The position numbers and the translations under genes are program-made. From Sulfurospirillum diekertiae (GTDB lineage: Bacteria > Campylobacterota > Campylobacteria > Campylobacterales > Sulfurospirillaceae), in contig NZ_CP039734.2 in the NCBI RefSeq assembly GCF_011769985.2, positions 1-64,000 on the forward strand: a stretch of DNA of 64,000 bases. Reading direction: 5' to 3'. Of this stretch, positions 1 to 64,000 are shown piece after piece (within the stretch, counting starts at the first letter, position 1; each line of letters starts with the position of its first letter). The notes beneath the pieces were generated by a model. The model did not search any database. It saw nothing but the letters and a program-made list of their open reading frames with translations, and was not told the DNA's origin.

Positions 1-1326
1 TTGTTAGCAGATACCGTCATAGAACTTTTAAAAGGAGAAATCGCTTCTTTAGAATATGATCGCTATATTAAACAACTAAAATTCCATGAAAAGGCCTCTA
101 ATTCGGATCAAATGGTCTTTCTTGCCCCTAATATTTTGATTGCTAATTGGGTTAGAACCAAATATGCCGATAAAATTGCCCATCTCTTTGAACTCAAAAC
201 AGGTAAAAAGCCTGAAATCAAAATTGTTCTTAAAGAACATCTTAAAACAACGAAAGTAAAAACAACCCCTATCGAAATAATCGATGCCATTAAAAATACT
301 AAAAACACCATTTTAAATCCATCCTACACCTTTGATAGCTTTGTGGTAGGAAGTTCAAACCAATATGCTTATACGGCTGCTAAATCCATTGCTGAAAAAC
401 CAGGTGTGATGTACAATCCTGTTTTTATTTATGGACCTACAGGACTTGGTAAAACACACCTTATTCATGCTATTGGTAATTATGCTCAAGCAAAAGGTAA
501 AATTGTCATTTACGCTACGATTGAACAGTTCATGAATGACTTTACCTACAATCTTCGAAACCAATCCATGGACAGATTTCGTGAAAAATACCGTAATTGC
601 GATGTTTTACTTATTGATGATACCCAATTTTTATCCAACAAAATTCAAACACAAGAAGAGTTTTTTCACACCTTTAATGAACTCCATTCTGCGGGTAAGC
701 AGATTGTCTTAACGTCTGATAAACCACCTAAAATGATTAATGGCTTAGAAGATCGTTTAAAAAGCCGTTTTGAATGGGGTTTGATTGCCGATATTGGCTT
801 ACCAGAATTAGAAACCAAAATTGCCATTATCAAAAAGAAGTGTGAACTAGATGGTATTAATCTTAACAGTGATATTGTCAATTACATTGCAGCCAACATG
901 GGCGATAATATTCGTGAAATTGAAAGTGCTATTATTAACCTCAATGCCTATGCATCACTGATGCGTCAAGAAATTACCCTTGATTTTGCAAAAAATGTTA
1001 TGCGCGAACAGATTAAAGAACGTCGTGAAAATATTAGCCTTGAAGATATTATTCAAATTATTGCAAAAGATCTCAATATTAAGCCTAGCGAAATTAAATC
1101 AACCAAACGTAGTAAAAACATTGTAGAAGCTAGACGTATTGGTATCTATTTGGCACGGACACTCACACCAAACTCAATGCCATCTTTAGCAACCTATTTT
1201 GGAATGAAAGATCATACAGCGGTTTCACACAATATTAAAAAGATTAATGAACTGATTGAAACGAATGAGTCCTTCAAACTCAAAGTTGAAGATCTTAAAA
1301 ATAAGATTTTAACAAAGCAGATATAA
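1..1326 (+). CDS. dnaA: Chromosomal replication initiator DnaA
   Basis: DnaA binds DnaA boxes at oriC, melts the origin and loads the replicative helicase. The 441-residue protein has normal family length. It shows an N-terminal helicase-interaction domain (about 1-80), an AAA+ core with Walker A GPTGLGKT at about 145-152 and Walker B LLIDD at about 203-207, and the C-terminal DNA-binding signature DHTAVSHNI at about 404-412. The start is a TTG at base 1. Nothing upstream is visible, so neither the ribosome binding site nor any start further upstream can be judged. dnaN follows on the same strand after 155 bases holding possible DnaA boxes. Confidence 0.98.
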   Translation: MLADTVIELLKGEIASLEYDRYIKQLKFHEKASNSDQMVFLAPNILIANWVRTKYADKIAHLFELKTGKKPEIKIVLKEHLKTTKVKTTPIEIIDAIKNTKNTILNPSYTFDSFVVGSSNQYAYTAAKSIAEKPGVMYNPVFIYGPTGLGKTHLIHAIGNYAQAKGKIVIYATIEQFMNDFTYNLRNQSMDRFREKYRNCDVLLIDDTQFLSNKIQTQEEFFHTFNELHSAGKQIVLTSDKPPKMINGLEDRLKSRFEWGLIADIGLPELETKIAIIKKKCELDGINLNSDIVNYIAANMGDNIREIESAIINLNAYASLMRQEITLDFAKNVMREQIKERRENISLEDIIQIIAKDLNIKPSEIKSTKRSKNIVEARRIGIYLARTLTPNSMPSLATYFGMKDHTAVSHNIKKINELIETNESFKLKVEDLKNKILTKQI

Positions 1327-1481
1327 AAAGTTTTGATGGTAAACGTGACGAGATGTGAAAAACTCACACCAAATCTTTCACGCAAATAGTCCCTAGTTTG
1401 AGGTATAATGTGGATGTTTTCACAAATTCATCCCAATCTACTACTTCAGCTATTTTAAATTAAATAATAAAAGGAGAGTCT
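1327..1481. other. dnaA-dnaN spacer, possible oriC2-type DnaA-box region and dnaN promoter
   Basis: This spacer carries three TTCAC cores inside (T)TTTCAC-like contexts: GTGAA at 1355-1359 (minus orientation), TTCAC at 1377-1381 and TTCAC at 1419-1423. TTCAC is the conserved half of the DnaA box described for Campylobacterota origins, and Helicobacter pylori has a bipartite origin flanking dnaA. A TATAAT at 1404-1409 is a good -10 for dnaN, and AAGGAGAG at 1471-1478 is its ribosome binding site. That this is part of the origin is inference; the region upstream of dnaA lies outside the window. Confidence 0.45.
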
Positions 1482-2549
1482 ATGAAAGTTTCGATCAAAA
1501 AAAGTATTTTAGAAAACATGCTACTTAACATACAACCCTATTTAGAAAAAAAAGATTTAAGTCAAATCACATCACATGTTTTACTTATAGCTGAAGAAAC
1601 TCAATTTACACTAAAAGCAACTGATTATGAAATCGGTCTTAGTTACCATACTCCTGAAATAAAAATTAGTGTTGCAGGTAATGCAACCGCTAATGGTAAA
1701 AAACTTTTGGATATCATCAAAGGTTTAAAAGATGACGAAGTTATTTTAGAAACAATCAATGATTACCTCTACATCAAACAGAATAGCTCCAAATTTAAAC
1801 TTCCAATGCTAAGCCCTAGTGATTTTCCTCCTTTCCCTGAAATTGATTCTAAACCTAAATTTGACATCAATAGCAATACCCTTGTTCGCTCTATCAAAAA
1901 GATAGCTCCTGCTATTGATAGTAATAATCCTAAATTTGAGCTCAACGGATCATTAATTGATATTAAAGACAATAGCATCAGTTTAGTTGCAACCGATACG
2001 AAACGTCTTGCCATTATGAAAATCGAACAACCAACAGAACATGATTTTTCATTGATTATTCCTAAAAAAGCTATCGGTGAAATTCAAAAACTTTTTTTTG
2101 ATAATATTGAAATTTTTTATGATGAAAATACACTCATTGCAAGTTCAGCCCATTTTACATTTTTTACAAAACTCATCAACGGAAAATTTCCTGATTATCA
2201 ACGCATTATTCCAAAAAATAAAAACTATCGAATTTTACTTAACCGTGAATCTATGGTGGAATCTATTAAACAAATTTCTATTATTTCCCCTGAAATTAAA
2301 ATCACTTTTAAACCTGATAAAATTGTCTTTGAAAGTTTAAATGATGATAACATTGAAGCAAAAACAGAAATTGATTTTAAAACAGGACTTGAGAGTGATA
2401 TTTACCTTGCAGTTAACAGTCGTTATATTTTAGATTTTTTATCTAATATCGAAAATAGTAACTTTACCCTAGGTTTCAATGATAGTGGCCTTCCATTCAC
2501 TTTAGAAAGTGATAATTTTACGACCATTGTTATGCCAATTATGATTTAA
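1482..2549 (+). CDS. dnaN: DNA polymerase III beta sliding clamp
   Basis: The 355-residue protein is the ring-shaped processivity clamp that tethers DNA polymerase III and repair proteins to DNA. It is recognised by its three-fold clamp organisation, by NSRYILDFL-type sequence in the third domain, and by the C-terminal MPIMI ending that matches the family's M-P-[MI] tail. ATG at 1482 follows a strong AAGGAGAG ribosome binding site. It sits in the conserved dnaA-dnaN-gyrB order. The length is slightly under that of the E. coli protein and normal for Campylobacterota. Confidence 0.96.
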   Translation: MKVSIKKSILENMLLNIQPYLEKKDLSQITSHVLLIAEETQFTLKATDYEIGLSYHTPEIKISVAGNATANGKKLLDIIKGLKDDEVILETINDYLYIKQNSSKFKLPMLSPSDFPPFPEIDSKPKFDINSNTLVRSIKKIAPAIDSNNPKFELNGSLIDIKDNSISLVATDTKRLAIMKIEQPTEHDFSLIIPKKAIGEIQKLFFDNIEIFYDENTLIASSAHFTFFTKLINGKFPDYQRIIPKNKNYRILLNRESMVESIKQISIISPEIKITFKPDKIVFESLNDDNIEAKTEIDFKTGLESDIYLAVNSRYILDFLSNIENSNFTLGFNDSGLPFTLESDNFTTIVMPIMI

Positions 2550-2550
2550 A

Positions 2551-4976
<2,426 letters not shown>

Positions 4977-4977
<1 letters not shown>

Positions 4978-6392
4978 TGCTCTATTCTGAGATTAAGGAG
5001 AGAGAAAATCGATTTATTACAGCTCTTAAAATCGCTTTTCCTTTTCTTCTTCTCATCGGCATTTTTTTTCACGCATTTCAACTTTTTCCTTATACTTCAG
5101 TCAATTTTATTCTTCTTATTTTGCTAATTCCCATTTATGTTTATTATACGGTCTATTTGATTTATCATGGATTTCAAACAACGTTGATTGATCCTACGAC
5201 TAAAACATTTACCAGAATGGAAATAATGACTAAAATCGAAAACATAAAAGATCGAGAGAATACGACAATCATCTTTTTACATGTAAATAATTTTAGTGAT
5301 ATTAATGAGCGTTATGGTATCCATAATGGAGATATTCTGCTCTTTCATTTTATACAAAAATTAGAGTTTTTTTTACGAGAACATCATTTTAAAAATGTTT
5401 CCATTGGGCGCTATAGCAATGATAGTTTTTTGTTTTACATTAAAAATCCAAGTAAAGAACTTCGTCATCTTTTAACTATTTTTACGAAGAGTGTTCAAAA
5501 TGTAGGAATTTCGAATATCGAAATAAAAGTTGATTTTTCACTTTTAAGTGCTGCCTATGACAGTGATACAAAAAATATCATAGAACATCTTTTAATGCTC
5601 ATAGAAGAACAAAAAAAGAGTGAAGAAATAATGCCAAATATCAAGCTCAATCAATTTCAAATGATTATAGATGAAGCAATTAAATACCATCAACTTTTTT
5701 TTAAATATCAACCCTCTTTAAGCCTTGAAACTGAAAAAATCGAAATAGTAGAAGTCTTAACTCGTATGGAATCTCAAACCTATGGATTGCTTTCCAAACA
5801 ACAGATTCAGCGTATTGTTAACCACACAGGGTATGAAAAAATATTTGATGAAAAAGTTTTTGAACTTCTAGTGGAGGAAATTTTACCTTTACTGGAAAAA
5901 GAAGTTCTTTTGAGTGTTGAAATTTCACCTGTAACACTACGAAATCTCAGTTTTAAGCACTATCTTATAACACTTTTTGAAAAAAAGAATATTGCACCAA
6001 ATCGCTTTATTCTTGAATTTACAGAAAAAAAGAGTTATGAAAATATGCACCGGTTTAGAGAAATTATAGAGAGTTATCAAGAAGTCGGGTTTAAAATAGC
6101 CCTAGGTAATTTTGGGGGTAATAACTGTAGTTTTGAGTATCTTAAACATTTACCCATTGATTTAGTGAAGTTTGACATTGAATTTACTAAAAAAATAGAT
6201 GATTCCAAATACCAACAACTTCTTTTACATTATGTAGAACTCATCCAAACACTTCATATACAAAGTATGGTAAAATTTGTCGATAAAGAGGCATATTTTC
6301 AAAAGATGAAAGAGATAAAACCTGATTATATACAAGGGTTTTGTATTTCAAAGCCTAAAAATTTAGAACAAATAATAGGAGACATTTTATGA
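4977..6392 (+). CDS. Membrane-anchored degenerate GGDEF/EAL protein
   Basis: This 471-residue protein has two N-terminal membrane helices (about 16-38 and 42-65), then a GGDEF-like domain and an EAL-like domain. Both active sites are degraded. The GGDEF position reads RYSND (about 143), the EAL position reads EVL (about 258), the usual DDFG reads GNFG, and the metal-ligand KFD segment is partly kept while the later E-V-E motif reads KFVDK. It is therefore probably neither a diguanylate cyclase nor a phosphodiesterase, but could bind c-di-GMP or a protein partner. It overlaps gyrB by one base and queF by four, so it is likely co-expressed with housekeeping genes. The fold is assigned with good confidence; the role is inference. 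Confidence 0.8.
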
Positions 6393-6784
6393 AATACGGT
6401 GAACAAATTATTAAAGAATTTGATGTTGAAAAAGACTTAGAAATTTGGCCTAATCAACATAAAAAAAATTATGTGATTAAGCTTACATTGCCAGAGTTTT
6501 GTTGTTTGTGCCCACGCAGTGGTTATCCCGATTTTGCAACCATTTACATTGACTATACTCCTGATGAACTTGTTGTTGAGCTCAAAGCAATCAAGCTTTA
6601 CATTAACAGTTTTATGAACCGAAACATTAGCCATGAAAATAGTGCTAATGAAATTTATGATTTACTAGACCGTAAACTCAAGCCAAAATGGCTCAAAGTT
6701 GTTGCTGATTTTAATCCTAGAGGTAATGTTCATACGGTCATTGAAATCGATTCAAAACAAGTACGAAATGAGAGTTCATGTTAA
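6389..6784 (+). CDS. queF: NADPH-dependent 7-cyano-7-deazaguanine reductase QueF
   Basis: QueF reduces preQ0 to preQ1 in queuosine biosynthesis for tRNA modification. The 131-residue length fits the short single-domain (YkvM) subfamily. Visible signatures are the catalytic cysteine region CCLCPRSGYPDFA, the substrate-binding ELKAIKLYINSFMNR stretch (an E-[SL]-K-S-L-K-like motif with A in place of S), and HENSANEIYDLL. The start overlaps the preceding gene by four bases (ATGA) and the end overlaps the HD-domain gene by seven bases, so this is part of a tightly packed run starting at gyrB or before. Confidence 0.93.
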   Translation: MKYGEQIIKEFDVEKDLEIWPNQHKKNYVIKLTLPEFCCLCPRSGYPDFATIYIDYTPDELVVELKAIKLYINSFMNRNISHENSANEIYDLLDRKLKPKWLKVVADFNPRGNVHTVIEIDSKQVRNESSC

Positions 6785-7989
6785 GTCCAAAACTCATTGA
6801 GCAGTTTTTTGGGGCTGCATCGATTCAGCGTTGGAATGATTATCCACGCATGGTTGAACTCGTGGAACTTGATAAACAAGCGCATAAATTTATCATAGCT
6901 TATTTGATTGCAAAAATGGAACCCAAAGAGAGCATTAATATGCGCTCTTTAATTGAAGCGGGCATTTTTGAATTTTTGCGTCGCGTGGTTGTCACCGATA
7001 TTCGCCCCGATGTTTTTCGCAAAGCACTTCAAAAAAAAGAGAAAGAGATCAATACTTGGGTTTTAGAACAGCTCTATGACTCACTCAGCGATATTGAAGA
7101 GGGTGCTTTTTACGAGCGTTTTAAAACCTATCTAAATGATAGTTCCATGTATAAAAAAGAGCGTTTTATCCTTAAAGCCGCTTCGTATATGGCAACGCGT
7201 TGGGAATTTTCCATTGTCTATCAAACCAGCCAATTTTTAAACAATATTGACCGTGTGAAAGAGGCAGTTGAAGAGGAAATCGAAGATTATTATGAACTTA
7301 TAAGTGTTCGTAAAATGGCAATGAATAAAAAAATCTCTAAAATTGTTGATTTAAGCGGACGACTTCGTTTTCAAAAACGTTGGGCACAAACGCCTCGTAT
7401 TCCTGAAACTTCTGTATTGGGGCATATGCTGATTGTTGCCATTTTGGGCTATTTTTACTCCCTCTCTGCCAAAGCGTGTGATGGGCGTCTGGTCAATAAC
7501 TTCTTTTGTGCTCTTTTTCATGATTTTCCTGAAGCGCTCACCCGTGACATCATCTCTCCCGTTAAATATTCTGTCAGTGGATTGGATGATATTATCAGTG
7601 AGTTTGAAATTAAGATGATTGAAGAAGAGATATTGCCTTACCTTCCAGAGGGGCTCACTAAAGAGTTTAAATACCTTCTTGGACTTTACGGGGACAATCA
7701 AAAAGATGAATTTATGAACCGCATCAATGAGCATGAAATCAAAATGGTTGAAGATGTTTCAGCCTACAATGAGGAAAAATACAATGCCATTGATGGAAAA
7801 GCACTTAAAAATTGCGATAATTTAGCTGCATTTATTGAAGCGACACTTTCTATTTCGCATGGTGTTAGATCCAAAGAACTGATACAAGGCAAAGAGCATA
7901 TTCGCGGTAAATTGAAAGAAAAAGGAAAAATAGGAAATGTTGATTTTTATGAATTAGCATTGGAAATTGAAACGTATTTGGGAGTTTAG
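6778..7989 (+). CDS. HD-domain phosphohydrolase-like protein
   Basis: A 403-residue protein with a helical N-terminal half and an HD-type metal-dependent phosphohydrolase domain in the C-terminal half. A histidine in GHMLIV, followed by HD at about 248-249 in LFHDFPEAL and a later conserved aspartate region, fits the YfbR-like HD subfamily, whose characterised members act on 5'-nucleotides. The substrate here is not known. ATG at 6778 overlaps the end of queF by seven bases. An SRP RNA gene on the opposite strand follows 18 bases after the stop. Confidence 0.75.
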   Translation: MLSPKLIEQFFGAASIQRWNDYPRMVELVELDKQAHKFIIAYLIAKMEPKESINMRSLIEAGIFEFLRRVVVTDIRPDVFRKALQKKEKEINTWVLEQLYDSLSDIEEGAFYERFKTYLNDSSMYKKERFILKAASYMATRWEFSIVYQTSQFLNNIDRVKEAVEEEIEDYYELISVRKMAMNKKISKIVDLSGRLRFQKRWAQTPRIPETSVLGHMLIVAILGYFYSLSAKACDGRLVNNFFCALFHDFPEALTRDIISPVKYSVSGLDDIISEFEIKMIEEEILPYLPEGLTKEFKYLLGLYGDNQKDEFMNRINEHEIKMVEDVSAYNEEKYNAIDGKALKNCDNLAAFIEATLSISHGVRSKELIQGKEHIRGKLKEKGKIGNVDFYELALEIETYLGV

Positions 7990-8007
7990 AAAAAAGGTAT
8001 AAAAAAA

Positions 8008-8110
8008 CCCTCTCCCAGATGACTGCGGCACACACCTAAAAAAAGCGCTCTGCTGTGTTCCCACCCTGAAGCGTTACTCTTAAAAGACATTGCACAGGTC
8101 TAGAAGAAGG
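8008..8110 (-). ncRNA. ffs: Signal recognition particle RNA, small bacterial type (4.5S)
   Basis: Read on the minus strand, the sequence folds as a 4.5S RNA that binds Ffh for co-translational membrane targeting. The 5' end CCTTCTTCTAGA (from 8110) pairs over 12 bp with the 3' end TCTGGGAGAGGG (to 8008). The apical part reads CGCT-TCAGGG-TGGGAACA-CAGCAG-AGCG: a GGAA tetraloop closed by GTG/CAC, flanked by the conserved CAGG and AGCAG internal-loop strands. Further along is GTGTGCCGCAGTCATCTGG, close to the E. coli 4.5S 3' arm. A -10-like TAAAAT (8119-8124) lies just upstream, and seven Ts follow the 3' end (8001-8007), acting as a terminator tail. Ends are accurate to a few bases. Confidence 0.88.
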
Positions 8111-8157
8111 CGAAGCGTATTTTACCCAAAAATTCTTAAAATATACAGAGGATAGTC

Positions 8158-8832
8158 ATGGTAGACCCAAAAATTGAAGAGAGTTGGAAAAATGTTTTAC
8201 GTGAAGAGTTTCAAAAGCCCTATTTTGAAGCTTTAAAAAGCTTTTTAGTGGAAGAAAAAAAACACTATACTGTTTATCCTAGTGGTGCAAACATCTTTGC
8301 AGCATTTGATAACACACCCTTTGAAAGCGTTGAAGTGGTCATTTTAGGACAAGATCCTTATCATGGAGCGAGTCAGGCACACGGGCTCTCTTTCTCCGTA
8401 CAAGACGGCATCCAGCATCCGCCATCCCTTCAAAATATTTTTAAAGAGCTTAAAGATGATTTGGGTTGTACCATTCCTAAAAATGGTAATTTAACTGCGT
8501 GGGCAAAGCAAGGTGTCTTTTTACTCAACACCGTTTTAACCGTACGTGCTAGCGAAGCTAATTCACACCGAGGACAGGGTTGGGAAAACTTTACAGATGC
8601 TGTGATTAAGACGTTAAGCACTGAAAAAGAACATTTGGTATTTATTCTTTGGGGAAGTCCAGCAGGTGCAAAAGCGAGCCTCATTGATGGTAATAAACAC
8701 CTGATTTTACGTGCTCCTCACCCTTCTCCTCTTTCCTCATACCGTGGATTTTTTGGTTCGAAGCCCTTTTCAAAAAGCAATGAATATCTTACATGTAACG
8801 GCAAAAAGCCGATTAATTGGTGCTTAGCTTGA
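8158..8832 (+). CDS. ung: Uracil-DNA glycosylase, family 1
   Basis: Ung removes uracil from DNA to start base excision repair. The 224-residue protein has the water-activating motif GQDPYH at about 64-69 (Asp66) and the HPSPLS motif starting at about His188, both diagnostic of family 1. Length is typical. ATG at 8158 lies 48 bases beyond the 5' end of the divergently transcribed SRP RNA gene. The 3' end overlaps mutY, placing two base-excision repair enzymes in one unit. One copy of the TTACATGTAA palindrome lies inside the gene at 8789-8798. Confidence 0.97.
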   Translation: MVDPKIEESWKNVLREEFQKPYFEALKSFLVEEKKHYTVYPSGANIFAAFDNTPFESVEVVILGQDPYHGASQAHGLSFSVQDGIQHPPSLQNIFKELKDDLGCTIPKNGNLTAWAKQGVFLLNTVLTVRASEANSHRGQGWENFTDAVIKTLSTEKEHLVFILWGSPAGAKASLIDGNKHLILRAPHPSPLSSYRGFFGSKPFSKSNEYLTCNGKKPINWCLA

Positions 8833-9797
8833 GTGTAAAAGAGGCAATTTACGCGTGGTATCAAAAAAATGGTCGTCATGATCTTCCCTGGCGCCAAACC
8901 ACTGATGCCTACAAAATTTATCTCAGTGAAATTATGCTGCAACAGACCCAAGTCAAGACAGTATTGGAACGTTTTTATTTTCCTTTTTTGGAGCGATTTC
9001 CGACCCTTCAAAGTGTGGCAGAGGCTCCGCTTGATGATGTTTTAAAAATGTGGGAAGGACTTGGCTACTACACTCGTGCTCGAAATCTTCACCATACTGC
9101 GCTTACATGTAACGGTATTTTGCCTAAAAATCCTGAAGAACTTGGTGGGCTGAAAGGCATTGGCAAAAGTACGGCACATGCAATTTGCTCGTTTGCGTAT
9201 CATCAAGCACTCCCAATCTTGGATGCCAATGTGAAGCGCGTTTTGTGTCGTTATTTTGCACTTAATGTCAAAGATGAAAAAGTGCTTTGGGAAAAGGCGT
9301 GGAAACTTTTACATGTAAAGCATCCCTATGAACATAACCAAGCAATGATGGACATTGGAGCACTCGTGTGTACGCCCAAAAATCCAAACTGTTTAGAGTG
9401 TCCACTAAACTTTACATGTAAAGGTAAAGATACGCCTGAAAACTATCCACAATCCCTTAAAAAAGCGAAAGTTCCTATCAAGCGACGTTTTGCCTTGGTT
9501 GCACTCAAAGAGGGCAAATTGGGGCTCATTCAACGCAAAGAAAGACTTCTTCATGGCCTTTGGGGATTTGTTCAAGTGGATGAGTGCCCAGAAAATGCAG
9601 AAATTTTAGGAAAAGTAACGCACACCTACAGCCATTTTAAGCTGGAGTTAGAAGTCGTGAAATGCGATTTACATGTAAAAGTTGATGATTATTTTACGCC
9701 AGAGCAAATTGCGACACTGGCTCTATCAACAGTTGATAAAAAGATTTTACAACTACCCGCCATGATGGGGAATGTAACCCCTGCTACCCCAAAGTAA
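8817..9797 (+). CDS. mutY: A/G-specific adenine DNA glycosylase
   Basis: MutY excises adenine opposite 8-oxoguanine. The 326-residue protein has the helix-hairpin-helix GLKGIGKSTAHAI, the catalytic region LSEIMLQQTQV, an aspartate in LDANVKRV, and a [4Fe-4S] cluster pattern C-x6-C-x2-C-x5-C (CTPKNPNCLECPLNFTC). The C-terminal MutT-like discrimination domain is short. The start is uncertain: in-frame TTG 8817, GTG 8820 and TTG 8829 are all possible and none has a strong ribosome binding site. The gene carries four copies of TTACATGTAA (9103, 9309, 9412, 9669), the densest cluster in the window. The end overlaps the convergent MFS gene by 45 bases. Confidence 0.95.
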   Translation: MVLSLSVKEAIYAWYQKNGRHDLPWRQTTDAYKIYLSEIMLQQTQVKTVLERFYFPFLERFPTLQSVAEAPLDDVLKMWEGLGYYTRARNLHHTALTCNGILPKNPEELGGLKGIGKSTAHAICSFAYHQALPILDANVKRVLCRYFALNVKDEKVLWEKAWKLLHVKHPYEHNQAMMDIGALVCTPKNPNCLECPLNFTCKGKDTPENYPQSLKKAKVPIKRRFALVALKEGKLGLIQRKERLLHGLWGFVQVDECPENAEILGKVTHTYSHFKLELEVVKCDLHVKVDDYFTPEQIATLALSTVDKKILQLPAMMGNVTPATPK

Positions 9798-10931
9798 AAG
9801 TGTCGCACCACACAAACTGACCACCATCATAACGCCCATGATAGGCAAGAGTGTACCATCGTGTAACGAGCTTGCAATAAAGCCCATGAGTGCTCCCACG
9901 CTGTACTGTAAAACACCAATAATGGCATTGGCTGAGGCACTAATACTAGGAAAAAATTCCAATGTTAATGAAACAGAATTTCCGAAAACAAACCCTAAAA
10001 TACCAACATAGAGTCCTACTAAGGGAAAAATAACAAAGAGGCCTGCGTCACGTAATACGAATAACATAATACCGACAATGGCTTGTACGATAACTCCAAA
10101 ACGTAAGAGTTGTAAGGGGTCTTTTCGCTTCACAACCCAAACATTAAGCCTTCCAAAGATCATCATCATTAAAACATTAATACCGAAAAAAAGTGAAAAT
10201 CGGCTTGCGCTGACATGAAAATGCTCCATGTAAACGAATGAGGAAGAGGTAATAAAGGTATACATACCAGAGGTACAAAGTATTTGTGAAACAATGAAAA
10301 CCATTGCAAGTTTGTGGCTTAAAACGGTTTTATAGTTTTGAATGGGGGTAATTTTAGTGCGTATTTGTTTTGTGGCAGGAAAGCGAAATAGATAAAAAAT
10401 TAGGGCAAAAAGGGTGTAAAATCCAAGAATTAAAAAAATGGCTTCCCACTCAAAAAATTTAAGAACCAATGCGCCAAGCGTTGGTGCTAACAGTGGCGCC
10501 ATGAGCATTACCATCGCAATTAATGAAAAAATACGTGCACTCTCTTTCCCATTAAACATGTCACGTACGGTGGCAGAGACATTGACAGTGGCAACACCTC
10601 CTCCAAAAGATTGAAGAGCTCGAAGAATCCAAAAAATTTCGATTTGATTGGTAATGGAGAGCAATAAACTGCTCATTCCAAAAACAATCAATCCTATCAT
10701 AACCATAGGGCGTCTGCCATAAGCGTCGGAAATGGGCCCACCCAAAAGCTGTCCCATTGCCATACCAAAAAAGTAGAGGCTAAGGCTAAATTCAACATTG
10801 GGGATACTTGTGTGAAGGTCTGTTGCAATGGCTGGGAATGAAGGTAAATACATATCAATCGCCAAAGGAGTAATTGCCGATAAAGACGCAAGGACTAAGA
10901 CGATTTGGCGCTCTGTAAGGGCTTTAGACAT
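9753..10931 (-). CDS. MFS multidrug efflux transporter, Bcr/CflA type
   Basis: A 392-residue inner-membrane protein with about 12 hydrophobic helices. Family hallmarks are the N-terminal LSAITPLAIDMYLPSFPAI segment typical of Bcr/CflA drug:H+ antiporters, GPISDAYGRRPM in the loop between helices 2 and 3, and ALQSFGGGVATVNVSATVRDMF in the fourth and fifth helix region. Such proteins export bicyclomycin, chloramphenicol or related compounds; the actual substrate cannot be told from sequence. It is convergent with mutY and divergent from the dicarboxylate locus. Confidence 0.9.
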   Translation of the reverse strand: MSKALTERQIVLVLASLSAITPLAIDMYLPSFPAIATDLHTSIPNVEFSLSLYFFGMAMGQLLGGPISDAYGRRPMVMIGLIVFGMSSLLLSITNQIEIFWILRALQSFGGGVATVNVSATVRDMFNGKESARIFSLIAMVMLMAPLLAPTLGALVLKFFEWEAIFLILGFYTLFALIFYLFRFPATKQIRTKITPIQNYKTVLSHKLAMVFIVSQILCTSGMYTFITSSSFVYMEHFHVSASRFSLFFGINVLMMMIFGRLNVWVVKRKDPLQLLRFGVIVQAIVGIMLFVLRDAGLFVIFPLVGLYVGILGFVFGNSVSLTLEFFPSISASANAIIGVLQYSVGALMGFIASSLHDGTLLPIMGVMMVVSLCGATLLLWGSRGYIPHHGG

Positions 10932-11259
10932 GCGTTTTTTTCTTTCGTGTAGATAGTTTTATAGAAATTATAGGGTAAAAGTTTAAATTTTATGTTAATA
11001 GATAAGAGAATATTTTGAAACGGTTAATATTATAATCCTTTTGATCACCATACATTAATAGTTTTTTAAGCGGACTCTATCTACAATCTTGTAATAAATG
11101 ATATGTGATAAAGTATCACATATGTTGGAACAAACTTTTTTTGCTAACGGTAAGTGCCAGACATTGAACAATTAAGGTTGCCCACAATGATTTATTTTCT
11201 ATTTTTAGATAATAAAGTCTTTGATTAATGTTAAAAATTTATCATATGGAGGTTTTGCA
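10932..11259. promoter_or_regulatory. 328-base divergent promoter region with a 23-bp operator-like palindrome
   Basis: This region separates the minus-strand MFS gene from the plus-strand ttd locus and has no convincing ORF. At 11101-11123 it holds ATATGTGATA-AAG-TATCACATAT, a perfect 10-bp inverted repeat with a 3-base centre, about 137 bases upstream of the transporter ATG. This size and symmetry suit a dimeric regulator; the GntR/FCD protein at 14243-14893 is one candidate. The TGTGA/TCACA halves are seven bases apart rather than the six of a CRP site. GGAGG at 11248-11252 is the ribosome binding site for the ATG at 11260. Confidence 0.6.
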
Positions 11260-12671
11260 ATGTCGAAACGGATCATTTCGATACTAGTTCCTGTCTTGGT
11301 TTTACTGATCGTTTGGTTTTCTCCTATTCCCTCAGGGCTTACTATTCAAGCGTGGCATTATATGGCAATCTTTTTAGCTGTGATTGTTGGACTTGTTATT
11401 GAGCCTGTTCCTGCCGCATTGGTAGGACTAATAGGTGTTTCACTAATGGCTTTAATAGGACTTGCGGGCAAAACACCCGCAGATAATGTCAAATGGGCAC
11501 TTTCAGGGTTTTCCAATTCGACAATTTGGTTGATTTTCGCCGCATTTATGTTTGCAATGGGTTACCAAAAAACGGGTTTAGGAAAAAGAATATCGCTTAT
11601 TATGATTCGCTACATGGGTAAAAGTTCACTCGGTCTTGGCTATGCGGTGGCGTTTGCCGACCTTGTGTTAGCACCCTTTATGCCTTCGAATACGGCGCGA
11701 GGAGGAGGAACCATTTTCCCTATTGCGATTAACATCCCCATTATTTTCAATTCAACACCTGAGCATGAACCTCGTAAAATGGGTGCATACATCACATGGA
11801 TAGCGATGAGCGCAACCTGTGTGACAAGCTCCATGTTTCTAACGGCACTTGCCCCCAATCTTCTTGCCATTGATCTCATCGCAAAAGGTGCAAATATTTT
11901 CATAACATGGGGTGCGTGGGCAAAAATCATGGTACCTCTTATGTTTGCCACTTTTCCTTGTAACGCCACTTTTGGTTTATTGGATTTATCCACCTACTCA
12001 AAAACAGTCTCCTGAAGCGCCTGCATGGGCAAAAGATGAGTTAAAAAAGATGGGCGATATTTCGTTAAAAGAAATTTTGATGGGATCATTCGCATTTTTA
12101 GCGCTCATCCTTTGGATCTTTGGTAAAGAGCTCAATGTTGATGCAACAATAGCCGCGATTTCTATCACCGTGATGATGGTCTTAACGAATGTTGTCTCTT
12201 GGGATGATGTCATTGGTAATAAGCCTGCATGGAATATTTTAGTCTGGTTTGCAACACTCGTGGCATTGGCCTCAGGGGCTTAAAGATGTCGGTATTTTGG
12301 CATGGATGGGCAAAGGGACTGAAGTTTATCTCTCAGGACTAAGCCCCACAATGTTGATGATCTCAATGATAGTGCTCTTCTTTCTTTTGCACTACTTTTT
12401 TGCCAGTTTAACGGCGCACACGACAGCATTATTGCCTATTTTTATTGTGATTGCGTCAAAACTGATTGCTCCTGATCAGTTGATGACTTTTATGATTTTA
12501 CTCACCAGTACGATTGGTTTGATGGGAATTATCACCCCTTATGGTACAGGACCTTCGCCTATTTGGTATGGCGCTGGTTATATTTCACAAGGAAAATGGT
12601 GGGCATTAGGCGCTATTTTTGCAACTATTTTCATGGCGGTACTTTTAGTCGGTGCTTTGATTTTTCTCTAA
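11260..12671 (+). pseudogene. DASS-family dicarboxylate (tartrate/succinate-type) transporter, two frameshifts
   Basis: Three overlapping reading frames together encode one full divalent anion:sodium symporter-family protein (about 470 residues), closest in context to the tartrate/succinate antiporter TtdT. Frame 1 runs from ATG 11260 to about 11940, with SNTARGGGTIFPI in the conserved SNT motif region. Frame 2 continues with CLPLFLVTPLLVYWIYPP to about 12278. Frame 3 carries LKDVGILAWMG to the stop at 12671, including the ITPYGTGPSPIWYG motif. Each junction needs removal of one base: one near CCTCTTATG (about 11940), the other in the GGGG run at about 12275-12279. It could be a decayed gene or contain sequencing errors. 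It lies directly upstream of ttdAB. Confidence 0.85.
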
Positions 12672-12699
12672 ATATGATTTACATGTAAAGGATATAACG

Positions 12700-13599
12700 A
12701 TGTTTGTACTCGATCAAAAAGAGATGATGACTCAAACGTTAGGAAAGTTTGTGGATTTAGTTTCCAAAGAGCTCCCTGATGATGTGATGGCAAAGCTTAA
12801 GGAACTCAGAGTTCAGGAAGAACAACCTTTGGCCAAAGCCATTTATGATGTGATGTTTGAAAATATGGATAAAGCGAAAAAGCTCAGTCGCCCGACCTGT
12901 CAAGATACGGGAGTCATTCAATATTTTGTCAGAACAGGTGCTAAATTTCCCTATTTGGGACAATTACGTGAGATCTTAAAAGAGGCTACGATTCTTGCGA
13001 CTAAAAGTGCCCCGCTCAGACTCAATGCCGTTGAAGTTTTCGATGAAGTCAACACAGGAACCAATGTTGGTACGGATGTTCCTTACATTACGTGGGATAT
13101 CGTTGATGACAGTACCAATGTTGAGATAGAAGTTTATCAAGCGGGTGGTGGATGTTCCCTCCCTGGTCGTTCCATTGTTTTACCTCCACTTGCGGGTTAT
13201 GAAGGGGCGATGCAATTTGTTTTTGATACCGTTGTTAACTGGGGTATTAATGCGTGTCCTCCCCTCATTGTAGGCATCGGCATTGGAACCTGTTCTAATT
13301 CATCGGCACTACTTTCTAAAAAAGCGATGCTCCGCCCTGTCGGTACACATAATCCTCATCCTAAAGCGGCAGAAATGGAAAGGACGATTGAAAAAGGGCT
13401 CAATGACATAGGGCTAGGACCTCAAGGCATTTCGGGCAAAAACAGCGTCATGGCTGTTCATATTGAAGGTATGGCACATCATCCTTCCGTTCTTGGTGTT
13501 GGTGTAACCATAGGCTGTTGGGCAAATCGCCATGGCGTGATTCGTTTTGATGAACACATGAACTATGAAATTGTTTCGCACAAAGGAGCTACATTATGA
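12700..13599 (+). CDS. ttdA: L(+)-tartrate dehydratase alpha subunit (class I fumarase family)
   Basis: The 299-residue protein is the [4Fe-4S]-binding alpha subunit of a two-subunit class I hydro-lyase; TtdAB converts L-tartrate to oxaloacetate. It resembles E. coli TtdA throughout as I remember that sequence: RPTCQDTG, LRLNAVEVFDEVNTGTNVG, GGGCSLPGRS and GCWANRHG, with cysteines in the three places expected for the cluster. Two-subunit class I fumarases are close relatives, so fumarate/malate as the substrate cannot be excluded. It starts 28 bases after the transporter, with a TTACATGTAA copy (12679-12688) in the spacer, and overlaps ttdB by four bases. Confidence 0.85.
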   Translation: MFVLDQKEMMTQTLGKFVDLVSKELPDDVMAKLKELRVQEEQPLAKAIYDVMFENMDKAKKLSRPTCQDTGVIQYFVRTGAKFPYLGQLREILKEATILATKSAPLRLNAVEVFDEVNTGTNVGTDVPYITWDIVDDSTNVEIEVYQAGGGCSLPGRSIVLPPLAGYEGAMQFVFDTVVNWGINACPPLIVGIGIGTCSNSSALLSKKAMLRPVGTHNPHPKAAEMERTIEKGLNDIGLGPQGISGKNSVMAVHIEGMAHHPSVLGVGVTIGCWANRHGVIRFDEHMNYEIVSHKGATL

Positions 13600-14210
13600 A
13601 AAAAATTTTAACAACCCCCATTTCAGATGAAGCCATCAAATCACTCAAAGTCGGTGACATTGTTTATTTAAGTGGAACGCTTGTTACGTGTAGAGATGAA
13701 GGGCATAGACGCATTATTGCTGAGGGGATCATGCCCAAACTTCCGATGGATCGCATTGCTATTTTTCATGCAGGTCCGATTGTCAAAGATGTTGAAGGTG
13801 GCTGGGAGATGGTTTCCATTGGGCCAACCACCAGTATGCGCATGGAGCGTTACGAAAAAGAGTTTTTAGCCAAAACGGGTGTGAAACTTGTCATTGGAAA
13901 AGGCGGTATGGGAGCAAAAACGGCGGAAGGATGCAAAGAGAGCACAGCGGTTCATGCAGTATTCCCAGGAGGTTGTGGTGTGGTGGCTGCGGAACAAGTA
14001 GAAAAAATAGAAGGCAAAGAGTGGCCAGAATTTGGAATGCCTGAAGCGTTTTGGATCCTCAAAGTCAAAGAGTTTGGACCGTTGATTATTTCGATTGATG
14101 CGGAGGGAAATAACCTTTTTGAAGCCAATAAAGTAACATTTCATGAGCGAAAAGACGAAGCACTTGCGAAGACTTCAAAGCATATTGTTTCGATGATTGC
14201 AAAGAGTTAG
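13596..14210 (+). CDS. ttdB: L(+)-tartrate dehydratase beta subunit (class I fumarase family)
   Basis: The 204-residue beta subunit completes the hydro-lyase with the preceding alpha subunit. It follows the E. coli TtdB pattern: MKKILTTPI at the start, GDIVYLSGTLVTCRDEGHRR, IFHAGPIVK, GPTTSMRME, KGGMGAKTAEGC and VKEFGPLIISID. ATG at 13596 lies in an ATGA overlap with ttdA, consistent with stoichiometric translation. A strong intrinsic terminator follows at 14218-14242. As for the alpha subunit, a fumarase role is the alternative. Confidence 0.85.
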   Translation: MKKILTTPISDEAIKSLKVGDIVYLSGTLVTCRDEGHRRIIAEGIMPKLPMDRIAIFHAGPIVKDVEGGWEMVSIGPTTSMRMERYEKEFLAKTGVKLVIGKGGMGAKTAEGCKESTAVHAVFPGGCGVVAAEQVEKIEGKEWPEFGMPEAFWILKVKEFGPLIISIDAEGNNLFEANKVTFHERKDEALAKTSKHIVSMIAKS

Positions 14211-14217
14211 AAAAAGT

Positions 14218-14242
14218 AAGGCGCGTATAGAGCGCCTTTTTG
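14218..14242. terminator. Intrinsic terminator between ttdB and gntR
   Basis: AAGGCGC (14218-14224) pairs with GCGCCTT (14232-14238) around a seven-base loop and is followed by T residues on the plus strand, giving a clear terminator for ttdB. The A-rich left side (from 14211) gives a T-rich tail on the minus strand, so it may also serve the convergent gntR gene. Confidence 0.85.
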
Positions 14243-14893
14243 TTATTTAAAATTAGAAAGAGTGCTGTTCATGCTGTAGATGATATGTTGACGCATCGTT
14301 TCGCAAGCTCCAGCATAATCTTTTGCCGTTAGTTGCTCAACAATTTTGTTATGGTCTGCGAGTGAAATACCCGCATACTCTTGCGCCGTTACCAAGCGGT
14401 TCATGGAGAGACCATTCCAGAGTAGAGAGAGAAACGATTTGAGTTTTTCACTGTCAGCGGCTTCCCAGATGGTCATATGAAATGCCTGATTTGCGAGGTT
14501 GTAGGCTTCTGTATCGCCCGCTTGTTCGGCACGTTGACCTTGTTTGTTGACATTTTGGATCGCTTTGAGTGTTTCGTCATTCATGTGTTCACATGCTCTA
14601 CGAAGTGCTTCTGTTTCAAGCAAGATGCGCATCTCGTAGTGGTCTTTAATAGCTTCTTCGGAGATGCCTTTTACGATGGCGCAACGGTTCTGACGAAGCT
14701 CTAAAAGTCCTTCATTCGCAAGGATTTGAAACGCTTCGCGCACGGGTGTACGAGACATTCCGACTTGTTCACCAACGCTATCCAGCGTGATAGACTGACC
14801 TTTGCTAATACCACCAGAAAGGATTGAAGAGCGTAGTATGGAGGCTACCTGTTCACGCGCGGGTAACATTTGTATTTTTTTAAGATTGATCAT
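14243..14893 (-). CDS. GntR-family transcriptional regulator, FCD subfamily
   Basis: A 216-residue regulator with an N-terminal winged HTH (LDSVGEQVGMSRTPVREAFQILANEGLLEL, about 38-70) and a helical FCD ligand-binding domain. Metal-coordinating histidines are visible in QAFHMTIWEAA and DHNKIVEQL, with another near the C-terminus (RQHI). FCD regulators usually respond to small organic acids. Placed between ttdAB and the LeuCD-like pair and divergent from the latter, it probably controls one or both operons; the 11101-11123 palindrome is a candidate operator. Assignment of target and ligand is inference. Confidence 0.9.
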   Translation of the reverse strand: MINLKKIQMLPAREQVASILRSSILSGGISKGQSITLDSVGEQVGMSRTPVREAFQILANEGLLELRQNRCAIVKGISEEAIKDHYEMRILLETEALRRACEHMNDETLKAIQNVNKQGQRAEQAGDTEAYNLANQAFHMTIWEAADSEKLKSFLSLLWNGLSMNRLVTAQEYAGISLADHNKIVEQLTAKDYAGACETMRQHIIYSMNSTLSNFK

Positions 14894-15128
14894 AGGATGC
14901 TCTTTAATAGACTGTTTTATTTAGTATAGCATGACAAGGCTATCTTTTCAAGAAAGTGGTTAATTTTACTGGTATCAAAGTGTTTGAAGATGTTACAAGT
15001 TTTCTTTACATGTAAAGGTTTGAAGAGTGATTAAAGTAAAGCGTTGCTTTTGTTTGGATGCAACAGTAAAATTGGAGAAAAAAGACGCGCTCACCTTTAC
15101 ATGTAAAGAAAAAAAGAAAGGATAAAGA
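14894..15128. promoter_or_regulatory. Divergent promoter region with two TTACATGTAA palindromes
   Basis: This 235-base spacer lies between the start of the GntR regulator (minus) and the LeuC-like gene (plus). It holds two copies of the iterated palindrome, at 15006-15015 and 15097-15106; the second is 23 bases before the ATG at 15129. AAAGGA at about 15118-15123 is the ribosome binding site. No small ORF with a convincing start was seen. Confidence 0.5.
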
Positions 15129-16379
15129 ATGCATGCGATTGAAAAGTTATTAGCCAAAAAAGCAGGCAAAGCGAGTGTTAAAACAGGTGAGATTATCAAC
15201 TGTGAAGTTGATATGGCAGGTATCAACGATCTTTACCTGCAAACGCTTCGCTCTTTTTTTGAGATGGGTGGTACAAAGGTGTATGATCCCAGTCGGGTGA
15301 TTATGTTTTTAGACCATTATGCCCCTGCTTCCACGATTACTCAGGCTGCAAATCAGAAGCAGTTTCGGGAGTTTTGTTGGGATCAAGGCATAGATCTTCT
15401 CATGGATATTGACCAAGGGGTGTGTCACCAAGTTTTAGCGGACAAAGGTTTGGCGTATCCGGGAGAAATTGTGGTTATTACGGACTCTCACACGACGACA
15501 CATGGTGCGTTTGGAGCGTTTGGGACGGGCGTGGGAGCGACCGATTTGGCGATTATTTTAGCGACAGGAAAACTGTGGTTTAGGGTACCTGAAATTATTA
15601 AGATCAATTTTGAGGGGAAATTACCCAAAGGTGTCTATGCTAAAGATGCTATCTTGCACGCGATTGGCGCACTTGGAGCAGATTATGCCGTGTATAAAGC
15701 AGTTGAATTTGGTGGCTCTATGTTGGAGCATCTGAGCATCTCAGAGCGTATGGCACTGTGCAATATGAGTACGGAGATGGGCGCCAAAGCCAGCTACATA
15801 CAGCCCGATGCGGTTACGATGGCATTTTTAAAAGAGAGAGTCACGCGCCCGTATGAGATTTACCATACCGACGCTGATTTTAAATATGCCGATGAAGTAA
15901 GCTTTGATGTACGTGAGCTCAAACCTCAACTTGCCGCACCTTCGAGTGTCGATAATGTCTATGATCTGAGCCAGTTTATCGGTCGCCACATCGATCAAGC
16001 CTATTTGGGCTCATGTACGGGTGGCAGGGCGGATGACATCGGCATTGCCGCGCATATTCTTCAAGGTAAAAAAGTGGCGCCGCGTACACGTTTTGTCATC
16101 GTTCCTGCCTCCAAAGGCGTGTTACTCGAAGCGATGGAAAAAGGGTATGTGAAAACATTGATTGAAGCGGGAGCGACCTTTGTCACACCTGGGTGTGCGG
16201 CATGTTTAGGAACGCATGAGGGGATGATCGCCTCAGGTGAGACCTGCATCACAACCACCAATCGCAATTTCCCAGGACGCATGGGCGATACGAAAGCGGA
16301 GATTTTTCTAGGTTCACCCGCAGCCGTTGCTGCAGCGGCTTTGATGGGCGAAATCGTCGATCCTACGCTTTACATGTAA
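15129..16379 (+). CDS. Aconitase-superfamily hydro-lyase large subunit (LeuC-like)
   Basis: The 416-residue protein is the [4Fe-4S] large subunit of a two-subunit dehydratase of the isopropylmalate isomerase/homoaconitase type. Visible features are VITDSHTTTHGAFGAFGTGVGATD and the three cluster cysteines in GSCTGGRADD and PGCAACLGTHEG. This shorter LeuC2 group includes isopropylmalate, homoaconitate, dimethylmalate and maleate hydratases, so leucine synthesis is only one possibility. The tartrate-dehydratase and GntR neighbourhood, with no leuA or leuB nearby, favours a catabolic hydroxyacid role by inference. The last codons and stop fall within a TTACATGTAA copy (16370-16379). Confidence 0.85.
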   Translation: MHAIEKLLAKKAGKASVKTGEIINCEVDMAGINDLYLQTLRSFFEMGGTKVYDPSRVIMFLDHYAPASTITQAANQKQFREFCWDQGIDLLMDIDQGVCHQVLADKGLAYPGEIVVITDSHTTTHGAFGAFGTGVGATDLAIILATGKLWFRVPEIIKINFEGKLPKGVYAKDAILHAIGALGADYAVYKAVEFGGSMLEHLSISERMALCNMSTEMGAKASYIQPDAVTMAFLKERVTRPYEIYHTDADFKYADEVSFDVRELKPQLAAPSSVDNVYDLSQFIGRHIDQAYLGSCTGGRADDIGIAAHILQGKKVAPRTRFVIVPASKGVLLEAMEKGYVKTLIEAGATFVTPGCAACLGTHEGMIASGETCITTTNRNFPGRMGDTKAEIFLGSPAAVAAAALMGEIVDPTLYM

Positions 16380-16389
16380 AGGATAAAAG

Positions 16390-16899
16390 ATGCAAAAATT
16401 ATTGAGTGGCAATGCCTTCGTTTTTGGAAAAAATGTCGATACGGATCAGATTTATCCGGGACGTTTTGTGGAGTTCACCGATGTGGAAGATGTCGCTAAA
16501 TACGCGATGTTTGGAGCTGACCCTGACTTTACCAAAAAAGTGAAAAAAGGCGATTTTATCGTTGCGGGTACCAATTTTGGCTGTGGCAGTAGTCGTGAAC
16601 ATGCCGCCATTACCCTTAAAGCGGTGGGTGTGGGTGCGATCATCGCAGAGTCTTTTGCGCGCATTTTTTACCGCAATGCGATTAATCTTGGTGTTCCTCT
16701 TTTGGTTTGTCCGAATATCTCAAAACTCATCCACATGAATGATGCTTTGAGTATTGATCTACAAAGTGGCACGATTCGCTCTGAAAAAGGCTTGATTGCA
16801 ACCGCAGAACCTCTATCTGAATATGTGTTACACATCTTGGAAAGTGGTGGGATTAAGCCATTGATTAAAAACCAATTAGAGGCGCAAAAGCACGCTTGA
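16390..16899 (+). CDS. Aconitase-superfamily hydro-lyase small subunit (LeuD-like)
   Basis: The 169-residue swivelling-domain subunit partners the preceding LeuC-like protein. It shows GKNVDTDQIYPGRF at the N-terminus, the substrate-loop motif NFGCGSSREHA, and ESFARIFYRNAINLG. The length matches the archaeal-type small LeuD group rather than the roughly 200-residue enterobacterial LeuD. It starts ten bases after the large-subunit stop with AAAGGA as ribosome binding site. The substrate is undetermined, as for the large subunit. Confidence 0.87.
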   Translation: MQKLLSGNAFVFGKNVDTDQIYPGRFVEFTDVEDVAKYAMFGADPDFTKKVKKGDFIVAGTNFGCGSSREHAAITLKAVGVGAIIAESFARIFYRNAINLGVPLLVCPNISKLIHMNDALSIDLQSGTIRSEKGLIATAEPLSEYVLHILESGGIKPLIKNQLEAQKHA

Positions 16900-16905
16900 A
16901 ACGAA

Positions 16906-16925
16906 GGAGCAGGTTCTTCTGCTCC
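16906..16925 (+). terminator. Hairpin after the LeuCD-like operon
   Basis: GGAGCAG (16906-16912) pairs perfectly with CTGCTCC (16919-16925) around a six-base loop. It is followed not by a T-run but by CTTTACATGTAAAG (16926-16939), itself a palindrome, so two hairpins stand in series. It probably ends the operon or stabilises the mRNA. Confidence 0.6.
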
Positions 16926-17026
16926 CTTTACATGTAAAGATTTGAAGATCTAACTTTTTTGGTTTTTAATGCTTTAAGTTAAGCCGTTATACAATGAAGA
17001 AAAGACGAGCTTAAAGGAGTCAGCTG

Positions 17027-17701
17027 ATGCTAAAAGATATCATGACATGTTTAATCGTTTTATGCTTCCTTAGCGGATGCGGTGACACAAAAGAGAACGA
17101 TAACAATCAAGTGATAGGTGAAAATAGCGTTGAAAAAATCTATCAAGATGCAATCAAAGAAACTATTTTAAAAACGACCAAAGATCCAAAGGCTTATCAA
17201 GCACTTTCATGGAAACTGTTGAAAAGCAGTGAGGCTGTGACGAAGCGCCTTGGTAAAAGAGCAGTTTTTATTGACCATGCGTATAAAGAGAAAAATATTT
17301 ACGGTGGTGAGATTAAACGCGATAATATCTATTTTATCGGTGATTCTAAACCAAGCCTTATTATTGATTTTGATATGAAACTGGTGTTTGAGGAGTTTCT
17401 TGCCAGTCAAAGCATGCGCGATATTTTCTCCCAAACTGTTTGGAATTTAGAAACCCTACAATCAGAGTACCAAAAACGCTCAAACGACCTTGTTGCTAAA
17501 GAACATATCAAAGACTTTATGTATTCTATTCACCATTATAGCAAAGCCGATCAAGAATCCCTCATTCAAGCTATTACGAATGCCAATAACCCAATGTTTA
17601 TTGCGAAAAATATGGCCATTTTTTTAACAATGCGATCGTTCCCTGAGCTGATGGAAGAGTTACTGTTTGATGAAATCACCTATAAAGGAAAATACAAATA
17701 A
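17027..17701 (+). CDS. Hypothetical lipoprotein
   Basis: A 224-residue protein with a lipoprotein signal: a hydrophobic stretch from about residue 6 ends in the lipobox LSGC (Cys at about 18), followed by a charged, N-rich linker. It is therefore expected to be lipid-anchored in the periplasm or outer membrane. I do not recognise the mature part, which is predicted helical and contains KEHIKDFMYSIHHYSKADQESLIQAI. ATG follows AAAGGAG. The next gene begins 10 bases later, so the two may be co-transcribed. Confidence 0.7.
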   Translation: MLKDIMTCLIVLCFLSGCGDTKENDNNQVIGENSVEKIYQDAIKETILKTTKDPKAYQALSWKLLKSSEAVTKRLGKRAVFIDHAYKEKNIYGGEIKRDNIYFIGDSKPSLIIDFDMKLVFEEFLASQSMRDIFSQTVWNLETLQSEYQKRSNDLVAKEHIKDFMYSIHHYSKADQESLIQAITNANNPMFIAKNMAIFLTMRSFPELMEELLFDEITYKGKYK

Positions 17702-17710
17702 GGGGTTACC

Positions 17711-18340
17711 ATGAAAAAATTTTTACACCTTTTATCTTTTTTAGCACTTTGTACATCTCTTTCGTATGCAGATGATCTCATGAATGGATTAAACGCATAC
17801 GAGAAGAGCGACTACGATAGTGCAGTTACATTTTTTCAAAGTGGTTGTGATGCAGATAATGCCGAAGCGTGTTATAACCTTGGCAATATGTACGACTCAG
17901 GGCTTGGCGTTTACAAAGATGATGCAAAAGCTGTTTCACTCTTTACAAAGTCATGTGATGGCGGTTTTTCAGATGGTTGTTACAATCTTGGCATTATGTA
18001 TGACACAGGAGAAGGTGTCGCCAAAGATGCCATCAAAGCGTTTACCCTTTTTTATAAATCGTGCGAAAGTGGTCATACGAGAGGCTGTTACAGCGTTGCA
18101 CTGATGTACTACAAAGGGCAAGGTGTCCAAAAAGATTACAGTAAAGCTCTTTCATTGTTCCAAAAAACCTGTGATGAAGGCTACGAAAAGAGCTGTTATA
18201 ATTTGGGTGTGATGTACCGCAATGGTGAAGGAGTAACCAAAAATTTGGATAAAGCACTCGAACTTTACAAACGTGCCTGTGAACAAAATCTCTCAATCGC
18301 ATGCGATAAATATGGAAAACTTAGAAATGAGATGCAGTAA
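17711..18340 (+). CDS. Secreted cysteine-rich Sel1-like repeat protein
   Basis: The 209-residue protein has a cleavable signal peptide (about 1-20, ending LSYA) and about five Sel1-like repeats of roughly 36 residues. Most repeats carry a cysteine pair (such as CDADNAEAC or CDGGFSDGC), the layout of Helicobacter cysteine-rich proteins, in which each pair forms a disulfide. It is expected in the periplasm or secreted, with a protein-interaction role; Hcp relatives also include beta-lactam-binding members. The exact function is not known. It is the last gene before the tRNA-Ser island. Confidence 0.88.
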   Translation: MKKFLHLLSFLALCTSLSYADDLMNGLNAYEKSDYDSAVTFFQSGCDADNAEACYNLGNMYDSGLGVYKDDAKAVSLFTKSCDGGFSDGCYNLGIMYDTGEGVAKDAIKAFTLFYKSCESGHTRGCYSVALMYYKGQGVQKDYSKALSLFQKTCDEGYEKSCYNLGVMYRNGEGVTKNLDKALELYKRACEQNLSIACDKYGKLRNEMQ

Positions 18341-18351
18341 AAAGTAGGTAA

Positions 18352-18368
18352 TGGCAGAGAGGAAGGGA
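18352..18368. repeat. Left attachment-site repeat of the tRNA-Ser island (att copy 1)
   Basis: TGGCAGAGAGGAAGGGA here is an exact 17-base copy of the 3' end of the tRNA-Ser(GGA) gene at 22632-22648 (CCA, discriminator, acceptor strand and edge of the T arm). After it the sequences diverge. This is the expected footprint of a tyrosine-recombinase element that integrated at the tRNA 3' end. The enclosed segment is about 4.3 kb. Confidence 0.85.
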
Positions 18369-18462
18369 AAATTTGCCATTCCTTACTATATCCACAAATC
18401 CCTATTTTTAGGGATTCTAAAAGCATTTTATTCCTTTTTTTCTTGAATTATAACATAAAAAA

Positions 18463-18481
18463 GTTGGACAAAAGTTGGACA
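18463..18481. repeat. GTTGGACA tandem pair near the left island end
   Basis: Two GTTGGACA copies lie 11 bases apart (18463-18470 and 18474-18481). Three more copies with the same spacing lie near the opposite island end at 22538-22568. Roughly one-helical-turn spacing near both ends suits integrase arm-type binding sites; this role is inferred. Confidence 0.5.
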
Positions 18482-18501
18482 CTTTGGTTGATAGTATTGT
18501 A

Positions 18502-18738
18502 TTAAATGTGAAGTTCTGGGTACTCATCTGAAATTTTTTTTAAAACTTCTTCTTGACTCATAGATTGTAATTTTTCATATTGGTCATTGGTTATTTTCAT
18601 ACAATCATTTAAGTATAATGGTTCATAGAATTTTGTATGTCCATTGAATCCTTCCAATGGATTTGTATTCTGTATCTCATAAATGCCTTTCCCTGCTACA
18701 ACTGTTTTATCATATAAATTAAATTTATAAATACTCAT
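18502..18738 (-). CDS. Hypothetical protein, 78 residues (island)
   Basis: A small ORF inside the tRNA-Ser island with a good ribosome binding site (AAAGGACTAAA before ATG). The protein is soluble, with no signal peptide or membrane segment. It has a YKFNLYDKTVVAGKGIYEI-like beta-rich start and an acidic helical C-terminus (SQEEVLKKISDEYPEL). I do not recognise it. Base composition is AT-rich like the rest of the island. Confidence 0.55.
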   Translation of the reverse strand: MSIYKFNLYDKTVVAGKGIYEIQNTNPLEGFNGHTKFYEPLYLNDCMKITNDQYEKLQSMSQEEVLKKISDEYPELHI

Positions 18739-18856
18739 TTTAGTCCTTTTGAATAATTAAATACTTTGTTATTTTTTGTTCTAAAACTATGATTTAAAAG
18801 AGAAAAATGTGTATTAAGAACTATTTGGGGTTATATTATACTAAAAGATAATTTTT

Positions 18857-18884
18857 GCCTAGGATAAAGTATACTTTCCTAGGC
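18857..18884. terminator. Near-perfect inverted repeat in island, likely terminator
   Basis: GCCTAGG (18857-18863) pairs with CCTAGGC (18878-18884), and the interior holds the palindrome AAAGTATACTTT. T-rich sequence lies on both sides (TTTTT at 18852-18856 on the plus strand and CTTTTG after it). It sits between the 125-residue and 78-residue genes and could terminate the former. Confidence 0.5.
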
Positions 18885-18951
18885 CTTTTGTACAAGTGAA
18901 GAGATTAACTCCACCTCCCCACTAATTTTGTTTTATATATAATTATTGTGT

Positions 18952-19329
18952 TTAGCGGGGAGTTAACCTTCTAAAAATATCAATATCAGTTTTATCAAGA
19001 GTAAGATGATATTTTGCCAAATTCAATTGATTGTTTGACACTTGTTGAAGTTTTTCTGCAATAGTTGCTTCAATACATGCCATATTATTATGCAATATAT
19101 CTTTTAAACTCATGTTTTCTTGAGCTTTAATCAAAGCATCTCTATTGTCATCTTGAGAGAAGTTACTTAACCTTGCAGCTTCATCACTTCTTAGCTCTTC
19201 TAAAAATTCTTTGCTTATAAGAACATTAATCTTTTTTTCATTGCCATTTTCTTTGACAAGGATATTTACTGCTATACCAGCACTTATACAATCATTGACA
19301 GTCTCTATATCCAACTCTACTTCTATCAT
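18952..19329 (-). CDS. Hypothetical protein, 125 residues (island)
   Basis: An island ORF with a well-placed ribosome binding site (GGAGAATTAACAA before ATG). The protein is soluble with a beta-rich first third and a helical remainder (KAQENMSLKDILHNNMACIEATIAEKLQ). No known motif was recognised. It lies 27 bases downstream of the truncated 245-residue ORF on the same strand, so they may have been one operon before IS insertion. Confidence 0.55.
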   Translation of the reverse strand: MIEVELDIETVNDCISAGIAVNILVKENGNEKKINVLISKEFLEELRSDEAARLSNFSQDDNRDALIKAQENMSLKDILHNNMACIEATIAEKLQQVSNNQLNLAKYHLTLDKTDIDIFRRLTPR

Positions 19330-19356
19330 TTGTTAATTCTCCATTATCATGAATTT

Positions 19357-20094
19357 TTAGTGTAAATAAACATCATATCTTTTTGGCATGGTGTTGTACA
19401 TCATCAAATTATTATTGAGTTGTTGCATTTGTAGATCATTATTCAAGTTTTGCATTGCTTGATTAAAATTTGCTTGTTCTGCTGCTTGGGCTTGTCTTTG
19501 AGCTGCTTGGGCTTGGGCTTCTTGCGCTTTAATAGCTCTTTCTTGTCCCATTTGTTTTCTTTTTACTTCTTTTGCTTGATTAATTTGAGCTAATTTTGCA
19601 TCAATTTTGATTTTTAATTGAGCAATTTTTTCATCTTCATGGCATATTGCTTTATATTCATTATTATCCATAAAATCAACTTTTACACTATCTTTGCAGA
19701 TTTTCTTTTTATATTTTTCTTTAATGATTAATGCTTTATTTTGAGCTTCTAAAGCAAGATTTGCTTCTTTCTTAATTTCTTCAAAGACAGCATCAGCTTT
19801 ATTAAAATAGCTTTGTGGTAACTGTACTCTTCTTATTAATGCTCCATTTGACATTTCACCAGCATTAGTACCACCTTGTTTCATTGTAGCAAAGCCATAT
19901 CCATTGAATTTGTTTGTTTTATTGTCTTTGAGATTAAATTCATACTTTCTATTATCAAATTCATTAGTTGTAAAATCCATTATCACATAACCAAAATTTG
20001 GATAAAGTTTCCCATAATAAGTTAAATCAGAAAATGGATAATTTCTAATTGATAATGCAGGTGTTTTCAATGTTTCTCTTACACCATATGTCAA
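19357..20094 (-). pseudogene. Hypothetical coiled-coil protein, 5' end cut by IS21 element
   Basis: The frame encodes about 245 residues from a possible TTG at 20094, but stays open back into the IS terminal repeat at 20106 with no convincing start or ribosome binding site. The original N-terminus was therefore probably removed. The first half is beta-rich (YYGKLYPNFGYVIMDF), the middle is helical with K/E repeats and two cysteines, and an Ala/Gln-rich coiled coil (about 185-225) precedes an N/Q/M-rich tail. The family is not recognised. Confidence 0.6.
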
Positions 20095-20213
20095 ACGAAC
20101 TGCTAAACTGGTCAGTAGAAAATGTAATTTGAGAGTTGCATTTTGATTTAAAACCTTAAAGAACCAAGTTAAATTGGTTAAACTCCATTTTCAATTTTTT
20201 GGAAAGGAGTTGA

Positions 20214-21326
20214 ATGTTAAAAAAAGGTGAAATTAAAATGATAAAGAAGTTTTTAGCTGAAGGGTTTAGTAAAAGTGCCATTGCTAGAAAGTTAGGTATT
20301 TCAAGAGAAACTGTAAGGCGCTATGCCAATCTTCCAGATGATTATATTCCCCATATCAATAGACCTCCTGTGATTAACAGTGTTGATCCTTATTTGCCAC
20401 ATATCGCCAAGATGTTAGAGACGGCAGAGCAGCAGAAAAGTGAAATACCCTTAACCGTCATTTATGAAGAGATTAAGAAGCTTGGATATGATGGAAGTCT
20501 AAGGTGGCTTCAACAAGTCATACTAAGATATGAGCTTAGAGCTCGAGCCAAATTAGATGAGCCTATTATACGCTTTGAAACCAAACCAGCCCAGCAGATG
20601 CAAGTTGACTGGGTAGAGTTTCCCAAGGATAATTTATCCGCCTTTGTAGCGACGATGGGTTACTCTAGAGCATCTTATGTGGAATACGTTAATAATGAGA
20701 AGATTGAGACCTTGATAGGGTGCCATATGAACGCTTTTGCCTACTTTGGTGGTGTTCCAAAAGAGTGTTTATATGACAATATGAAAACTGTCATATTGTC
20801 ACGAAATGACTATGGTAAAGGTGATCATAGATTCAATCCCTTGTTTGCTGACTTTGCCAAACACTGTGGATTTAGTATCAAAGTATGCAAACCCTATCGC
20901 GCTAAAACCAAAGGAAAAGTTGAGAGATTTAACCATTATCTGCGGTATAACTTTCATAATGGATTACGAGTGAGACTCTCTATGAAACATTACACATTAA
21001 CGCTTGATAATGCAAATGCGGAAGTTCTAAAATGGTTGGACAATACCGCCAATAAACGCATCCACCAAACGACATTACAGATGCCATTTGAGTTGTTAGC
21101 ACAGGAGCAGTTACAGCTACTTCCTGTGCCTAAAGCCTATCAAGGAATCCACCCTAAAGCTTTGATTGAAAGTGTAGCTAAAAAATATTCCCCAATCAAT
21201 TCTCACAAAGACTTGGAAAAATTATATATCCCCAATAGAGACATTCAATGTTACGATGAGTTTATACCCATGGTTGCAAACATCATCCTTCCTGTTGGAT
21301 TTTATGGTGGTGCATTATGGAGTTAG
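20214..21326 (+). CDS. istA: IS21-family transposase IstA
   Basis: The 370-residue protein is the DDE transposase of the element. It has an N-terminal helix-turn-helix (FSKSAIARKLGISRETVRRY, about 22-41) and an rve-type integrase core beginning QVDWVEFPKDN (first Asp), with YDNMKTVIL (second Asp) and KGKVERFNHYLR (Glu). The length is somewhat short compared with IS21 IstA, but the catalytic motifs are present. It overlaps istB by ten bases. It appears intact, although its helper IstB is frameshifted. Confidence 0.9.
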   Translation: MLKKGEIKMIKKFLAEGFSKSAIARKLGISRETVRRYANLPDDYIPHINRPPVINSVDPYLPHIAKMLETAEQQKSEIPLTVIYEEIKKLGYDGSLRWLQQVILRYELRARAKLDEPIIRFETKPAQQMQVDWVEFPKDNLSAFVATMGYSRASYVEYVNNEKIETLIGCHMNAFAYFGGVPKECLYDNMKTVILSRNDYGKGDHRFNPLFADFAKHCGFSIKVCKPYRAKTKGKVERFNHYLRYNFHNGLRVRLSMKHYTLTLDNANAEVLKWLDNTANKRIHQTTLQMPFELLAQEQLQLLPVPKAYQGIHPKALIESVAKKYSPINSHKDLEKLYIPNRDIQCYDEFIPMVANIILPVGFYGGALWS

Positions 21327-22134
21327 ATACCTCTATCGATGAGTTATGTAAAGAACTCAAGCTCTCTATCATAGGCGAAAAATATCATGATATTGCCAGT
21401 ATGGCAGCTAAAGAGAATTGGCAATATACACAGTTCTTGGAGGAGGTATTACGAGTGGAAGTAGATAATAGACTAGGAAGGTCTAAAAATATGTTGACCA
21501 AACTCGCAGGATTCCCAGTTATTAAGACATTAGAGCAGTTTGATTACACTTTCTCCGTTGGCGTGAACCGTAAACAGATTGAAGAACTCTCAAGCCTAAT
21601 ATTTGTTAAAAAGTATGAGAACATCATCCTCTTAGGTGAAAGTGGTGTGGGTAAAACACATCTTGCTATTGCGCTAGCACTCAAAGCGGTGCAACATCGC
21701 ATAAAGTAAGATTTACCACCATAAGTGAGCTTTTAAGTAATGCAAATAGAGCCAAAAAAGAGAAAAAATATGATAGCTTCTTGAAATCTATCGCCTCTCC
21801 ATCGGTACTTGTCATTGATGAGATTGGATATTTCAATATGAGCAAAGAAGAAGCCAATCACTTTTTTCAAATTATTTCTAAACGCTATGAAAAAAGCTCT
21901 ACCATTTTTACTTCAAATCTTGTATTTAGTAAATGGGTTCAAGTCTTTGCAGGAGATAAAATCGTTACAACCGCTATATTAGATCGAGTGTTACATCACT
22001 CACATATCATCAATATTCAAGGAGATAGCTACCGACTTAAAGAGAAGAAACAAACAGGAGTTTTACACTCAGAAATCTATAAGTTTGAAGCTAAATCTTC
22101 AAACATAGAAGGTCAAAATCAAGAGGTGGTTTAA
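21317..22134 (+). pseudogene. istB: IS21-family helper ATPase IstB, frameshifted
   Basis: IstB is the AAA+ ATPase that assists IstA. The first frame (21317-21709) carries the Walker A GESGVGKTHLAIALALKA and stops just after QHRIK. Translation in the -1 frame continues without a gap as VRFTTISELLSNANRAKKEKKYDSFLKSI, followed by the Walker B region VLVIDEIGYF, to the stop at 22134. One missing A in the AAAG at about 21705-21708 explains the break. It may be a mutation, a sequencing error, or less likely a programmed -1 shift. Complete IstB would be about 270 residues. Confidence 0.85.
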
Positions 22135-22175
22135 GTTTCAATTCGCAACTTTTTTACACTATAAACTGACCAGTT

Positions 22176-22532
22176 CTGCGCTTCGCTTGACAGTTCATTT
22201 TTATCATTGATTTTATATAGTGTTTGTTTTGTGAGTTGTTTTTGTTTTAACAGGCTTGAGTATGAGCTATTTTTACCTAAAGCTTTTATACCTAACTCTA
22301 GAATTTTTTCTAATGTTTCCCCATCAAACTCTAAATTACTATTTAGCTCTGATTTGATAATGTTTTTTACATCTTCTTCTTGTTTTTTCATACTATTTAT
22401 ACTCTTTAGAATGTTATCTCTTAAGATTATACAATATTCTAAATTGTTACTTTTTAAAGAGATTTTGCAAGGAATGTTATTAATTCTTTTACTAAAATAA
22501 TAAACATTGTGTCTTTTGTACAAGTATTTGTT
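22176..22532 (-). pseudogene. Truncated tyrosine recombinase (island integrase), N-terminal fragment
   Basis: Read on the minus strand away from tRNA-Ser, the frame encodes NKYLYKRHNVYYFSKRI and a following CKISLKSNNLEYCIILRDNI stretch, typical of the N-terminal arm-binding region of phage-type integrases. The helical segment after it ends at the IS terminal repeat (22175). No catalytic R-H-R-Y domain is present, and none is found on the far side of the IS. The open frame extends upstream to 22676 through the GTTGGACA repeats and into the tRNA, which is unlikely to be translated. The true start is unknown. Confidence 0.65.
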
Positions 22533-22537
22533 TTGTT

Positions 22538-22568
22538 GTTGGACAGGTGTTGGACAAAAAGTTGGACA
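22538..22568. repeat. Three GTTGGACA repeats near the right island end
   Basis: Copies lie at 22538-22545, 22549-22556 and 22561-22568, spaced 11 and 12 bases. They match the pair at 18463-18481 near the other end. They stand between the integrase fragment and the tRNA attachment site, where arm-type integrase sites commonly lie. The role is inferred. Confidence 0.5.
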
Positions 22569-22631
22569 CTTTAAATTATTAAAATCTAAAATCTCTTGAA
22601 AGTGGCTATTTGTAGGGGTTTGAGGACATAC

Positions 22632-22719
22632 TGGCAGAGAGGAAGGGATTCGAACCCTCGGTGAGTTGCCCCACACACGCGTTCCAGGCGTGCTCCTTCA
22701 ACCGCTCGGACACCTCTCT
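22632..22719 (-). tRNA. tRNA-Ser (anticodon GGA), island attachment site
   Basis: An 88-base class II tRNA with acceptor stem AGAGAGG/CCTCTCT, discriminator G and encoded CCA. The anticodon loop CTGGAAC gives GGA, and a long variable arm and the T-loop GTTCGAATC are present. Its last 17 bases (22632-22648 on the plus strand) are duplicated at 18352-18368. The tRNA itself remains intact, as expected when the element restores its 3' end. Confidence 0.95.
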
Positions 22720-22762
22720 ATGATCGGAAGAGTGGAAGTATAACGATTTTGTGCTTATTTGA

Positions 22763-22799
22763 GGATTAATGACATCAAGTGAGTTGATGCCATTAATCC
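22763..22799. terminator. Long hairpin between chemoreceptor gene and tRNA-Ser
   Basis: GGATTAATG-A-CATCAA (22763-22778) pairs with TTGATG-C-CATTAATCC (22784-22799), 15 pairs with one mismatch around a five-base loop. It lies 23 bases past the end of the minus-strand chemoreceptor gene. T-rich sequence is weak on either side, so it is a likely but not classic terminator. Confidence 0.6.
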
Positions 22800-22822
22800 T
22801 TCTTCTAGGCACATATTACGTT

Positions 22823-23902
22823 TTACTCTTTACGAATGCTTTTAAAAGCTTCAATCAATTTTTCAAAACCAATTTTACTTGATTTTTCGACAGAGCGAAA
22901 TAGCTCAATTCCTTCTCGTGAGTCTGAATGTGTCGCAAATGCGTCAATCGCTTTTTTCAAGCCATCATGAACACCAATGTGGTGGTTACTAACCTCTTGT
23001 ACAATGGCGTTATTAAGTTTAGCGCTAATATTGCCAAACCACTTACCAAAGCGACATGATGTATGTCCCAAGATATCAATTTTTTTCTGTGAGAGGGCTG
23101 CATTGTAGCCTTGGAGTTTGAGGAGAATATGATCAATTTTACCATTGCTGACAGAAATTTCATTGGTTACATTGTCACATTTATTGGTAATACTTTGTGA
23201 ATTTGAAAGCATTGTTGTAATCTCGCCACTAAACGCTTCTAATATTTTCATAGAGGCGCGTGATTCCGTTTGGAATGTTTCACTAGTATCGGCCATAGAG
23301 TTAGTGTTCTGTTTGAGAATGCTAATGTTTGATTCGACTTCGAGGGTTGCTTTTTGGGTGCGTTCAGCAAGTTTACGCACCTCATCGGCGACAACAGCAA
23401 AACCACGCCCATGTTCTCCTGCACGTGCAGCTTCAATAGCGGCATTGAGTGCTAAAAGATTGGTTTGGTCTGAAATATCTTTAATAAGGTTGATAATGTC
23501 ACTGATGGCAGAAACACTGCTTGAGAGGTTTTCAACATCATGTGTAAATTTTTGCGTGAGTTCTTGCACTTTTTCAAGAGATTGGGCAATATCTTTGGTT
23601 TGTATTCCGATACTTTCTCCCCCTTTAAGTGAAGCATTATTGAGTGTGTTAATCTCATTGAGCATCGTTAAGCTTTCTTCAATGGTATTTTGAAGGAAGT
23701 TCATACCATCTTCATAGCTTCCAAGTAGAATTGTTAAAAGCTCATCTTTAGTTTGATTGATAGGTGTTGCATTCTGAGTTTCTTCTAAAGATTTTTGTTG
23801 AGATTGTTCATGTCGTATGACTTCGCTCTTGAGTGTTTCAAGTTCGTTTTTAAGTGTCTGATTTTCAGTTTCTAATTCTGCTATACGTCGTCCGCCAAAC
23901 AT
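22823..23902 (-). CDS. Soluble methyl-accepting chemoreceptor with CZB domain (TlpD-like)
   Basis: The 359-residue chemoreceptor lacks membrane helices. It begins with a coiled coil (about 5-40), carries the highly conserved signalling hairpin ([38 protein letters not shown], about 145-185), and ends in a zinc-binding CZB domain with [10 protein letters not shown] and downstream histidines (NHHIGVH). This plan matches cytoplasmic receptors such as Helicobacter TlpD, which sense oxidants including hypochlorite through the zinc site. It should couple to CheA/CheW. It appears monocistronic, with a hairpin after the stop. Confidence 0.92.
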
Positions 23903-23982
23903 TATTTTCTCCTTTGGTTTAAGTACAAAGCATTATAACGAAGAAGCGTGACTTTTGTGTTGTAATCCAATAACGTTTTAGG

Positions 23983-24459
23983 TTAATAATACCCCACGCA
24001 GATCCCACTCGAAAGCGTGATTTTTTTTTCAAAAGGAGAAGGACCAAAATACTTACATTTTTCAATGTAGATATGGTAGTTGTAGTCTAATTTCAAATCA
24101 TCGTAAAATTTTTGGAGATTGACCAATTTGATATCACATACATCAATAATCTCTAATGCTTTGTAGATGCAAGAGTTGTTGTGTTCTATGAGATGGGAAG
24201 GCGCAAGTCCTGTATATTTGCAAAAGGCTTGAGATTGTACCATTCCTGTAAGATTTGTGCACTGTTTAACAATCTCTTTGTATTTAGGAATGATGCTCTC
24301 TTTTCGCAGGAATACTACCCTTGCATCATCAAATTTCGCGGCTTCAACATCTTTCCAGTAACGATAGGCATTGGATGAAATTCCTGCAAGGAGGCTAAAT
24401 TCTTTGTTTAAAACATAATTATTGAGCCAATGATTGTGCGTCAGGATGTCCATCTGCAT
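23983..24459 (-). CDS. Hypothetical protein with HTH-like segments
   Basis: A 158-residue soluble protein that I cannot assign to a family. Two segments look like helix-turn-helix units: EFSLLAGISSNAYRYWK (about 20-36) and QAFCKYTGLAPSHLIEHN (about 77-94). It starts one base after the stop of the AAE transporter gene (TAACATG), or six bases later at the next ATG, so it is translationally coupled to it. A regulatory role connected to the transporter is a guess. Seven cysteine and several histidine residues are scattered without a clear metal motif. Confidence 0.6.
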   Translation of the reverse strand: MQMDILTHNHWLNNYVLNKEFSLLAGISSNAYRYWKDVEAAKFDDARVVFLRKESIIPKYKEIVKQCTNLTGMVQSQAFCKYTGLAPSHLIEHNNSCIYKALEIIDVCDIKLVNLQKFYDDLKLDYNYHIYIEKCKYFGPSPFEKKITLSSGICVGYY

Positions 24460-24460
24460 G

Positions 24461-26044
24461 TTACATAATCTTCATACCCAGTTGCGCAAGGACAATAACC
24501 AGTACCAAACCAAGAGGATAAACCGCTGCATAAGCGATGGAAGGGTAGTCTGTTTTGGTCATGTTGTTTGCCATCGTTAATGAAGGGGTAGAGGTCATAG
24601 CGCCTGAGAGTAGACCTAAAATATCTAAGAAATTCATCTTGAAAATTTTTCGACATATAAACGTTATAAGACCCAAAGAGAGAATAAGCGCACCAAGGGC
24701 GAGTATGATGGGTAAAATGCCATTGTTTTCTAGTGACTCAACGAGGTATTTGCCTGCATTCGTGCCCAGTGTTGCGATAAAAATGAGTTGACCAAGCGTT
24801 TTTAAAAGTGTCGTTGAATGGGGTGAAAGATTCCATACGATTGGTCCAACACGTCCAAGACGCCCAAGGATTAAGGCGGTAATTAAGATACCACCAACAA
24901 AGCTGAGTTTGATGTCGCCTACACCTGGGATATAAAGAGGAATGCTTCCTAATAAAATACCAAACACAACTCCCAAAGAAATAGGTAAAAAATCTGCAGC
25001 GGGATATTTTAAAAGATCATTACCAATGAGTTTTGTCACTTTTTCACCATACGCATTAGGTGCAACAACGTAGAGTTTATCACCAAGACGCAAGGTAAGG
25101 CTTGGGTATGCAGGAATATCAATACCTGCACGTCTTACTTTTGTAATCACCGCACGAAGAGATTTCAGCTCTTTGATCATACCGATTTTTTTACCCACGA
25201 TCTCTTTTGAAGTGGTGAGGAGTCTAAGAACGATCATATTGTCTTGGAATTCATGCTCTTCTCCAATCTCTTGACCCAAAACGATGCTGAGATTTGCCAG
25301 TTGTTCTTCCGTTCCTGCAACTCTAATAACATCTCCAAAACTCAAAGAAACGTCTTCCGTGGTATGGTCAATCGCGCCATCTGAGGTCATACGTTCAATG
25401 ACCGTAGAGGTCATGCTCTCTATTTTGGATTTTTTGATTTCGATATTTCTGAAGTTTTCATTGGTAATGCGAAAGTTACGAGTCAAAATGTCAGGAAAGC
25501 GTACTTTTTGACTTGACTCGTACTCTTCAACCTCTTTTTGTAAATCAACACGAAAAAGCACTGGAAGTAGACGAATAAAAAGTACTGTTGCCACAATTCC
25601 AAAAGGATAAACTAGGCCGAAAATAACAGAAGTCGTTGGTGTATGCTTAATCTCAAGAGCTGCCGCAAGTGCTGGAACGCTGGTAAGGGCTCCTGTAAAA
25701 ATACCATCGATGATGGTTTTAGGCATCTCAAAAAAGTAACCAAAACCAAAAATAATGACAAAGAGCAAGACTAAAAGTGCCGTAGCAATTAAATTGAGCT
25801 TGAGTCCTTCATGCTTGATGGTATCGAAGAAACCAGGACCAGATTGAAGCCCTACTGCATAGATAAAAATCGCCAATCCAAAGTATTGAAATGCATCAGA
25901 GATTACCATACCAAAATGCCCTGCGATGAGTGCTACGATAAGCATGGCGGTCACATCCAGAGAAAAGCCTCTGACTTTGATATTACCTAAGATATAACCG
26001 ACAGAAATGATGGAAAAAAGATAGAAAATTTCATTATTAATCAT
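24461..26044 (-). CDS. AAE-family putative transporter with RCK_C domains (AspT/YidE type)
   Basis: A 527-residue inner-membrane protein with two membrane halves of about five or six helices each, separated by a large cytoplasmic region with two TrkA-C-like (RCK_C) domains (about 200-370). The halves carry the duplicated family repeats (FGLAIFIYAVGLQSGPGFF and GALTSVPALAAALE; QLIFIATLGTNAGKYL and GAMTSTPSLTMA). This is the plan of the aspartate:alanine exchanger family. E. coli YidE and YbjL are members of unknown substrate, and the substrate here is unknown. Confidence 0.88.
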   Translation of the reverse strand: MINNEIFYLFSIISVGYILGNIKVRGFSLDVTAMLIVALIAGHFGMVISDAFQYFGLAIFIYAVGLQSGPGFFDTIKHEGLKLNLIATALLVLLFVIIFGFGYFFEMPKTIIDGIFTGALTSVPALAAALEIKHTPTTSVIFGLVYPFGIVATVLFIRLLPVLFRVDLQKEVEEYESSQKVRFPDILTRNFRITNENFRNIEIKKSKIESMTSTVIERMTSDGAIDHTTEDVSLSFGDVIRVAGTEEQLANLSIVLGQEIGEEHEFQDNMIVLRLLTTSKEIVGKKIGMIKELKSLRAVITKVRRAGIDIPAYPSLTLRLGDKLYVVAPNAYGEKVTKLIGNDLLKYPAADFLPISLGVVFGILLGSIPLYIPGVGDIKLSFVGGILITALILGRLGRVGPIVWNLSPHSTTLLKTLGQLIFIATLGTNAGKYLVESLENNGILPIILALGALILSLGLITFICRKIFKMNFLDILGLLSGAMTSTPSLTMANNMTKTDYPSIAYAAVYPLGLVLVIVLAQLGMKIM

Positions 26045-26114
26045 AAAAAAGTGTGCCTTAAAAGAATTAGACGAATTATACCTTAATTAGCCGTTACTTT
26101 TAAGGCAAATGTGA

Positions 26115-26651
26115 CTAAAAATCTTTCTCGATTTTAAACGCATCAAAGATGATGTCAACAGCAGTCATACGTGCACCATGATTGGTTGCGTCGAGTATTT
26201 CACCATCGGTATAACCAAGATCACGAAGTATTTGAACATCTTTGGCTTCAACGTCGTGTGGTGTTCGCACCGCTTTGAGAACAAAGAGAAGCATTGCTTT
26301 TTCTTTCTCCTCAAGTTTTGCACTTTTTGGGTCAGCACGCATTGCTTCCACTTCTTTAGGGGTCCAGCCCAGCATGTTGATGAGGATAGAAGCATTCATA
26401 TCGACACAATAGCTACAGCTGTTTTTATCGGAAATAAGCATACGAATAGAGGCAAGCAAAGGCATCGAAAGGCTTTTTTGTTTAACCATGTAATATTCGA
26501 TGAAACTCATTTGCTGTTTGATCAGCTCTGGACTTGCACTAAAGATTTGCGCTGAGTTACTCACTCGTCCGCGCATTGCAGTGATTTTTCCATAAAGCTC
26601 TGCGAGCTCACCTGTGGCATTTTCGGGTTTGACGGTATTGATTAATGGCAT
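26115..26651 (-). CDS. Carboxymuconolactone decarboxylase/AhpD-like protein
   Basis: A 178-residue helical protein of the AhpD-like superfamily. The redox motif appears as CSYCVDMN (about 78-85), with both cysteines of the CxxC kept but Asn where AhpD has His. Such proteins act as peroxidase partners or small reductases. It overlaps the end of the upstream cysteine hydrolase by ten bases and is part of the operon facing the TetR gene. The substrate is unknown. Confidence 0.8.
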   Translation of the reverse strand: MPLINTVKPENATGELAELYGKITAMRGRVSNSAQIFSASPELIKQQMSFIEYYMVKQKSLSMPLLASIRMLISDKNSCSYCVDMNASILINMLGWTPKEVEAMRADPKSAKLEEKEKAMLLFVLKAVRTPHDVEAKDVQILRDLGYTDGEILDATNHGARMTAVDIIFDAFKIEKDF

Positions 26652-27211
26652 GATGTTTCCTTTTTAAGTAATGGTATCCATTCGTTAAGCGTTAAAACGC
26701 GACTAAATCCAAATGCTTGCGCGACTAAAAAAGCTTGGTGCAACTCTTGTGCACTCACCTCCCCTGCTTCATTGGAAAATGCCAGCGTGCCATTGGCATC
26801 GCTTAAAAACTCGACGTTAAAACCAAGTTGTGAGGCATCACGCGCCGTGGCGTCGCAACAGTTTTGCGTCATATAGCCTATGATGGCAACAGTGTCGACA
26901 CCAAGAGTTCGCAATCTGTAGTTTAAGTCTGTTCCTGCAAAAGAGCTCGCATGGTTTTTCTCAATATAAAGGCCAGGCTTTAGTTTCTTGAGCTCATCGT
27001 GAAATTCCCATAGGTAGCTTCCTCGTACAAAGGCTCCTGCATCTTTTTGAAGGCTGGTATGTTGCACAAAAACGATCAAAATTTCCGCTTTTTGCGCTTC
27101 GGAAATGGCTGTTTTGATCCGCTCAAAACTATGGGGTGGATAGCTAATCGGTAAAGCACCGCCATCAAAATACTCATTTTGAACATCCACAACAATAAGA
27201 GCACGTTTCAT
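26642..27211 (-). CDS. Isochorismatase-like cysteine hydrolase
   Basis: The 189-residue alpha/beta protein shows the catalytic triad of the family: Asp in VVDVQNEYF (about residue 9), Lys in IEKNHASSF (about 84), and Cys in YMTQNCCDATARDA (about 118). Family members hydrolyse isochorismate, nicotinamide, N-carbamoyl compounds or similar amides. It is divergent from the TetR regulator across two palindromic operators, so its expression is probably induced by an unknown ligand of that repressor. Confidence 0.88.
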   Translation of the reverse strand: MKRALIVVDVQNEYFDGGALPISYPPHSFERIKTAISEAQKAEILIVFVQHTSLQKDAGAFVRGSYLWEFHDELKKLKPGLYIEKNHASSFAGTDLNYRLRTLGVDTVAIIGYMTQNCCDATARDASQLGFNVEFLSDANGTLAFSNEAGEVSAQELHQAFLVAQAFGFSRVLTLNEWIPLLKKETSCH

Positions 27212-27219
27212 AAAACCTC

Positions 27220-27269
27220 CTTGACTGTTTGGTCAAGTGAAGTTTAACAAAAATTGACCATTTAGTCAA
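27220..27269. promoter_or_regulatory. Twin operators for the divergent TetR regulator
   Basis: Two related palindromes lie between the divergent genes: CTTGAC-TGTTTG-GTCAAG at 27220-27237 and TTGAC-CATTTA-GTCAA at 27254-27269. Both share TTGAC-N6-GTCAA with centres 33 bases apart, about three helical turns. The first touches the ribosome binding site region of the hydrolase gene. The second lies just upstream of a TATAAT (27287-27292) for the tetR gene. Autoregulation and repression of the hydrolase operon are the natural reading. Confidence 0.8.
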
Positions 27270-27318
27270 GTAATGTAAAAATATGCTATAATCAACTCAA
27301 TTACACAAGGAAAAAGAG

Positions 27319-27885
27319 ATGGAAACGACACGAGATAAGCTTATTAATGCCACCTTTGACGAAGTTTTTTCGCATGGCTATCAAGGTGCATCACTCTGCG
27401 ATATCTTAGCTAAAGCAGGCGTTCACAAAGGTTCTATGTACCACTTCTTCGCCAATAAAAAAGAGATGGCACTTGCTGCGATCGAAGAAGTGATACTCAA
27501 AAAAAATCTAGAAAAATACAGCTATGTCGAAACCTACACCAGCGGCTTTTTGGAAGAGTTTTACACACGCCTGCGCGACACATCAGTGCGTGACTTTCAA
27601 CGTGGCTGCCCCATTGCCAATGTCGTGCAAGAGATGTCTAACATCGATGAAGATTTTAACACCTTGATGAAGTCCATCTACGGTGCATTTCGCACCAACG
27701 TCAAAGCCATTTTCGACAAAGCGGTGACCGTAGGAGAGATGAAACCCTGCGATACAACCAAACTGGCTCTTTTTACCACTTCAACCATTGAGGGCGCTAT
27801 ACTTTCGGCAAAAGCGACACAGAACGTTCAGGATTACGTCGATGTGATAGAGGAGTTGATTGAGCATATTGAGGGGAAGCGATGA
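27319..27885 (+). CDS. TetR/AcrR-family transcriptional regulator
   Basis: A 188-residue repressor with an N-terminal TetR HTH (SLCDILAKAGVHKGSMYHFFANKKEMALAAI, about 27-57) and a C-terminal ligand domain of the YjdC/AcuR-like type (GCPIANVVQEMS). Promoter TATAAT at 27287-27292 and ribosome binding site AAGGAAAAAG precede the ATG. It is divergent from the hydrolase/AhpD-like pair and overlaps a GNAT gene by four bases. The ligand is unknown; electrophiles are a common inducer class in this subgroup. Confidence 0.9.
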   Translation: METTRDKLINATFDEVFSHGYQGASLCDILAKAGVHKGSMYHFFANKKEMALAAIEEVILKKNLEKYSYVETYTSGFLEEFYTRLRDTSVRDFQRGCPIANVVQEMSNIDEDFNTLMKSIYGAFRTNVKAIFDKAVTVGEMKPCDTTKLALFTTSTIEGAILSAKATQNVQDYVDVIEELIEHIEGKR

Positions 27886-28316
27886 AAATAGTGAGAATTA
27901 CAAAAAATGATTTACCAAAACTATCAACGCTTTTTACGGAGTTTATAGGAACCAAAAGCAATCTTGGCAAAATGTCTTCCAGTTTGGACTCTATAATGGC
28001 AAATCCAAATTATAGTGTATTGGGCGCAAAAATAGAGGATGATTTAATCGGCTCAGCTATGGGAATTATTTGCTTTGACTTAGTGGGAGAATGCCAATCT
28101 TTCATGGTGATAGAAAATGTTGTCGTCGCAACACATGCGAGGAGTAAAGGTGTTGGAAGGGCACTTATGAGTGCTTTGGAAGCTGAAGCATTAAAAGCTA
28201 ATTGCCGTTACATAATGCTCGTATCTTCAATAAGTAGAGTAGATGCTCATGAGTTTTATAAATCACTTGGATATGAAACTGATGGATTTAAGGGATTTAA
28301 AAAGTATATGGTGTAA
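27882..28316 (+). CDS. GNAT-family N-acetyltransferase
   Basis: A 144-residue acetyl-CoA-dependent acetyltransferase. The acetyl-CoA-binding motif A is seen in VVVATHARSKGVGRALMSALEAEA (about 81-104), followed by the C-terminal YKSLGYETDGFKGFKKYM typical of small GNATs. ATG lies in an ATGA overlap with the tetR stop, so it is coupled to the regulator. The substrate is not predictable from sequence. Confidence 0.88.
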   Translation: MKIVRITKNDLPKLSTLFTEFIGTKSNLGKMSSSLDSIMANPNYSVLGAKIEDDLIGSAMGIICFDLVGECQSFMVIENVVVATHARSKGVGRALMSALEAEALKANCRYIMLVSSISRVDAHEFYKSLGYETDGFKGFKKYMV

Positions 28317-28341
28317 AATTTAGCGATATTGGAGTAGTTTT
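28315..28341. repeat. 27-bp imperfect direct repeat, copy 1
   Basis: The sequence starting at the stop of the GNAT gene (TAGCGATATTGGAGTAGTTT core) recurs at 28831-28857 with three mismatches. The two copies bracket the DUF3995-like gene, giving a 516-base repeat-to-repeat unit. This may reflect duplication or insertion of the segment. Confidence 0.6.
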
Positions 28342-28383
28342 GAATACGCAATTATTCTATATTTTTATCTATTAAGGAAAAAA

Positions 28384-28806
28384 ATGAACATTATCACGAT
28401 AGTTGCTATTGTCTCTTTGATAGGCATTGGAGTATTACATTTTTATTGGGCATTGGGTGGCAAGGTTTGGCTTAATAAGTCAATACCGACCATCAATGGA
28501 AAACCTTTGTTGCACCCTGGAAAAATTGCGACCATTGTTGTAGGTATAGTTTTAATTGGATTTGCTTGGATTGCATCTGCGCTTTCTTTTGGCGATTTAT
28601 ATTCAACTTTATACGGTAAGTATATAGTATATTTTGGATGGATTGTATCAGGGATATTTATTGTGCGTGCTATTGGGGATTTTAATACTGTTGGTTTTTT
28701 CAAAAAAATAAAAACTTCGGATTTTGCATTGTATGATACAAAATTTTATTCGCCCTATGCCCTATTTATCGGGATTGTATTTGCACTTTTATCTTATCAA
28801 GTGTAA
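28384..28806 (+). CDS. DUF3995-like small membrane protein
   Basis: A 140-residue protein with four predicted membrane helices (about 3-23, 44-66, 79-98, 122-138). The N-terminal GVLHFYWALGGKVW and the later RAIGDFNTVGFFKK fit the DUF3995 family as I remember it. Function unknown. AAGGAAAAAA precedes the ATG. It is bracketed by the 27-bp repeats, which hints that it entered as a unit. Confidence 0.75.
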   Translation: MNIITIVAIVSLIGIGVLHFYWALGGKVWLNKSIPTINGKPLLHPGKIATIVVGIVLIGFAWIASALSFGDLYSTLYGKYIVYFGWIVSGIFIVRAIGDFNTVGFFKKIKTSDFALYDTKFYSPYALFIGIVFALLSYQV

Positions 28807-28830
28807 AGAGCTATACGTTATACAGTCTTG

Positions 28831-28857
28831 AAAACTTAGCAATATCGGAGTAGTTTT
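28831..28857. repeat. 27-bp imperfect direct repeat, copy 2
   Basis: This copy (TAGCAATATCGGAGTAGTTT core) differs at three of 27 positions from the copy at 28315-28341. It lies between the DUF3995-like gene and the AraC-family gene. Confidence 0.6.
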
Positions 28858-28907
28858 ATTTTTCCGCTTTTTCTACAATACTCCAAACGCAAAGCAAAAG
28901 AGGTGCG

Positions 28908-29753
28908 ATGAAAGCAAGTACCAGGGAAGATTATGTTCGCTTGGTGTATAAGGTCGTTTTTTACATCGAGCAAAACGCAGACAAAGAGCTAAGCCTTGAA
29001 GAATTAGCCAAAGTGGCGGGCTTTTCAAAGTACCATTTTCATCGCATTTTCAAAGCCGTGACGGGAGAAAATATCGGCGATTTTATCGCTCGGGTGAGGT
29101 TGGTGTATTCGGCGTGGAAGCTAAAAACCGAACCTAAGATCACCGATGTAGCGCTCTCCTGCGGGTTTGAAACTAACGCCTCGTTTAGCAAAGCGTTCAA
29201 AAACCGCTTCGGCGTGAGTCCGCGCACCTACGCAACTCAGCTGAAAGCGAACAAAGGAGTTGTGATGCTAAAACCAACGATGGTCGAGTTTAAACCAATG
29301 AGTGTTTTTTACGTACGAAAAACGGGCGCGTACGAAACTTCTTCGTGCGAAGCGTGGAATGTCTTGATGGCGTTTGCCTATGAGCAAAAAATGAAGTTTC
29401 ATAAAAATATTATGGGAAAAGCGACGATGCACTTTGGCGTTGGACACGATAATCCCAGTTTGGTCGAGCAAAATTTACTGCGTTATGATGCGTGCATTAC
29501 CTGCGAGGATGAAAGCATTGAGGTCAAAGGTGAAGTCTTTAAAAAGGTGCTTGATGGTGGAAAATGTGCAGTGTTTTTGCACAAAGGGCCGTATGAAAAC
29601 CTTAAAGCGACGTATGCTCAGATTATGGATTGGGTGGTGAGCGAGGGTGTTGGGCTTCGTGATGCACCTGTGTTTGAGAAGTACCTCAACCGAGACCCAA
29701 GACGCACGAAACCTGAGAACTTGCGAACGGAGATTTACGTGCCGATTGTTTAG
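28908..29753 (+). CDS. AraC-family regulator with GyrI-like effector domain
   Basis: A 281-residue protein with an N-terminal AraC-type double HTH (LEELAKVAGFSKYHFHRIFKAVTGENIGDFI and ITDVALSCGFETNASFSKAFKNRFGVSPRTY, about 25-107) followed by a GyrI-like ligand-binding domain (about 120-280). This order is that of Rob/SoxS-like activators with C-terminal effector domains, which sense small toxic molecules. The codons for the two HTH helices are richer in GC than the surrounding genes. Target genes are unknown. Confidence 0.88.
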   Translation: MKASTREDYVRLVYKVVFYIEQNADKELSLEELAKVAGFSKYHFHRIFKAVTGENIGDFIARVRLVYSAWKLKTEPKITDVALSCGFETNASFSKAFKNRFGVSPRTYATQLKANKGVVMLKPTMVEFKPMSVFYVRKTGAYETSSCEAWNVLMAFAYEQKMKFHKNIMGKATMHFGVGHDNPSLVEQNLLRYDACITCEDESIEVKGEVFKKVLDGGKCAVFLHKGPYENLKATYAQIMDWVVSEGVGLRDAPVFEKYLNRDPRRTKPENLRTEIYVPIV

Positions 29754-29793
29754 AAAAACATTTTACATGTAAAGATTTTCGATGAAAAAATCC

Positions 29794-30408
29794 CTAGCGT
29801 TTGCGCCCTGTCAATAAAAAGATGGGGTAGTCTCCATACGGTTTTTTTGCCACACTGACGATTTCGATAGTGACATCTTCAAAGCCTGCTTTTTGCGCCC
29901 ACGTGGCAAACTCTTCTTGGTCAAATCCAAAGTGAAACACGCCCATATCTTCGGTGTGAAACGTGCCATCTTCTTTGTCCAAATCCGCTAAAGCGATGGT
30001 TCCCCCGCTGTTAAGCAAACGGTAAAACGTGTGAAAAAGCGCTTGCACATCTTCGACGTGATGAATGGTCATGGAAGAGATGATGCCATCAAAGGTTGCA
30101 TCAACCTCTGTATTGACCAAGTCGATTTCAAGCATCTCAAGTTCACACGGCAATTGCTCTTTTTTGGCACGAAGCGCTTCATTCATCGAAGGCGAGATGT
30201 CGATGGTTGTCATTTTGCGCACAAACGGTGCGATCTGTTCGGTCAAAAGCCCTGTGCCTGAGCCAAAGTCCATCACATGGGTTGTGGTTTTATCGTAGAT
30301 AAGTCTCTCTAAAATAGCTTCGCCAATGTTTTTAACGTTGTTGGTTCGTGTAACTTCTTTTTCGTATGTTTTTGATTTTTCATGAAAATAGTCTTTGGAG
30401 GGTTGCAT
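29794..30408 (-). CDS. Class I SAM-dependent methyltransferase
   Basis: The 204-residue protein has the Rossmann-type SAM motifs: VMDFGSGTGLLTEQIAPF (motif I, about 40-57), TIDISPSM (motif II), and FDGIISSMTIHHVED plus LLNSGGTIALADLD (motifs IV-V). The acceptor substrate is unknown; UbiE-type small-molecule methyltransferases look similar. It stands alone, convergent with the AraC-family gene, with a TTACATGTAA copy (29763-29772) in the shared 3' spacer. Confidence 0.85.
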   Translation of the reverse strand: MQPSKDYFHEKSKTYEKEVTRTNNVKNIGEAILERLIYDKTTTHVMDFGSGTGLLTEQIAPFVRKMTTIDISPSMNEALRAKKEQLPCELEMLEIDLVNTEVDATFDGIISSMTIHHVEDVQALFHTFYRLLNSGGTIALADLDKEDGTFHTEDMGVFHFGFDQEEFATWAQKAGFEDVTIEIVSVAKKPYGDYPIFLLTGRKR

Positions 30409-30489
30409 AGGTAGCCTTTTGAATAGATGAGAAAGTATAGCACACCCCTAACAGCAAAAAAATTAACCTAAGCAATTAGCGTCTACTTT

Positions 30490-31284
30490 TTAACCAATTA
30501 CAAATGACGTGTATCCTACCACGCGACTTGCATCTTTACTGTGCGCATAACTGGTTCGGTAGTCTAAAAAATGGGCTTGAAAGTTGTGTGAAAGTGCGCT
30601 TTGAACCATCGCTTTGACACCCGTTATACCGCATGCTTCGCATCCATGAGAGAGCGCATGAAGGTCAAGATGCGAAATTGCTTCTATGCACGTATGATCG
30701 AGCTTATTGGCTTCCTCTTCCGTGTAAAAATGGCTGAGATCGGTGCTGATAACCACCAGTGTTTTTTCATCGCTTAGCACTTCGTCGATGAGTGTTGAGA
30801 GCTCGCTGTGAGAGATGTCTCCATAGACGATTTCAACGACTTTAGCGTGTTTGAAATACTGTCGAATAAAAGGCATTTGCACTTCGGTGGAGTGTTCCTC
30901 ATGTGCCATAGGGTGAAAGTCTAAAAAGGCAAATTTTCGCTTAAGGGCATAACTGAATGCTAAGTCGATTTCTATTTCGCCACACGGTGTATGGTATGCC
31001 TCCAAAAGGGCAATGGAAGCCCCTGCTACGTAGATGCGGTGACTAGGACCAATGACAACCAAACGTTCAACATCGGAGCATTTGGATGCGGTATAGTGGT
31101 AAGCAAGATTGGCGGTATAGCCACTGTAAATGTAGCCCGCATGAGGAACAATGAGCGCGCGGGGTATAACATCGAGTGCTATGTTGGGCATCGCTTTATC
31201 AAAATGATCGAACATGTGTTTTATTTCACTGCAGACGTCAGGGTAAAACATCCCAGCTACAGCAGCTTTACGGTGTTTATTCAT
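30490..31284 (-). CDS. amrB: AmmeMemoRadiSam system protein B (MEMO1-like)
   Basis: A 264-residue member of the MEMO1 family, structurally related to extradiol dioxygenases. Conserved positions are visible: His in PHAGYIYSG, His in GPSHRIYV, the STDLSHF segment and Cys in CGITGVKAM; the human homologue uses such His/His/Cys ligands to bind metal. I chose ATG 31284 (MNKHRK) because it overlaps the radical SAM stop by eight bases; an upstream in-frame ATG at 31329 would add 15 residues inside that gene. It is the last of three co-oriented, overlapping genes. Confidence 0.88.
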   Translation of the reverse strand: MNKHRKAAVAGMFYPDVCSEIKHMFDHFDKAMPNIALDVIPRALIVPHAGYIYSGYTANLAYHYTASKCSDVERLVVIGPSHRIYVAGASIALLEAYHTPCGEIEIDLAFSYALKRKFAFLDFHPMAHEEHSTEVQMPFIRQYFKHAKVVEIVYGDISHSELSTLIDEVLSDEKTLVVISTDLSHFYTEEEANKLDHTCIEAISHLDLHALSHGCEACGITGVKAMVQSALSHNFQAHFLDYRTSYAHSKDASRVVGYTSFVIG

Positions 31285-32266
31285 CAAAAACTCCTGTGAG
31301 TTTGGTATTGCATTTTGGACAGCATCCATCTACGAGATAGTTTTCCATCACTTCGAAGCGTTTTCGTGTGATCAAAATAGCATTACATGTAACGCATCTC
31401 GTAGGATTTTCAAGCCCGACATTCCCAATATAGATGTGTTTAAGTCCTACATTTTTGCCAAGCGTTTCGGCACGTTTAAGTGTTTCAATAGAAGTCGAAG
31501 GAAGCCCTTGCTCATGATAGTCAGGATGAAAAGCACTGATATGCCATGGTGTCTCAACGCCAAGCTCTTTGGCAATAAAGGAAGCGATAGAATTCAATTC
31601 TTCATCGGAGTCGTTTTTGGTGGGGACGATAAGTGTAGTAACCTCGATCCAAATGCCATTACGCTTGAAGTGCTTGAGGTTTTCCAAAATAGTTTCAAGC
31701 CCTCCTCCGAGCTCTTTTTTATAGTAGTCGTGGTTGAAAGATTTGAGATCAACATTCGCCGCATCAATAATGCCTACCATATCATCAATCACTTCACTGG
31801 ATTCAAAGCCATTGGTGACGAAGATATTTTTCATTCCTTTTTCATGAGCCAAAATGGCGATATCTTTAGCATAGGGATAGAAAATGGTGGGTTCATTGTA
31901 GGTGTAGGCGATGGAAGCACATTCGTATTTGAGCGCCATTTCGATAATCTGTTGGGGGGCAAAATACTCTTTTACATGTAAAGATTTTTCTTGCGAAATA
32001 CTCCAGTTTTGACAGAAAGGACATTTGAAATTACAACCAATCGTTCCGATCGAAAAGGCTCTGGTGTCAGGTAAAAAGTGGTAGAGCGGTTTTTTCTCCA
32101 CAGGGTCAATGTGCATGGCTACGGGATGTCCATACACCAGATTTTTGATAGTTCCATCGACATTTTGATTGACACCGCAGATGCCTATTTGTCCCTCTTT
32201 AAGATGACAGCAGTGCGCACAGAGTAAGCAAACCAGACGGGAGCCTTCAGTCTTAAAATAGTGCAT
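31277..32266 (-). CDS. amrS: AmmeMemoRadiSam system radical SAM enzyme
   Basis: The 329-residue radical SAM protein carries CNFKCPFC (about 78-85), the [4Fe-4S] motif that cleaves SAM. It starts with a cysteine/histidine-rich segment (CLLCAHCCHLKEGQIGICGV) and ends in a rubredoxin-like CVTC...CPKC zinc site. It resembles pyruvate formate-lyase activating enzymes, but no glycyl radical partner is adjacent; instead it sits between AMMECR1-like and MEMO1-like genes, overlapping each by one and eight bases. The substrate is not established to my knowledge. Two TTACATGTAA copies lie inside (31383, 31972). Confidence 0.9.
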   Translation of the reverse strand: MHYFKTEGSRLVCLLCAHCCHLKEGQIGICGVNQNVDGTIKNLVYGHPVAMHIDPVEKKPLYHFLPDTRAFSIGTIGCNFKCPFCQNWSISQEKSLHVKEYFAPQQIIEMALKYECASIAYTYNEPTIFYPYAKDIAILAHEKGMKNIFVTNGFESSEVIDDMVGIIDAANVDLKSFNHDYYKKELGGGLETILENLKHFKRNGIWIEVTTLIVPTKNDSDEELNSIASFIAKELGVETPWHISAFHPDYHEQGLPSTSIETLKRAETLGKNVGLKHIYIGNVGLENPTRCVTCNAILITRKRFEVMENYLVDGCCPKCNTKLTGVFDE

Positions 32267-32808
32267 TATTTCACCTTTTCAACCCTGTAATACCAAATCT
32301 CAGGATGGCTTTCCAAGCAATCAGGTGCTAACCCCGCTTTTTGGCATAGATGTGAAAAAAAGAGTTCAAAGGTTGGCAGTTGTTCCCACACTTGGGGTAA
32401 AAAGGTTGCTTTTCGAGACTCTTTTTGAAGAATAATGCCATCCATTCCCACCGTAACTTTGCTTTTGAGGTCATTGGTATTTTCATATAAGATGGGTTGG
32501 GGTTCACTCAAAAGAGAGATTTCAATCTTTACATGTAAAAACTCTTCGGGGCTGAGCGGATAGAAACGTGGATCATCAAAAGCAGCTGCTTTGGCGTTAT
32601 GTATAAGGTCATCTAGAAGAGGTCTATGGGCTATGAGTGAGCCGATACAGCCACGCAGTTGACCATCAAGGGTGAGTGTTACAAACGTAGCTTTAGGAGT
32701 TGAAAATTCAGGATGTGCTTGCACTAAAGCTTTTGGATTCAAAGTAGATGTATGGTTAAAGCTGTCACTGATCGCCTGCTTGGCAATTTCTAAGAGTACG
32801 TTTTGCAC
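32266..32808 (-). CDS. amrA: AmmeMemoRadiSam system protein A (AMMECR1-like)
   Basis: A 180-residue AMMECR1-domain protein with the family signature LRGCIGSL (about 62-69) and AAAFDDPRFYPLSPEE. I selected the GTG at 32808 as start because AAAGGAGGCGCC is ideally placed before it; a longer in-frame ORF to 32940 would run into the divergent promoter and lacks a ribosome binding site. It is first in the amrA-amrS-amrB order, with a one-base TAATG overlap to amrS. The biochemical role is unknown. A TTACATGTAA copy lies at 32529. Confidence 0.88.
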   Translation of the reverse strand: MQNVLLEIAKQAISDSFNHTSTLNPKALVQAHPEFSTPKATFVTLTLDGQLRGCIGSLIAHRPLLDDLIHNAKAAAFDDPRFYPLSPEEFLHVKIEISLLSEPQPILYENTNDLKSKVTVGMDGIILQKESRKATFLPQVWEQLPTFELFFSHLCQKAGLAPDCLESHPEIWYYRVEKVK

Positions 32809-32875
32809 GGCGCCTCCTTTACGAAAGTGTATTATATGATAAAATGGCTGATAGGTTATACAAAAAGGAATCGTC

Positions 32876-33376
32876 ATGGTACTGGCAATTTTAGCGCATA
32901 CTCCCGTGTGGGTTTTTCTGCTCTTTGGTGTGTTACTCATATTAGGCTGGATGCAAAGTCGTGATCGTAAGGTTTCTTATGTGCGTGCGTTTATATTGCC
33001 TTGCATGATGATAATTTTCTCCATATACGGCGTTGCCTCCGCATTTGGCATGAGTATTGGGATTGTGGCGTGGAGTGTAGGAATGATGGCGATGATGGCA
33101 CTGGGAATTCGCATAAGAGCTTTTTACAATGTGGTTTTTATGGCAGAATATAACGCTTTTGCGATCAAAGGAAGTTGGCTTTGGTTGACTCTGATGATGG
33201 TCATTTTTTGGCTTAAATTTGCAGTAGGTGTAGCACTTGCCAGAGAATTAGCCATTGTCACTGAGCTATGGTTTATTTTGAGTGTTAGTTTGTGCTATGG
33301 GTTACTCAGCGGTATTTTCTTAGTGCGCATGGTTATTTTGTGGAAGATTAAAAGCTTACATATAAAAACGATCTAA
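32876..33376 (+). CDS. DUF6622-like integral membrane protein
   Basis: A 166-residue protein with about five membrane helices and a short basic C-terminus. The N-terminal AHTPVWVFLLFGVLLILGWMQSR resembles the DUF6622 family of uncharacterised membrane proteins. It is divergent from the amr operon across 67 bases. A TATATGATAAAAT-like promoter region at about 32834-32844 precedes it. Function unknown. Confidence 0.7.
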   Translation: MVLAILAHTPVWVFLLFGVLLILGWMQSRDRKVSYVRAFILPCMMIIFSIYGVASAFGMSIGIVAWSVGMMAMMALGIRIRAFYNVVFMAEYNAFAIKGSWLWLTLMMVIFWLKFAVGVALARELAIVTELWFILSVSLCYGLLSGIFLVRMVILWKIKSLHIKTI

Positions 33377-33420
33377 TCTTTTTTTATGGTAAACTTTGTC
33401 TAATTTTTAAGGAGTGAACG

Positions 33421-33822
33421 ATGAAACAATGGGTAGCAATGTTAATATGTTTAGGCTTTTTTTCAGGATGTTCTACCATCGGTTTGAACTTCAATTTTTG
33501 GAGTCAAAAAGCACCTGAAACACCTGCTCCTGTCACGTCAGAGGTTAAAATCACGCTACCTACACAAGTGCTTCTCTATGATCTTGACATTACTGATCGA
33601 CCTTATGCAAGCCTTGGTGAAGTGAGTGTTACGCTAACAAAACTTAATCCATGGGGTGAAGAGCCAACCCAAGAGCAAGTCGAGGCAAAACTGAAAGAAG
33701 AAGCTGCCAAAAAAGGAGCTGACGCACTGATCTACGTACGTTACACGAAACTGGGTGCTTCATGGAATCGCGTGAGCGGCATCGAAGGCAAAGCGCAAGC
33801 GGTCAAATTTACACGCTACTAA
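33421..33822 (+). CDS. Hypothetical lipoprotein, paralogue 1
   Basis: A 133-residue protein with a lipoprotein signal (lipobox FSGC, Cys at about 17) after AAGGAG. The mature part, with DITDRPYASLGEVSVTLTKL and VEAKLKEEAAKKGADALIYVRY, is closely related to the next gene product (MTNRPYVSLGDLAVTV and IDAKLKEEAAKLGADAVIYVRY). The compact fold with a GADA-[LV]-IYV strand resembles small YbjQ/SIMPL-like lipoprotein domains, but I cannot name the family with confidence. Probably faces the periplasm or lies in the outer membrane. Confidence 0.75.
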   Translation: MKQWVAMLICLGFFSGCSTIGLNFNFWSQKAPETPAPVTSEVKITLPTQVLLYDLDITDRPYASLGEVSVTLTKLNPWGEEPTQEQVEAKLKEEAAKKGADALIYVRYTKLGASWNRVSGIEGKAQAVKFTRY

Positions 33823-33857
33823 TCTTCTACCATCAAACTTTACTAAAAGGAGTAAGA

Positions 33858-34244
33858 ATGTCTTTCAGATTTGTAGTGGGCAGTATGGTTGTGAGTTTTT
33901 TATTATCGGGATGTGCTACGTGGTCTCAAAGCCAAGTGACCAATCCCAATACAGCGATTAAAGAAATCAAACAGGTTTCTCCTGATCAGGTTCAATTAAC
34001 AGAAGGAGATATGACAAATCGCCCGTACGTTTCACTGGGTGATCTTGCGGTCACTGTCAATAAAACAACGATTTTTCATCCAGAACCCACCAAAGAGATG
34101 ATTGATGCGAAGCTCAAAGAGGAGGCAGCAAAACTTGGTGCAGATGCTGTCATTTATGTCCGTTACGGAACGGTTGGTATTTCAGTACTTAGTTGGGGAA
34201 GTTTGGATGGCAAAGGTCGAGCAATTCAATTTACAAGTAATTAG
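33858..34244 (+). CDS. Hypothetical lipoprotein, paralogue 2
   Basis: A 128-residue protein starting at ATG 33858 behind AAAGGAGT; the longer open frame begins inside the preceding gene and is rejected. The lipobox LSGC places Cys at about 19. It is a tandem duplicate of the preceding lipoprotein, with about half of mature residues shared by eye. Its 3' end overlaps the next lipoprotein gene by 38 bases. Function unknown. Confidence 0.78.
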   Translation: MSFRFVVGSMVVSFLLSGCATWSQSQVTNPNTAIKEIKQVSPDQVQLTEGDMTNRPYVSLGDLAVTVNKTTIFHPEPTKEMIDAKLKEEAAKLGADAVIYVRYGTVGISVLSWGSLDGKGRAIQFTSN

Positions 34245-34623
34245 TCTTGTTTGTATAGGGTTGTTGTGTGTTGGGTGTGCACATTCTGCGAGGGATTTAC
34301 CGCCTGATATGAGTCATTTGCCACCGTCCATGAGGTTGTTACCAAGCGATATGGAATCTGCGGAGTATCAACTAGATTGCAAAGATCTGACACTAGCGTT
34401 GACGCATACACGTGAACATCTTAAAGAGCTTGAGAAAGATGTGATGAGCATGCAAGCTGATAATCAATCCAAAGGATTGACGGGCATTACTGTTTTCTCA
34501 CCGGCAATGTTTTTGATTAGCGATAATCCAGCTTTGAGCAAAGATTATCAAGAAAGTGATCAGGCAAGAGAGCGTTTACTTCGCATAGCGCAAGCGCGCC
34601 AATGTGAGTTGCCTTCATACTAA
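34207..34623 (+). CDS. Hypothetical lipoprotein, third in series
   Basis: A 138-residue protein starting at ATG 34207 within the end of the preceding gene. The signal peptide ends in LCVGC (Cys at about 24), then a repeated LPPDMSHLPPSMRLLPSDM segment and a helical domain with two further cysteines (LDCKDL and ARQCEL), which could pair. It is not related to the two preceding lipoproteins. The start and the long overlap make expression coupled to the second paralogue. Function unknown. Confidence 0.65.
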   Translation: MAKVEQFNLQVISLVCIGLLCVGCAHSARDLPPDMSHLPPSMRLLPSDMESAEYQLDCKDLTLALTHTREHLKELEKDVMSMQADNQSKGLTGITVFSPAMFLISDNPALSKDYQESDQARERLLRIAQARQCELPSY

Positions 34624-34680
34624 AAAAATATGCGCAATTTTGTTCTATTATGACGTGTAAAATTGCGTTATACTTTTGCC

Positions 34681-35481
34681 ATGAAACCTTCTTTATTGAA
34701 TGATACTGCGTTTGAAAATATCGCTCATTCGACCAATACCTTTTCATCTCATTTTCACGACACCTACGCGATTGGAATCACGCATGAGGGCATGTTTAAG
34801 TCACATCATGAGCGTCAAATAATTTCCGCATATGAACGCACTACTCGGATTATCAATCCGGGTGAAATTCATGGCGGCGATTCGTATGCATGGAAATACA
34901 CCAATTTCTATCCCAGTGTGGAGCTTTTAAGTACGCTTTATGAGCAGATGTATGGCGAGAAGAAGATACCGATTTTTGAGCAACATATCATTGAAGATGC
35001 CGAACTCTATGCGAGGCTGGCTGCTTTTTTTCACACTATTTATGCTAATGAAGAGCCGATGCACTCAGAGTCGAAGCTCATTGATGCCCTCTCTTATCTT
35101 ATAGCGCATTACGCGCAAAAAACCACGTCGTATCTGTTTACATGTAAAGATCCTAAAGCGATGTCTGTGGTCATAGATTACATTCATGACAACCTTGGAT
35201 CGGACATCACTTTAGATACCCTCGCCTCAACGGCGCATGTGAGTAAGTACCATTTTTTAAGGCTTTTTAAAAATCATACAGGCTTGACACCGCATCAATA
35301 CATCATCGCTGGGCGCGTATGCAAAGCCAAAACGCTTGTGATTAAAGGTGAGTCACTTTCTCAAGTTGCTTTGCAGGCAGGTTTTAGCGATCAGTCGCAT
35401 TTTATCCGCTCCTTTCGTAAAATTTACGGTTACTCTCCCAAGACACTGCTTCAAAAAAGCAATTTTATTCTATATAAATAA
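34681..35481 (+). CDS. AraC-family transcriptional regulator
   Basis: A 266-residue regulator with an N-terminal cupin-like AraC ligand domain (HSTNTFSSHFHDTYAIGITHEGM; NPGEIHGGD) and a C-terminal double HTH (TLDTLASTAHVSKYHFLRLFKNHTGLTPHQY and LSQVALQAGFSDQSHFIRSFRKIYGYSPKTL). ATG 34681 is preferred over the in-frame TTG 34663, which lacks a ribosome binding site. It lies directly upstream of an EamA exporter on the same strand, a common pairing in which the regulator controls the transporter. A TTACATGTAA copy lies inside (35138). Confidence 0.88.
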   Translation: MKPSLLNDTAFENIAHSTNTFSSHFHDTYAIGITHEGMFKSHHERQIISAYERTTRIINPGEIHGGDSYAWKYTNFYPSVELLSTLYEQMYGEKKIPIFEQHIIEDAELYARLAAFFHTIYANEEPMHSESKLIDALSYLIAHYAQKTTSYLFTCKDPKAMSVVIDYIHDNLGSDITLDTLASTAHVSKYHFLRLFKNHTGLTPHQYIIAGRVCKAKTLVIKGESLSQVALQAGFSDQSHFIRSFRKIYGYSPKTLLQKSNFILYK

Positions 35482-35517
35482 TCTGAAATTGTGTAAACTT
35501 CGCGACAAGGAGTTTTT

Positions 35518-36414
35518 ATGGGAAACAAAAATATTTTCTTTTTTTTACTTTTTCTTGCAATGGTTGCATGGGGTGGCTCGTGGGTCAATGTGAAAATTTT
35601 AGGACATTATGTCAGCGCTTTTGAGATGATCTTTTTGCGCTTTGGCATTACAGCGATTACGATGGTTCCCATCATTGTGTGGCTGAAGCATTCGTTCAAA
35701 ATCGACCTTAAGAGCTTTGGGTTAGTCGTATTGGCGGCGTTAGCGTTGATTTTTTACAACAAATACTACTATCTTGGCACTAAGTTTGGTACAGCCTCTT
35801 TAGGTGGCGCGATGGTAACGACGATGATTCCTATTTTAACGTTTATCTTTTTGGCGTTGATGGGGGCTAAAAAGGTCAGTACCAAAGACCTGTTTGCACT
35901 GGGTTTGGGTGCGGTGGGTGTTTTGACGATGTTGCATATTTGGACGTTTGATTTAGCGCATATTTTAGTGATTCACAATCTATACTTTTTATTAGCCGCC
36001 ATTTTATGGGCAGTTTTGACGATTGTCAGCTCGAAGTCAACAAAGATCTCACCGATTGTTTTTACCTTTTACATGTACATTGTCACCGTTGTGTTAGATT
36101 GGGTTTTGTTTGTGGATGTGAGCACGATACCGTTTGGCTCATTTGATGGCATTTTTTGGCTCAACACGCTATTGATTTCCCTCGCAGCCTCCACCTTTGC
36201 CAATACGATCTTTTTCTTAGGTATTGAAAAATTAGGCGCTGCCGAGGTGAGCTCGTTCGTCTTTTTGGTACCGTTTTCGGCGATCATTTTAAGTGCCGTT
36301 TTCTTAGGTGAAAAAGTCGATCTCTTCATCATCATTGGAACGGTTTTAACACTTTATGCGGTCAAGTTACTCAATAATATTATAATTTTAAAGCGACACC
36401 GAAAAAGCGTTTAA
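35518..36414 (+). CDS. EamA-family drug/metabolite transporter
   Basis: A 298-residue inner-membrane protein with ten predicted helices in two EamA halves (MVAWGGSWVNVKILG at the start of the first; ILWAVLTIVSSKSTK at the start of the second). Such proteins export amino acids, nucleosides or other metabolites; the substrate is unknown. It is preceded by an AraC regulator and ACAAGGAG as ribosome binding site. The last 35 bases overlap the convergent esterase gene. Confidence 0.9.
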   Translation: MGNKNIFFFLLFLAMVAWGGSWVNVKILGHYVSAFEMIFLRFGITAITMVPIIVWLKHSFKIDLKSFGLVVLAALALIFYNKYYYLGTKFGTASLGGAMVTTMIPILTFIFLALMGAKKVSTKDLFALGLGAVGVLTMLHIWTFDLAHILVIHNLYFLLAAILWAVLTIVSSKSTKISPIVFTFYMYIVTVVLDWVLFVDVSTIPFGSFDGIFWLNTLLISLAASTFANTIFFLGIEKLGAAEVSSFVFLVPFSAIILSAVFLGEKVDLFIIIGTVLTLYAVKLLNNIIILKRHRKSV

Positions 36415-36946
36415 TGCTCTCCAAGTGGCGATCCAGTCCTTCAAAACTGTGATTGCCACCCTCTTCTACGACCATCTTCGCGCCCTCTAAAAAGTCACAT
36501 GCTTCTTCGTAGTCCAACACCTCATCGCCTTTTTGAAGCAATACAAGCAGGTTTTCAAGATTAGGTTCTTCGATCTCATAACTTTCCAACATTTCAAGGT
36601 GCGACTCGTTCCATTCATACGTTGAGTTGTCATAATAATTCACCCCCTGTCCAATGGCGCGCTCTAATGTTTCGGGAGCATTAACCGCAGGATTGATGAG
36701 CACGGCTTTAAGGTTGTACTTGTCGCTGAGATAAAGCGCGTAATAGCCGCCCAAAGATGAACCCATCAGGTACACAGGCTCTTGATACGACTCGATCAAT
36801 TCGCTGAGTGTTTTAATCGCAAGATCGGGAATGGTAGGCAGGGATGGTGCAATAAAACGGATACCTTCTTTTTGGCAATATGCACGAAGCAGTTTCGCTT
36901 TACTGGCTTCTCCGCTAGAGCCAAATCCGTGAATGTAAATAATCAT
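36380..36946 (-). CDS. YqiA/YcfP-like alpha/beta hydrolase (esterase)
   Basis: A 188-residue hydrolase with the family start MIIYIHGFGSSGEASK, nucleophile elbow GSSLGG (about 62-67), acid in LLQKGDEVLDYEEA, and histidine in GGNHSFEG. E. coli YqiA acts on palmitoyl-CoA and p-nitrophenyl esters. It is convergent with the EamA transporter. The 192 bases upstream separate it from a formate dehydrogenase operon and contain hairpin repeat copy B. Confidence 0.9.
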   Translation of the reverse strand: MIIYIHGFGSSGEASKAKLLRAYCQKEGIRFIAPSLPTIPDLAIKTLSELIESYQEPVYLMGSSLGGYYALYLSDKYNLKAVLINPAVNAPETLERAIGQGVNYYDNSTYEWNESHLEMLESYEIEEPNLENLLVLLQKGDEVLDYEEACDFLEGAKMVVEEGGNHSFEGLDRHLESIKRFFGVALKL

Positions 36947-36969
36947 GGTGAACCTTTATGTAACAAATA

Positions 36970-37070
36970 AATTGAGCACAAAAAGTGCGAGGGCTTTGTG
37001 CCGAACAAAACCAAGTGTTAACGTAGTTTTCGAAGCTTTGCTTTGAAAACGTGTGTAGAGTTCTACAAAG
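36970..37070. repeat. Structured intergenic repeat, copy B (two hairpins)
   Basis: A relative of the element at 2551-2640. Hairpin 1 is GCAC-AAAAA-GTGC (36976-36988). The second is an 11-bp stem with TTT loop (arms 37026-37036 and 37040-37050) flanked by ACGTA as in copy A. An additional AGAGTTC-TACAAA-GAACTCT hairpin (37057-37075) follows only here. It lies between the divergent yqiA-like gene and the formate dehydrogenase operon, upstream of a TATAAT at 37110-37115. Confidence 0.6.
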
Positions 37071-37138
37071 AACTCTCCTAAATGGAGTATAGCAAAAGTT
37101 TCGTTAGGCTATAATACGCGCAATTATTAAAAGAGGGT

Positions 37139-37426
37139 ATGATGAAATTACAAGAATTAGAGGCTCGAAAAATCATTGTGATGGTCATGGGCGAGACGCG
37201 TACACTTACGAAAAGCGATGAGGAACTCGCACTGCTATTAAAAAAACGATTGACCAAAAAAGAGTGTGAAGTCTTAAATGCAGAAGTCCTAGGCAAAGAC
37301 AAAGAAACTTTGATGAGCGAGCAAAAAATAGACACGGTACGTTACGATGCGCTCAAAGCAAGTGCCATTAAAAAAATCAAAAATGAATCCGTTCACGGAG
37401 ACTTTTTCTATACCAAAGGTGAATAA
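37139..37426 (+). CDS. Small protein with sigma-region-4-like HTH, upstream of formate dehydrogenase
   Basis: A 95-residue soluble protein. The C-terminal half, LTKKECEVLN and following residues to AIKKIKNE (about 40-82), has the spacing of a sigma-70 region 4 or LuxR-type helix-turn-helix (LT..E..VL...; ....V...L..AI.K.K), suggesting DNA binding. The family is not recognised. TATAAT at 37110-37115 and AGAGGG before two adjacent ATGs (37139 and 37142) mark its start. It ends three bases before the oxidoreductase start, so the two are co-translated. Confidence 0.6.
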   Translation: MMKLQELEARKIIVMVMGETRTLTKSDEELALLLKKRLTKKECEVLNAEVLGKDKETLMSEQKIDTVRYDALKASAIKKIKNESVHGDFFYTKGE

Positions 37427-37429
37427 AAC

Positions 37430-39493
37430 ATGGAGCAGATGGAAGTCATAGACAGCGTTTGTACCTATTGTGGAGTGGGATGTGATATCGCCGCCAATGT
37501 TAAAGACAATACGATTCAAAGCATTTTTGCTCATCCCGATGGTGTGGTGTCTGAGGGAAAATTGTGCATCAAAGGCAAATACGGTTTTGAGTTTGTGAAT
37601 GCTCCCGATCGTCTTCGAATTCCACGTATTCGTAAAAGTTTTCTAGCGAAAAACCCTGCCATTTACGAAGCAATCGCTTTACATGTAAAAGAGTTGGATG
37701 AAGAATGGGTTGAAACCACACTGGATGCAGCAACGACTGCAGCAGCAATGAAACTTCACGAGATTCAAAAAAAATACGGTCAAAAAAGTGTCTGTTCCAT
37801 CGGAGGGGCAAGGACGTCATGTGAAAGCTCTTACCTGCTTCAAAAATTTACTCGCCATACACTGAACTCTCCCCATGTCGATAACTGTGCGCGTATTTGC
37901 CACTCTCCAAGCCTCAAAGGGATGCGCACGACCATCGGTGAAGGTGCAGCGACCAATCCGTACAACGATATTTATCAAACAGAGTTTATGATTGTTATTG
38001 GCTCCAATACTACTGAAGCGCATCCGATTATCTCCAATCGTATCGTCGATATGGCAAGTAAACACGATAACCTTGCGGTATTTGATGTGCGTGAAATCAC
38101 TTTGCACCGCTTTGCGAAATACAAAGGCATTATTCCCCATGAAGCTAATCTGCTTGTTTTAAATATGATGGCGTATGTGATTATCTCTGAAGAGCTCTAT
38201 AACGAGGATTTTTTGAAAGATCGTGCGCTTGGATTTGAAGCATTTAAAGAGAAGATACTGAATGATCCTTTTGCCAATCCAAAGTATTTTGAAAATATCG
38301 TAGGTTATGAACATCTGAGTAAATTGATCCCCAAAGTGGCACGTGAATATGCTCTAAAAAAGTCGATGATTTTCTGGGGACTTGGCATTACCGAGCACAT
38401 TGATGGCTCGTATGCGGTCATGGCAATCACCCATCTTTCATTAATGACAGGCAACATTGGAAAAGTGGGCGCAGGCTTGATGCCGCTTCGCGGACAAAAC
38501 AATGTCCAAGGGGCGTGCGATATGGGTATGCTTCCTTACTACGACCCCGATTATCAAGAGCCTAAAGAGATCGGATTGATGACACCACAACTGGTGGAAG
38601 CAATGTTTGAAGGACGCATTAAAGCGGTGATCAACATGGGTGAAGACCTAACGCATGTACATCCTAATAGCAATAAAATTAATGCCGCACTCGATACTCT
38701 GGATTTTATTTTCGTCCAAGAGCTGTTTATGACAGAAATCGCCAAGCGTGCAGACATTGTCGTAGGAGTAAAATCAGCGTATGAAAAAACAGGTGTTTAT
38801 GTCAATGCGATGCGTCGTCTGCATCTTTCGCAACCTCTTGTCAAATCAGACTTGCCCGATGATTGGGAAGTGATTCAGATGATCGACAATAAGCTAGGTG
38901 GAAGTTACAGGTATGAAGATTCTAAACAGATTTGGGATGAAGTGCGCGAAGTGGCGTACAGACGTTTTTCAGGGGCAAGCTACAACCGACTTGAACGTCA
39001 CCGTGTTCGTGGACTCCAATGGCCTGTGCATACCGAGGATACCCCCGTATTGCATCAACTGGACTTTCGAACAGAAGATGGGTATGGCAGATTTCATTAC
39101 CACCAATACGAACTCAGAGGAATGGTTCAAGAACTGAGTGAAAAGCGACTTTCAGGATACCATCTGACTACAGGAAGAACACTTGCCCAATACAATAATG
39201 CTTCTCAAACCAGTCGTTGTGAAAAACTTAACAAACGTTACGATGAAACCATTTTATGGGTCAATGAAAACGATGCGGCTGATTTTAGCAGTGAAAAAGT
39301 GATTTTAAAAACACCGTACGGGCAAAGTGCACCATTGGTGGTTAAATTGACAGACAAAATCCAACCCAAAACACTTTTTTGTACCTTTCATCATGCCAAT
39401 TCACGTATCAACACTCTTTTTGGCGACAGATGTGATGAACTGATTTTAACGGCAGCATTTAAATCCATCAAAGTGGAAGTAGTAAACGTTTAG
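37430..39493 (+). CDS. Molybdopterin oxidoreductase, formate dehydrogenase alpha-like (Cys type)
   Basis: The 687-residue protein has the N-terminal [4Fe-4S] motif with Cys11, Cys14, Cys18 and Cys46, and the molybdenum/tungsten ligand region NCARICHSPS with Cys157 where selenoprotein FDHs have Sec; the codon is TGC. The following GEGAATNPYNDI, GSNTTEAHPI and C-terminal HHANSRINTLFGD segments fit FdhF/FdhA-type formate dehydrogenases. It has no signal peptide, so it is cytoplasmic. No electron-transfer subunit is adjacent in the window, only the small HTH-like protein before it; physiological partner and substrate remain inferred. Confidence 0.85.
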   Translation: MEQMEVIDSVCTYCGVGCDIAANVKDNTIQSIFAHPDGVVSEGKLCIKGKYGFEFVNAPDRLRIPRIRKSFLAKNPAIYEAIALHVKELDEEWVETTLDAATTAAAMKLHEIQKKYGQKSVCSIGGARTSCESSYLLQKFTRHTLNSPHVDNCARICHSPSLKGMRTTIGEGAATNPYNDIYQTEFMIVIGSNTTEAHPIISNRIVDMASKHDNLAVFDVREITLHRFAKYKGIIPHEANLLVLNMMAYVIISEELYNEDFLKDRALGFEAFKEKILNDPFANPKYFENIVGYEHLSKLIPKVAREYALKKSMIFWGLGITEHIDGSYAVMAITHLSLMTGNIGKVGAGLMPLRGQNNVQGACDMGMLPYYDPDYQEPKEIGLMTPQLVEAMFEGRIKAVINMGEDLTHVHPNSNKINAALDTLDFIFVQELFMTEIAKRADIVVGVKSAYEKTGVYVNAMRRLHLSQPLVKSDLPDDWEVIQMIDNKLGGSYRYEDSKQIWDEVREVAYRRFSGASYNRLERHRVRGLQWPVHTEDTPVLHQLDFRTEDGYGRFHYHQYELRGMVQELSEKRLSGYHLTTGRTLAQYNNASQTSRCEKLNKRYDETILWVNENDAADFSSEKVILKTPYGQSAPLVVKLTDKIQPKTLFCTFHHANSRINTLFGDRCDELILTAAFKSIKVEVVNV

Positions 39494-39559
39494 GGAGTCA
39501 GGCTTTTGTTTAAACTAATGTGTTAAAATAGTGTCATATTAATATAAAGGTATTATTTG

Positions 39560-40000
39560 ATGAAAAAGATACTCTTTGGGGTGGTAGGAATATTGATGGT
39601 TATTCAATTTATGAGACCAAATTTTAACAACCCAAAAGTGGATGAAAAGATTGCACTTCAAGCGGATGAAAAGGTCATGGTCGTTCTCAAAAATGCATGT
39701 TTTGATTGTCATTCCAATGAGGTTCAGTACCCATGGTACCATAACGTCGCCCCTGTCTCTTGGGTAATGGCCGCACATATTAACAATGGACGAAGAGCAC
39801 TCAATTTTTCCACATGGGCAGATACAAATGCTGATACAAGAATAACAAGAATCAAACGCGCAAAACAGCTGATTTCTAATGGTTTAATGCCAAAGGGAAG
39901 CTATGAGCTCATGCATCCAAAAGCACATTTAGATGCAAAAGATAAAAAAATACTCGAAGAGTTTTTTGATCAGCAACTAGAACAACTCAAAAAATCATAA
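39560..40000 (+). CDS. Haem-binding domain protein (single c-type CxxCH)
   Basis: A 146-residue protein with an N-terminal hydrophobic anchor (about 3-18) and the haem motif CFDCH (about 46-50), followed by SNEVQYPWYHNVAPVSW, which defines the Haem_bd family. It is expected in the periplasm, tethered to the membrane. ATG 39560 is preferred over TTG 39557 because of AAAGG at proper spacing. A GAAGAAAA/TTTTCTTC hairpin at 40041-40062 may end it. It could transfer electrons, but a partner is not identifiable. Confidence 0.85.
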   Translation: MKKILFGVVGILMVIQFMRPNFNNPKVDEKIALQADEKVMVVLKNACFDCHSNEVQYPWYHNVAPVSWVMAAHINNGRRALNFSTWADTNADTRITRIKRAKQLISNGLMPKGSYELMHPKAHLDAKDKKILEEFFDQQLEQLKKS

Positions 40001-40150
40001 TTTACAAAGAATATTTTAATAGTATAGATGATAAAAACAGGAAGAAAACAACTTTTTTCTTCGATCCAAATTGAACCGTTGGACATAATCTGGTCACAGT
40101 AGAAAAAATTAGGCTTTGAGAATCTCATAATTTAGGAATTTTTAAAGAAG

Positions 40151-40238
40151 TGGCCGGGAGAGAGGGATTTGAACCCCCGGAGGTATTACCCTCAACGGTT
40201 TTCAAGACCGCCGCATTAAGCCGCTCTGCCATCTCCCG
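40151..40238 (-). tRNA. tRNA-Ser (anticodon TGA)
   Basis: An 88-base class II tRNA with acceptor CGGGAGA/TCTCCCG, encoded CCA (TGG at 40151-40153), anticodon loop CTTGAAA giving TGA, a long variable arm and T-loop GTTCAAATC. Last of a four-tRNA minus-strand cluster. Confidence 0.95.
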
Positions 40239-40272
40239 ACAGAAAGTTTGTAGATGATATATAATATCAAGG

Positions 40273-40346
40273 TGGAGGCGACACCCGGATTTGAACCGGG
40301 GATCAAGGCTTTGCAGGCCCATGCCTTACCGCTTGGCTATATCGCC
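40273..40346 (-). tRNA. tRNA-Cys (anticodon GCA)
   Basis: A 74-base tRNA with acceptor GGCGATA/TGTCGCC, encoded CCA, anticodon loop CTGCAAA giving GCA and T-loop GTTCAAATC. Confidence 0.95.
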
Positions 40347-40368
40347 ACCGTATTTCTCTATATAGAGG

Positions 40369-40455
40369 TGGTGCCCGGAGCCGGATTTGAACCGGCACAC
40401 CCAAACGGGCGAGGGATTTTAAGTCCCTTGCGTCTACCAGTTTCGCCATCCGGGC
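40369..40455 (-). tRNA. tRNA-Leu (anticodon TAA)
   Basis: An 87-base class II tRNA with acceptor GCCCGGA/TCCGGGC, encoded CCA, anticodon loop CTTAAAA giving TAA, a long variable arm and T-loop GTTCAAATC. Confidence 0.95.
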
Positions 40456-40484
40456 AACGCGTTTCTTTTTAAGATTAAACTAAA

Positions 40485-40559
<75 letters not shown>

Positions 40560-40687
40560 ATCTAAAAAAGAGTTGAGAGTATAGCAGTTTTTTTTCGTAA
40601 TGTAAAGTCATTTGCGTAAAATTATTTACATGTAAGCTTTTTTAGAGCGGTTTTGCTATAATTTAAAAAATTTTTTAAGGAATATTG

Positions 40688-42367
40688 ATGCGAAGTGATC
40701 AAGTCAAAAAAGGGTATAACAGAGCGCCACATCGAAGTTTATTTCGAGCGACAGGTTTAAAGGACGAAGATTTTAATAAACCATTTATTGGAGTAGCAAA
40801 CTCTTATATTGATATTATTCCAGGTCACTTCTTTTTGCATGAGTATGGTGTTATCATTAAAGATGAGATTCGTAAGAATGGTTGTGTACCGTTTGAATTT
40901 AATACGATTGGCGTAGATGACGGTATAGCAATGGGACATGATGGTATGCTCTACTCACTTCCAAGCCGTGAGCTGATCGCCAATTCGATTGAGACAATGA
41001 TGAATGCGCACATGTTAGATGCGATGATTTGTATTCCTAACTGTGACAAAATCGTTCCGGGAATGATTATGGGCGCACTTCGTGTTAATGTTCCAACGGT
41101 GTTTGTGAGTGGTGGACCGATGAAAAAAGGTTATACGAAAGAGGGAGCACCTCTTGATTTGAACTCTGCCTTTGAAGCTGTTGGTAAGTTTGAAAAAGGG
41201 GATATTACCGAATCGGAACTGACGGATATTGAGTGCAATGCTTGTCCAAGTGGTGGTAGTTGTTCTGGTATGTTTACAGCCAATAGTATGAATACATTGA
41301 TGGAAGCAATGGGTATTGCTCTTCCTGGGAATGGAACCATTCCAGCGTTGACCCCCGAACGGGAAGTTCTTTTACGTGCAGCTGCAAAGCGAATTTGTGA
41401 AATTGCCGTTGATGATCGTTTTAAACTTAGAAATATCTTGAATGAAAAAGCTGTACGTAATGCGTTTGCCATTGATATGGCAATGGGTGGAAGTTCCAAT
41501 ACAGTTTTGCACATGTTGGCTATTGCTAAAGAAGCTGGCGTTAATTTTGCGATTAAAGATATTAATGAGATCAGCAAAAATGTTTCTCACATCGCTAAAA
41601 TCTCTCCGTCTCTCTCAACCGTTCATATGGAAGATATCAACCGTGCAGGTGGCATGAATGCAGTAATGAAAGAGGTTAGTCGACGCGATAATGGCATTTT
41701 ATATTTAGATAATTTAACGGTGACGGGTGAAACTGTTGGTGAGCGCATTGCTAATGCAGAAATTAAAGATACTGCCATCATTCATACCCTTGAAAATCCT
41801 TACTCGAAAGTGGGAGGGCTTGCAATTTTGTTTGGTAATTTAGCACTAGAAGGTTGCGTTATTAAAACAGCGGGCATTATTGGTGCTCGCCAATTTATCG
41901 GTAAAGCCGTCTGTTTTGACTCTCAACAAGAAGCATTAGCAGGCATCGTGGGTGGAAAAGTTACAAAGGGTGATGTTGTCGTTATTCGCTATGAAGGACC
42001 TCGTGGCGGTCCTGGTATGCAAGAGATGCTCTCCCCTACGAGCTTAATCATGGGTATGGGGCTTGGCGCTGATGTTGCACTGATTACCGATGGACGTTTT
42101 TCAGGAGCTACCAGAGGGCTCAGCATTGGTCATGTAAGCCCAGAGGCAGCTGAGGGCGGTCTTATCGGTCTTCTGAAAGATGGTGATACTATACAGATCG
42201 ATGTCGATGCCTATACGATTGAAGCACTGATTGATGAAGCAGAACTGGCACATCGTAAAGCGTCATTTAAACCCAAAGTAAAAGCCATTCAAGGAAGTTG
42301 GTTGAAGCAATACCGCCAACTTGTTACCAATGCAAGTAGTGGTGCTATTTTAAAGACTGATGCTTAA
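40688..42367 (+). CDS. ilvD: Dihydroxy-acid dehydratase
   Basis: IlvD makes the 2-oxo acid precursors of valine and isoleucine. The 559-residue protein has its iron-sulfur and catalytic cysteine motifs CIPNCDK and [19 protein letters not shown], and the C-terminal [12 protein letters not shown] and [10 protein letters not shown] motifs. ATG 40688 follows AAGGAAT; the in-frame TTG just before it is less likely. A TTACATGTAA copy (40626-40635) stands upstream. The stop overlaps marC by one base. Confidence 0.97.
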
Positions 42368-43005
42368 TGAGTGAATTTTTAAATCTTTTATTACAACATA
42401 CCATTACAATGATGGCAATTGTTGATCCTTTAGGAGTGAGTGCTATTATGCTTTCACTCCTACCTCAGAGTACAACCAAAGAGCATATTAATAAGATTGC
42501 TTGGAAAGCGACAATGACTATCATCGTGGCTTTTTTTGTGGTTTTACTTACGGGTAATTTTTTGCTCAATCTTTTTGGTATTGAAATTGATTCACTTAAA
42601 GTAATGGGTGGAATTATTTTGTTGCTTACCGCCATTAAAATGGTTCAAGGCTCGATAGAGTCCAAAAATCAAACCGAAGAAGAACGTGAAGAAGCAATCA
42701 AAAACGATGAATTTTCAGTAATTCCTTTAGGTATTCCTATTACTTTCGGTCCTGGTATTTTTGCAACGATCATCATTCTACGTGGGCATAGTGAAGGTAT
42801 TATTTCTCTTGCAGCACTCATTATTGCTTATTTAATTGTAGCTTTAAGTGTGTATCTTGCTTTTAAAAATAGTATCTATATTCGCCATTATTTAGGGATA
42901 ACTGGGCAAAAAATTGTCAGTCGTTTAATGGGACTCATCGTAGGAGCGATTGCGGTGCAATTTATTGTGGGTGGCGTGAGTGTCTTGGCAAAACATTATA
43001 TGTAA
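42367..43005 (+). CDS. MarC-family integral membrane protein
   Basis: A 212-residue protein with six predicted membrane helices, of the MarC/UPF0056 type (MAIVDPLGVSAIMLSLLP near the N-terminus; IPLGIPITFGPGIFATIII in the middle). The family's function is uncertain; it is no longer thought to be a simple drug pump. It overlaps ilvD by one base (TAATG) and is probably co-transcribed with it and the small gene that follows. Confidence 0.88.
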   Translation: MSEFLNLLLQHTITMMAIVDPLGVSAIMLSLLPQSTTKEHINKIAWKATMTIIVAFFVVLLTGNFLLNLFGIEIDSLKVMGGIILLLTAIKMVQGSIESKNQTEEEREEAIKNDEFSVIPLGIPITFGPGIFATIIILRGHSEGIISLAALIIAYLIVALSVYLAFKNSIYIRHYLGITGQKIVSRLMGLIVGAIAVQFIVGGVSVLAKHYM

Positions 43006-43014
43006 GGATTTTTT

Positions 43015-43215
43015 ATGAATCAAGGTGGTTGGACATGCCCTCATGATGTGGAAGGAATCTGTGATATCATCAAAAAAGAGTGTGATCCTGGAGATCGTGG
43101 ATGTGTCTTATACGGTAAAGCAAAATTTTCATCTGAAAGTTCACCTTCAAGTGAAGCATTTGAAAAGCGAATGGAACGTAAAATGCGTGAAATAATGGGA
43201 GAAGATACATTATAG
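43015..43215 (+). CDS. Small cysteine-containing protein, 66 residues
   Basis: A short ORF nine bases after marC with AAGGAT as ribosome binding site. It has four cysteines in the first half (WTCPHDVEGICDIIKKECDPGDRGCVLYG), suggesting metal binding or disulfides, and a charged helical C-terminus (EKRMERKMREIMGE). No signal peptide. The family is not recognised; position suggests co-expression with ilvD-marC. Confidence 0.7.
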   Translation: MNQGGWTCPHDVEGICDIIKKECDPGDRGCVLYGKAKFSSESSPSSEAFEKRMERKMREIMGEDTL

Positions 43216-43233
43216 AGTATCTTCAGGTATCAG

Positions 43234-43278
43234 ATAAAAGAAGTCAATTGGTACAATTTTTCAATCGACTTCTTTTAT
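43234..43278. terminator. Bidirectional hairpin terminator
   Basis: ATAAAAGAAGTC (43234-43245) pairs perfectly with GACTTCTTTTAT (43267-43278), extended inward by AATTG/CAATC. Both outer arms end in A/T-rich runs, so it can act for the ilvD operon on the plus strand and for the small minus-strand gene that ends at 43299. Confidence 0.8.
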
Positions 43279-43298
43279 AAGAATTAACTTTCAGTATA

Positions 43299-43403
43299 TT
43301 ATAGTGATTGTGTTTGGGCTAAATAGACAAAGCCTGCAGCAAATAAAACAGCATTTAGAAGAGTCATAGCCAATCCAACTTTTACAATACTTAATTTTTT
43401 CAT
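43299..43403 (-). CDS. Short membrane protein, 34 residues
   Basis: A minus-strand ORF with a strong ribosome binding site (AAAAAAGGAGCTACCAAG before ATG). The product starts MKKLSIVKVGLAM, continues with one hydrophobic helix (about 6-30, including LLNAVLFAAGFVYLA) and ends QTQSL. It could be a single-span membrane protein or a short secreted peptide. The good initiation signal and the terminator directly after its stop support a real gene. I do not recognise it. Confidence 0.65.
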   Translation of the reverse strand: MKKLSIVKVGLAMTLLNAVLFAAGFVYLAQTQSL

Positions 43404-43785
43404 CTTGGTAGCTCCTTTTTTGTTTTCGGAATTATATATTAACAATACTTAAATAAAAATAAATCAAATAAAAATATTTTCTTTTTATAAAAAATTGGTA
43501 ACGTTTCTACACTTTATTTTTAATTAAATTAATAATACTAAAAATATAAATTAAGTTAAATATAAGTTTATGGCAGATCTTTGTTTATACTCTAAATAAT
43601 TCTTTTGGGTGACATACGGTGAAAACATGGGTTAACGCGGCGCTATGAAATATACATTTTAATGATAATAATATGAAAAAATAAAGCTCATGAAAGATTA
43701 TTGTAATAGGTCTATAGTGACACCTCATAGGAAAAAGAGCAAAATTAAGATAAAATTGCACATTTAAAACCTCAGGAGCGATACA
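43404..43785. promoter_or_regulatory. 382-base AT-rich spacer before galU
   Basis: A very AT-rich region between the 34-residue minus-strand gene and galU; no ORF with a plausible start was found. TAAGATAAAAT at about 43747-43757 is a possible -10 region for galU, and AGGAG at 43773-43777 is its ribosome binding site. A TGATAATAATATG stretch (about 43661-43673) has slight similarity to a Fur box but only half its symmetry. The likely promoter for the 34-residue gene lies near its start in TAATTATATAT-like sequence. Confidence 0.4.
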
Positions 43786-44655
43786 GTGTCAAGTATCTCA
43801 AAATATAGCAAAATTAATAGTTTAAAATCTGTAAAAAAGTGTCTTTTCCCTGCAGCGGGTTATGGTACAAGATTCTTACCGGCAACCAAAGCGATGCCAA
43901 AAGAGATGTTACCTGTTCTTACTAAACCATTGATTCAATATGGTGTTGAAGAAGCAGTCAGTGCTGGTATTGATACGATGGCGATTGTAACAGGTCGTGG
44001 CAAAAGAGCTATTGAAGATCATTTTGATGTCAGTTATGAATTGGAACACCAAATTAAAGGCACATCAAAAGAGAGTTACCTTACTGAAATTAGAAATTTA
44101 ATTGATAATTGCACCTTCAGTTATACGAGACAAGTAGAGATGAAAGGTTTGGGTCACGCAATTCTAACGGGTAAAACATTGATTGGCGATGAGCCTTTTG
44201 CCGTTATTTTGGCGGATGATTTATGTGACAATAACGATGATGATCCTGTTCTTAAACAGATGGTTGAAGTGTATGAAAAATACCGTTGTTGTGTTGTTGC
44301 TATTGAAGAAGTGCCTAAAGAAGATACAAACAAATATGGTGTTATTGATGGCAAAATTGTTGATGGTAATGAGTCAGTTCTTCGTGTCTCAAACATGGTT
44401 GAAAAACCAGATCCAAAAGATGCTCCAACCAATTTAGCCATTATTGGTCGTTATATTTTAACACCTGAGATTTTTGAAGTGATTGAAAATACAAAACCGG
44501 GTAAAGGCGGTGAAATTCAGATCACCGATGCGCTTTTAGAACTCGCGCGTCAAGGCAAAGTTATCGCGTATAAATTTACCGGAAGACGTTTTGACTGTGG
44601 CTCTATTGAGGGTTTTGTTGAAGCAACCAATTACTTCCACGATAAAGCAAAATAA
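43786..44655 (+). CDS. galU: UTP-glucose-1-phosphate uridylyltransferase
   Basis: GalU makes UDP-glucose for surface polysaccharides. The 289-residue protein has the nucleotidyltransferase signature LFPAAGYGTRFLPATKAMPKEMLPV at about 22-46, GLGHAIL, VILADD and the C-terminal GEIQITDAL. The start is GTG at 43786 behind AGGAG. It ends just before a TTACATGTAA copy (44669-44678) and a CCCCT-CAATA-AGGGG hairpin. Confidence 0.96.
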   Translation: MSSISKYSKINSLKSVKKCLFPAAGYGTRFLPATKAMPKEMLPVLTKPLIQYGVEEAVSAGIDTMAIVTGRGKRAIEDHFDVSYELEHQIKGTSKESYLTEIRNLIDNCTFSYTRQVEMKGLGHAILTGKTLIGDEPFAVILADDLCDNNDDDPVLKQMVEVYEKYRCCVVAIEEVPKEDTNKYGVIDGKIVDGNESVLRVSNMVEKPDPKDAPTNLAIIGRYILTPEIFEVIENTKPGKGGEIQITDALLELARQGKVIAYKFTGRRFDCGSIEGFVEATNYFHDKAK

Positions 44656-44687
44656 CACTTTATAATTTTTACATGTAAGCCTCTTAA

Positions 44688-44702
44688 CCCCTCAATAAGG
44701 GG
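44688..44702 (+). terminator. Hairpin terminator after galU
   Basis: CCCCT (44688-44692) and AGGGG (44698-44702) form a short GC stem with a five-base loop, followed by CTTATCTCTTCTTTT. The stem is short but the T-rich tail supports termination. A TTACATGTAA palindrome lies ten bases upstream. Confidence 0.6.
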
Positions 44703-44785
44703 CTTATCTCTTCTTTTGATATTTACATTATTACCTTAAGGATAAACCCTTTATTAGCTTATGTTAGCTATAATCTCGCCATTAA

Positions 44786-48019
<3,234 letters not shown>

Positions 48020-48023
<4 letters not shown>

Positions 48024-48679
48024 AATTCACGACCATCTTTTACAGGGACAAAGAGGCAGTTATCTAATGCCTCTTTGCGAATGCCCTCTTCCGTTTTTAT
48101 AAATCGGGTAATAATTTGCTTCTCTCCTTTTTCAATAGGAGCTACCAAAATCCCACCTACTTTTAGCTGCTCAAAAAGCTTTTGTGGCACTTCAGGTGTG
48201 GAAGCTGAAAAAAGGATACGATCATAGGGAGCAAATTCTCTCCAGCCATTTTGTCCATCGTCAAAGCGTGTGTGTATGTTAGTAATACCTAATGTTTTAA
48301 AGCGTTCACGTGCCTCTTTAAGCAATCTTTCAATGCGTTCAATGGTAAAGACACGGCGTATAACTTTACTTAAAATAAGCGCTTGGTAACCACTGCCGCA
48401 GCCAATTTCCAAAACACTATCAGCACCTTTACATGTAAGAGCTTCTGTCATTTTTGCTACGGTTAAAGGCGAGCTAATCCACTGGTTTGCAACAAGGGGT
48501 AGTGCATCGAGTTTGTAAGCGTGCATACTCATGCCTTGTGGGACAAAAAGTTCACGTTCGCTTTGGCAAAAAGCATCATAAACGTTCTGACTTATAGGAC
48601 AAATTTTAGCAATTTCGTCTGCCATTTTTTTATGTTTTTGAAAACTAATTTTGGTGTTAAATTGAGCCGTTTGCGGCAT
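48020..48679 (-). CDS. pcm: Protein-L-isoaspartate O-methyltransferase
   Basis: Pcm repairs isoaspartyl residues in aged proteins using SAM. The 219-residue protein has the SAM motif VLEIGCGSGYQALIL (about 78-92), the family-specific SPLTVAKMTEAL upstream, and DRILFSASTPEVPQKLFEQLKVGGILVAPI. It is last in a minus-strand run and overlaps the nitrilase-type gene by 23 bases. A TTACATGTAA copy lies inside (48429). Confidence 0.94.
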
Positions 48680-49412
48680 TATGGGTTAATCCTATGTCAA
48701 GATATCGTCGTATTTTTTTGATTTCATGAAAATCAAAGGTATGCATTATTAGGTTATGGTTATCATCACTGGTGACATCACCCAATGGAGAGATGATAGC
48801 ACTGCTTTTAGCCATGCTTTCATCGGCACTGTTAGCACAAAGCACATACGCTTGATTGGCAATTGCCAACGCTGTCGTTAACACTTCAAAATGCTTTTTA
48901 CGAAGTTTGCCCCAGTAGGCAGGTATTAAAATAAGATCTGCCCCTTTGATCTTTTCCCAAAGACTTGGAAAGCGAAGTTCAAAGCAGATAAGTACAGCAA
49001 TTTTTATTCCATTAATCTCAACGAAGTTGATTTCTTCGATATTCCCTGCGCTAAAATAGTGTTCTTCTTCGCCTAAGGTAAAAAGTTTTGCTTTTGACTG
49101 TGTATAAATAAGTTTCCCATGATGAAAAAGTTTGAAGTTATTGACATACTTTGTATCAATTTTTTCAATCAATGTAAGCCCATATGTTTTACCTACAGAG
49201 AGTTTAGCGAGTTTTGGAAGTATCGTAGTAGTAAATTCTGCCGCTTCTTCCATTTTATCGTAGCTGTAGGCACTTAAACAGAGCTCTGGTGCTAATGAGA
49301 TACTATTTTGAGGTGTTTGTTCCAAGAGCGCTTGAAGGGTCTCAAAATTCTCTTCAAAGCTTTGACCTTCATAGGCAAATTGTAACGCACAGAGCATTGG
49401 ATTAGAAATCAT
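48657..49412 (-). CDS. Carbon-nitrogen hydrolase (nitrilase superfamily)
   Basis: The 251-residue protein shows the Glu-Lys-Cys triad: Glu in LAPELCLSAYSY, Lys in SKAKLFTLGEEEHYF, Cys in VLICFELRFPSLW. These enzymes hydrolyse amides, nitriles or carbamoyl groups; YafV/NIT2-type amidases are close in size. I chose ATG 49412 (MISNPM), just inside the end of nrdB; a longer in-frame ORF to 49496 lies wholly in nrdB. The substrate is unknown. Confidence 0.85.
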   Translation of the reverse strand: MISNPMLCALQFAYEGQSFEENFETLQALLEQTPQNSISLAPELCLSAYSYDKMEEAAEFTTTILPKLAKLSVGKTYGLTLIEKIDTKYVNNFKLFHHGKLIYTQSKAKLFTLGEEEHYFSAGNIEEINFVEINGIKIAVLICFELRFPSLWEKIKGADLILIPAYWGKLRKKHFEVLTTALAIANQAYVLCANSADESMAKSSAIISPLGDVTSDDNHNLIMHTFDFHEIKKIRRYLDIGLTHNAANGSI

Positions 49413-50424
49413 CAAATGAGAGACTTCCTTTGCTGTAATTAGAAACATTGCCTTCAAAGAAATTTGTTTTTTGGTCATTAAATTTCGAGAAGTCATCTAC
49501 CCATTTAATAGGGTGTTTGGCATTGTAGAGTTTTTCAAAGCCTACTGCCGTTAAACGATCGTCAATCAGATAGTGAATGTAGGTTTCGATGATGTCATCC
49601 GTAAAGCCCATAATTTGATTTTTGGTGATGTATTTGCCCCACTCAATTTCAAGATCACCTGCTTTTTGGAACATCTCATAGACTTTGGCTTTAAGCTCAG
49701 TAGTAAAAAGTTCTGGATATTCTTTTTGAGCTGAATTAATCATATTTTGGAAGATAAGAAGATGGGTAATTTCATCACGTTGAATAAAGCGAATCATCTG
49801 TGCACTTCCTAGCATTCTTCCAGCACGTGCTAGTGCATAAATAGCCGTAAAGCCAGAATAAAAGTAGATGCCCTCTAGGATTTGATTGGCAAACATTGCA
49901 AGAATGAGTTTTTCATCCGTTACATCGCCCGCTAACTCTTCGTAAACACTTGAAATGTAGTCATTTTTGCGACGTAATACTTCATCGTGTTTTTCCATCT
50001 CATAAATAAGGTCCGTGTTGTCGCAAATGGCTTCTGCCATAACGGCATAGGATTTAGAGTGGTTTGCCTCTTCATACGATTGGCGAGAAAGACATGCATT
50101 TATCTCAGGTGCTGTGATGTAGGGGTTTATGTTGTCGGCTAAGTTGTTAGTTTGAAAGCTATCCATGCTAATGAGTTGAGACCAAACGAGATCATACATA
50201 CGTTTTTCGGCATCTGTTAAGTTACGGTTATAGTCAATGACATCTTTTGTGGTATCGACTTCTCTAGGAAACCATGTATTGGCTTCCATCATATCCCAAA
50301 GTTTAAGTGCCCATGAGTATTTTGCTTTGGTGAAATTTAAAATTCCGTGTGGGTTTCCCCCAAAAATTTTACGATCTTGAAGACTTTCATCTGAGTTGGG
50401 GTTGTAGATTTTTTTGCGCTCCAT
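49402..50424 (-). CDS. nrdB: Ribonucleotide reductase class I, beta subunit
   Basis: NrdB carries the di-iron tyrosyl radical cofactor for aerobic ribonucleotide reduction with NrdA. The 340-residue protein shows iron-ligand regions in SYEEANHSKSYAVM, ILEGIYFYSGFTAIYALAR and RDEITHLLIF. The C-terminal SFDDF resembles the NrdA-docking tail. Its partner nrdA lies about 4 kb away (54349-56715), with the class III genes between. Confidence 0.95.
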   Translation of the reverse strand: MERKKIYNPNSDESLQDRKIFGGNPHGILNFTKAKYSWALKLWDMMEANTWFPREVDTTKDVIDYNRNLTDAEKRMYDLVWSQLISMDSFQTNNLADNINPYITAPEINACLSRQSYEEANHSKSYAVMAEAICDNTDLIYEMEKHDEVLRRKNDYISSVYEELAGDVTDEKLILAMFANQILEGIYFYSGFTAIYALARAGRMLGSAQMIRFIQRDEITHLLIFQNMINSAQKEYPELFTTELKAKVYEMFQKAGDLEIEWGKYITKNQIMGFTDDIIETYIHYLIDDRLTAVGFEKLYNAKHPIKWVDDFSKFNDQKTNFFEGNVSNYSKGSLSFDDF

Positions 50425-50461
50425 TGACGTTCCTAATACAATAATATCTAAAAAGATTGTA

Positions 50462-51196
50462 TCAAAAATTTCTTAATTCTATAGGTATGAGAGGGCTGAG
50501 CTGGCTCAAATCAAACTGATTTTGTTGCATTTTTGTTTCACCCAATGTGGGCTCTACATGTAAATAATTTTGAAGGTAATAGGTTCCACGATAACCTTTT
50601 ACATGTAAATCTTTTATGATGGTGTTAATGTCTATGGGAGTGAGTAAATCACTATGTAGTGTTGTACGAACCTCAAAGGGAATATCACTTTGAATCAGTA
50701 TTTTTAAACTCTCTTCAAAACGTTCACTATGGTGGTAATGTGTTAATGTTTCATACTGATCTAATGGAGCTTTATAATCAAGTGCAATGTAGTCTACAAG
50801 CTTTTTCATAATTAAATGTGCTAGTAACTCTGGATGAGAGCCATTGGTGTCGATTTTAATCTTATAATTTAATGCTTTAATCGCTTCGCAAAAGGGTTCA
50901 AGATTGGGATAAAGGGTACACTCTCCACCACTTAGTACAACACTATCCAGACGTCCTTGACGGCTTTGTAAAAATTCTATGGCAGTTTGGAGGCTAATGG
51001 TTCCACTGTCTCGTACGATTTGAGGATTGTAGCAATAGGGACAAGCCATATTGCATTTGGCAAACCAAAAGATAGACGCTAGATGATGGGGATAATCTAG
51101 CGTCGTAAATTTCGTAATACTATGAATTGCCTTATCGGCAAGGACATTTTTCAACAAATTGAACGCGCTCTCTATGCTCGCCAGTTTTTCCAACAT
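50462..51196 (-). CDS. nrdG: Anaerobic ribonucleotide reductase activating enzyme (radical SAM)
   Basis: NrdG uses SAM and a [4Fe-4S] cluster to install the glycyl radical of class III ribonucleotide reductase. The motif CNMACPYCYN (about residues 49-58) and LSGGECTLYPNLEPF are visible. At 244 residues it is of the longer bacterial type. The ORF start overlaps the small glycyl-radical gene by 65 bases; a later start such as a TTG near 51156 would still keep the catalytic core, so the N-terminus is uncertain. It lies directly downstream of the two nrdD genes. A TTACATGTAA copy lies at 50599. Confidence 0.88.
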   Translation of the reverse strand: MLEKLASIESAFNLLKNVLADKAIHSITKFTTLDYPHHLASIFWFAKCNMACPYCYNPQIVRDSGTISLQTAIEFLQSRQGRLDSVVLSGGECTLYPNLEPFCEAIKALNYKIKIDTNGSHPELLAHLIMKKLVDYIALDYKAPLDQYETLTHYHHSERFEESLKILIQSDIPFEVRTTLHSDLLTPIDINTIIKDLHVKGYRGTYYLQNYLHVEPTLGETKMQQNQFDLSQLSPLIPIELRNF

Positions 51197-51296
51197 TAAA
51201 ACTCTCTACGGGTCTGTGATAACCCATAACACGGGTATAAACAATACATTTGGTGCGTTTTTCTTTCAACTTCTCTAAAATTTCGGTTTGACTCAT
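51132..51296 (-). CDS. Separate glycyl-radical C-terminal segment of NrdD, 54 residues
   Basis: This short ORF starts in a TCATGA overlap (ATGA) with the stop of the large nrdD and has its own AAAAGGAG ribosome binding site inside the nrdD end. The product contains YTRVMGYHRPVESFN and GKTGEHRER, matching the end of ordinary class III reductases (RV-x-GY-x-RPV-x3-N-x-GK-x2-E). The glycine of RVMGY (Gly25) would be the radical site. It also has Cys17 and a terminal CPC. The large protein at 51293-53398 ends at its zinc site and lacks this segment, so the two probably form one enzyme. Confidence 0.85.
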   Translation of the reverse strand: MSQTEILEKLKEKRTKCIVYTRVMGYHRPVESFNVGKTGEHRERVQFVEKCPCR

Positions 51297-53398
51297 GATG
51301 CTTCTCCTTTTCTGTAGTGTTCTACTAATTCTTCATCGCATTTAGGGCAAAATTCATGCTCGCCACTGATGTAGCCATGTTTCTCACACACCGAAAAGAC
51401 CGGTGTGATTGTAAGGTAAGGCATACGGTAGTTGGTGATCACGTTTCTAACCAACTTTTTACACGCTTCACTGGAACTAATGCGCTCTTTCATGTAAAGA
51501 TGCAGAACGGTTCCACCTGTGTAGGAGCATTGTAGGTCATCTTGCAGATCCAATGCTTCAAAAGGATCATCGGTAAAATTCGCAGGAAGTTGAGAGGAGT
51601 TGGTGTAGTACACATTTTTTCCCGATCCTGCTTGGATGATCTCAGGGTAGCGTTTTTTATCTTCTTTCGCAAAACGGTACGTTGTACCCTCTGCTGGTGT
51701 TGCTTCAAGGTTGTAGAGATTCCCCGTCTCTTCTTGATATGTGACCATTTTATTGCGCACAAATTCTAAGATTTCGTGAGCAAATTCCATTCCATATGCA
51801 TCGGCAATATTGTGTTTATCATCCGTAAAATTGCGAATCATCTCGTTGATACCATTGACACCAATGGTTGAAAAATGACTGTTAAATCCTGGCAAATAAC
51901 GTGCTGTATACGGATAAAGTCCACGGTTGTACATCTCTTGGACAAATACACGTTTTTTCTCTAGTGTTGATTTGGCGAGGTCCATCAGGTATTCAAAGCG
52001 CTCCATCAACTCTTTTTTATTGCCTTTATAGAGATAGCCAAGTCGTGCCATATTGAGCGTCACAACGCCAATACTTCCCGTCATTTCAGCACTTCCGAAA
52101 AGTCCACCGCCACGTTTTAAAAGCTCTCTAAGATCGAGTTGCAAACGACAGCACATGGAGCGTACATGGCCAGGTTTATAGGCTTTTGGGTTTTCTACAA
52201 GTTTGCCATCAGCATCTCTCACGTATTGGCTTCCAATAAAGTTTTGAAAGTATGATGAGCCAATTTTGGCGGTATTCTCAAACAGTAAGTCCGTGTTTTC
52301 ACCATCCCAATCAAAATCTTCGGTGATATTCACCGTTGGAATTGGGAAGGTGAAAGGCTGACCTGTTTTATCGCCCTCGGTCATCACTTCGTAGTAAGCT
52401 TTATTGATGAGATTCATCTCTTTTTGAAAATGCTTGTAGGTCATGGCTTCAAGAGAATTGACACCACGTTTTTGTGCCTCTTCCATAAGCTCAGCATCGT
52501 TAATTTCTTTAAAAAGATGACGTTGGTTTGATGTTGGAATCTGATCGGCTAAGTCTTTAGGCACGGTCCAGTCAATCGTAATGTTGGTAAACGGACTTTG
52601 TCCCCAACGTGCAGGAACATTGAGGTTATAAATAAAGCTACGAATCGCTTTTTTGATCTCTTTATAGGAGATTTTATCCTTGAAAGCATATGGTGCTAAA
52701 TAGGTATCAAATGAGCTAAACGCTTGAGCACCCGCCCATTCGCTTTGGAGAATGCCTAAAAAGTTTGCCATTTGTCCGAGTGCTTCGCGAAAGTGCATTG
52801 GAGGGCGGCTCTCAACACGACCACGAACACCGTTAAAGCCCTCATCTAAAAGCACGCGAAGGCTCCAACCAGCGCAATACGCTGTTAAACAGTCTAAATC
52901 ATGGATATGATAGTCACCATTACGATGGGCTAATCCCTCTTCTTTGGAGTAAATTTTGTCAAGCCAGTAATTAGCAATCACTTTACCTGCAGTGTTATTG
53001 ACTAACCCAGCGTTTGAGTAACCGGTGTTAGAGTTTGCTTTAATTCTCCAGTCACTTTTTCCAATATACTCTTCAATTGTTTGCGTGGAATTGACATAGG
53101 TCGTATCTTCATTGAGTCCGTAGATATGCTCACGCTGCATTTTATGGGTATGTCGGTAGAGAATAAAGGAGCGCATAACGTCAAAATAACGTGTTTTATA
53201 AAGCTCTTGTTCGATCATATTTTGGAAGTCTTCAACCGCTGCTACCCGTTTTTTTTCGATACGCTTGAGTATCTCTTGAAAGATGCTTGCATCGTAGGTT
53301 ACACCTTCACTTTTAAAGGCTTTTTTAATGGCGTCTTCGATTTTATAAGGCTGAAATTCTTCTGTCGTTCCGTCACGTTTGAGTACTTTGGTTAGCAT
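51293..53398 (-). CDS. nrdD: Anaerobic ribonucleoside-triphosphate reductase, large part without glycyl-radical segment
   Basis: The 701-residue protein is the catalytic barrel of class III ribonucleotide reductase. It opens with an ATP-cone domain (LTKVLKRDGTTEEFQPYKIEDAIKKAF) for allosteric control, shows HIHDLDCLTAYCAGWSLR and the central NLNVPARWGQSPFTNITIDW, and ends in the zinc site region CEKHGYISGEHEFCPKCDEE. Complete homologues continue with an RV-x-GY glycyl-radical segment, which is missing here and supplied by the overlapping 54-residue gene. A promoter TATAAT lies 29 bases upstream (53427-53432). Confidence 0.95.
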   Translation of the reverse strand: MLTKVLKRDGTTEEFQPYKIEDAIKKAFKSEGVTYDASIFQEILKRIEKKRVAAVEDFQNMIEQELYKTRYFDVMRSFILYRHTHKMQREHIYGLNEDTTYVNSTQTIEEYIGKSDWRIKANSNTGYSNAGLVNNTAGKVIANYWLDKIYSKEEGLAHRNGDYHIHDLDCLTAYCAGWSLRVLLDEGFNGVRGRVESRPPMHFREALGQMANFLGILQSEWAGAQAFSSFDTYLAPYAFKDKISYKEIKKAIRSFIYNLNVPARWGQSPFTNITIDWTVPKDLADQIPTSNQRHLFKEINDAELMEEAQKRGVNSLEAMTYKHFQKEMNLINKAYYEVMTEGDKTGQPFTFPIPTVNITEDFDWDGENTDLLFENTAKIGSSYFQNFIGSQYVRDADGKLVENPKAYKPGHVRSMCCRLQLDLRELLKRGGGLFGSAEMTGSIGVVTLNMARLGYLYKGNKKELMERFEYLMDLAKSTLEKKRVFVQEMYNRGLYPYTARYLPGFNSHFSTIGVNGINEMIRNFTDDKHNIADAYGMEFAHEILEFVRNKMVTYQEETGNLYNLEATPAEGTTYRFAKEDKKRYPEIIQAGSGKNVYYTNSSQLPANFTDDPFEALDLQDDLQCSYTGGTVLHLYMKERISSSEACKKLVRNVITNYRMPYLTITPVFSVCEKHGYISGEHEFCPKCDEELVEHYRKGEAS

Positions 53399-53426
53399 GG
53401 TTATCCTAGATGTAAAAGTAGAGAAG

Positions 53427-53432
53427 ATTATA
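53427..53432 (-). promoter_or_regulatory. -10 element for the nrdD operon
   Basis: ATTATA on the plus strand reads TATAAT on the minus strand, 29 bases before the nrdD ATG, with AGGAT as ribosome binding site. The rest of the 209-base spacer (53399-53607) is AT-rich; I saw no recognisable NrdR box pair in it. Confidence 0.55.
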
Positions 53433-53607
53433 GTAAGTATAAAATTTAAAGAAACTTAATAATTAAGCTGAAACAATTATGTCACAGTTTAAAATTAAGA
53501 GTTTGATAGATTTTTTAATTATGGCTATTAATGGCTTGATTTAGGAATTTATTGCATATTTTTGCTTTTTATTATTAAAATATAAAATTAATTTATATTT
53601 TAAGATA

Positions 53608-54306
53608 TTATTCGTTAAGTGCATGTGTTAGTGCTTCGTTTACATGTAGAATAGTTGTGTCAAAAAGCGGCAAATAAGTGCTTTGTTGATCCAATAAAAG
53701 GCCAATTTCCGTGCATCCTAAAATGACAGAATCAATTTGTTCATCATGGCATTTAAGATCGTTAATTATTTTTAAAAATATCTCTTTGGAAGTGCTTTTG
53801 ATTTGACCAACGCAAAGTTCTTGAAAGATAATTTGGTTGATAATTTCGATTGCTTTTTCATCAGGGATAACCACATCAATGTGGTGGGATTTTAAAACTT
53901 CGGTGTAGAATGTTTCTTGCATTGTAAATTGGGTTCCAAGTAGAATGGCTTTATGGGCATCTTGTGCATTGAGCGCTTTAGCAGTCGCTTCTGCAATATG
54001 TAAAAAAGGTGTTCTCACATGAGGTGTAATGAGCGGAAGAATTTTGTGCATGGTATTGGTACATAAAAGGATGAAATCCACTCCTGCTCGTTCTAAGGAA
54101 AGTGCTGCTTCTTGGATAACAAGCGCAGCCTCTTCCCATTTCCCTTCGCTTTGGAAGTGCTCAATTGGTGCAAAATCAACTGAGTGAAGAATGATCTTAG
54201 CACTGTGAAGTCCACCCAGTTTGGCTTTGACGCCCTCATTTAAAAGAGTGTAATAGCTCTGTGTGGATTCCCAACTCATGCCACCGATCAATCCTATCGT
54301 TTTCAT
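53608..54306 (-). CDS. Aspartate/glutamate racemase family protein
   Basis: The 232-residue protein belongs to the PLP-independent Asp/Glu racemase superfamily (RacX/YgeA type). It has the N-terminal IGLIGGMSWEST, the first catalytic cysteine in LLCTNTMHK (about 81) and the second in VILGCTEIGLL (about 198). The amino acid acted on cannot be told. It lies 42 bases downstream of nrdA on the same strand, with a TTACATGTAA copy (54316-54325) in between. Confidence 0.9.
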   Translation of the reverse strand: MKTIGLIGGMSWESTQSYYTLLNEGVKAKLGGLHSAKIILHSVDFAPIEHFQSEGKWEEAALVIQEAALSLERAGVDFILLCTNTMHKILPLITPHVRTPFLHIAEATAKALNAQDAHKAILLGTQFTMQETFYTEVLKSHHIDVVIPDEKAIEIINQIIFQELCVGQIKSTSKEIFLKIINDLKCHDEQIDSVILGCTEIGLLLDQQSTYLPLFDTTILHVNEALTHALNE

Positions 54307-54348
54307 TCTTACCCTTTACATGTAAAGTATTTTATTCACACGATACGC

Positions 54349-56715
54349 TTATTGACATCCTTCACACTCAATGCTGCGATCGGCTACTTCAAGTTTATTC
54401 TCAGGCGATTGGGAACGGAGGTAATAGGTCGATTTGATACCGAGTTTCCATCCGAGCATGTAGATGTCATTGAGGTATTTTCCGCTTGCCTTATCCAATG
54501 TGATAAAAATATTAAGGCTCTGCCCTTGATCGATCCATTTTTGGCGAATAGCACCTGCTTTAATGAGCACACGTTGATCCAGTTCATATGCTGGGGTATA
54601 AAAATTCCAAGTATCAGGACTGAGGTTTGGCACCACAACAGGAATCATTCCTGAGAGGTTTTCCTCAAACCATTTACGTTTGTATACAGGCTCTATTGTT
54701 TGTGTGGTTCCCACAAGAATAGAAATGGAGCTTGTTGGTGCAACTGCCATCAGATAGCCATTGCGCATACCATTCTTTTTCACTTTTTCTCTTAAACTCT
54801 CCCAATCATACATGTACCCAAATAGCCCACCACGATCTACTAATTTCTTAGCTTCGTCATTGGCCGTGTCTATTGGGAAAATACCTCGACTCCATTTCGA
54901 ACCTTGAAATTCAGGATAAATTCCTTTTTCAATCGCAAGATTAGACGAAGCCAAAATGGCATTGTAACTCACCGCTTCCATCACTTCATCAATTTTGCTA
55001 AAGTGCTCGTAACTTCCCCACGCGATGTGCTGTTCTGCCAGCATTTGCGCTTCACCCATCACACCTAAGCCAATGGCACGTGATTTGAGGTTAGTATGTT
55101 TTACTTTGGCATGTGGATAAAAGTTAAGATCAATCACATTGTCAAGCATTCGAATTGCGATAGGAATGGTTCGCTCGATCTCTTCTTTGGTGTGAATTTT
55201 AGAGAGGTTCACACTGGCAAGATTACACACAGCCGTTTTACCTTCAACCATCTCTTTTTCAACAATAAAAATATCTTTGCCATTGATACTATCGAGTGCA
55301 GTTACTTTCTTAGCTTCTTTTGTTACGCCACTATCAACTTTAACCAAATCACTCTCTTCATAGGTGTCAATCGTTTGATCGTTATAAACAATTTTTACTT
55401 TATAGTGATTAGGTGCGGTATTTTGAAAAATTTCGGTGCACAGGTTTGAGCTTCGAATAATGCCCGTATGATCATTAGGATTCGCACGATTGGCATTGTC
55501 TTTAAAACAGAGGAATGGGCTTCCGCTTTCAAAATAACTGGTTAAGATTTTCTTCCACAACTCTTTGGCAGGTACATACTCTTTTGAAATAGCATCGTTT
55601 TGCTCATAGGCAAGGTAACGACGCTCAAACTCTTCACCATAGACTTCCGCAAGATCACCCGCTTCAGCAGGATCAAATAGCGTCCACATTGCGTTTTCTT
55701 CAACACGTTTCATAAAGAGGTCATTGATCCAAAGTGCAGGGAAAAGATCGTGCGCACGACGTCTCTCTTCACCAGAGTTTTTCTTAAGGTCTAAAAAGTC
55801 GGAGATGTCCATATGCCATGGCTCTAAATACACGGCAATCGCACCTTTACGAGTCCCGAGTTGATCCACTGCAATGGCAATATCATTGGTGATTTTTAAA
55901 AAAGGTATAACGCCACCTGCGGCGTTTTTATGCCCATCGATCATACCACCCATCGAACGTACCAAATTCCAATCCCAGCCAATGCCTCCACCAAATTTGC
56001 TCAGCAGTGACATCTCTTTGTAGGAGTCAAAAATACCTTCGATATTATCAGGCGTACTGCCGATGTAGCATGAGCTGAGTTGATGACGCGTAGTTCTTGC
56101 ATTCGAAAGTGTCGGCGTTGCGAGCATCACTTCAAATTTACTGATCACATCGTAAAATTTCTTTGCCCAATCTTGGGAATTGAGTTCATTTTGCGCTAAG
56201 AACATGGCAATCGCCATGAACATATGTTGTGGCAACTCAATAGGCTTGCCTTGTCTGTTCTTGATCAAATAACGATCGTGAAGGGTTTTAATTCCAAGAT
56301 AGGTAAATTGAAGATCACGCTCAGGCTTGAGGTAGGCGTCAAGGTCTTTCAGGTCATATTTGGATTTCATCCCAAGGGCGATACGTCCCTCTTTTTCTCC
56401 ACGGTCTAAGTACTCTGCAAAACTTCCGTACCCTGTAAAGCCATTGACTTTATGGTAAAGGTCATATAAAAACAGACGTGCGGCAACAAACGTCCAGTTT
56501 GGCCGATCAATATCGATCTTATCCACTGCTGTTTTGATTAATGTCTTTTGAATCTCTTCAGTCGTAATTTGATCACGAAACTGAATCTTCGCATCGACTT
56601 CAAGCTCACTTTGAGAGACATTGTCCAAACCTTTGATGGCAGAGCTAGTATATTTTTGAATTTTAGAGATATCGAGTGGCTCAATGCGACCATTACGCTT
56701 TTGGACAGTTAACAT
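54349..56715 (-). CDS. nrdA: Ribonucleotide reductase class I, alpha subunit
   Basis: NrdA is the catalytic subunit of the aerobic enzyme. The 788-residue protein has an N-terminal ATP-cone (LTVQKRNGRIEPLDISKIQKY), the substrate-site cysteine in LSSCYIGSTPDN, the family motifs NLCTEIFQNT and AVCNLASVNLSKI, and a C-terminal redox pair CEGCQ. The start overlaps the purB stop by one base, so a purB-nrdA operon is likely. nrdB is about 4 kb downstream rather than adjacent. Confidence 0.96.
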   Translation of the reverse strand: MLTVQKRNGRIEPLDISKIQKYTSSAIKGLDNVSQSELEVDAKIQFRDQITTEEIQKTLIKTAVDKIDIDRPNWTFVAARLFLYDLYHKVNGFTGYGSFAEYLDRGEKEGRIALGMKSKYDLKDLDAYLKPERDLQFTYLGIKTLHDRYLIKNRQGKPIELPQHMFMAIAMFLAQNELNSQDWAKKFYDVISKFEVMLATPTLSNARTTRHQLSSCYIGSTPDNIEGIFDSYKEMSLLSKFGGGIGWDWNLVRSMGGMIDGHKNAAGGVIPFLKITNDIAIAVDQLGTRKGAIAVYLEPWHMDISDFLDLKKNSGEERRRAHDLFPALWINDLFMKRVEENAMWTLFDPAEAGDLAEVYGEEFERRYLAYEQNDAISKEYVPAKELWKKILTSYFESGSPFLCFKDNANRANPNDHTGIIRSSNLCTEIFQNTAPNHYKVKIVYNDQTIDTYEESDLVKVDSGVTKEAKKVTALDSINGKDIFIVEKEMVEGKTAVCNLASVNLSKIHTKEEIERTIPIAIRMLDNVIDLNFYPHAKVKHTNLKSRAIGLGVMGEAQMLAEQHIAWGSYEHFSKIDEVMEAVSYNAILASSNLAIEKGIYPEFQGSKWSRGIFPIDTANDEAKKLVDRGGLFGYMYDWESLREKVKKNGMRNGYLMAVAPTSSISILVGTTQTIEPVYKRKWFEENLSGMIPVVVPNLSPDTWNFYTPAYELDQRVLIKAGAIRQKWIDQGQSLNIFITLDKASGKYLNDIYMLGWKLGIKSTYYLRSQSPENKLEVADRSIECEGCQ

Positions 56716-58049
56716 TATTTAAATACCCTTTGAAAAATTTTATCGACATTTTTGGTGTAATAAGCATAGTCAAAACATGCTCTGATTTCTGTTTCGCTGA
56801 GTTGCGCTCTTAAATCTTCATCGCTCAGAAGATTTTGAAGGTACAAACTCTCCCCTTCACTGTTGAGCGCTGGTTTGCCATGTTGAAGGTCTTCCCAGAC
56901 TTTCATAGCGTTTCTTTGAACAATTTTATACGCATCTTCGCGTGATACATTTTTAAGTGGTAACTCAAGTAAGATGCGTTGTGAAAAGACAAGTCCACCT
57001 GTTAGGTTAAGATTGCGCATCATGTTTTCAGGGTAAACGACGAGTTTAGAGATAACGCTGTTGAGACGATTAAGCATGAAATCGGTGGTGATAAAACCAT
57101 CTGGCAAGATAAAACGCTCAACGGAACTATGACTGATGTCGCGCTCATGCCATAAAGCGACGTTTTCCATCGCTGGGATCGCGTAGGATCTTATCATACG
57201 ACACAGACCAGTAATATTCTCACTTAAGACGGGATTGCGCTTGTGAGGCATCGCAGAGCTTCCTTTTTGACCTTTTTCAAAGAACTCTTCACATTCATAT
57301 ACTTCGGTGCGTTGGTAATGACGAATTGCAACGGCTATCTTCTCACAACTGGATGCCAATAAGGCAAGTGCATTCATGAGTGCAGCATAACGATCCCGTT
57401 GAATGACTTGGTTAGAAACGGGAGCTGGTGTCAGACCAAGCTCTTCACAGACATACTCTTCAAGCTCAATCGGTGAGTGAGCCATATTGCCCATTGCTCC
57501 ACTGATCTGTCCGACAGAAATGACGCCCATAACATTTTCAAGATTTTTAAGACTACGTTTGATCTCTTCGTACCAAATGGCAAGTACCAAACCAAACGTG
57601 ATAGGCTCGCCATGAATACCATGGCTTCTTCCCACCATCAATGTCATTTTGTGTTCCATCGCTCTGGTTTTTAATGATTCCATTAATGTTTTGACATCTT
57701 CAATGATTACATGTAAAGAGTCGCGCATCTGAAGGGCAACAGCCGTGTCAATACAATCTGAACTGGTCATACCATAATGAACCCACCTGCTCTCTTCTCC
57801 AAGGCTGTCTGCCACGCTCGTTAAAAATGCAATGACATCGTGACGGGTGACTTTTTCAATTTCATCAATACGGTCAATATTGAACTTGGCATTCTTAACG
57901 ATTTTTTCACAATCACTATTTGGAATGAGTCCTAATTTGTTCCATGCTTTGGTTGCGGCTTTCTCGACCCTAAGCCATGCGTCGTATTTTGCCTCAATGG
58001 TCCAATGCTTTTTCATCTCTTCTCGTGCGTAGCGCTCTACCATTCTCAT
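56715..58049 (-). CDS. purB: Adenylosuccinate lyase
   Basis: PurB acts twice in purine synthesis, splitting fumarate from SAICAR and adenylosuccinate. The 444-residue protein has the superfamily signature GSSAMPHKRNPV (about 265-276), the MTSSDCIDTAVALQ segment, and GRSHGIHGEPITFG. It is first in a minus-strand unit with nrdA. A TTACATGTAA copy lies inside (57707). Confidence 0.96.
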   Translation of the reverse strand: MRMVERYAREEMKKHWTIEAKYDAWLRVEKAATKAWNKLGLIPNSDCEKIVKNAKFNIDRIDEIEKVTRHDVIAFLTSVADSLGEESRWVHYGMTSSDCIDTAVALQMRDSLHVIIEDVKTLMESLKTRAMEHKMTLMVGRSHGIHGEPITFGLVLAIWYEEIKRSLKNLENVMGVISVGQISGAMGNMAHSPIELEEYVCEELGLTPAPVSNQVIQRDRYAALMNALALLASSCEKIAVAIRHYQRTEVYECEEFFEKGQKGSSAMPHKRNPVLSENITGLCRMIRSYAIPAMENVALWHERDISHSSVERFILPDGFITTDFMLNRLNSVISKLVVYPENMMRNLNLTGGLVFSQRILLELPLKNVSREDAYKIVQRNAMKVWEDLQHGKPALNSEGESLYLQNLLSDEDLRAQLSETEIRACFDYAYYTKNVDKIFQRVFK

Positions 58050-58160
58050 TCCTTGTCTATTTGTGATTTTTATGTGATAAAATACGGTGAATTTATCTGT
58101 AAATTCGTGTTTGATATGATTTTTTATTTTAACAATTTCGGACTAAAAAAGGGTTGAATT

Positions 58161-59069
58161 TTGGCGTATACTTTGAAAAAGTTTGTTCTTGAAAAACCAA
58201 CACTTGCCTTTCGCTTCTTAATGGACACCTTTGAAATCAGTATGGGCGAAGCGCAAAAAATAGTGGATAAACGAAGAGTTTTTGTGGAAGGTGAGCAGCT
58301 CCTCAAAAAATCATCTTTGATTGTTGGTACTATTAGCGTGGTTGTTTTTGAAGGAGAATCTAAAGGTCTTCAACCTGTTTTTGAGACAGAAGACTTTGCC
58401 GTTTTTGAAAAACCTAGTGGTGTGATGATTCATCCTCGAAAACGCAGTGACGGGTATACTTTAAACGATGAAATCAAATCGTTGTATGGGAAAGATGCGA
58501 ATGCGGCTCACCGTATTGATAAAAGTACGAGTGGTTTAGTGTTGGTGGGCAAACATAAGCAGGCGGAAATCGAGCTCAAACGTATCTTTGCGACAAGGCA
58601 CGTTCAAAAGAGTTATTTGGCTTTGGTGCATGGAAAAATTGACGATGTTCTGATGATTGATGAAAAACTGAAGCGCGATGTTGAAACAAGTCAAATTCGA
58701 CTTAAAGTCCATGTGGATGAAAGAGGTAAGGCGTCACAAACAAAAATAACGCCCCTTGGCTATTTTGCAGACAAAGATGCAACATTGGTTGAAGCGATTC
58801 CCTATACCGGAAGGCAGCATCAGATTCGTGTTCATTTGTTCCACGTGAAACATCACATTGTTGGTGATCCAATATATGGAATAGATGAAGAAGATGCAGA
58901 GAGATACTTAGAGGGTTCTATGAGCGCAGAAGAACAACTTGAAATAACACAAAGTTCACGCCTTCTTTTGCATGCCCAAACGTTAGCATTTGAGTATAAG
59001 GGAATTCCTTATAAAATAGAATCACAGGTTGATGCAAAAACACTGTTTTACAATTTAATGAAAGGATAA
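58161..59069 (+). CDS. RluA-family RNA pseudouridine synthase
   Basis: The 302-residue protein has an N-terminal S4 RNA-binding domain (about 20-65) and an RluA catalytic domain with HRIDKSTSGLVL, whose Asp (about 120) is the catalytic residue, and YTGRQHQIRVHLFHVKH. It converts uridines in rRNA or tRNA to pseudouridine; the site is unknown. The start is probably TTG 58161 after AAAAAGGG. The next gene follows after two bases. Confidence 0.9.
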   Translation: MAYTLKKFVLEKPTLAFRFLMDTFEISMGEAQKIVDKRRVFVEGEQLLKKSSLIVGTISVVVFEGESKGLQPVFETEDFAVFEKPSGVMIHPRKRSDGYTLNDEIKSLYGKDANAAHRIDKSTSGLVLVGKHKQAEIELKRIFATRHVQKSYLALVHGKIDDVLMIDEKLKRDVETSQIRLKVHVDERGKASQTKITPLGYFADKDATLVEAIPYTGRQHQIRVHLFHVKHHIVGDPIYGIDEEDAERYLEGSMSAEEQLEITQSSRLLLHAQTLAFEYKGIPYKIESQVDAKTLFYNLMKG

Positions 59070-59071
59070 CA

Positions 59072-59686
59072 ATGAAAACAATTATATTAGATGGTCTTAG
59101 AGCCGCCCCAAGTAAGGTGGTCTGTGTTGGGAGAAATTATGTTGCGCACATTAAAGAGTTAAATAACGAAGTTCCTACTTCAATGGTTTTGTTTATGAAG
59201 CCTAACGCTGCTTTAAGTAGTGAGCTGATAACTGGCAAACAAACACCACTTCATTATGAAGGTGAAATCTCTTTTTTAATCAAAAAAGGAGCCATTGCTG
59301 CTGTTGGGTTTGGGCTTGATTTGACTAACCGTGAACTCCAAAGTGAGCTTAAAGGAAAAGGGCTACCTTGGGAGCGTGCAAAGGCTTTTGACGGTGCTGC
59401 TGTTATGAGCCCGTTTGTCAGTATTGATGCGTTGGATGTTAATTTACTCTCGATGCAATTGTGGATTAATGATGTGTTAGTTCAAGAGGGAAACATTGAC
59501 CTGATGATCTATAAACCACTCACAGTTATTGAAGAAATTAACTCCTTTTCGACACTGATTGATAACGATATCGTAATGAGTGGAACGCCTAAAGGTGTTG
59601 GTAGTTATGTTAAGGGTGATAAATTTGTTGGAAAGATTTTTATTGCTGATCGAGAGATTATCTCTCAGGAATGGATAGCTAAATAA
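59072..59686 (+). CDS. Fumarylacetoacetate hydrolase-family protein
   Basis: A 204-residue member of the FAH superfamily (YcgM/FAHD1-like size). Typical elements are KVVCVGRNYVAHIKELNNEVP, metal ligands Glu in HYEGEISFLI and Asp in AKAFDGAAVMSPF, and SGTPKGVGSYVKGD. Members hydrolyse acylpyruvates or decarboxylate oxaloacetate; the substrate here is open. It starts with AAAGGA two bases after the synthase stop and ends at a palindromic terminator. Confidence 0.9.
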   Translation: MKTIILDGLRAAPSKVVCVGRNYVAHIKELNNEVPTSMVLFMKPNAALSSELITGKQTPLHYEGEISFLIKKGAIAAVGFGLDLTNRELQSELKGKGLPWERAKAFDGAAVMSPFVSIDALDVNLLSMQLWINDVLVQEGNIDLMIYKPLTVIEEINSFSTLIDNDIVMSGTPKGVGSYVKGDKFVGKIFIADREIISQEWIAK

Positions 59687-59691
59687 CCTCA

Positions 59692-59715
59692 AAGAGCTTT
59701 ACATGTAAAGCTCTT
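59692..59715. terminator. 24-bp perfect palindrome, shared terminator built on the TTACATGTAA motif
   Basis: The motif at 59699-59708 is extended to a perfect 24-base palindrome (AAGAGCTTT-ACATGT-AAAGCTCTT) in the spacer between the convergent FAH-family gene and the 32-residue gene, whose stop codon (59714-59716) falls in its right arm. Plus-strand sequence downstream is T-rich. It can fold in both transcripts and probably ends both. Confidence 0.65.
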
Positions 59716-59812
59716 ACTTCTCTTTTAGAAAGAGGACTTTAATCAGTCCTCCTACTCCTACGATCACAACGATTATTAAAAAACCAACTTGAAATATGTC
59801 AAGCGTTGTCAT
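59714..59812 (-). CDS. Small hydrophobic protein, 32 residues
   Basis: The ORF begins 14 bases inside the end of rlmN, with TAAGGA about seven bases before the ATG. The product is one hydrophobic helix (about 9-28, including [18 protein letters not shown]) with a short polar N-terminus and a basic end (LKEK). Campylobacter jejuni has a similarly sized small hydrophobic protein next to its rlmN as I recall, which supports a conserved gene. Function unknown; probably an inner-membrane peptide. Confidence 0.75.
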
Positions 59813-60875
59813 TATTTTTTTCCTTATCTTTAAGCTGCCCACATGCGGCGCTGATATCTAAGCCTTTGGATTGACGAATGGTACACAGTACTCCATGATT
59901 GACAAGATACTGTTGAAACGCTATCATATCTTTTTCTAACGGGCGAGCAAATTCGCTTCCAACATGCGGATTGAAATAGATGAGATTAACTTTCGATTTT
60001 ATGCCATGTAGGAGCTTCACTAGCTTGCGAGCACTCTTTTGGTCATCATTGACTCCTTTCATAACCAAGTATTCAAACATGACCCGTTTACGTGCGTCTA
60101 TAGGGAATGCTTTAACAGCATTGATGATGGACTCAATATTATAGGCTTTATTGATCGGCATCAGCGTTTGTCTTAGTTCATCATCTACCGCATGCAATGA
60201 AATTGCTAACAAAACACCCAACTCCATTAACCCTAGTTTTTCGATTTGTGAACTAAGCCCGCTGGTTGAAATGGTTTGCCTGCGAGGTGAGATAGAAAGG
60301 CCATCAATATCCGTAAAAATACGCACAGCCTTGCTCACGTTAGCTAAATTATCCAGTGGCTCACCCATCCCCATATAAACGATATTGACACGTCTATTCT
60401 CGGCGATAGCATTGTCTCTTTTGATCATGAGAATTTGCGATGTTATCTCTCCAGCTGTTAGGTTGCGTTTAAAACCACTTTTCCCCGTGAGACAAAACGC
60501 ACATCCAATTTTACAGCCCACTTGAGAGGAGATACAAATCGTATAGCGTGTATGGCGAATTAGCTTTCCATCTTCATCATTTTGTTCTTGCTTCATAGGC
60601 AAAAGAACCGATTCGATAGTGTTGCCATCTTTGAGTGCAAAAAGATATTTTTTACTACCATCCCTACTCTCTTCAACTTTAGCGATGATAAGAGGATCTA
60701 AATAGTACTGTGCTTCAAGCTGATCTTTGAGCTCTTTGGGAAGATTTTTCATCTCATCAAAGGAATTGACGTATTTTTGATATAACCATTGATAAATTTG
60801 TTTCGCTCTAAAAGAGGGTTTGATAATTTCCGATAACTCTTCTTTTGATAGATCGAATATATTCTGTTTTTCCAT
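59799..60875 (-). CDS. rlmN: Dual-specificity rRNA/tRNA (adenine-C2) methyltransferase
   Basis: RlmN methylates A2503 of 23S rRNA and A37 of some tRNAs by radical SAM chemistry. The 358-residue protein has the motif CKIGCAFC (about 112-119), [27 protein letters not shown] and, near the end, the second reactive cysteine in [20 protein letters not shown]. It overlaps the 32-residue gene downstream and lies 6 bases after the nucleoside phosphorylase gene. Confidence 0.96.
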
Positions 60876-60881
60876 AATACC

Positions 60882-61430
60882 TCAAATTTTCATATTTTTT
60901 TCTACATGTAATGTAATGAGTTCTTTTGCTTGCGCATGATTGTGTATAAAATCACGATGGGCATTTTCATCGCAATAATTGGTCACAACAAAAAGACCAG
61001 AACAGGGAATATGGAAGTGATTAGCGACACTCACTACAGAAAAAAATTCCATATTTTCTAGGTCAATATTTTTTTCAATCATTTTATGTGCCAATGTGAT
61101 ATCTGTGGTAATGTAATTACTTGAATTGACAATAGGCGACGGATATATTGTTCCACGTGAAACATGAACCTTCTCAACATCGATGGAATTTTGTAAAGTT
61201 GTGTAACATTTGTTCTGCAAAAAACAGAGTTCAATATTCGCAGCACTATGACTATGCACAAGATCAAAAGGCTGATATTTACCATAGCTTCCAGCAGTTC
61301 CTACAAAAAATAAAAAAGCAGGTTTCTCTTCTAGAATAAGTTTGGTTAGCGTGATGGCACTTTCGATAAGTCCAACACCAATAGGTTTGGCAAAATCGAA
61401 TGTTTCATTTCTCCCCGCACAAAGAATCAT
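60882..61430 (-). CDS. Nucleoside phosphorylase/hydrolase family protein
   Basis: A 182-residue protein of the PNP/MTAN fold, on the short side for the family. It shows [13 protein letters not shown] near the start, [10 protein letters not shown] for the phosphate or ribose site, and [16 protein letters not shown] (the M-E ribose-binding motif). It could be a purine nucleoside phosphorylase or a nucleosidase such as futalosine hydrolase; sequence alone does not decide. It overlaps hisF by four bases and precedes rlmN. Confidence 0.8.
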
Positions 61431-62185
61431 AACCGTACTGCAATTCCCTCATGCGCGAGGTAATGTTTAAGATCCATAATATCAATCTCTTTAAAGTGAA
61501 AAATGGAAGCGGCAAGAGCCGCATCGGCACCATTGACAAAGGCATCTTTAATATGCTCCATCGTCCCTGCCCCACCACTGGCAATCACAGGAATATCCAG
61601 CATAGTGCTCATTTGCGAAGTAAGTGGAATGTCATAGCCATTTTTAGCACCATCACAATCCATGGAGGTAAGAAGGATTTCTCCCGCACCTCTTTCTTGA
61701 ACCTCTTTTGCCCATTCAAGAGCGTCTATTCCTGTATCGATTCTTCCACCATTAACAAAGACATGCCACGAATCCTCTGTGCGTTTAGCATCAATAGCGA
61801 CGACAATGCACTGTGAACCAAAACGTTTGGATGATTCATCGATAAAAAGAGGATTGGCAATGGCTGGAGAGTTGATACTCACTTTATCGCATCCTACATG
61901 TAAAAGAGTGTAAATATCATCGAGGGTTCGGATACCTCCGCCAACAGTGAGTGGAATAAACACTTCACGTGCAACTTTCTCAACGATATCAACAATCGTT
62001 CCTCTACCTTCATGACTGGCTGTAATATCTAGAAATGTGAGCTCATCTGCGCCTTCTTCATTGTACCGTTTTGCAATTTCAACAGGATCCCCTGCATCTT
62101 TAAGTCCAACAAAATTAACACCCTTAACCACACGTCCATTTTTGACATCCAGACAAGGGATAATACGTTTAGCAAAATGCTCCAT
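61427..62185 (-). CDS. hisF: Imidazole glycerol phosphate synthase cyclase subunit
   Basis: HisF with HisH makes imidazole glycerol phosphate and AICAR in histidine synthesis. The 252-residue TIM barrel has the catalytic Asp in [15 protein letters not shown] (Asp at about 14) and the second in [20 protein letters not shown] (about 133), and the phosphate loop [10 protein letters not shown]. No other his genes are in the window. It is the first gene of a run leading to rlmN. Confidence 0.96.
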
Positions 62186-62333
62186 AAGGCTCTCTTTTTA
62201 GATAAATATTAAGTTAAAATGATAGCGCAAGAATTAAAAAAAACTTCTGAAAAGTAAGATTAAATCTGTATATAACTCTTTTATAAGTAAAGATTAGCTA
62301 CAATCAGTGAAAGTTTAAAGAATAGGGTACAAA

Positions 62334-63182
62334 TTGATAGAGGCAAAAAAGAAATTTGGCCAAAATTTTTTAAAAGATACAACGGTTGTAAACAAAATCA
62401 TCCAATCGATGCCCCGAAATGAGCGAAAGCTTGTTGAAATTGGGCCTGGCTTAGGTGATTTGACGCAAGAGCTATTAAAGGTGAAAGCCTTAGTAGCATA
62501 TGAAGTCGATGAAGACTTGTGCGTTTATTTGAGAAAAAAATATTCGACGAAAATCGATGAGGGTGAGTTTACATTGGTGCAAACTGATGTTTTGAAGCAA
62601 TTTGAAAAAGGATCTCTTTGTGAAGAGCCTTATGATTTAGTTGCAAACTTGCCCTATTACATCGCTACGACTATTATTTTGGAAGCCTTGGAAGATCCAA
62701 ATTGTAAATCAATGACGGTCATGATCCAAAAAGAGGTGGCAGAAAAATTTGCTGCGCTTCCAAAAACAAAAGAGTTTACCTCTTTAGCGATTTTGGCACA
62801 AAGTATTGGGACGGCTACAATACTTTTTGATGTATCTCCAGAATCGTTTGAACCACAACCTAAAGTGGTGTCGTCTATTCTCAAAATTGACAAACAAAAA
62901 GAGTTTGTTGAAGGAAAATTCTCTGGCATTTTTGAATCCAACGAACAGTTGCAAAAATTTAAAAAATATTTGCGATGTTCATTTCAAAGTCCAAGAAAAA
63001 CTTGGTTGAAAAATATTTCATCTGAGTTTGATAAATCGTATGTAGAAAACGTTATGTACGACCAATCCCTTCCCATAACAATTCGTCCTCACGAAATTAG
63101 CGTCTTGTCTCATCATCTACTATTTAAAACATTAAGGTTGAATGATGCAAGAAAACGAAGTAACGCAACAACAGAACAGTAA
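62334..63182 (+). CDS. rsmA: 16S rRNA dimethyladenosine transferase
   Basis: RsmA (KsgA) dimethylates A1518 and A1519 of 16S rRNA. The 282-residue protein has KKKFGQNFLKD at the start, the SAM motif VEIGPGLGDLTQELL (about 32-46) and the catalytic NLPYYIATTII (about 104-114). The start is TTG 62334 behind AATAGGG. Its last 41 bases overlap the RNase J gene. Confidence 0.96.
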   Translation: MIEAKKKFGQNFLKDTTVVNKIIQSMPRNERKLVEIGPGLGDLTQELLKVKALVAYEVDEDLCVYLRKKYSTKIDEGEFTLVQTDVLKQFEKGSLCEEPYDLVANLPYYIATTIILEALEDPNCKSMTVMIQKEVAEKFAALPKTKEFTSLAILAQSIGTATILFDVSPESFEPQPKVVSSILKIDKQKEFVEGKFSGIFESNEQLQKFKKYLRCSFQSPRKTWLKNISSEFDKSYVENVMYDQSLPITIRPHEISVLSHHLLFKTLRLNDARKRSNATTEQ

Positions 63183-64000
63183 CGAAACCCCTAAAGAGAA
63201 GACACCAAATCCTACAGGGCATCCAAAACAATCGTCTCACGCTAACGCTAAAAAACAGGTGAGCCAAAATCCACAAAATGGTGAGGTTAAAGAGCCTACC
63301 GCTGAAGCAGGTGAGAAAAAACCACGAAATAATCGAAGACGAAAAGGCAATAAATCTCCAGCTGCCTCAATTGAGGGTAACGAGCTTTGGCAACGCGATA
63401 TGAAAAAAGCGATTGAAGCCAATCAAAAAATGCACAAAGATAGGCTTAATCGTTCTAATTTGATTGATCAAACCTCTAAAGGTAAGATTAAAATTACACC
63501 GCTTGGTGGATTGGGCGAGATTGGTGGAAATATTTGTGTTTTTGAAACCGATACCTCTGCAATAGTCCTTGATGTCGGTATGAGTTTTCCTAGTGAAGAT
63601 ATGCATGGTGTCGATATTTTGGTTCCAGATTTCAGTTACTTGCGACAAATTAAGAAAAAAATAGCTGGAATTATTATTTCACATGCACATGAAGATCATA
63701 TTGGTGCCGTTTCATATCTCTTTAAAGAGATGCAATTTCCACTTTATGCCACCCCTCTTCCTCTTGGAATGCTGGCTAATAAATTCGATGAGCATGGACT
63801 AAAGGCTTATAAAAAGTATTTTAGACCTGTTGAAAAACGTAAAATCTATAAAATTGGTGAATTTGAAATTGAATGGATTCATATTACCCACTCGATTATA
63901 GACGCCTCTTCCCTTGCAATTACAACAGAAGCAGGAACGATCATCCATACGGGAGATTTTAAAATAGATCACACCCCTATTGATGGCTTTGTTACCGATC
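63142..64000 (+). CDS. rnj: Ribonuclease J, partial (continues past window end)
   Basis: The frame from ATG 63142 or 63145 (TTAAGG before it) stays open to base 64000, giving 286 residues. The first 100 or so residues are a low-complexity, N/Q/K-rich extension (EKKPRNNRRRKGNK), as known for Helicobacter-type RNase J. Then follows the metallo-beta-lactamase core: ITPLGGLGEIGGN, the metal motif SHAHEDHIG (about 174-182) and HTGDFKID. RNase J processes and degrades RNA with endo- and 5' exonuclease activity. The C-terminal part lies outside the window. Confidence 0.93.
   Translation, partial: MMQENEVTQQQNSNETPKEKTPNPTGHPKQSSHANAKKQVSQNPQNGEVKEPTAEAGEKKPRNNRRRKGNKSPAASIEGNELWQRDMKKAIEANQKMHKDRLNRSNLIDQTSKGKIKITPLGGLGEIGGNICVFETDTSAIVLDVGMSFPSEDMHGVDILVPDFSYLRQIKKKIAGIIISHAHEDHIGAVSYLFKEMQFPLYATPLPLGMLANKFDEHGLKAYKKYFRPVEKRKIYKIGEFEIEWIHITHSIIDASSLAITTEAGTIIHTGDFKIDHTPIDGFVTD

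Follow-up and report, generated by a model that had tools for sequence, protein, structure and literature searches.

An ordinary AmmeMemoRadiSam trio in Sulfurospirillum diekertiae and an apparently exported sister lineage of the same protein families

Results

The three overlapping genes at 30490..32808 of the window (the whole stretch of 64,000 nucleotides from Sulfurospirillum diekertiae analysed here) are an ordinary, standard member of the known and widespread AmmeMemoRadiSam system, to which human MEMO1 and AMMECR1 are related. They encode an AMMECR1-like protein (A), a radical-SAM protein (S) and a MEMO1-like protein (B). Three results came from their comparison across genomes. First, the relation between the genes is asymmetric: S depends on B and practically never occurs without it, and B is independent of S. 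Second, the likeness of S to glycyl-radical activases should not be taken to imply that a glycyl-radical target is still to be found. Third, an export-signal-bearing sister of the system is apparently formed by B-A fusion proteins and by the S of one lineage, found mainly in Desulfobacterota.

Identification of the trio

The genes and their immediate surroundings are as follows.

32812..32819, minus strand: Shine-Dalgarno-like sequence AAGGAGGC, upstream of the GTG start of A; AAGGAGG stands shortly ahead of the GTG
32266..32808, minus strand: A, AMMECR1-like protein of 180 aa; GTG start at 32808, stop ending at 32266
32266..32266, minus strand: overlap of one base between the stop of A and the start of S
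31277..32266, minus strand: S, radical-SAM protein of 329 aa with CxxxCxxC, an N-terminal four-cysteine module and a C-terminal four-cysteine module
31277..31284, minus strand: overlap of eight bases, ATGAATAA, the start of B lying inside the end of S
30490..31284, minus strand: B, MEMO1-like protein of 264 aa; best start the ATG at 31284, end at 30490
29794..30408, minus strand, as B: class I methyltransferase downstream of B, with 81 bases between the genes

An earlier note on this DNA had named the trio and its A-S-B order, and both were confirmed. All three proteins passed the NCBI cut-offs in the profile scan. S scored 349.6 bits against TIGR04337 (cut-off 220) and B 239 bits against TIGR04336 (cut-off 26). 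A scored 197.7 bits against TIGR04335 (cut-off 99) and 155.8 bits against PF01871, both scores being taken on the longer ATG open reading frame 32266-32940 and not on the GTG form. With all three over the cut-offs in one genome, membership of the AmmeMemoRadiSam system was established, and the 2.78 Mb genome holds a single above-cut-off match for each of A, S and B. The trio has all the conserved cysteines and metal ligands of the system, is without signal peptides and differs from it in nothing notable; the overlapping A-S-B arrangement is one of several gene orders. Among the matches listed, the closest named relatives are from Campylobacterales MAGs. The one-base and eight-base overlaps were borne out at base 32266 and at 31277..31284. 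The neighbour at 32876-33376 lies on the strand opposite to the trio. The methyltransferase at 29794..30408 was considered as a fourth member and rejected: it is common only to the close relatives L026 and L041, and other genes stand there elsewhere, so it is not a conserved fourth part. No reaction for AmmeMemoRadiSam was found in the literature searched, in agreement with the earlier view that none is settled.

The same genome also encodes a second S-like radical-SAM protein (G000:C1:2429059-2430840, L032:7060-8841), which reached 117.7 bits, below the cut-off of 220. It is fused to a PF01497 periplasmic-binding-protein-like domain, and its gene follows one for a further PF01497 protein and one for a regulator of TOBE/LysR type, read as ModE-like. 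The same fusion is present in another genome, G122 (L033).

Active sites and predicted folds

The cysteines C13, C16, C20, C30, C78, C82, C85, C291, C294, C316 and C319 are invariant in the alignment of S, and C78, C82 and C85 form the CxxxCxxC motif. In A, 14 aligned rows show no variation in the LRGCIG motif or at 22 other positions, and solved relatives are 1wsc, 1zq7 and 1vaj. In B, H48, H82 and C218 are invariant in 18 aligned rows, likewise D182, H185 and H131. The trio is common in bacteria taken as anaerobes.

B belongs to the same fold family as human MEMO1 (3bcz and 7kq8; E 1.3e-41 by profile), with the His-His-Cys set conserved. A profile alignment to MEMO1 chains, through C244, placed H48, H82 and C218 of B on H49, H81 and C244 of MEMO1. 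Unlike human MEMO1, B is encoded together with A and S; to our knowledge human cells are without S. According to PMC11081632, human MEMO1 binds iron through H49, H81 and C244. The two histidine and one cysteine ligands expected of a MEMO1-type iron protein are therefore present in B, and the earlier note was right about metal-binding MEMO1 relatives. The same paper describes the MEMO iron site as similar to that of extradiol dioxygenases of the LigB/PCAD kind, and it reports no dioxygenase activity of MEMO1 with the substrates tried (PMC11081632). MEMO differs from these enzymes in having cysteine instead of glutamate.

For S, the best PDB match of the predicted fold was the PFL-activating enzyme 3cb8, with a TM of 0.82 on the target. 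The match was made with the S half of a model of L046, a relative of 57% identity in which S and B are fused. That AlphaFold model, from a 58-row alignment, has pLDDT mostly >90 in the S half. The B half of the fusion was not confidently folded (pLDDT mostly <50) and the joint arrangement is not visible in the model; therefore, no claim is made on the S-B interface.

S and the glycyl-radical activases

The PFL-activating enzyme is thus the closest solved fold to S, and the 4Fe-4S CxxxCxxC motif is common to both. The resemblance of S to glycyl-radical activases, pointed out earlier, was reproduced in sequence and in predicted fold. On this ground S could be the activase of a glycyl-radical enzyme, all the more as an anaerobic ribonucleotide reductase, NrdD, is encoded in the window at 51293-53398. 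The distribution across genomes speaks strongly against it. Proteins with PF01228 were found in none of 36 S-bearing Campylobacterota genomes, in contrast to 16 of the 114 without S, so that the PFL-type partner of the activating enzyme has no counterpart here. NRDD is present in 25 of the 36, and 11 of the 36 are without both. The NrdD of the window is accompanied by its own activase, NrdG2 (50462-51196), which scored 184.6 bits where 131 are required. A partner glycyl-radical enzyme lacking its own activase was searched for in this genome and none was found: there is no PF01228 protein, and NrdD goes with NrdG2. S also differs from the PFL-activating enzyme in its additional N- and C-terminal cysteine modules. 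It carries YTYNEP at the place of what we take to be the GGE motif of activases, which we count against an activase role. Since 11 of 36 S genomes are without any known target and none has PF01228, the activase role is ruled out for known targets, and we give it next to no weight overall. As had been noted, no glycyl-radical target adjoins the trio; NrdD and its activase lie about 20 kb off.

The anaerobic ribonucleotide reductase of the window is split. Its 701-aa NrdD core (51293-53398, minus strand) is without the glycyl-radical loop. The loop stands on a separate gene of 54 aa (51132-51296, minus strand), which matches TIGR02487 positions 549-580 at 22.5 bits and overlaps NrdD by 4 bases; NrdG2 follows (50462-51196, minus strand). 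Of 75 Campylobacterota genomes with NRDD, about 40, counted by eye, show a similar match in two pieces.

The iterated palindrome

Three copies of a palindrome lie in the operon.

31383..31392: TTACATGTAA, inside S, a genus-wide repeat
31972..31981: TTACATGTAA, inside S
32529..32538: TTACATGTAA, inside A

All three copies reported earlier are real; an operon-specific meaning is not upheld, the repeat being genus-wide. TTACATGTAA occurs 24 times in the window against 0.17 expected. The highly iterated palindrome TTTACATGTAAA has 24 window sites (for example 9308, 31971 and 54315) and 791 sites in the whole genome, against 1 for a reversed control word. Its count per genome was 14-791 across the 13 members of the genus that were examined and 0-1 in 8 genomes outside it. 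Because of this genus-wide spread, the palindromes were rejected as a regulatory mark of the A-S-B operon.

Co-occurrence, gene order and fusions

Among 150 Campylobacterota genomes, S was over the cut-off in 36, B in 40 and A in 41. Every one of the 36 S-bearing genomes has both A and B, and B is present in 4 of the 114 S-less genomes. A and B stand adjacent without S in four genomes of one family, and A alone occurs in one genome. Since A and B occur without S in those four, S must be dispensable for some A-B function. Gene order varies within the 36: A-S-B stand together in 10 (including G044, with S and B fused), S is beside B in 15 (including G009, which also has a B-A fusion), A is beside S in 1, A is beside B with S elsewhere in 4, and all three are apart in 6. 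The full overlapping A-S-B operon is a minority state in Campylobacterota. The single overlapping operon described for the window is therefore real here, but it cannot serve as the functional link, which is carried by co-occurrence. The near-absence of S without B could not be read from the window alone, and neither could the existence elsewhere of apparently exported forms of A, S and B. In the tree of S, the Campylobacterota S proteins unlinked to A or B form their own branch of 14 rows, tandem pairs included. Adjacent tandem copies of this unlinked type are found at L013, L020 and L035 (genomes G029, G036 and G013).

Scanning of genome contigs from other collections gave at least 80 S loci. 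In 46 genomes of these collections, chosen through S, B was present in 45 and A in 39; the genomes belonging to the remaining 34 loci were set aside. One S-bearing genome, G163, has neither A nor B by the searches used. S rarely adjoins A or B outside Campylobacterota and a few other groups, and in most other phyla it stands alone. This last fact, together with the genomes that hold A alone or A and B alone, would suit three neighbours with separate jobs. The near-perfect co-occurrence, the gene overlaps and the fusions across phyla all oppose such independence, which we regard as very improbable.

Two kinds of fusion are known from the loci. One relative (L046/G044) has an S-B fusion of 597 aa, and 34 B-A fusion proteins were found among the loci examined. 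By linking S with B in one case and B with A in the other, these fusions argue for one physical complex. On the strength of such gene arrangements, the three proteins are suggested to work as one machine.

The dependence of S on B, and not the reverse, could also mean that S is a maturase which modifies B or A itself by a radical reaction, for instance at the conserved cysteine close to the metal, after which the matured A-B pair acts alone. The S-B fusion would agree with this, as would the closest fold, the PFL-activase, which acts on a protein. A radical-SAM type related to S has in addition been proposed to modify or process peptides (PMC7159879). The invariant residues of A and B are nevertheless kept where S is missing (L178 in the alignment of B; L178 and L179 in that of A). 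Maturation by S can therefore not be general, and we consider it unlikely as the main role of S.

An apparently exported sister lineage

Of the 34 B-A fusions, 30 have a hydrophobic Sec-like signal stretch ahead of the first domain. Two are without it (L149, slightly below the threshold, and L152), and two more are cut by contig ends. A signal-like stretch was found in 7 of 76 proteins with B alone and in 6 of 48 with A alone, two of the latter being cut. All these counts follow a simple hydrophobicity rule applied to the loci examined, with duplicate proteins removed.

A twin-arginine signal was seen on the S next to signal-bearing B-A fusions in L150 and L157, and also on the S of L076. With the S of L157 as query, relatives were found in 187 of the 198 genomes searched from the phylum to which G179 belongs, taken as Desulfobacterota, and 30 of these loci were examined as the exported-S set. 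The relaxed Tat motif (RR/KR/RK)x[FLIVM][LIVMFAK] is present in 27 of 28 N-termini of the exported branch against 3 of 112 other S; shuffled controls gave a mean of 3.0 and a maximum of 8 of 28. The strict motif RRxF[LIVMF] is present in 14 of 28 against 0 of 112, with a shuffle mean of 0.11. The 28 leave out L181 (the query itself) and L205 (cut by a contig end), and the 112 exclude L076, which bears the motif, and L120. A cruder Tat classifier called 26 of 30 as Tat and four as 'cyt', with one false Tat (L120). The four comprise L205, incomplete at its contig end, and L186-L188, whose RK lies outside the classifier pattern. Curated profiles gave less. Only four of the 29 exported S matched PF10518 (TAT_signal), the best at E 0.077; for 29 control S this profile is absent from the list of 25 families. 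TIGR01409 reached 14.7 bits in L193, under its cut-off of 16.7, and is not among the 25 families listed for either the exported set or the control set. Because the curated Tat profiles support it weakly, the export call rests on the motif and the hydrophobic stretch.

In a quick tree of S, labelled by hand (L186-L188 as exported, L120 and L086 as not exported), one change suffices for the exported state; the support is 95-97 for the wider group and 38 for the exact exported clade. None of the 11 conserved cysteines is lost in the exported S, and of the 66 positions near-invariant in other S they keep 49, so that they look like working radical-SAM folds. Relatives of B, A or B-A, mostly signal-bearing, are present in all 30 exported-S genomes, and in 14 of the 30 such a relative lies within 5 kb of S. 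A membrane protein of 716-748 aa, in which a set of helices stands on either side of a spermidine-synthase-like domain (PF01564), is encoded near B-A in L150, L152, L153 and L157; it is seen in 12 of the 30 exported-S loci. Its central domain is predicted to lie outside, as judged by eye from the positive-inside rule, and its catalytic motif looks degenerate, by our own reading. In L151, the gene after S and B-A encodes a DsbD_2 membrane protein; the S of L120 itself carries a fused DsbD_2 domain. All 34 Campylobacterota S examined are of the non-exported kind, and the window trio is without signal peptides: A, S and B start at the conserved domain.

Two further loci are recorded here. In L106 (6086-6313), an open reading frame of 75 aa with a twin-arginine-like start stands between a signal-less S and a lipoprotein-like B. 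It reached 13.2 bits against TIGR02811 (formate_TAT; cut-off 48) and is possibly a partner carrying S out. In L153 (9787-11085), the S has a prefix with CLRCH, a haem-c-like motif, which might fit an extracytoplasmic protein.

Neighbouring genes

S stands in a row with UbiA in three loci, all from related bacteria: the order is methyltransferase-S-UbiA-flavoprotein-UbiD in L093, methyltransferase-S-UbiA in L109 and S-UbiA in L088. A flavoprotein-like gene stands in two of these rows, one of which also contains UbiD; Pfam was run on the genes of L093 only. We take the UbiA, flavoprotein and UbiD genes of these loci to be late menaquinone genes. Methyltransferases make up 7 of 139 genes adjacent to S, compared with 4 of the 545 that lie at a distance of at least four genes. 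The other neighbours of S or the trio are mixed and include nth, RtcB/archease, ThiI-like, GltX, QueH and RsmE/MtaB-like genes. The GltX-like gene (glutamyl-tRNA synthetase cluster) lies 7-435 bases after B in L123, L128, L135, L139 and L142, the L128 copy being Pfam-checked. MEMO-family genes of another branch stand beside a HypB-like (cobW/HypB/UreG) gene at L166:1809-3395 and in L162.

Discussion

We favour one cooperating system, with an A-B core, a metal in B, and an S radical that primes a substrate for B without glycyl-radical activation; taken as a whole, this reading falls a little short of an even chance. A and B would form the substrate-binding core, with a mononuclear metal in B. 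S would make the 5'-deoxyadenosyl radical and oxidise or otherwise prime the same substrate, which would then be passed directly to the metal site of B. In this organism the trio would act in the cytoplasm, as the lack of signal peptides suggests. Against one system stand the 6 of 36 Campylobacterota S genomes with all three genes apart, and G163, without A and B.

As to the substrate, the trio might modify a nucleic-acid base, for example in tRNA or rRNA. RNA-related genes are indeed among the neighbours (GltX beside B in five loci, RtcB/archease, ThiI-like, QueH, RsmE/MtaB-like), and Burroughs and others, in 2019, reportedly proposed base modification and isoprenoid modification as the two contexts of the system. 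Each RNA neighbour is sporadic, however, and the apparently exported branch of the same families is ill-suited to an RNA-only substrate; base modification seems distinctly unlikely to us. The occurrence of the same families in cytoplasmic and export-signal forms points to a substrate reachable on both sides of the membrane, and not to tRNA only; an export-signal sister of all three proteins likewise argues for a substrate met on both sides. We therefore lean towards a membrane-bound isoprenoid, quinone or peptide as a better fit. A quinone or isoprenoid stays a leaning because RNA-related neighbours also occur: the mixed neighbours fit RNA as well, and the quinone loci are only three.

For the sister lineage we tentatively propose a Tat-exported, folded S, a Sec-exported MEMO-AMMECR1 fusion or lipoprotein and a membrane partner, with the window trio as the cytoplasmic twin; it is a possible picture, and one that we would doubt sooner than assert. 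The Tat pathway would carry the sister S out of the cell in folded form, its iron-sulphur cluster in place, and S would join the Sec-exported fusion or lipoprotein. The membrane partner would be the 14-helix protein with the degenerate spermidine-synthase-like domain, or a DsbD-type electron carrier as in L120 and L151. The substrate of the window trio would be of the same kind, probably bound to the membrane. We know of no SAM in the periplasm. If the exported S still cleaves SAM, it would be a periplasmic radical-SAM enzyme needing its own SAM or SAM-like nucleotide, for which the membrane protein is a candidate supplier. Either the exported S uses an imported nucleotide, or its cluster has another use, or its activity is limited to the time before export. 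The literature searched gave no paper on an exported radical-SAM protein, and word searches of this kind cannot prove absence.

MEMO1 is tied to the motility of cancer cells (PMC11081632). The comparison adds three things to the picture of the family: the activase reading is out, S follows B and not the reverse, and the apparently exported branch gives a new handle. MEMO1 and AMMECR1 are conserved human proteins linked to inherited disease, and we know of no reaction for either. Such a reaction is most simply sought in the bacterial trio. An exported radical-SAM protein, if true, would break the usual view of this chemistry as confined to the cytoplasm.
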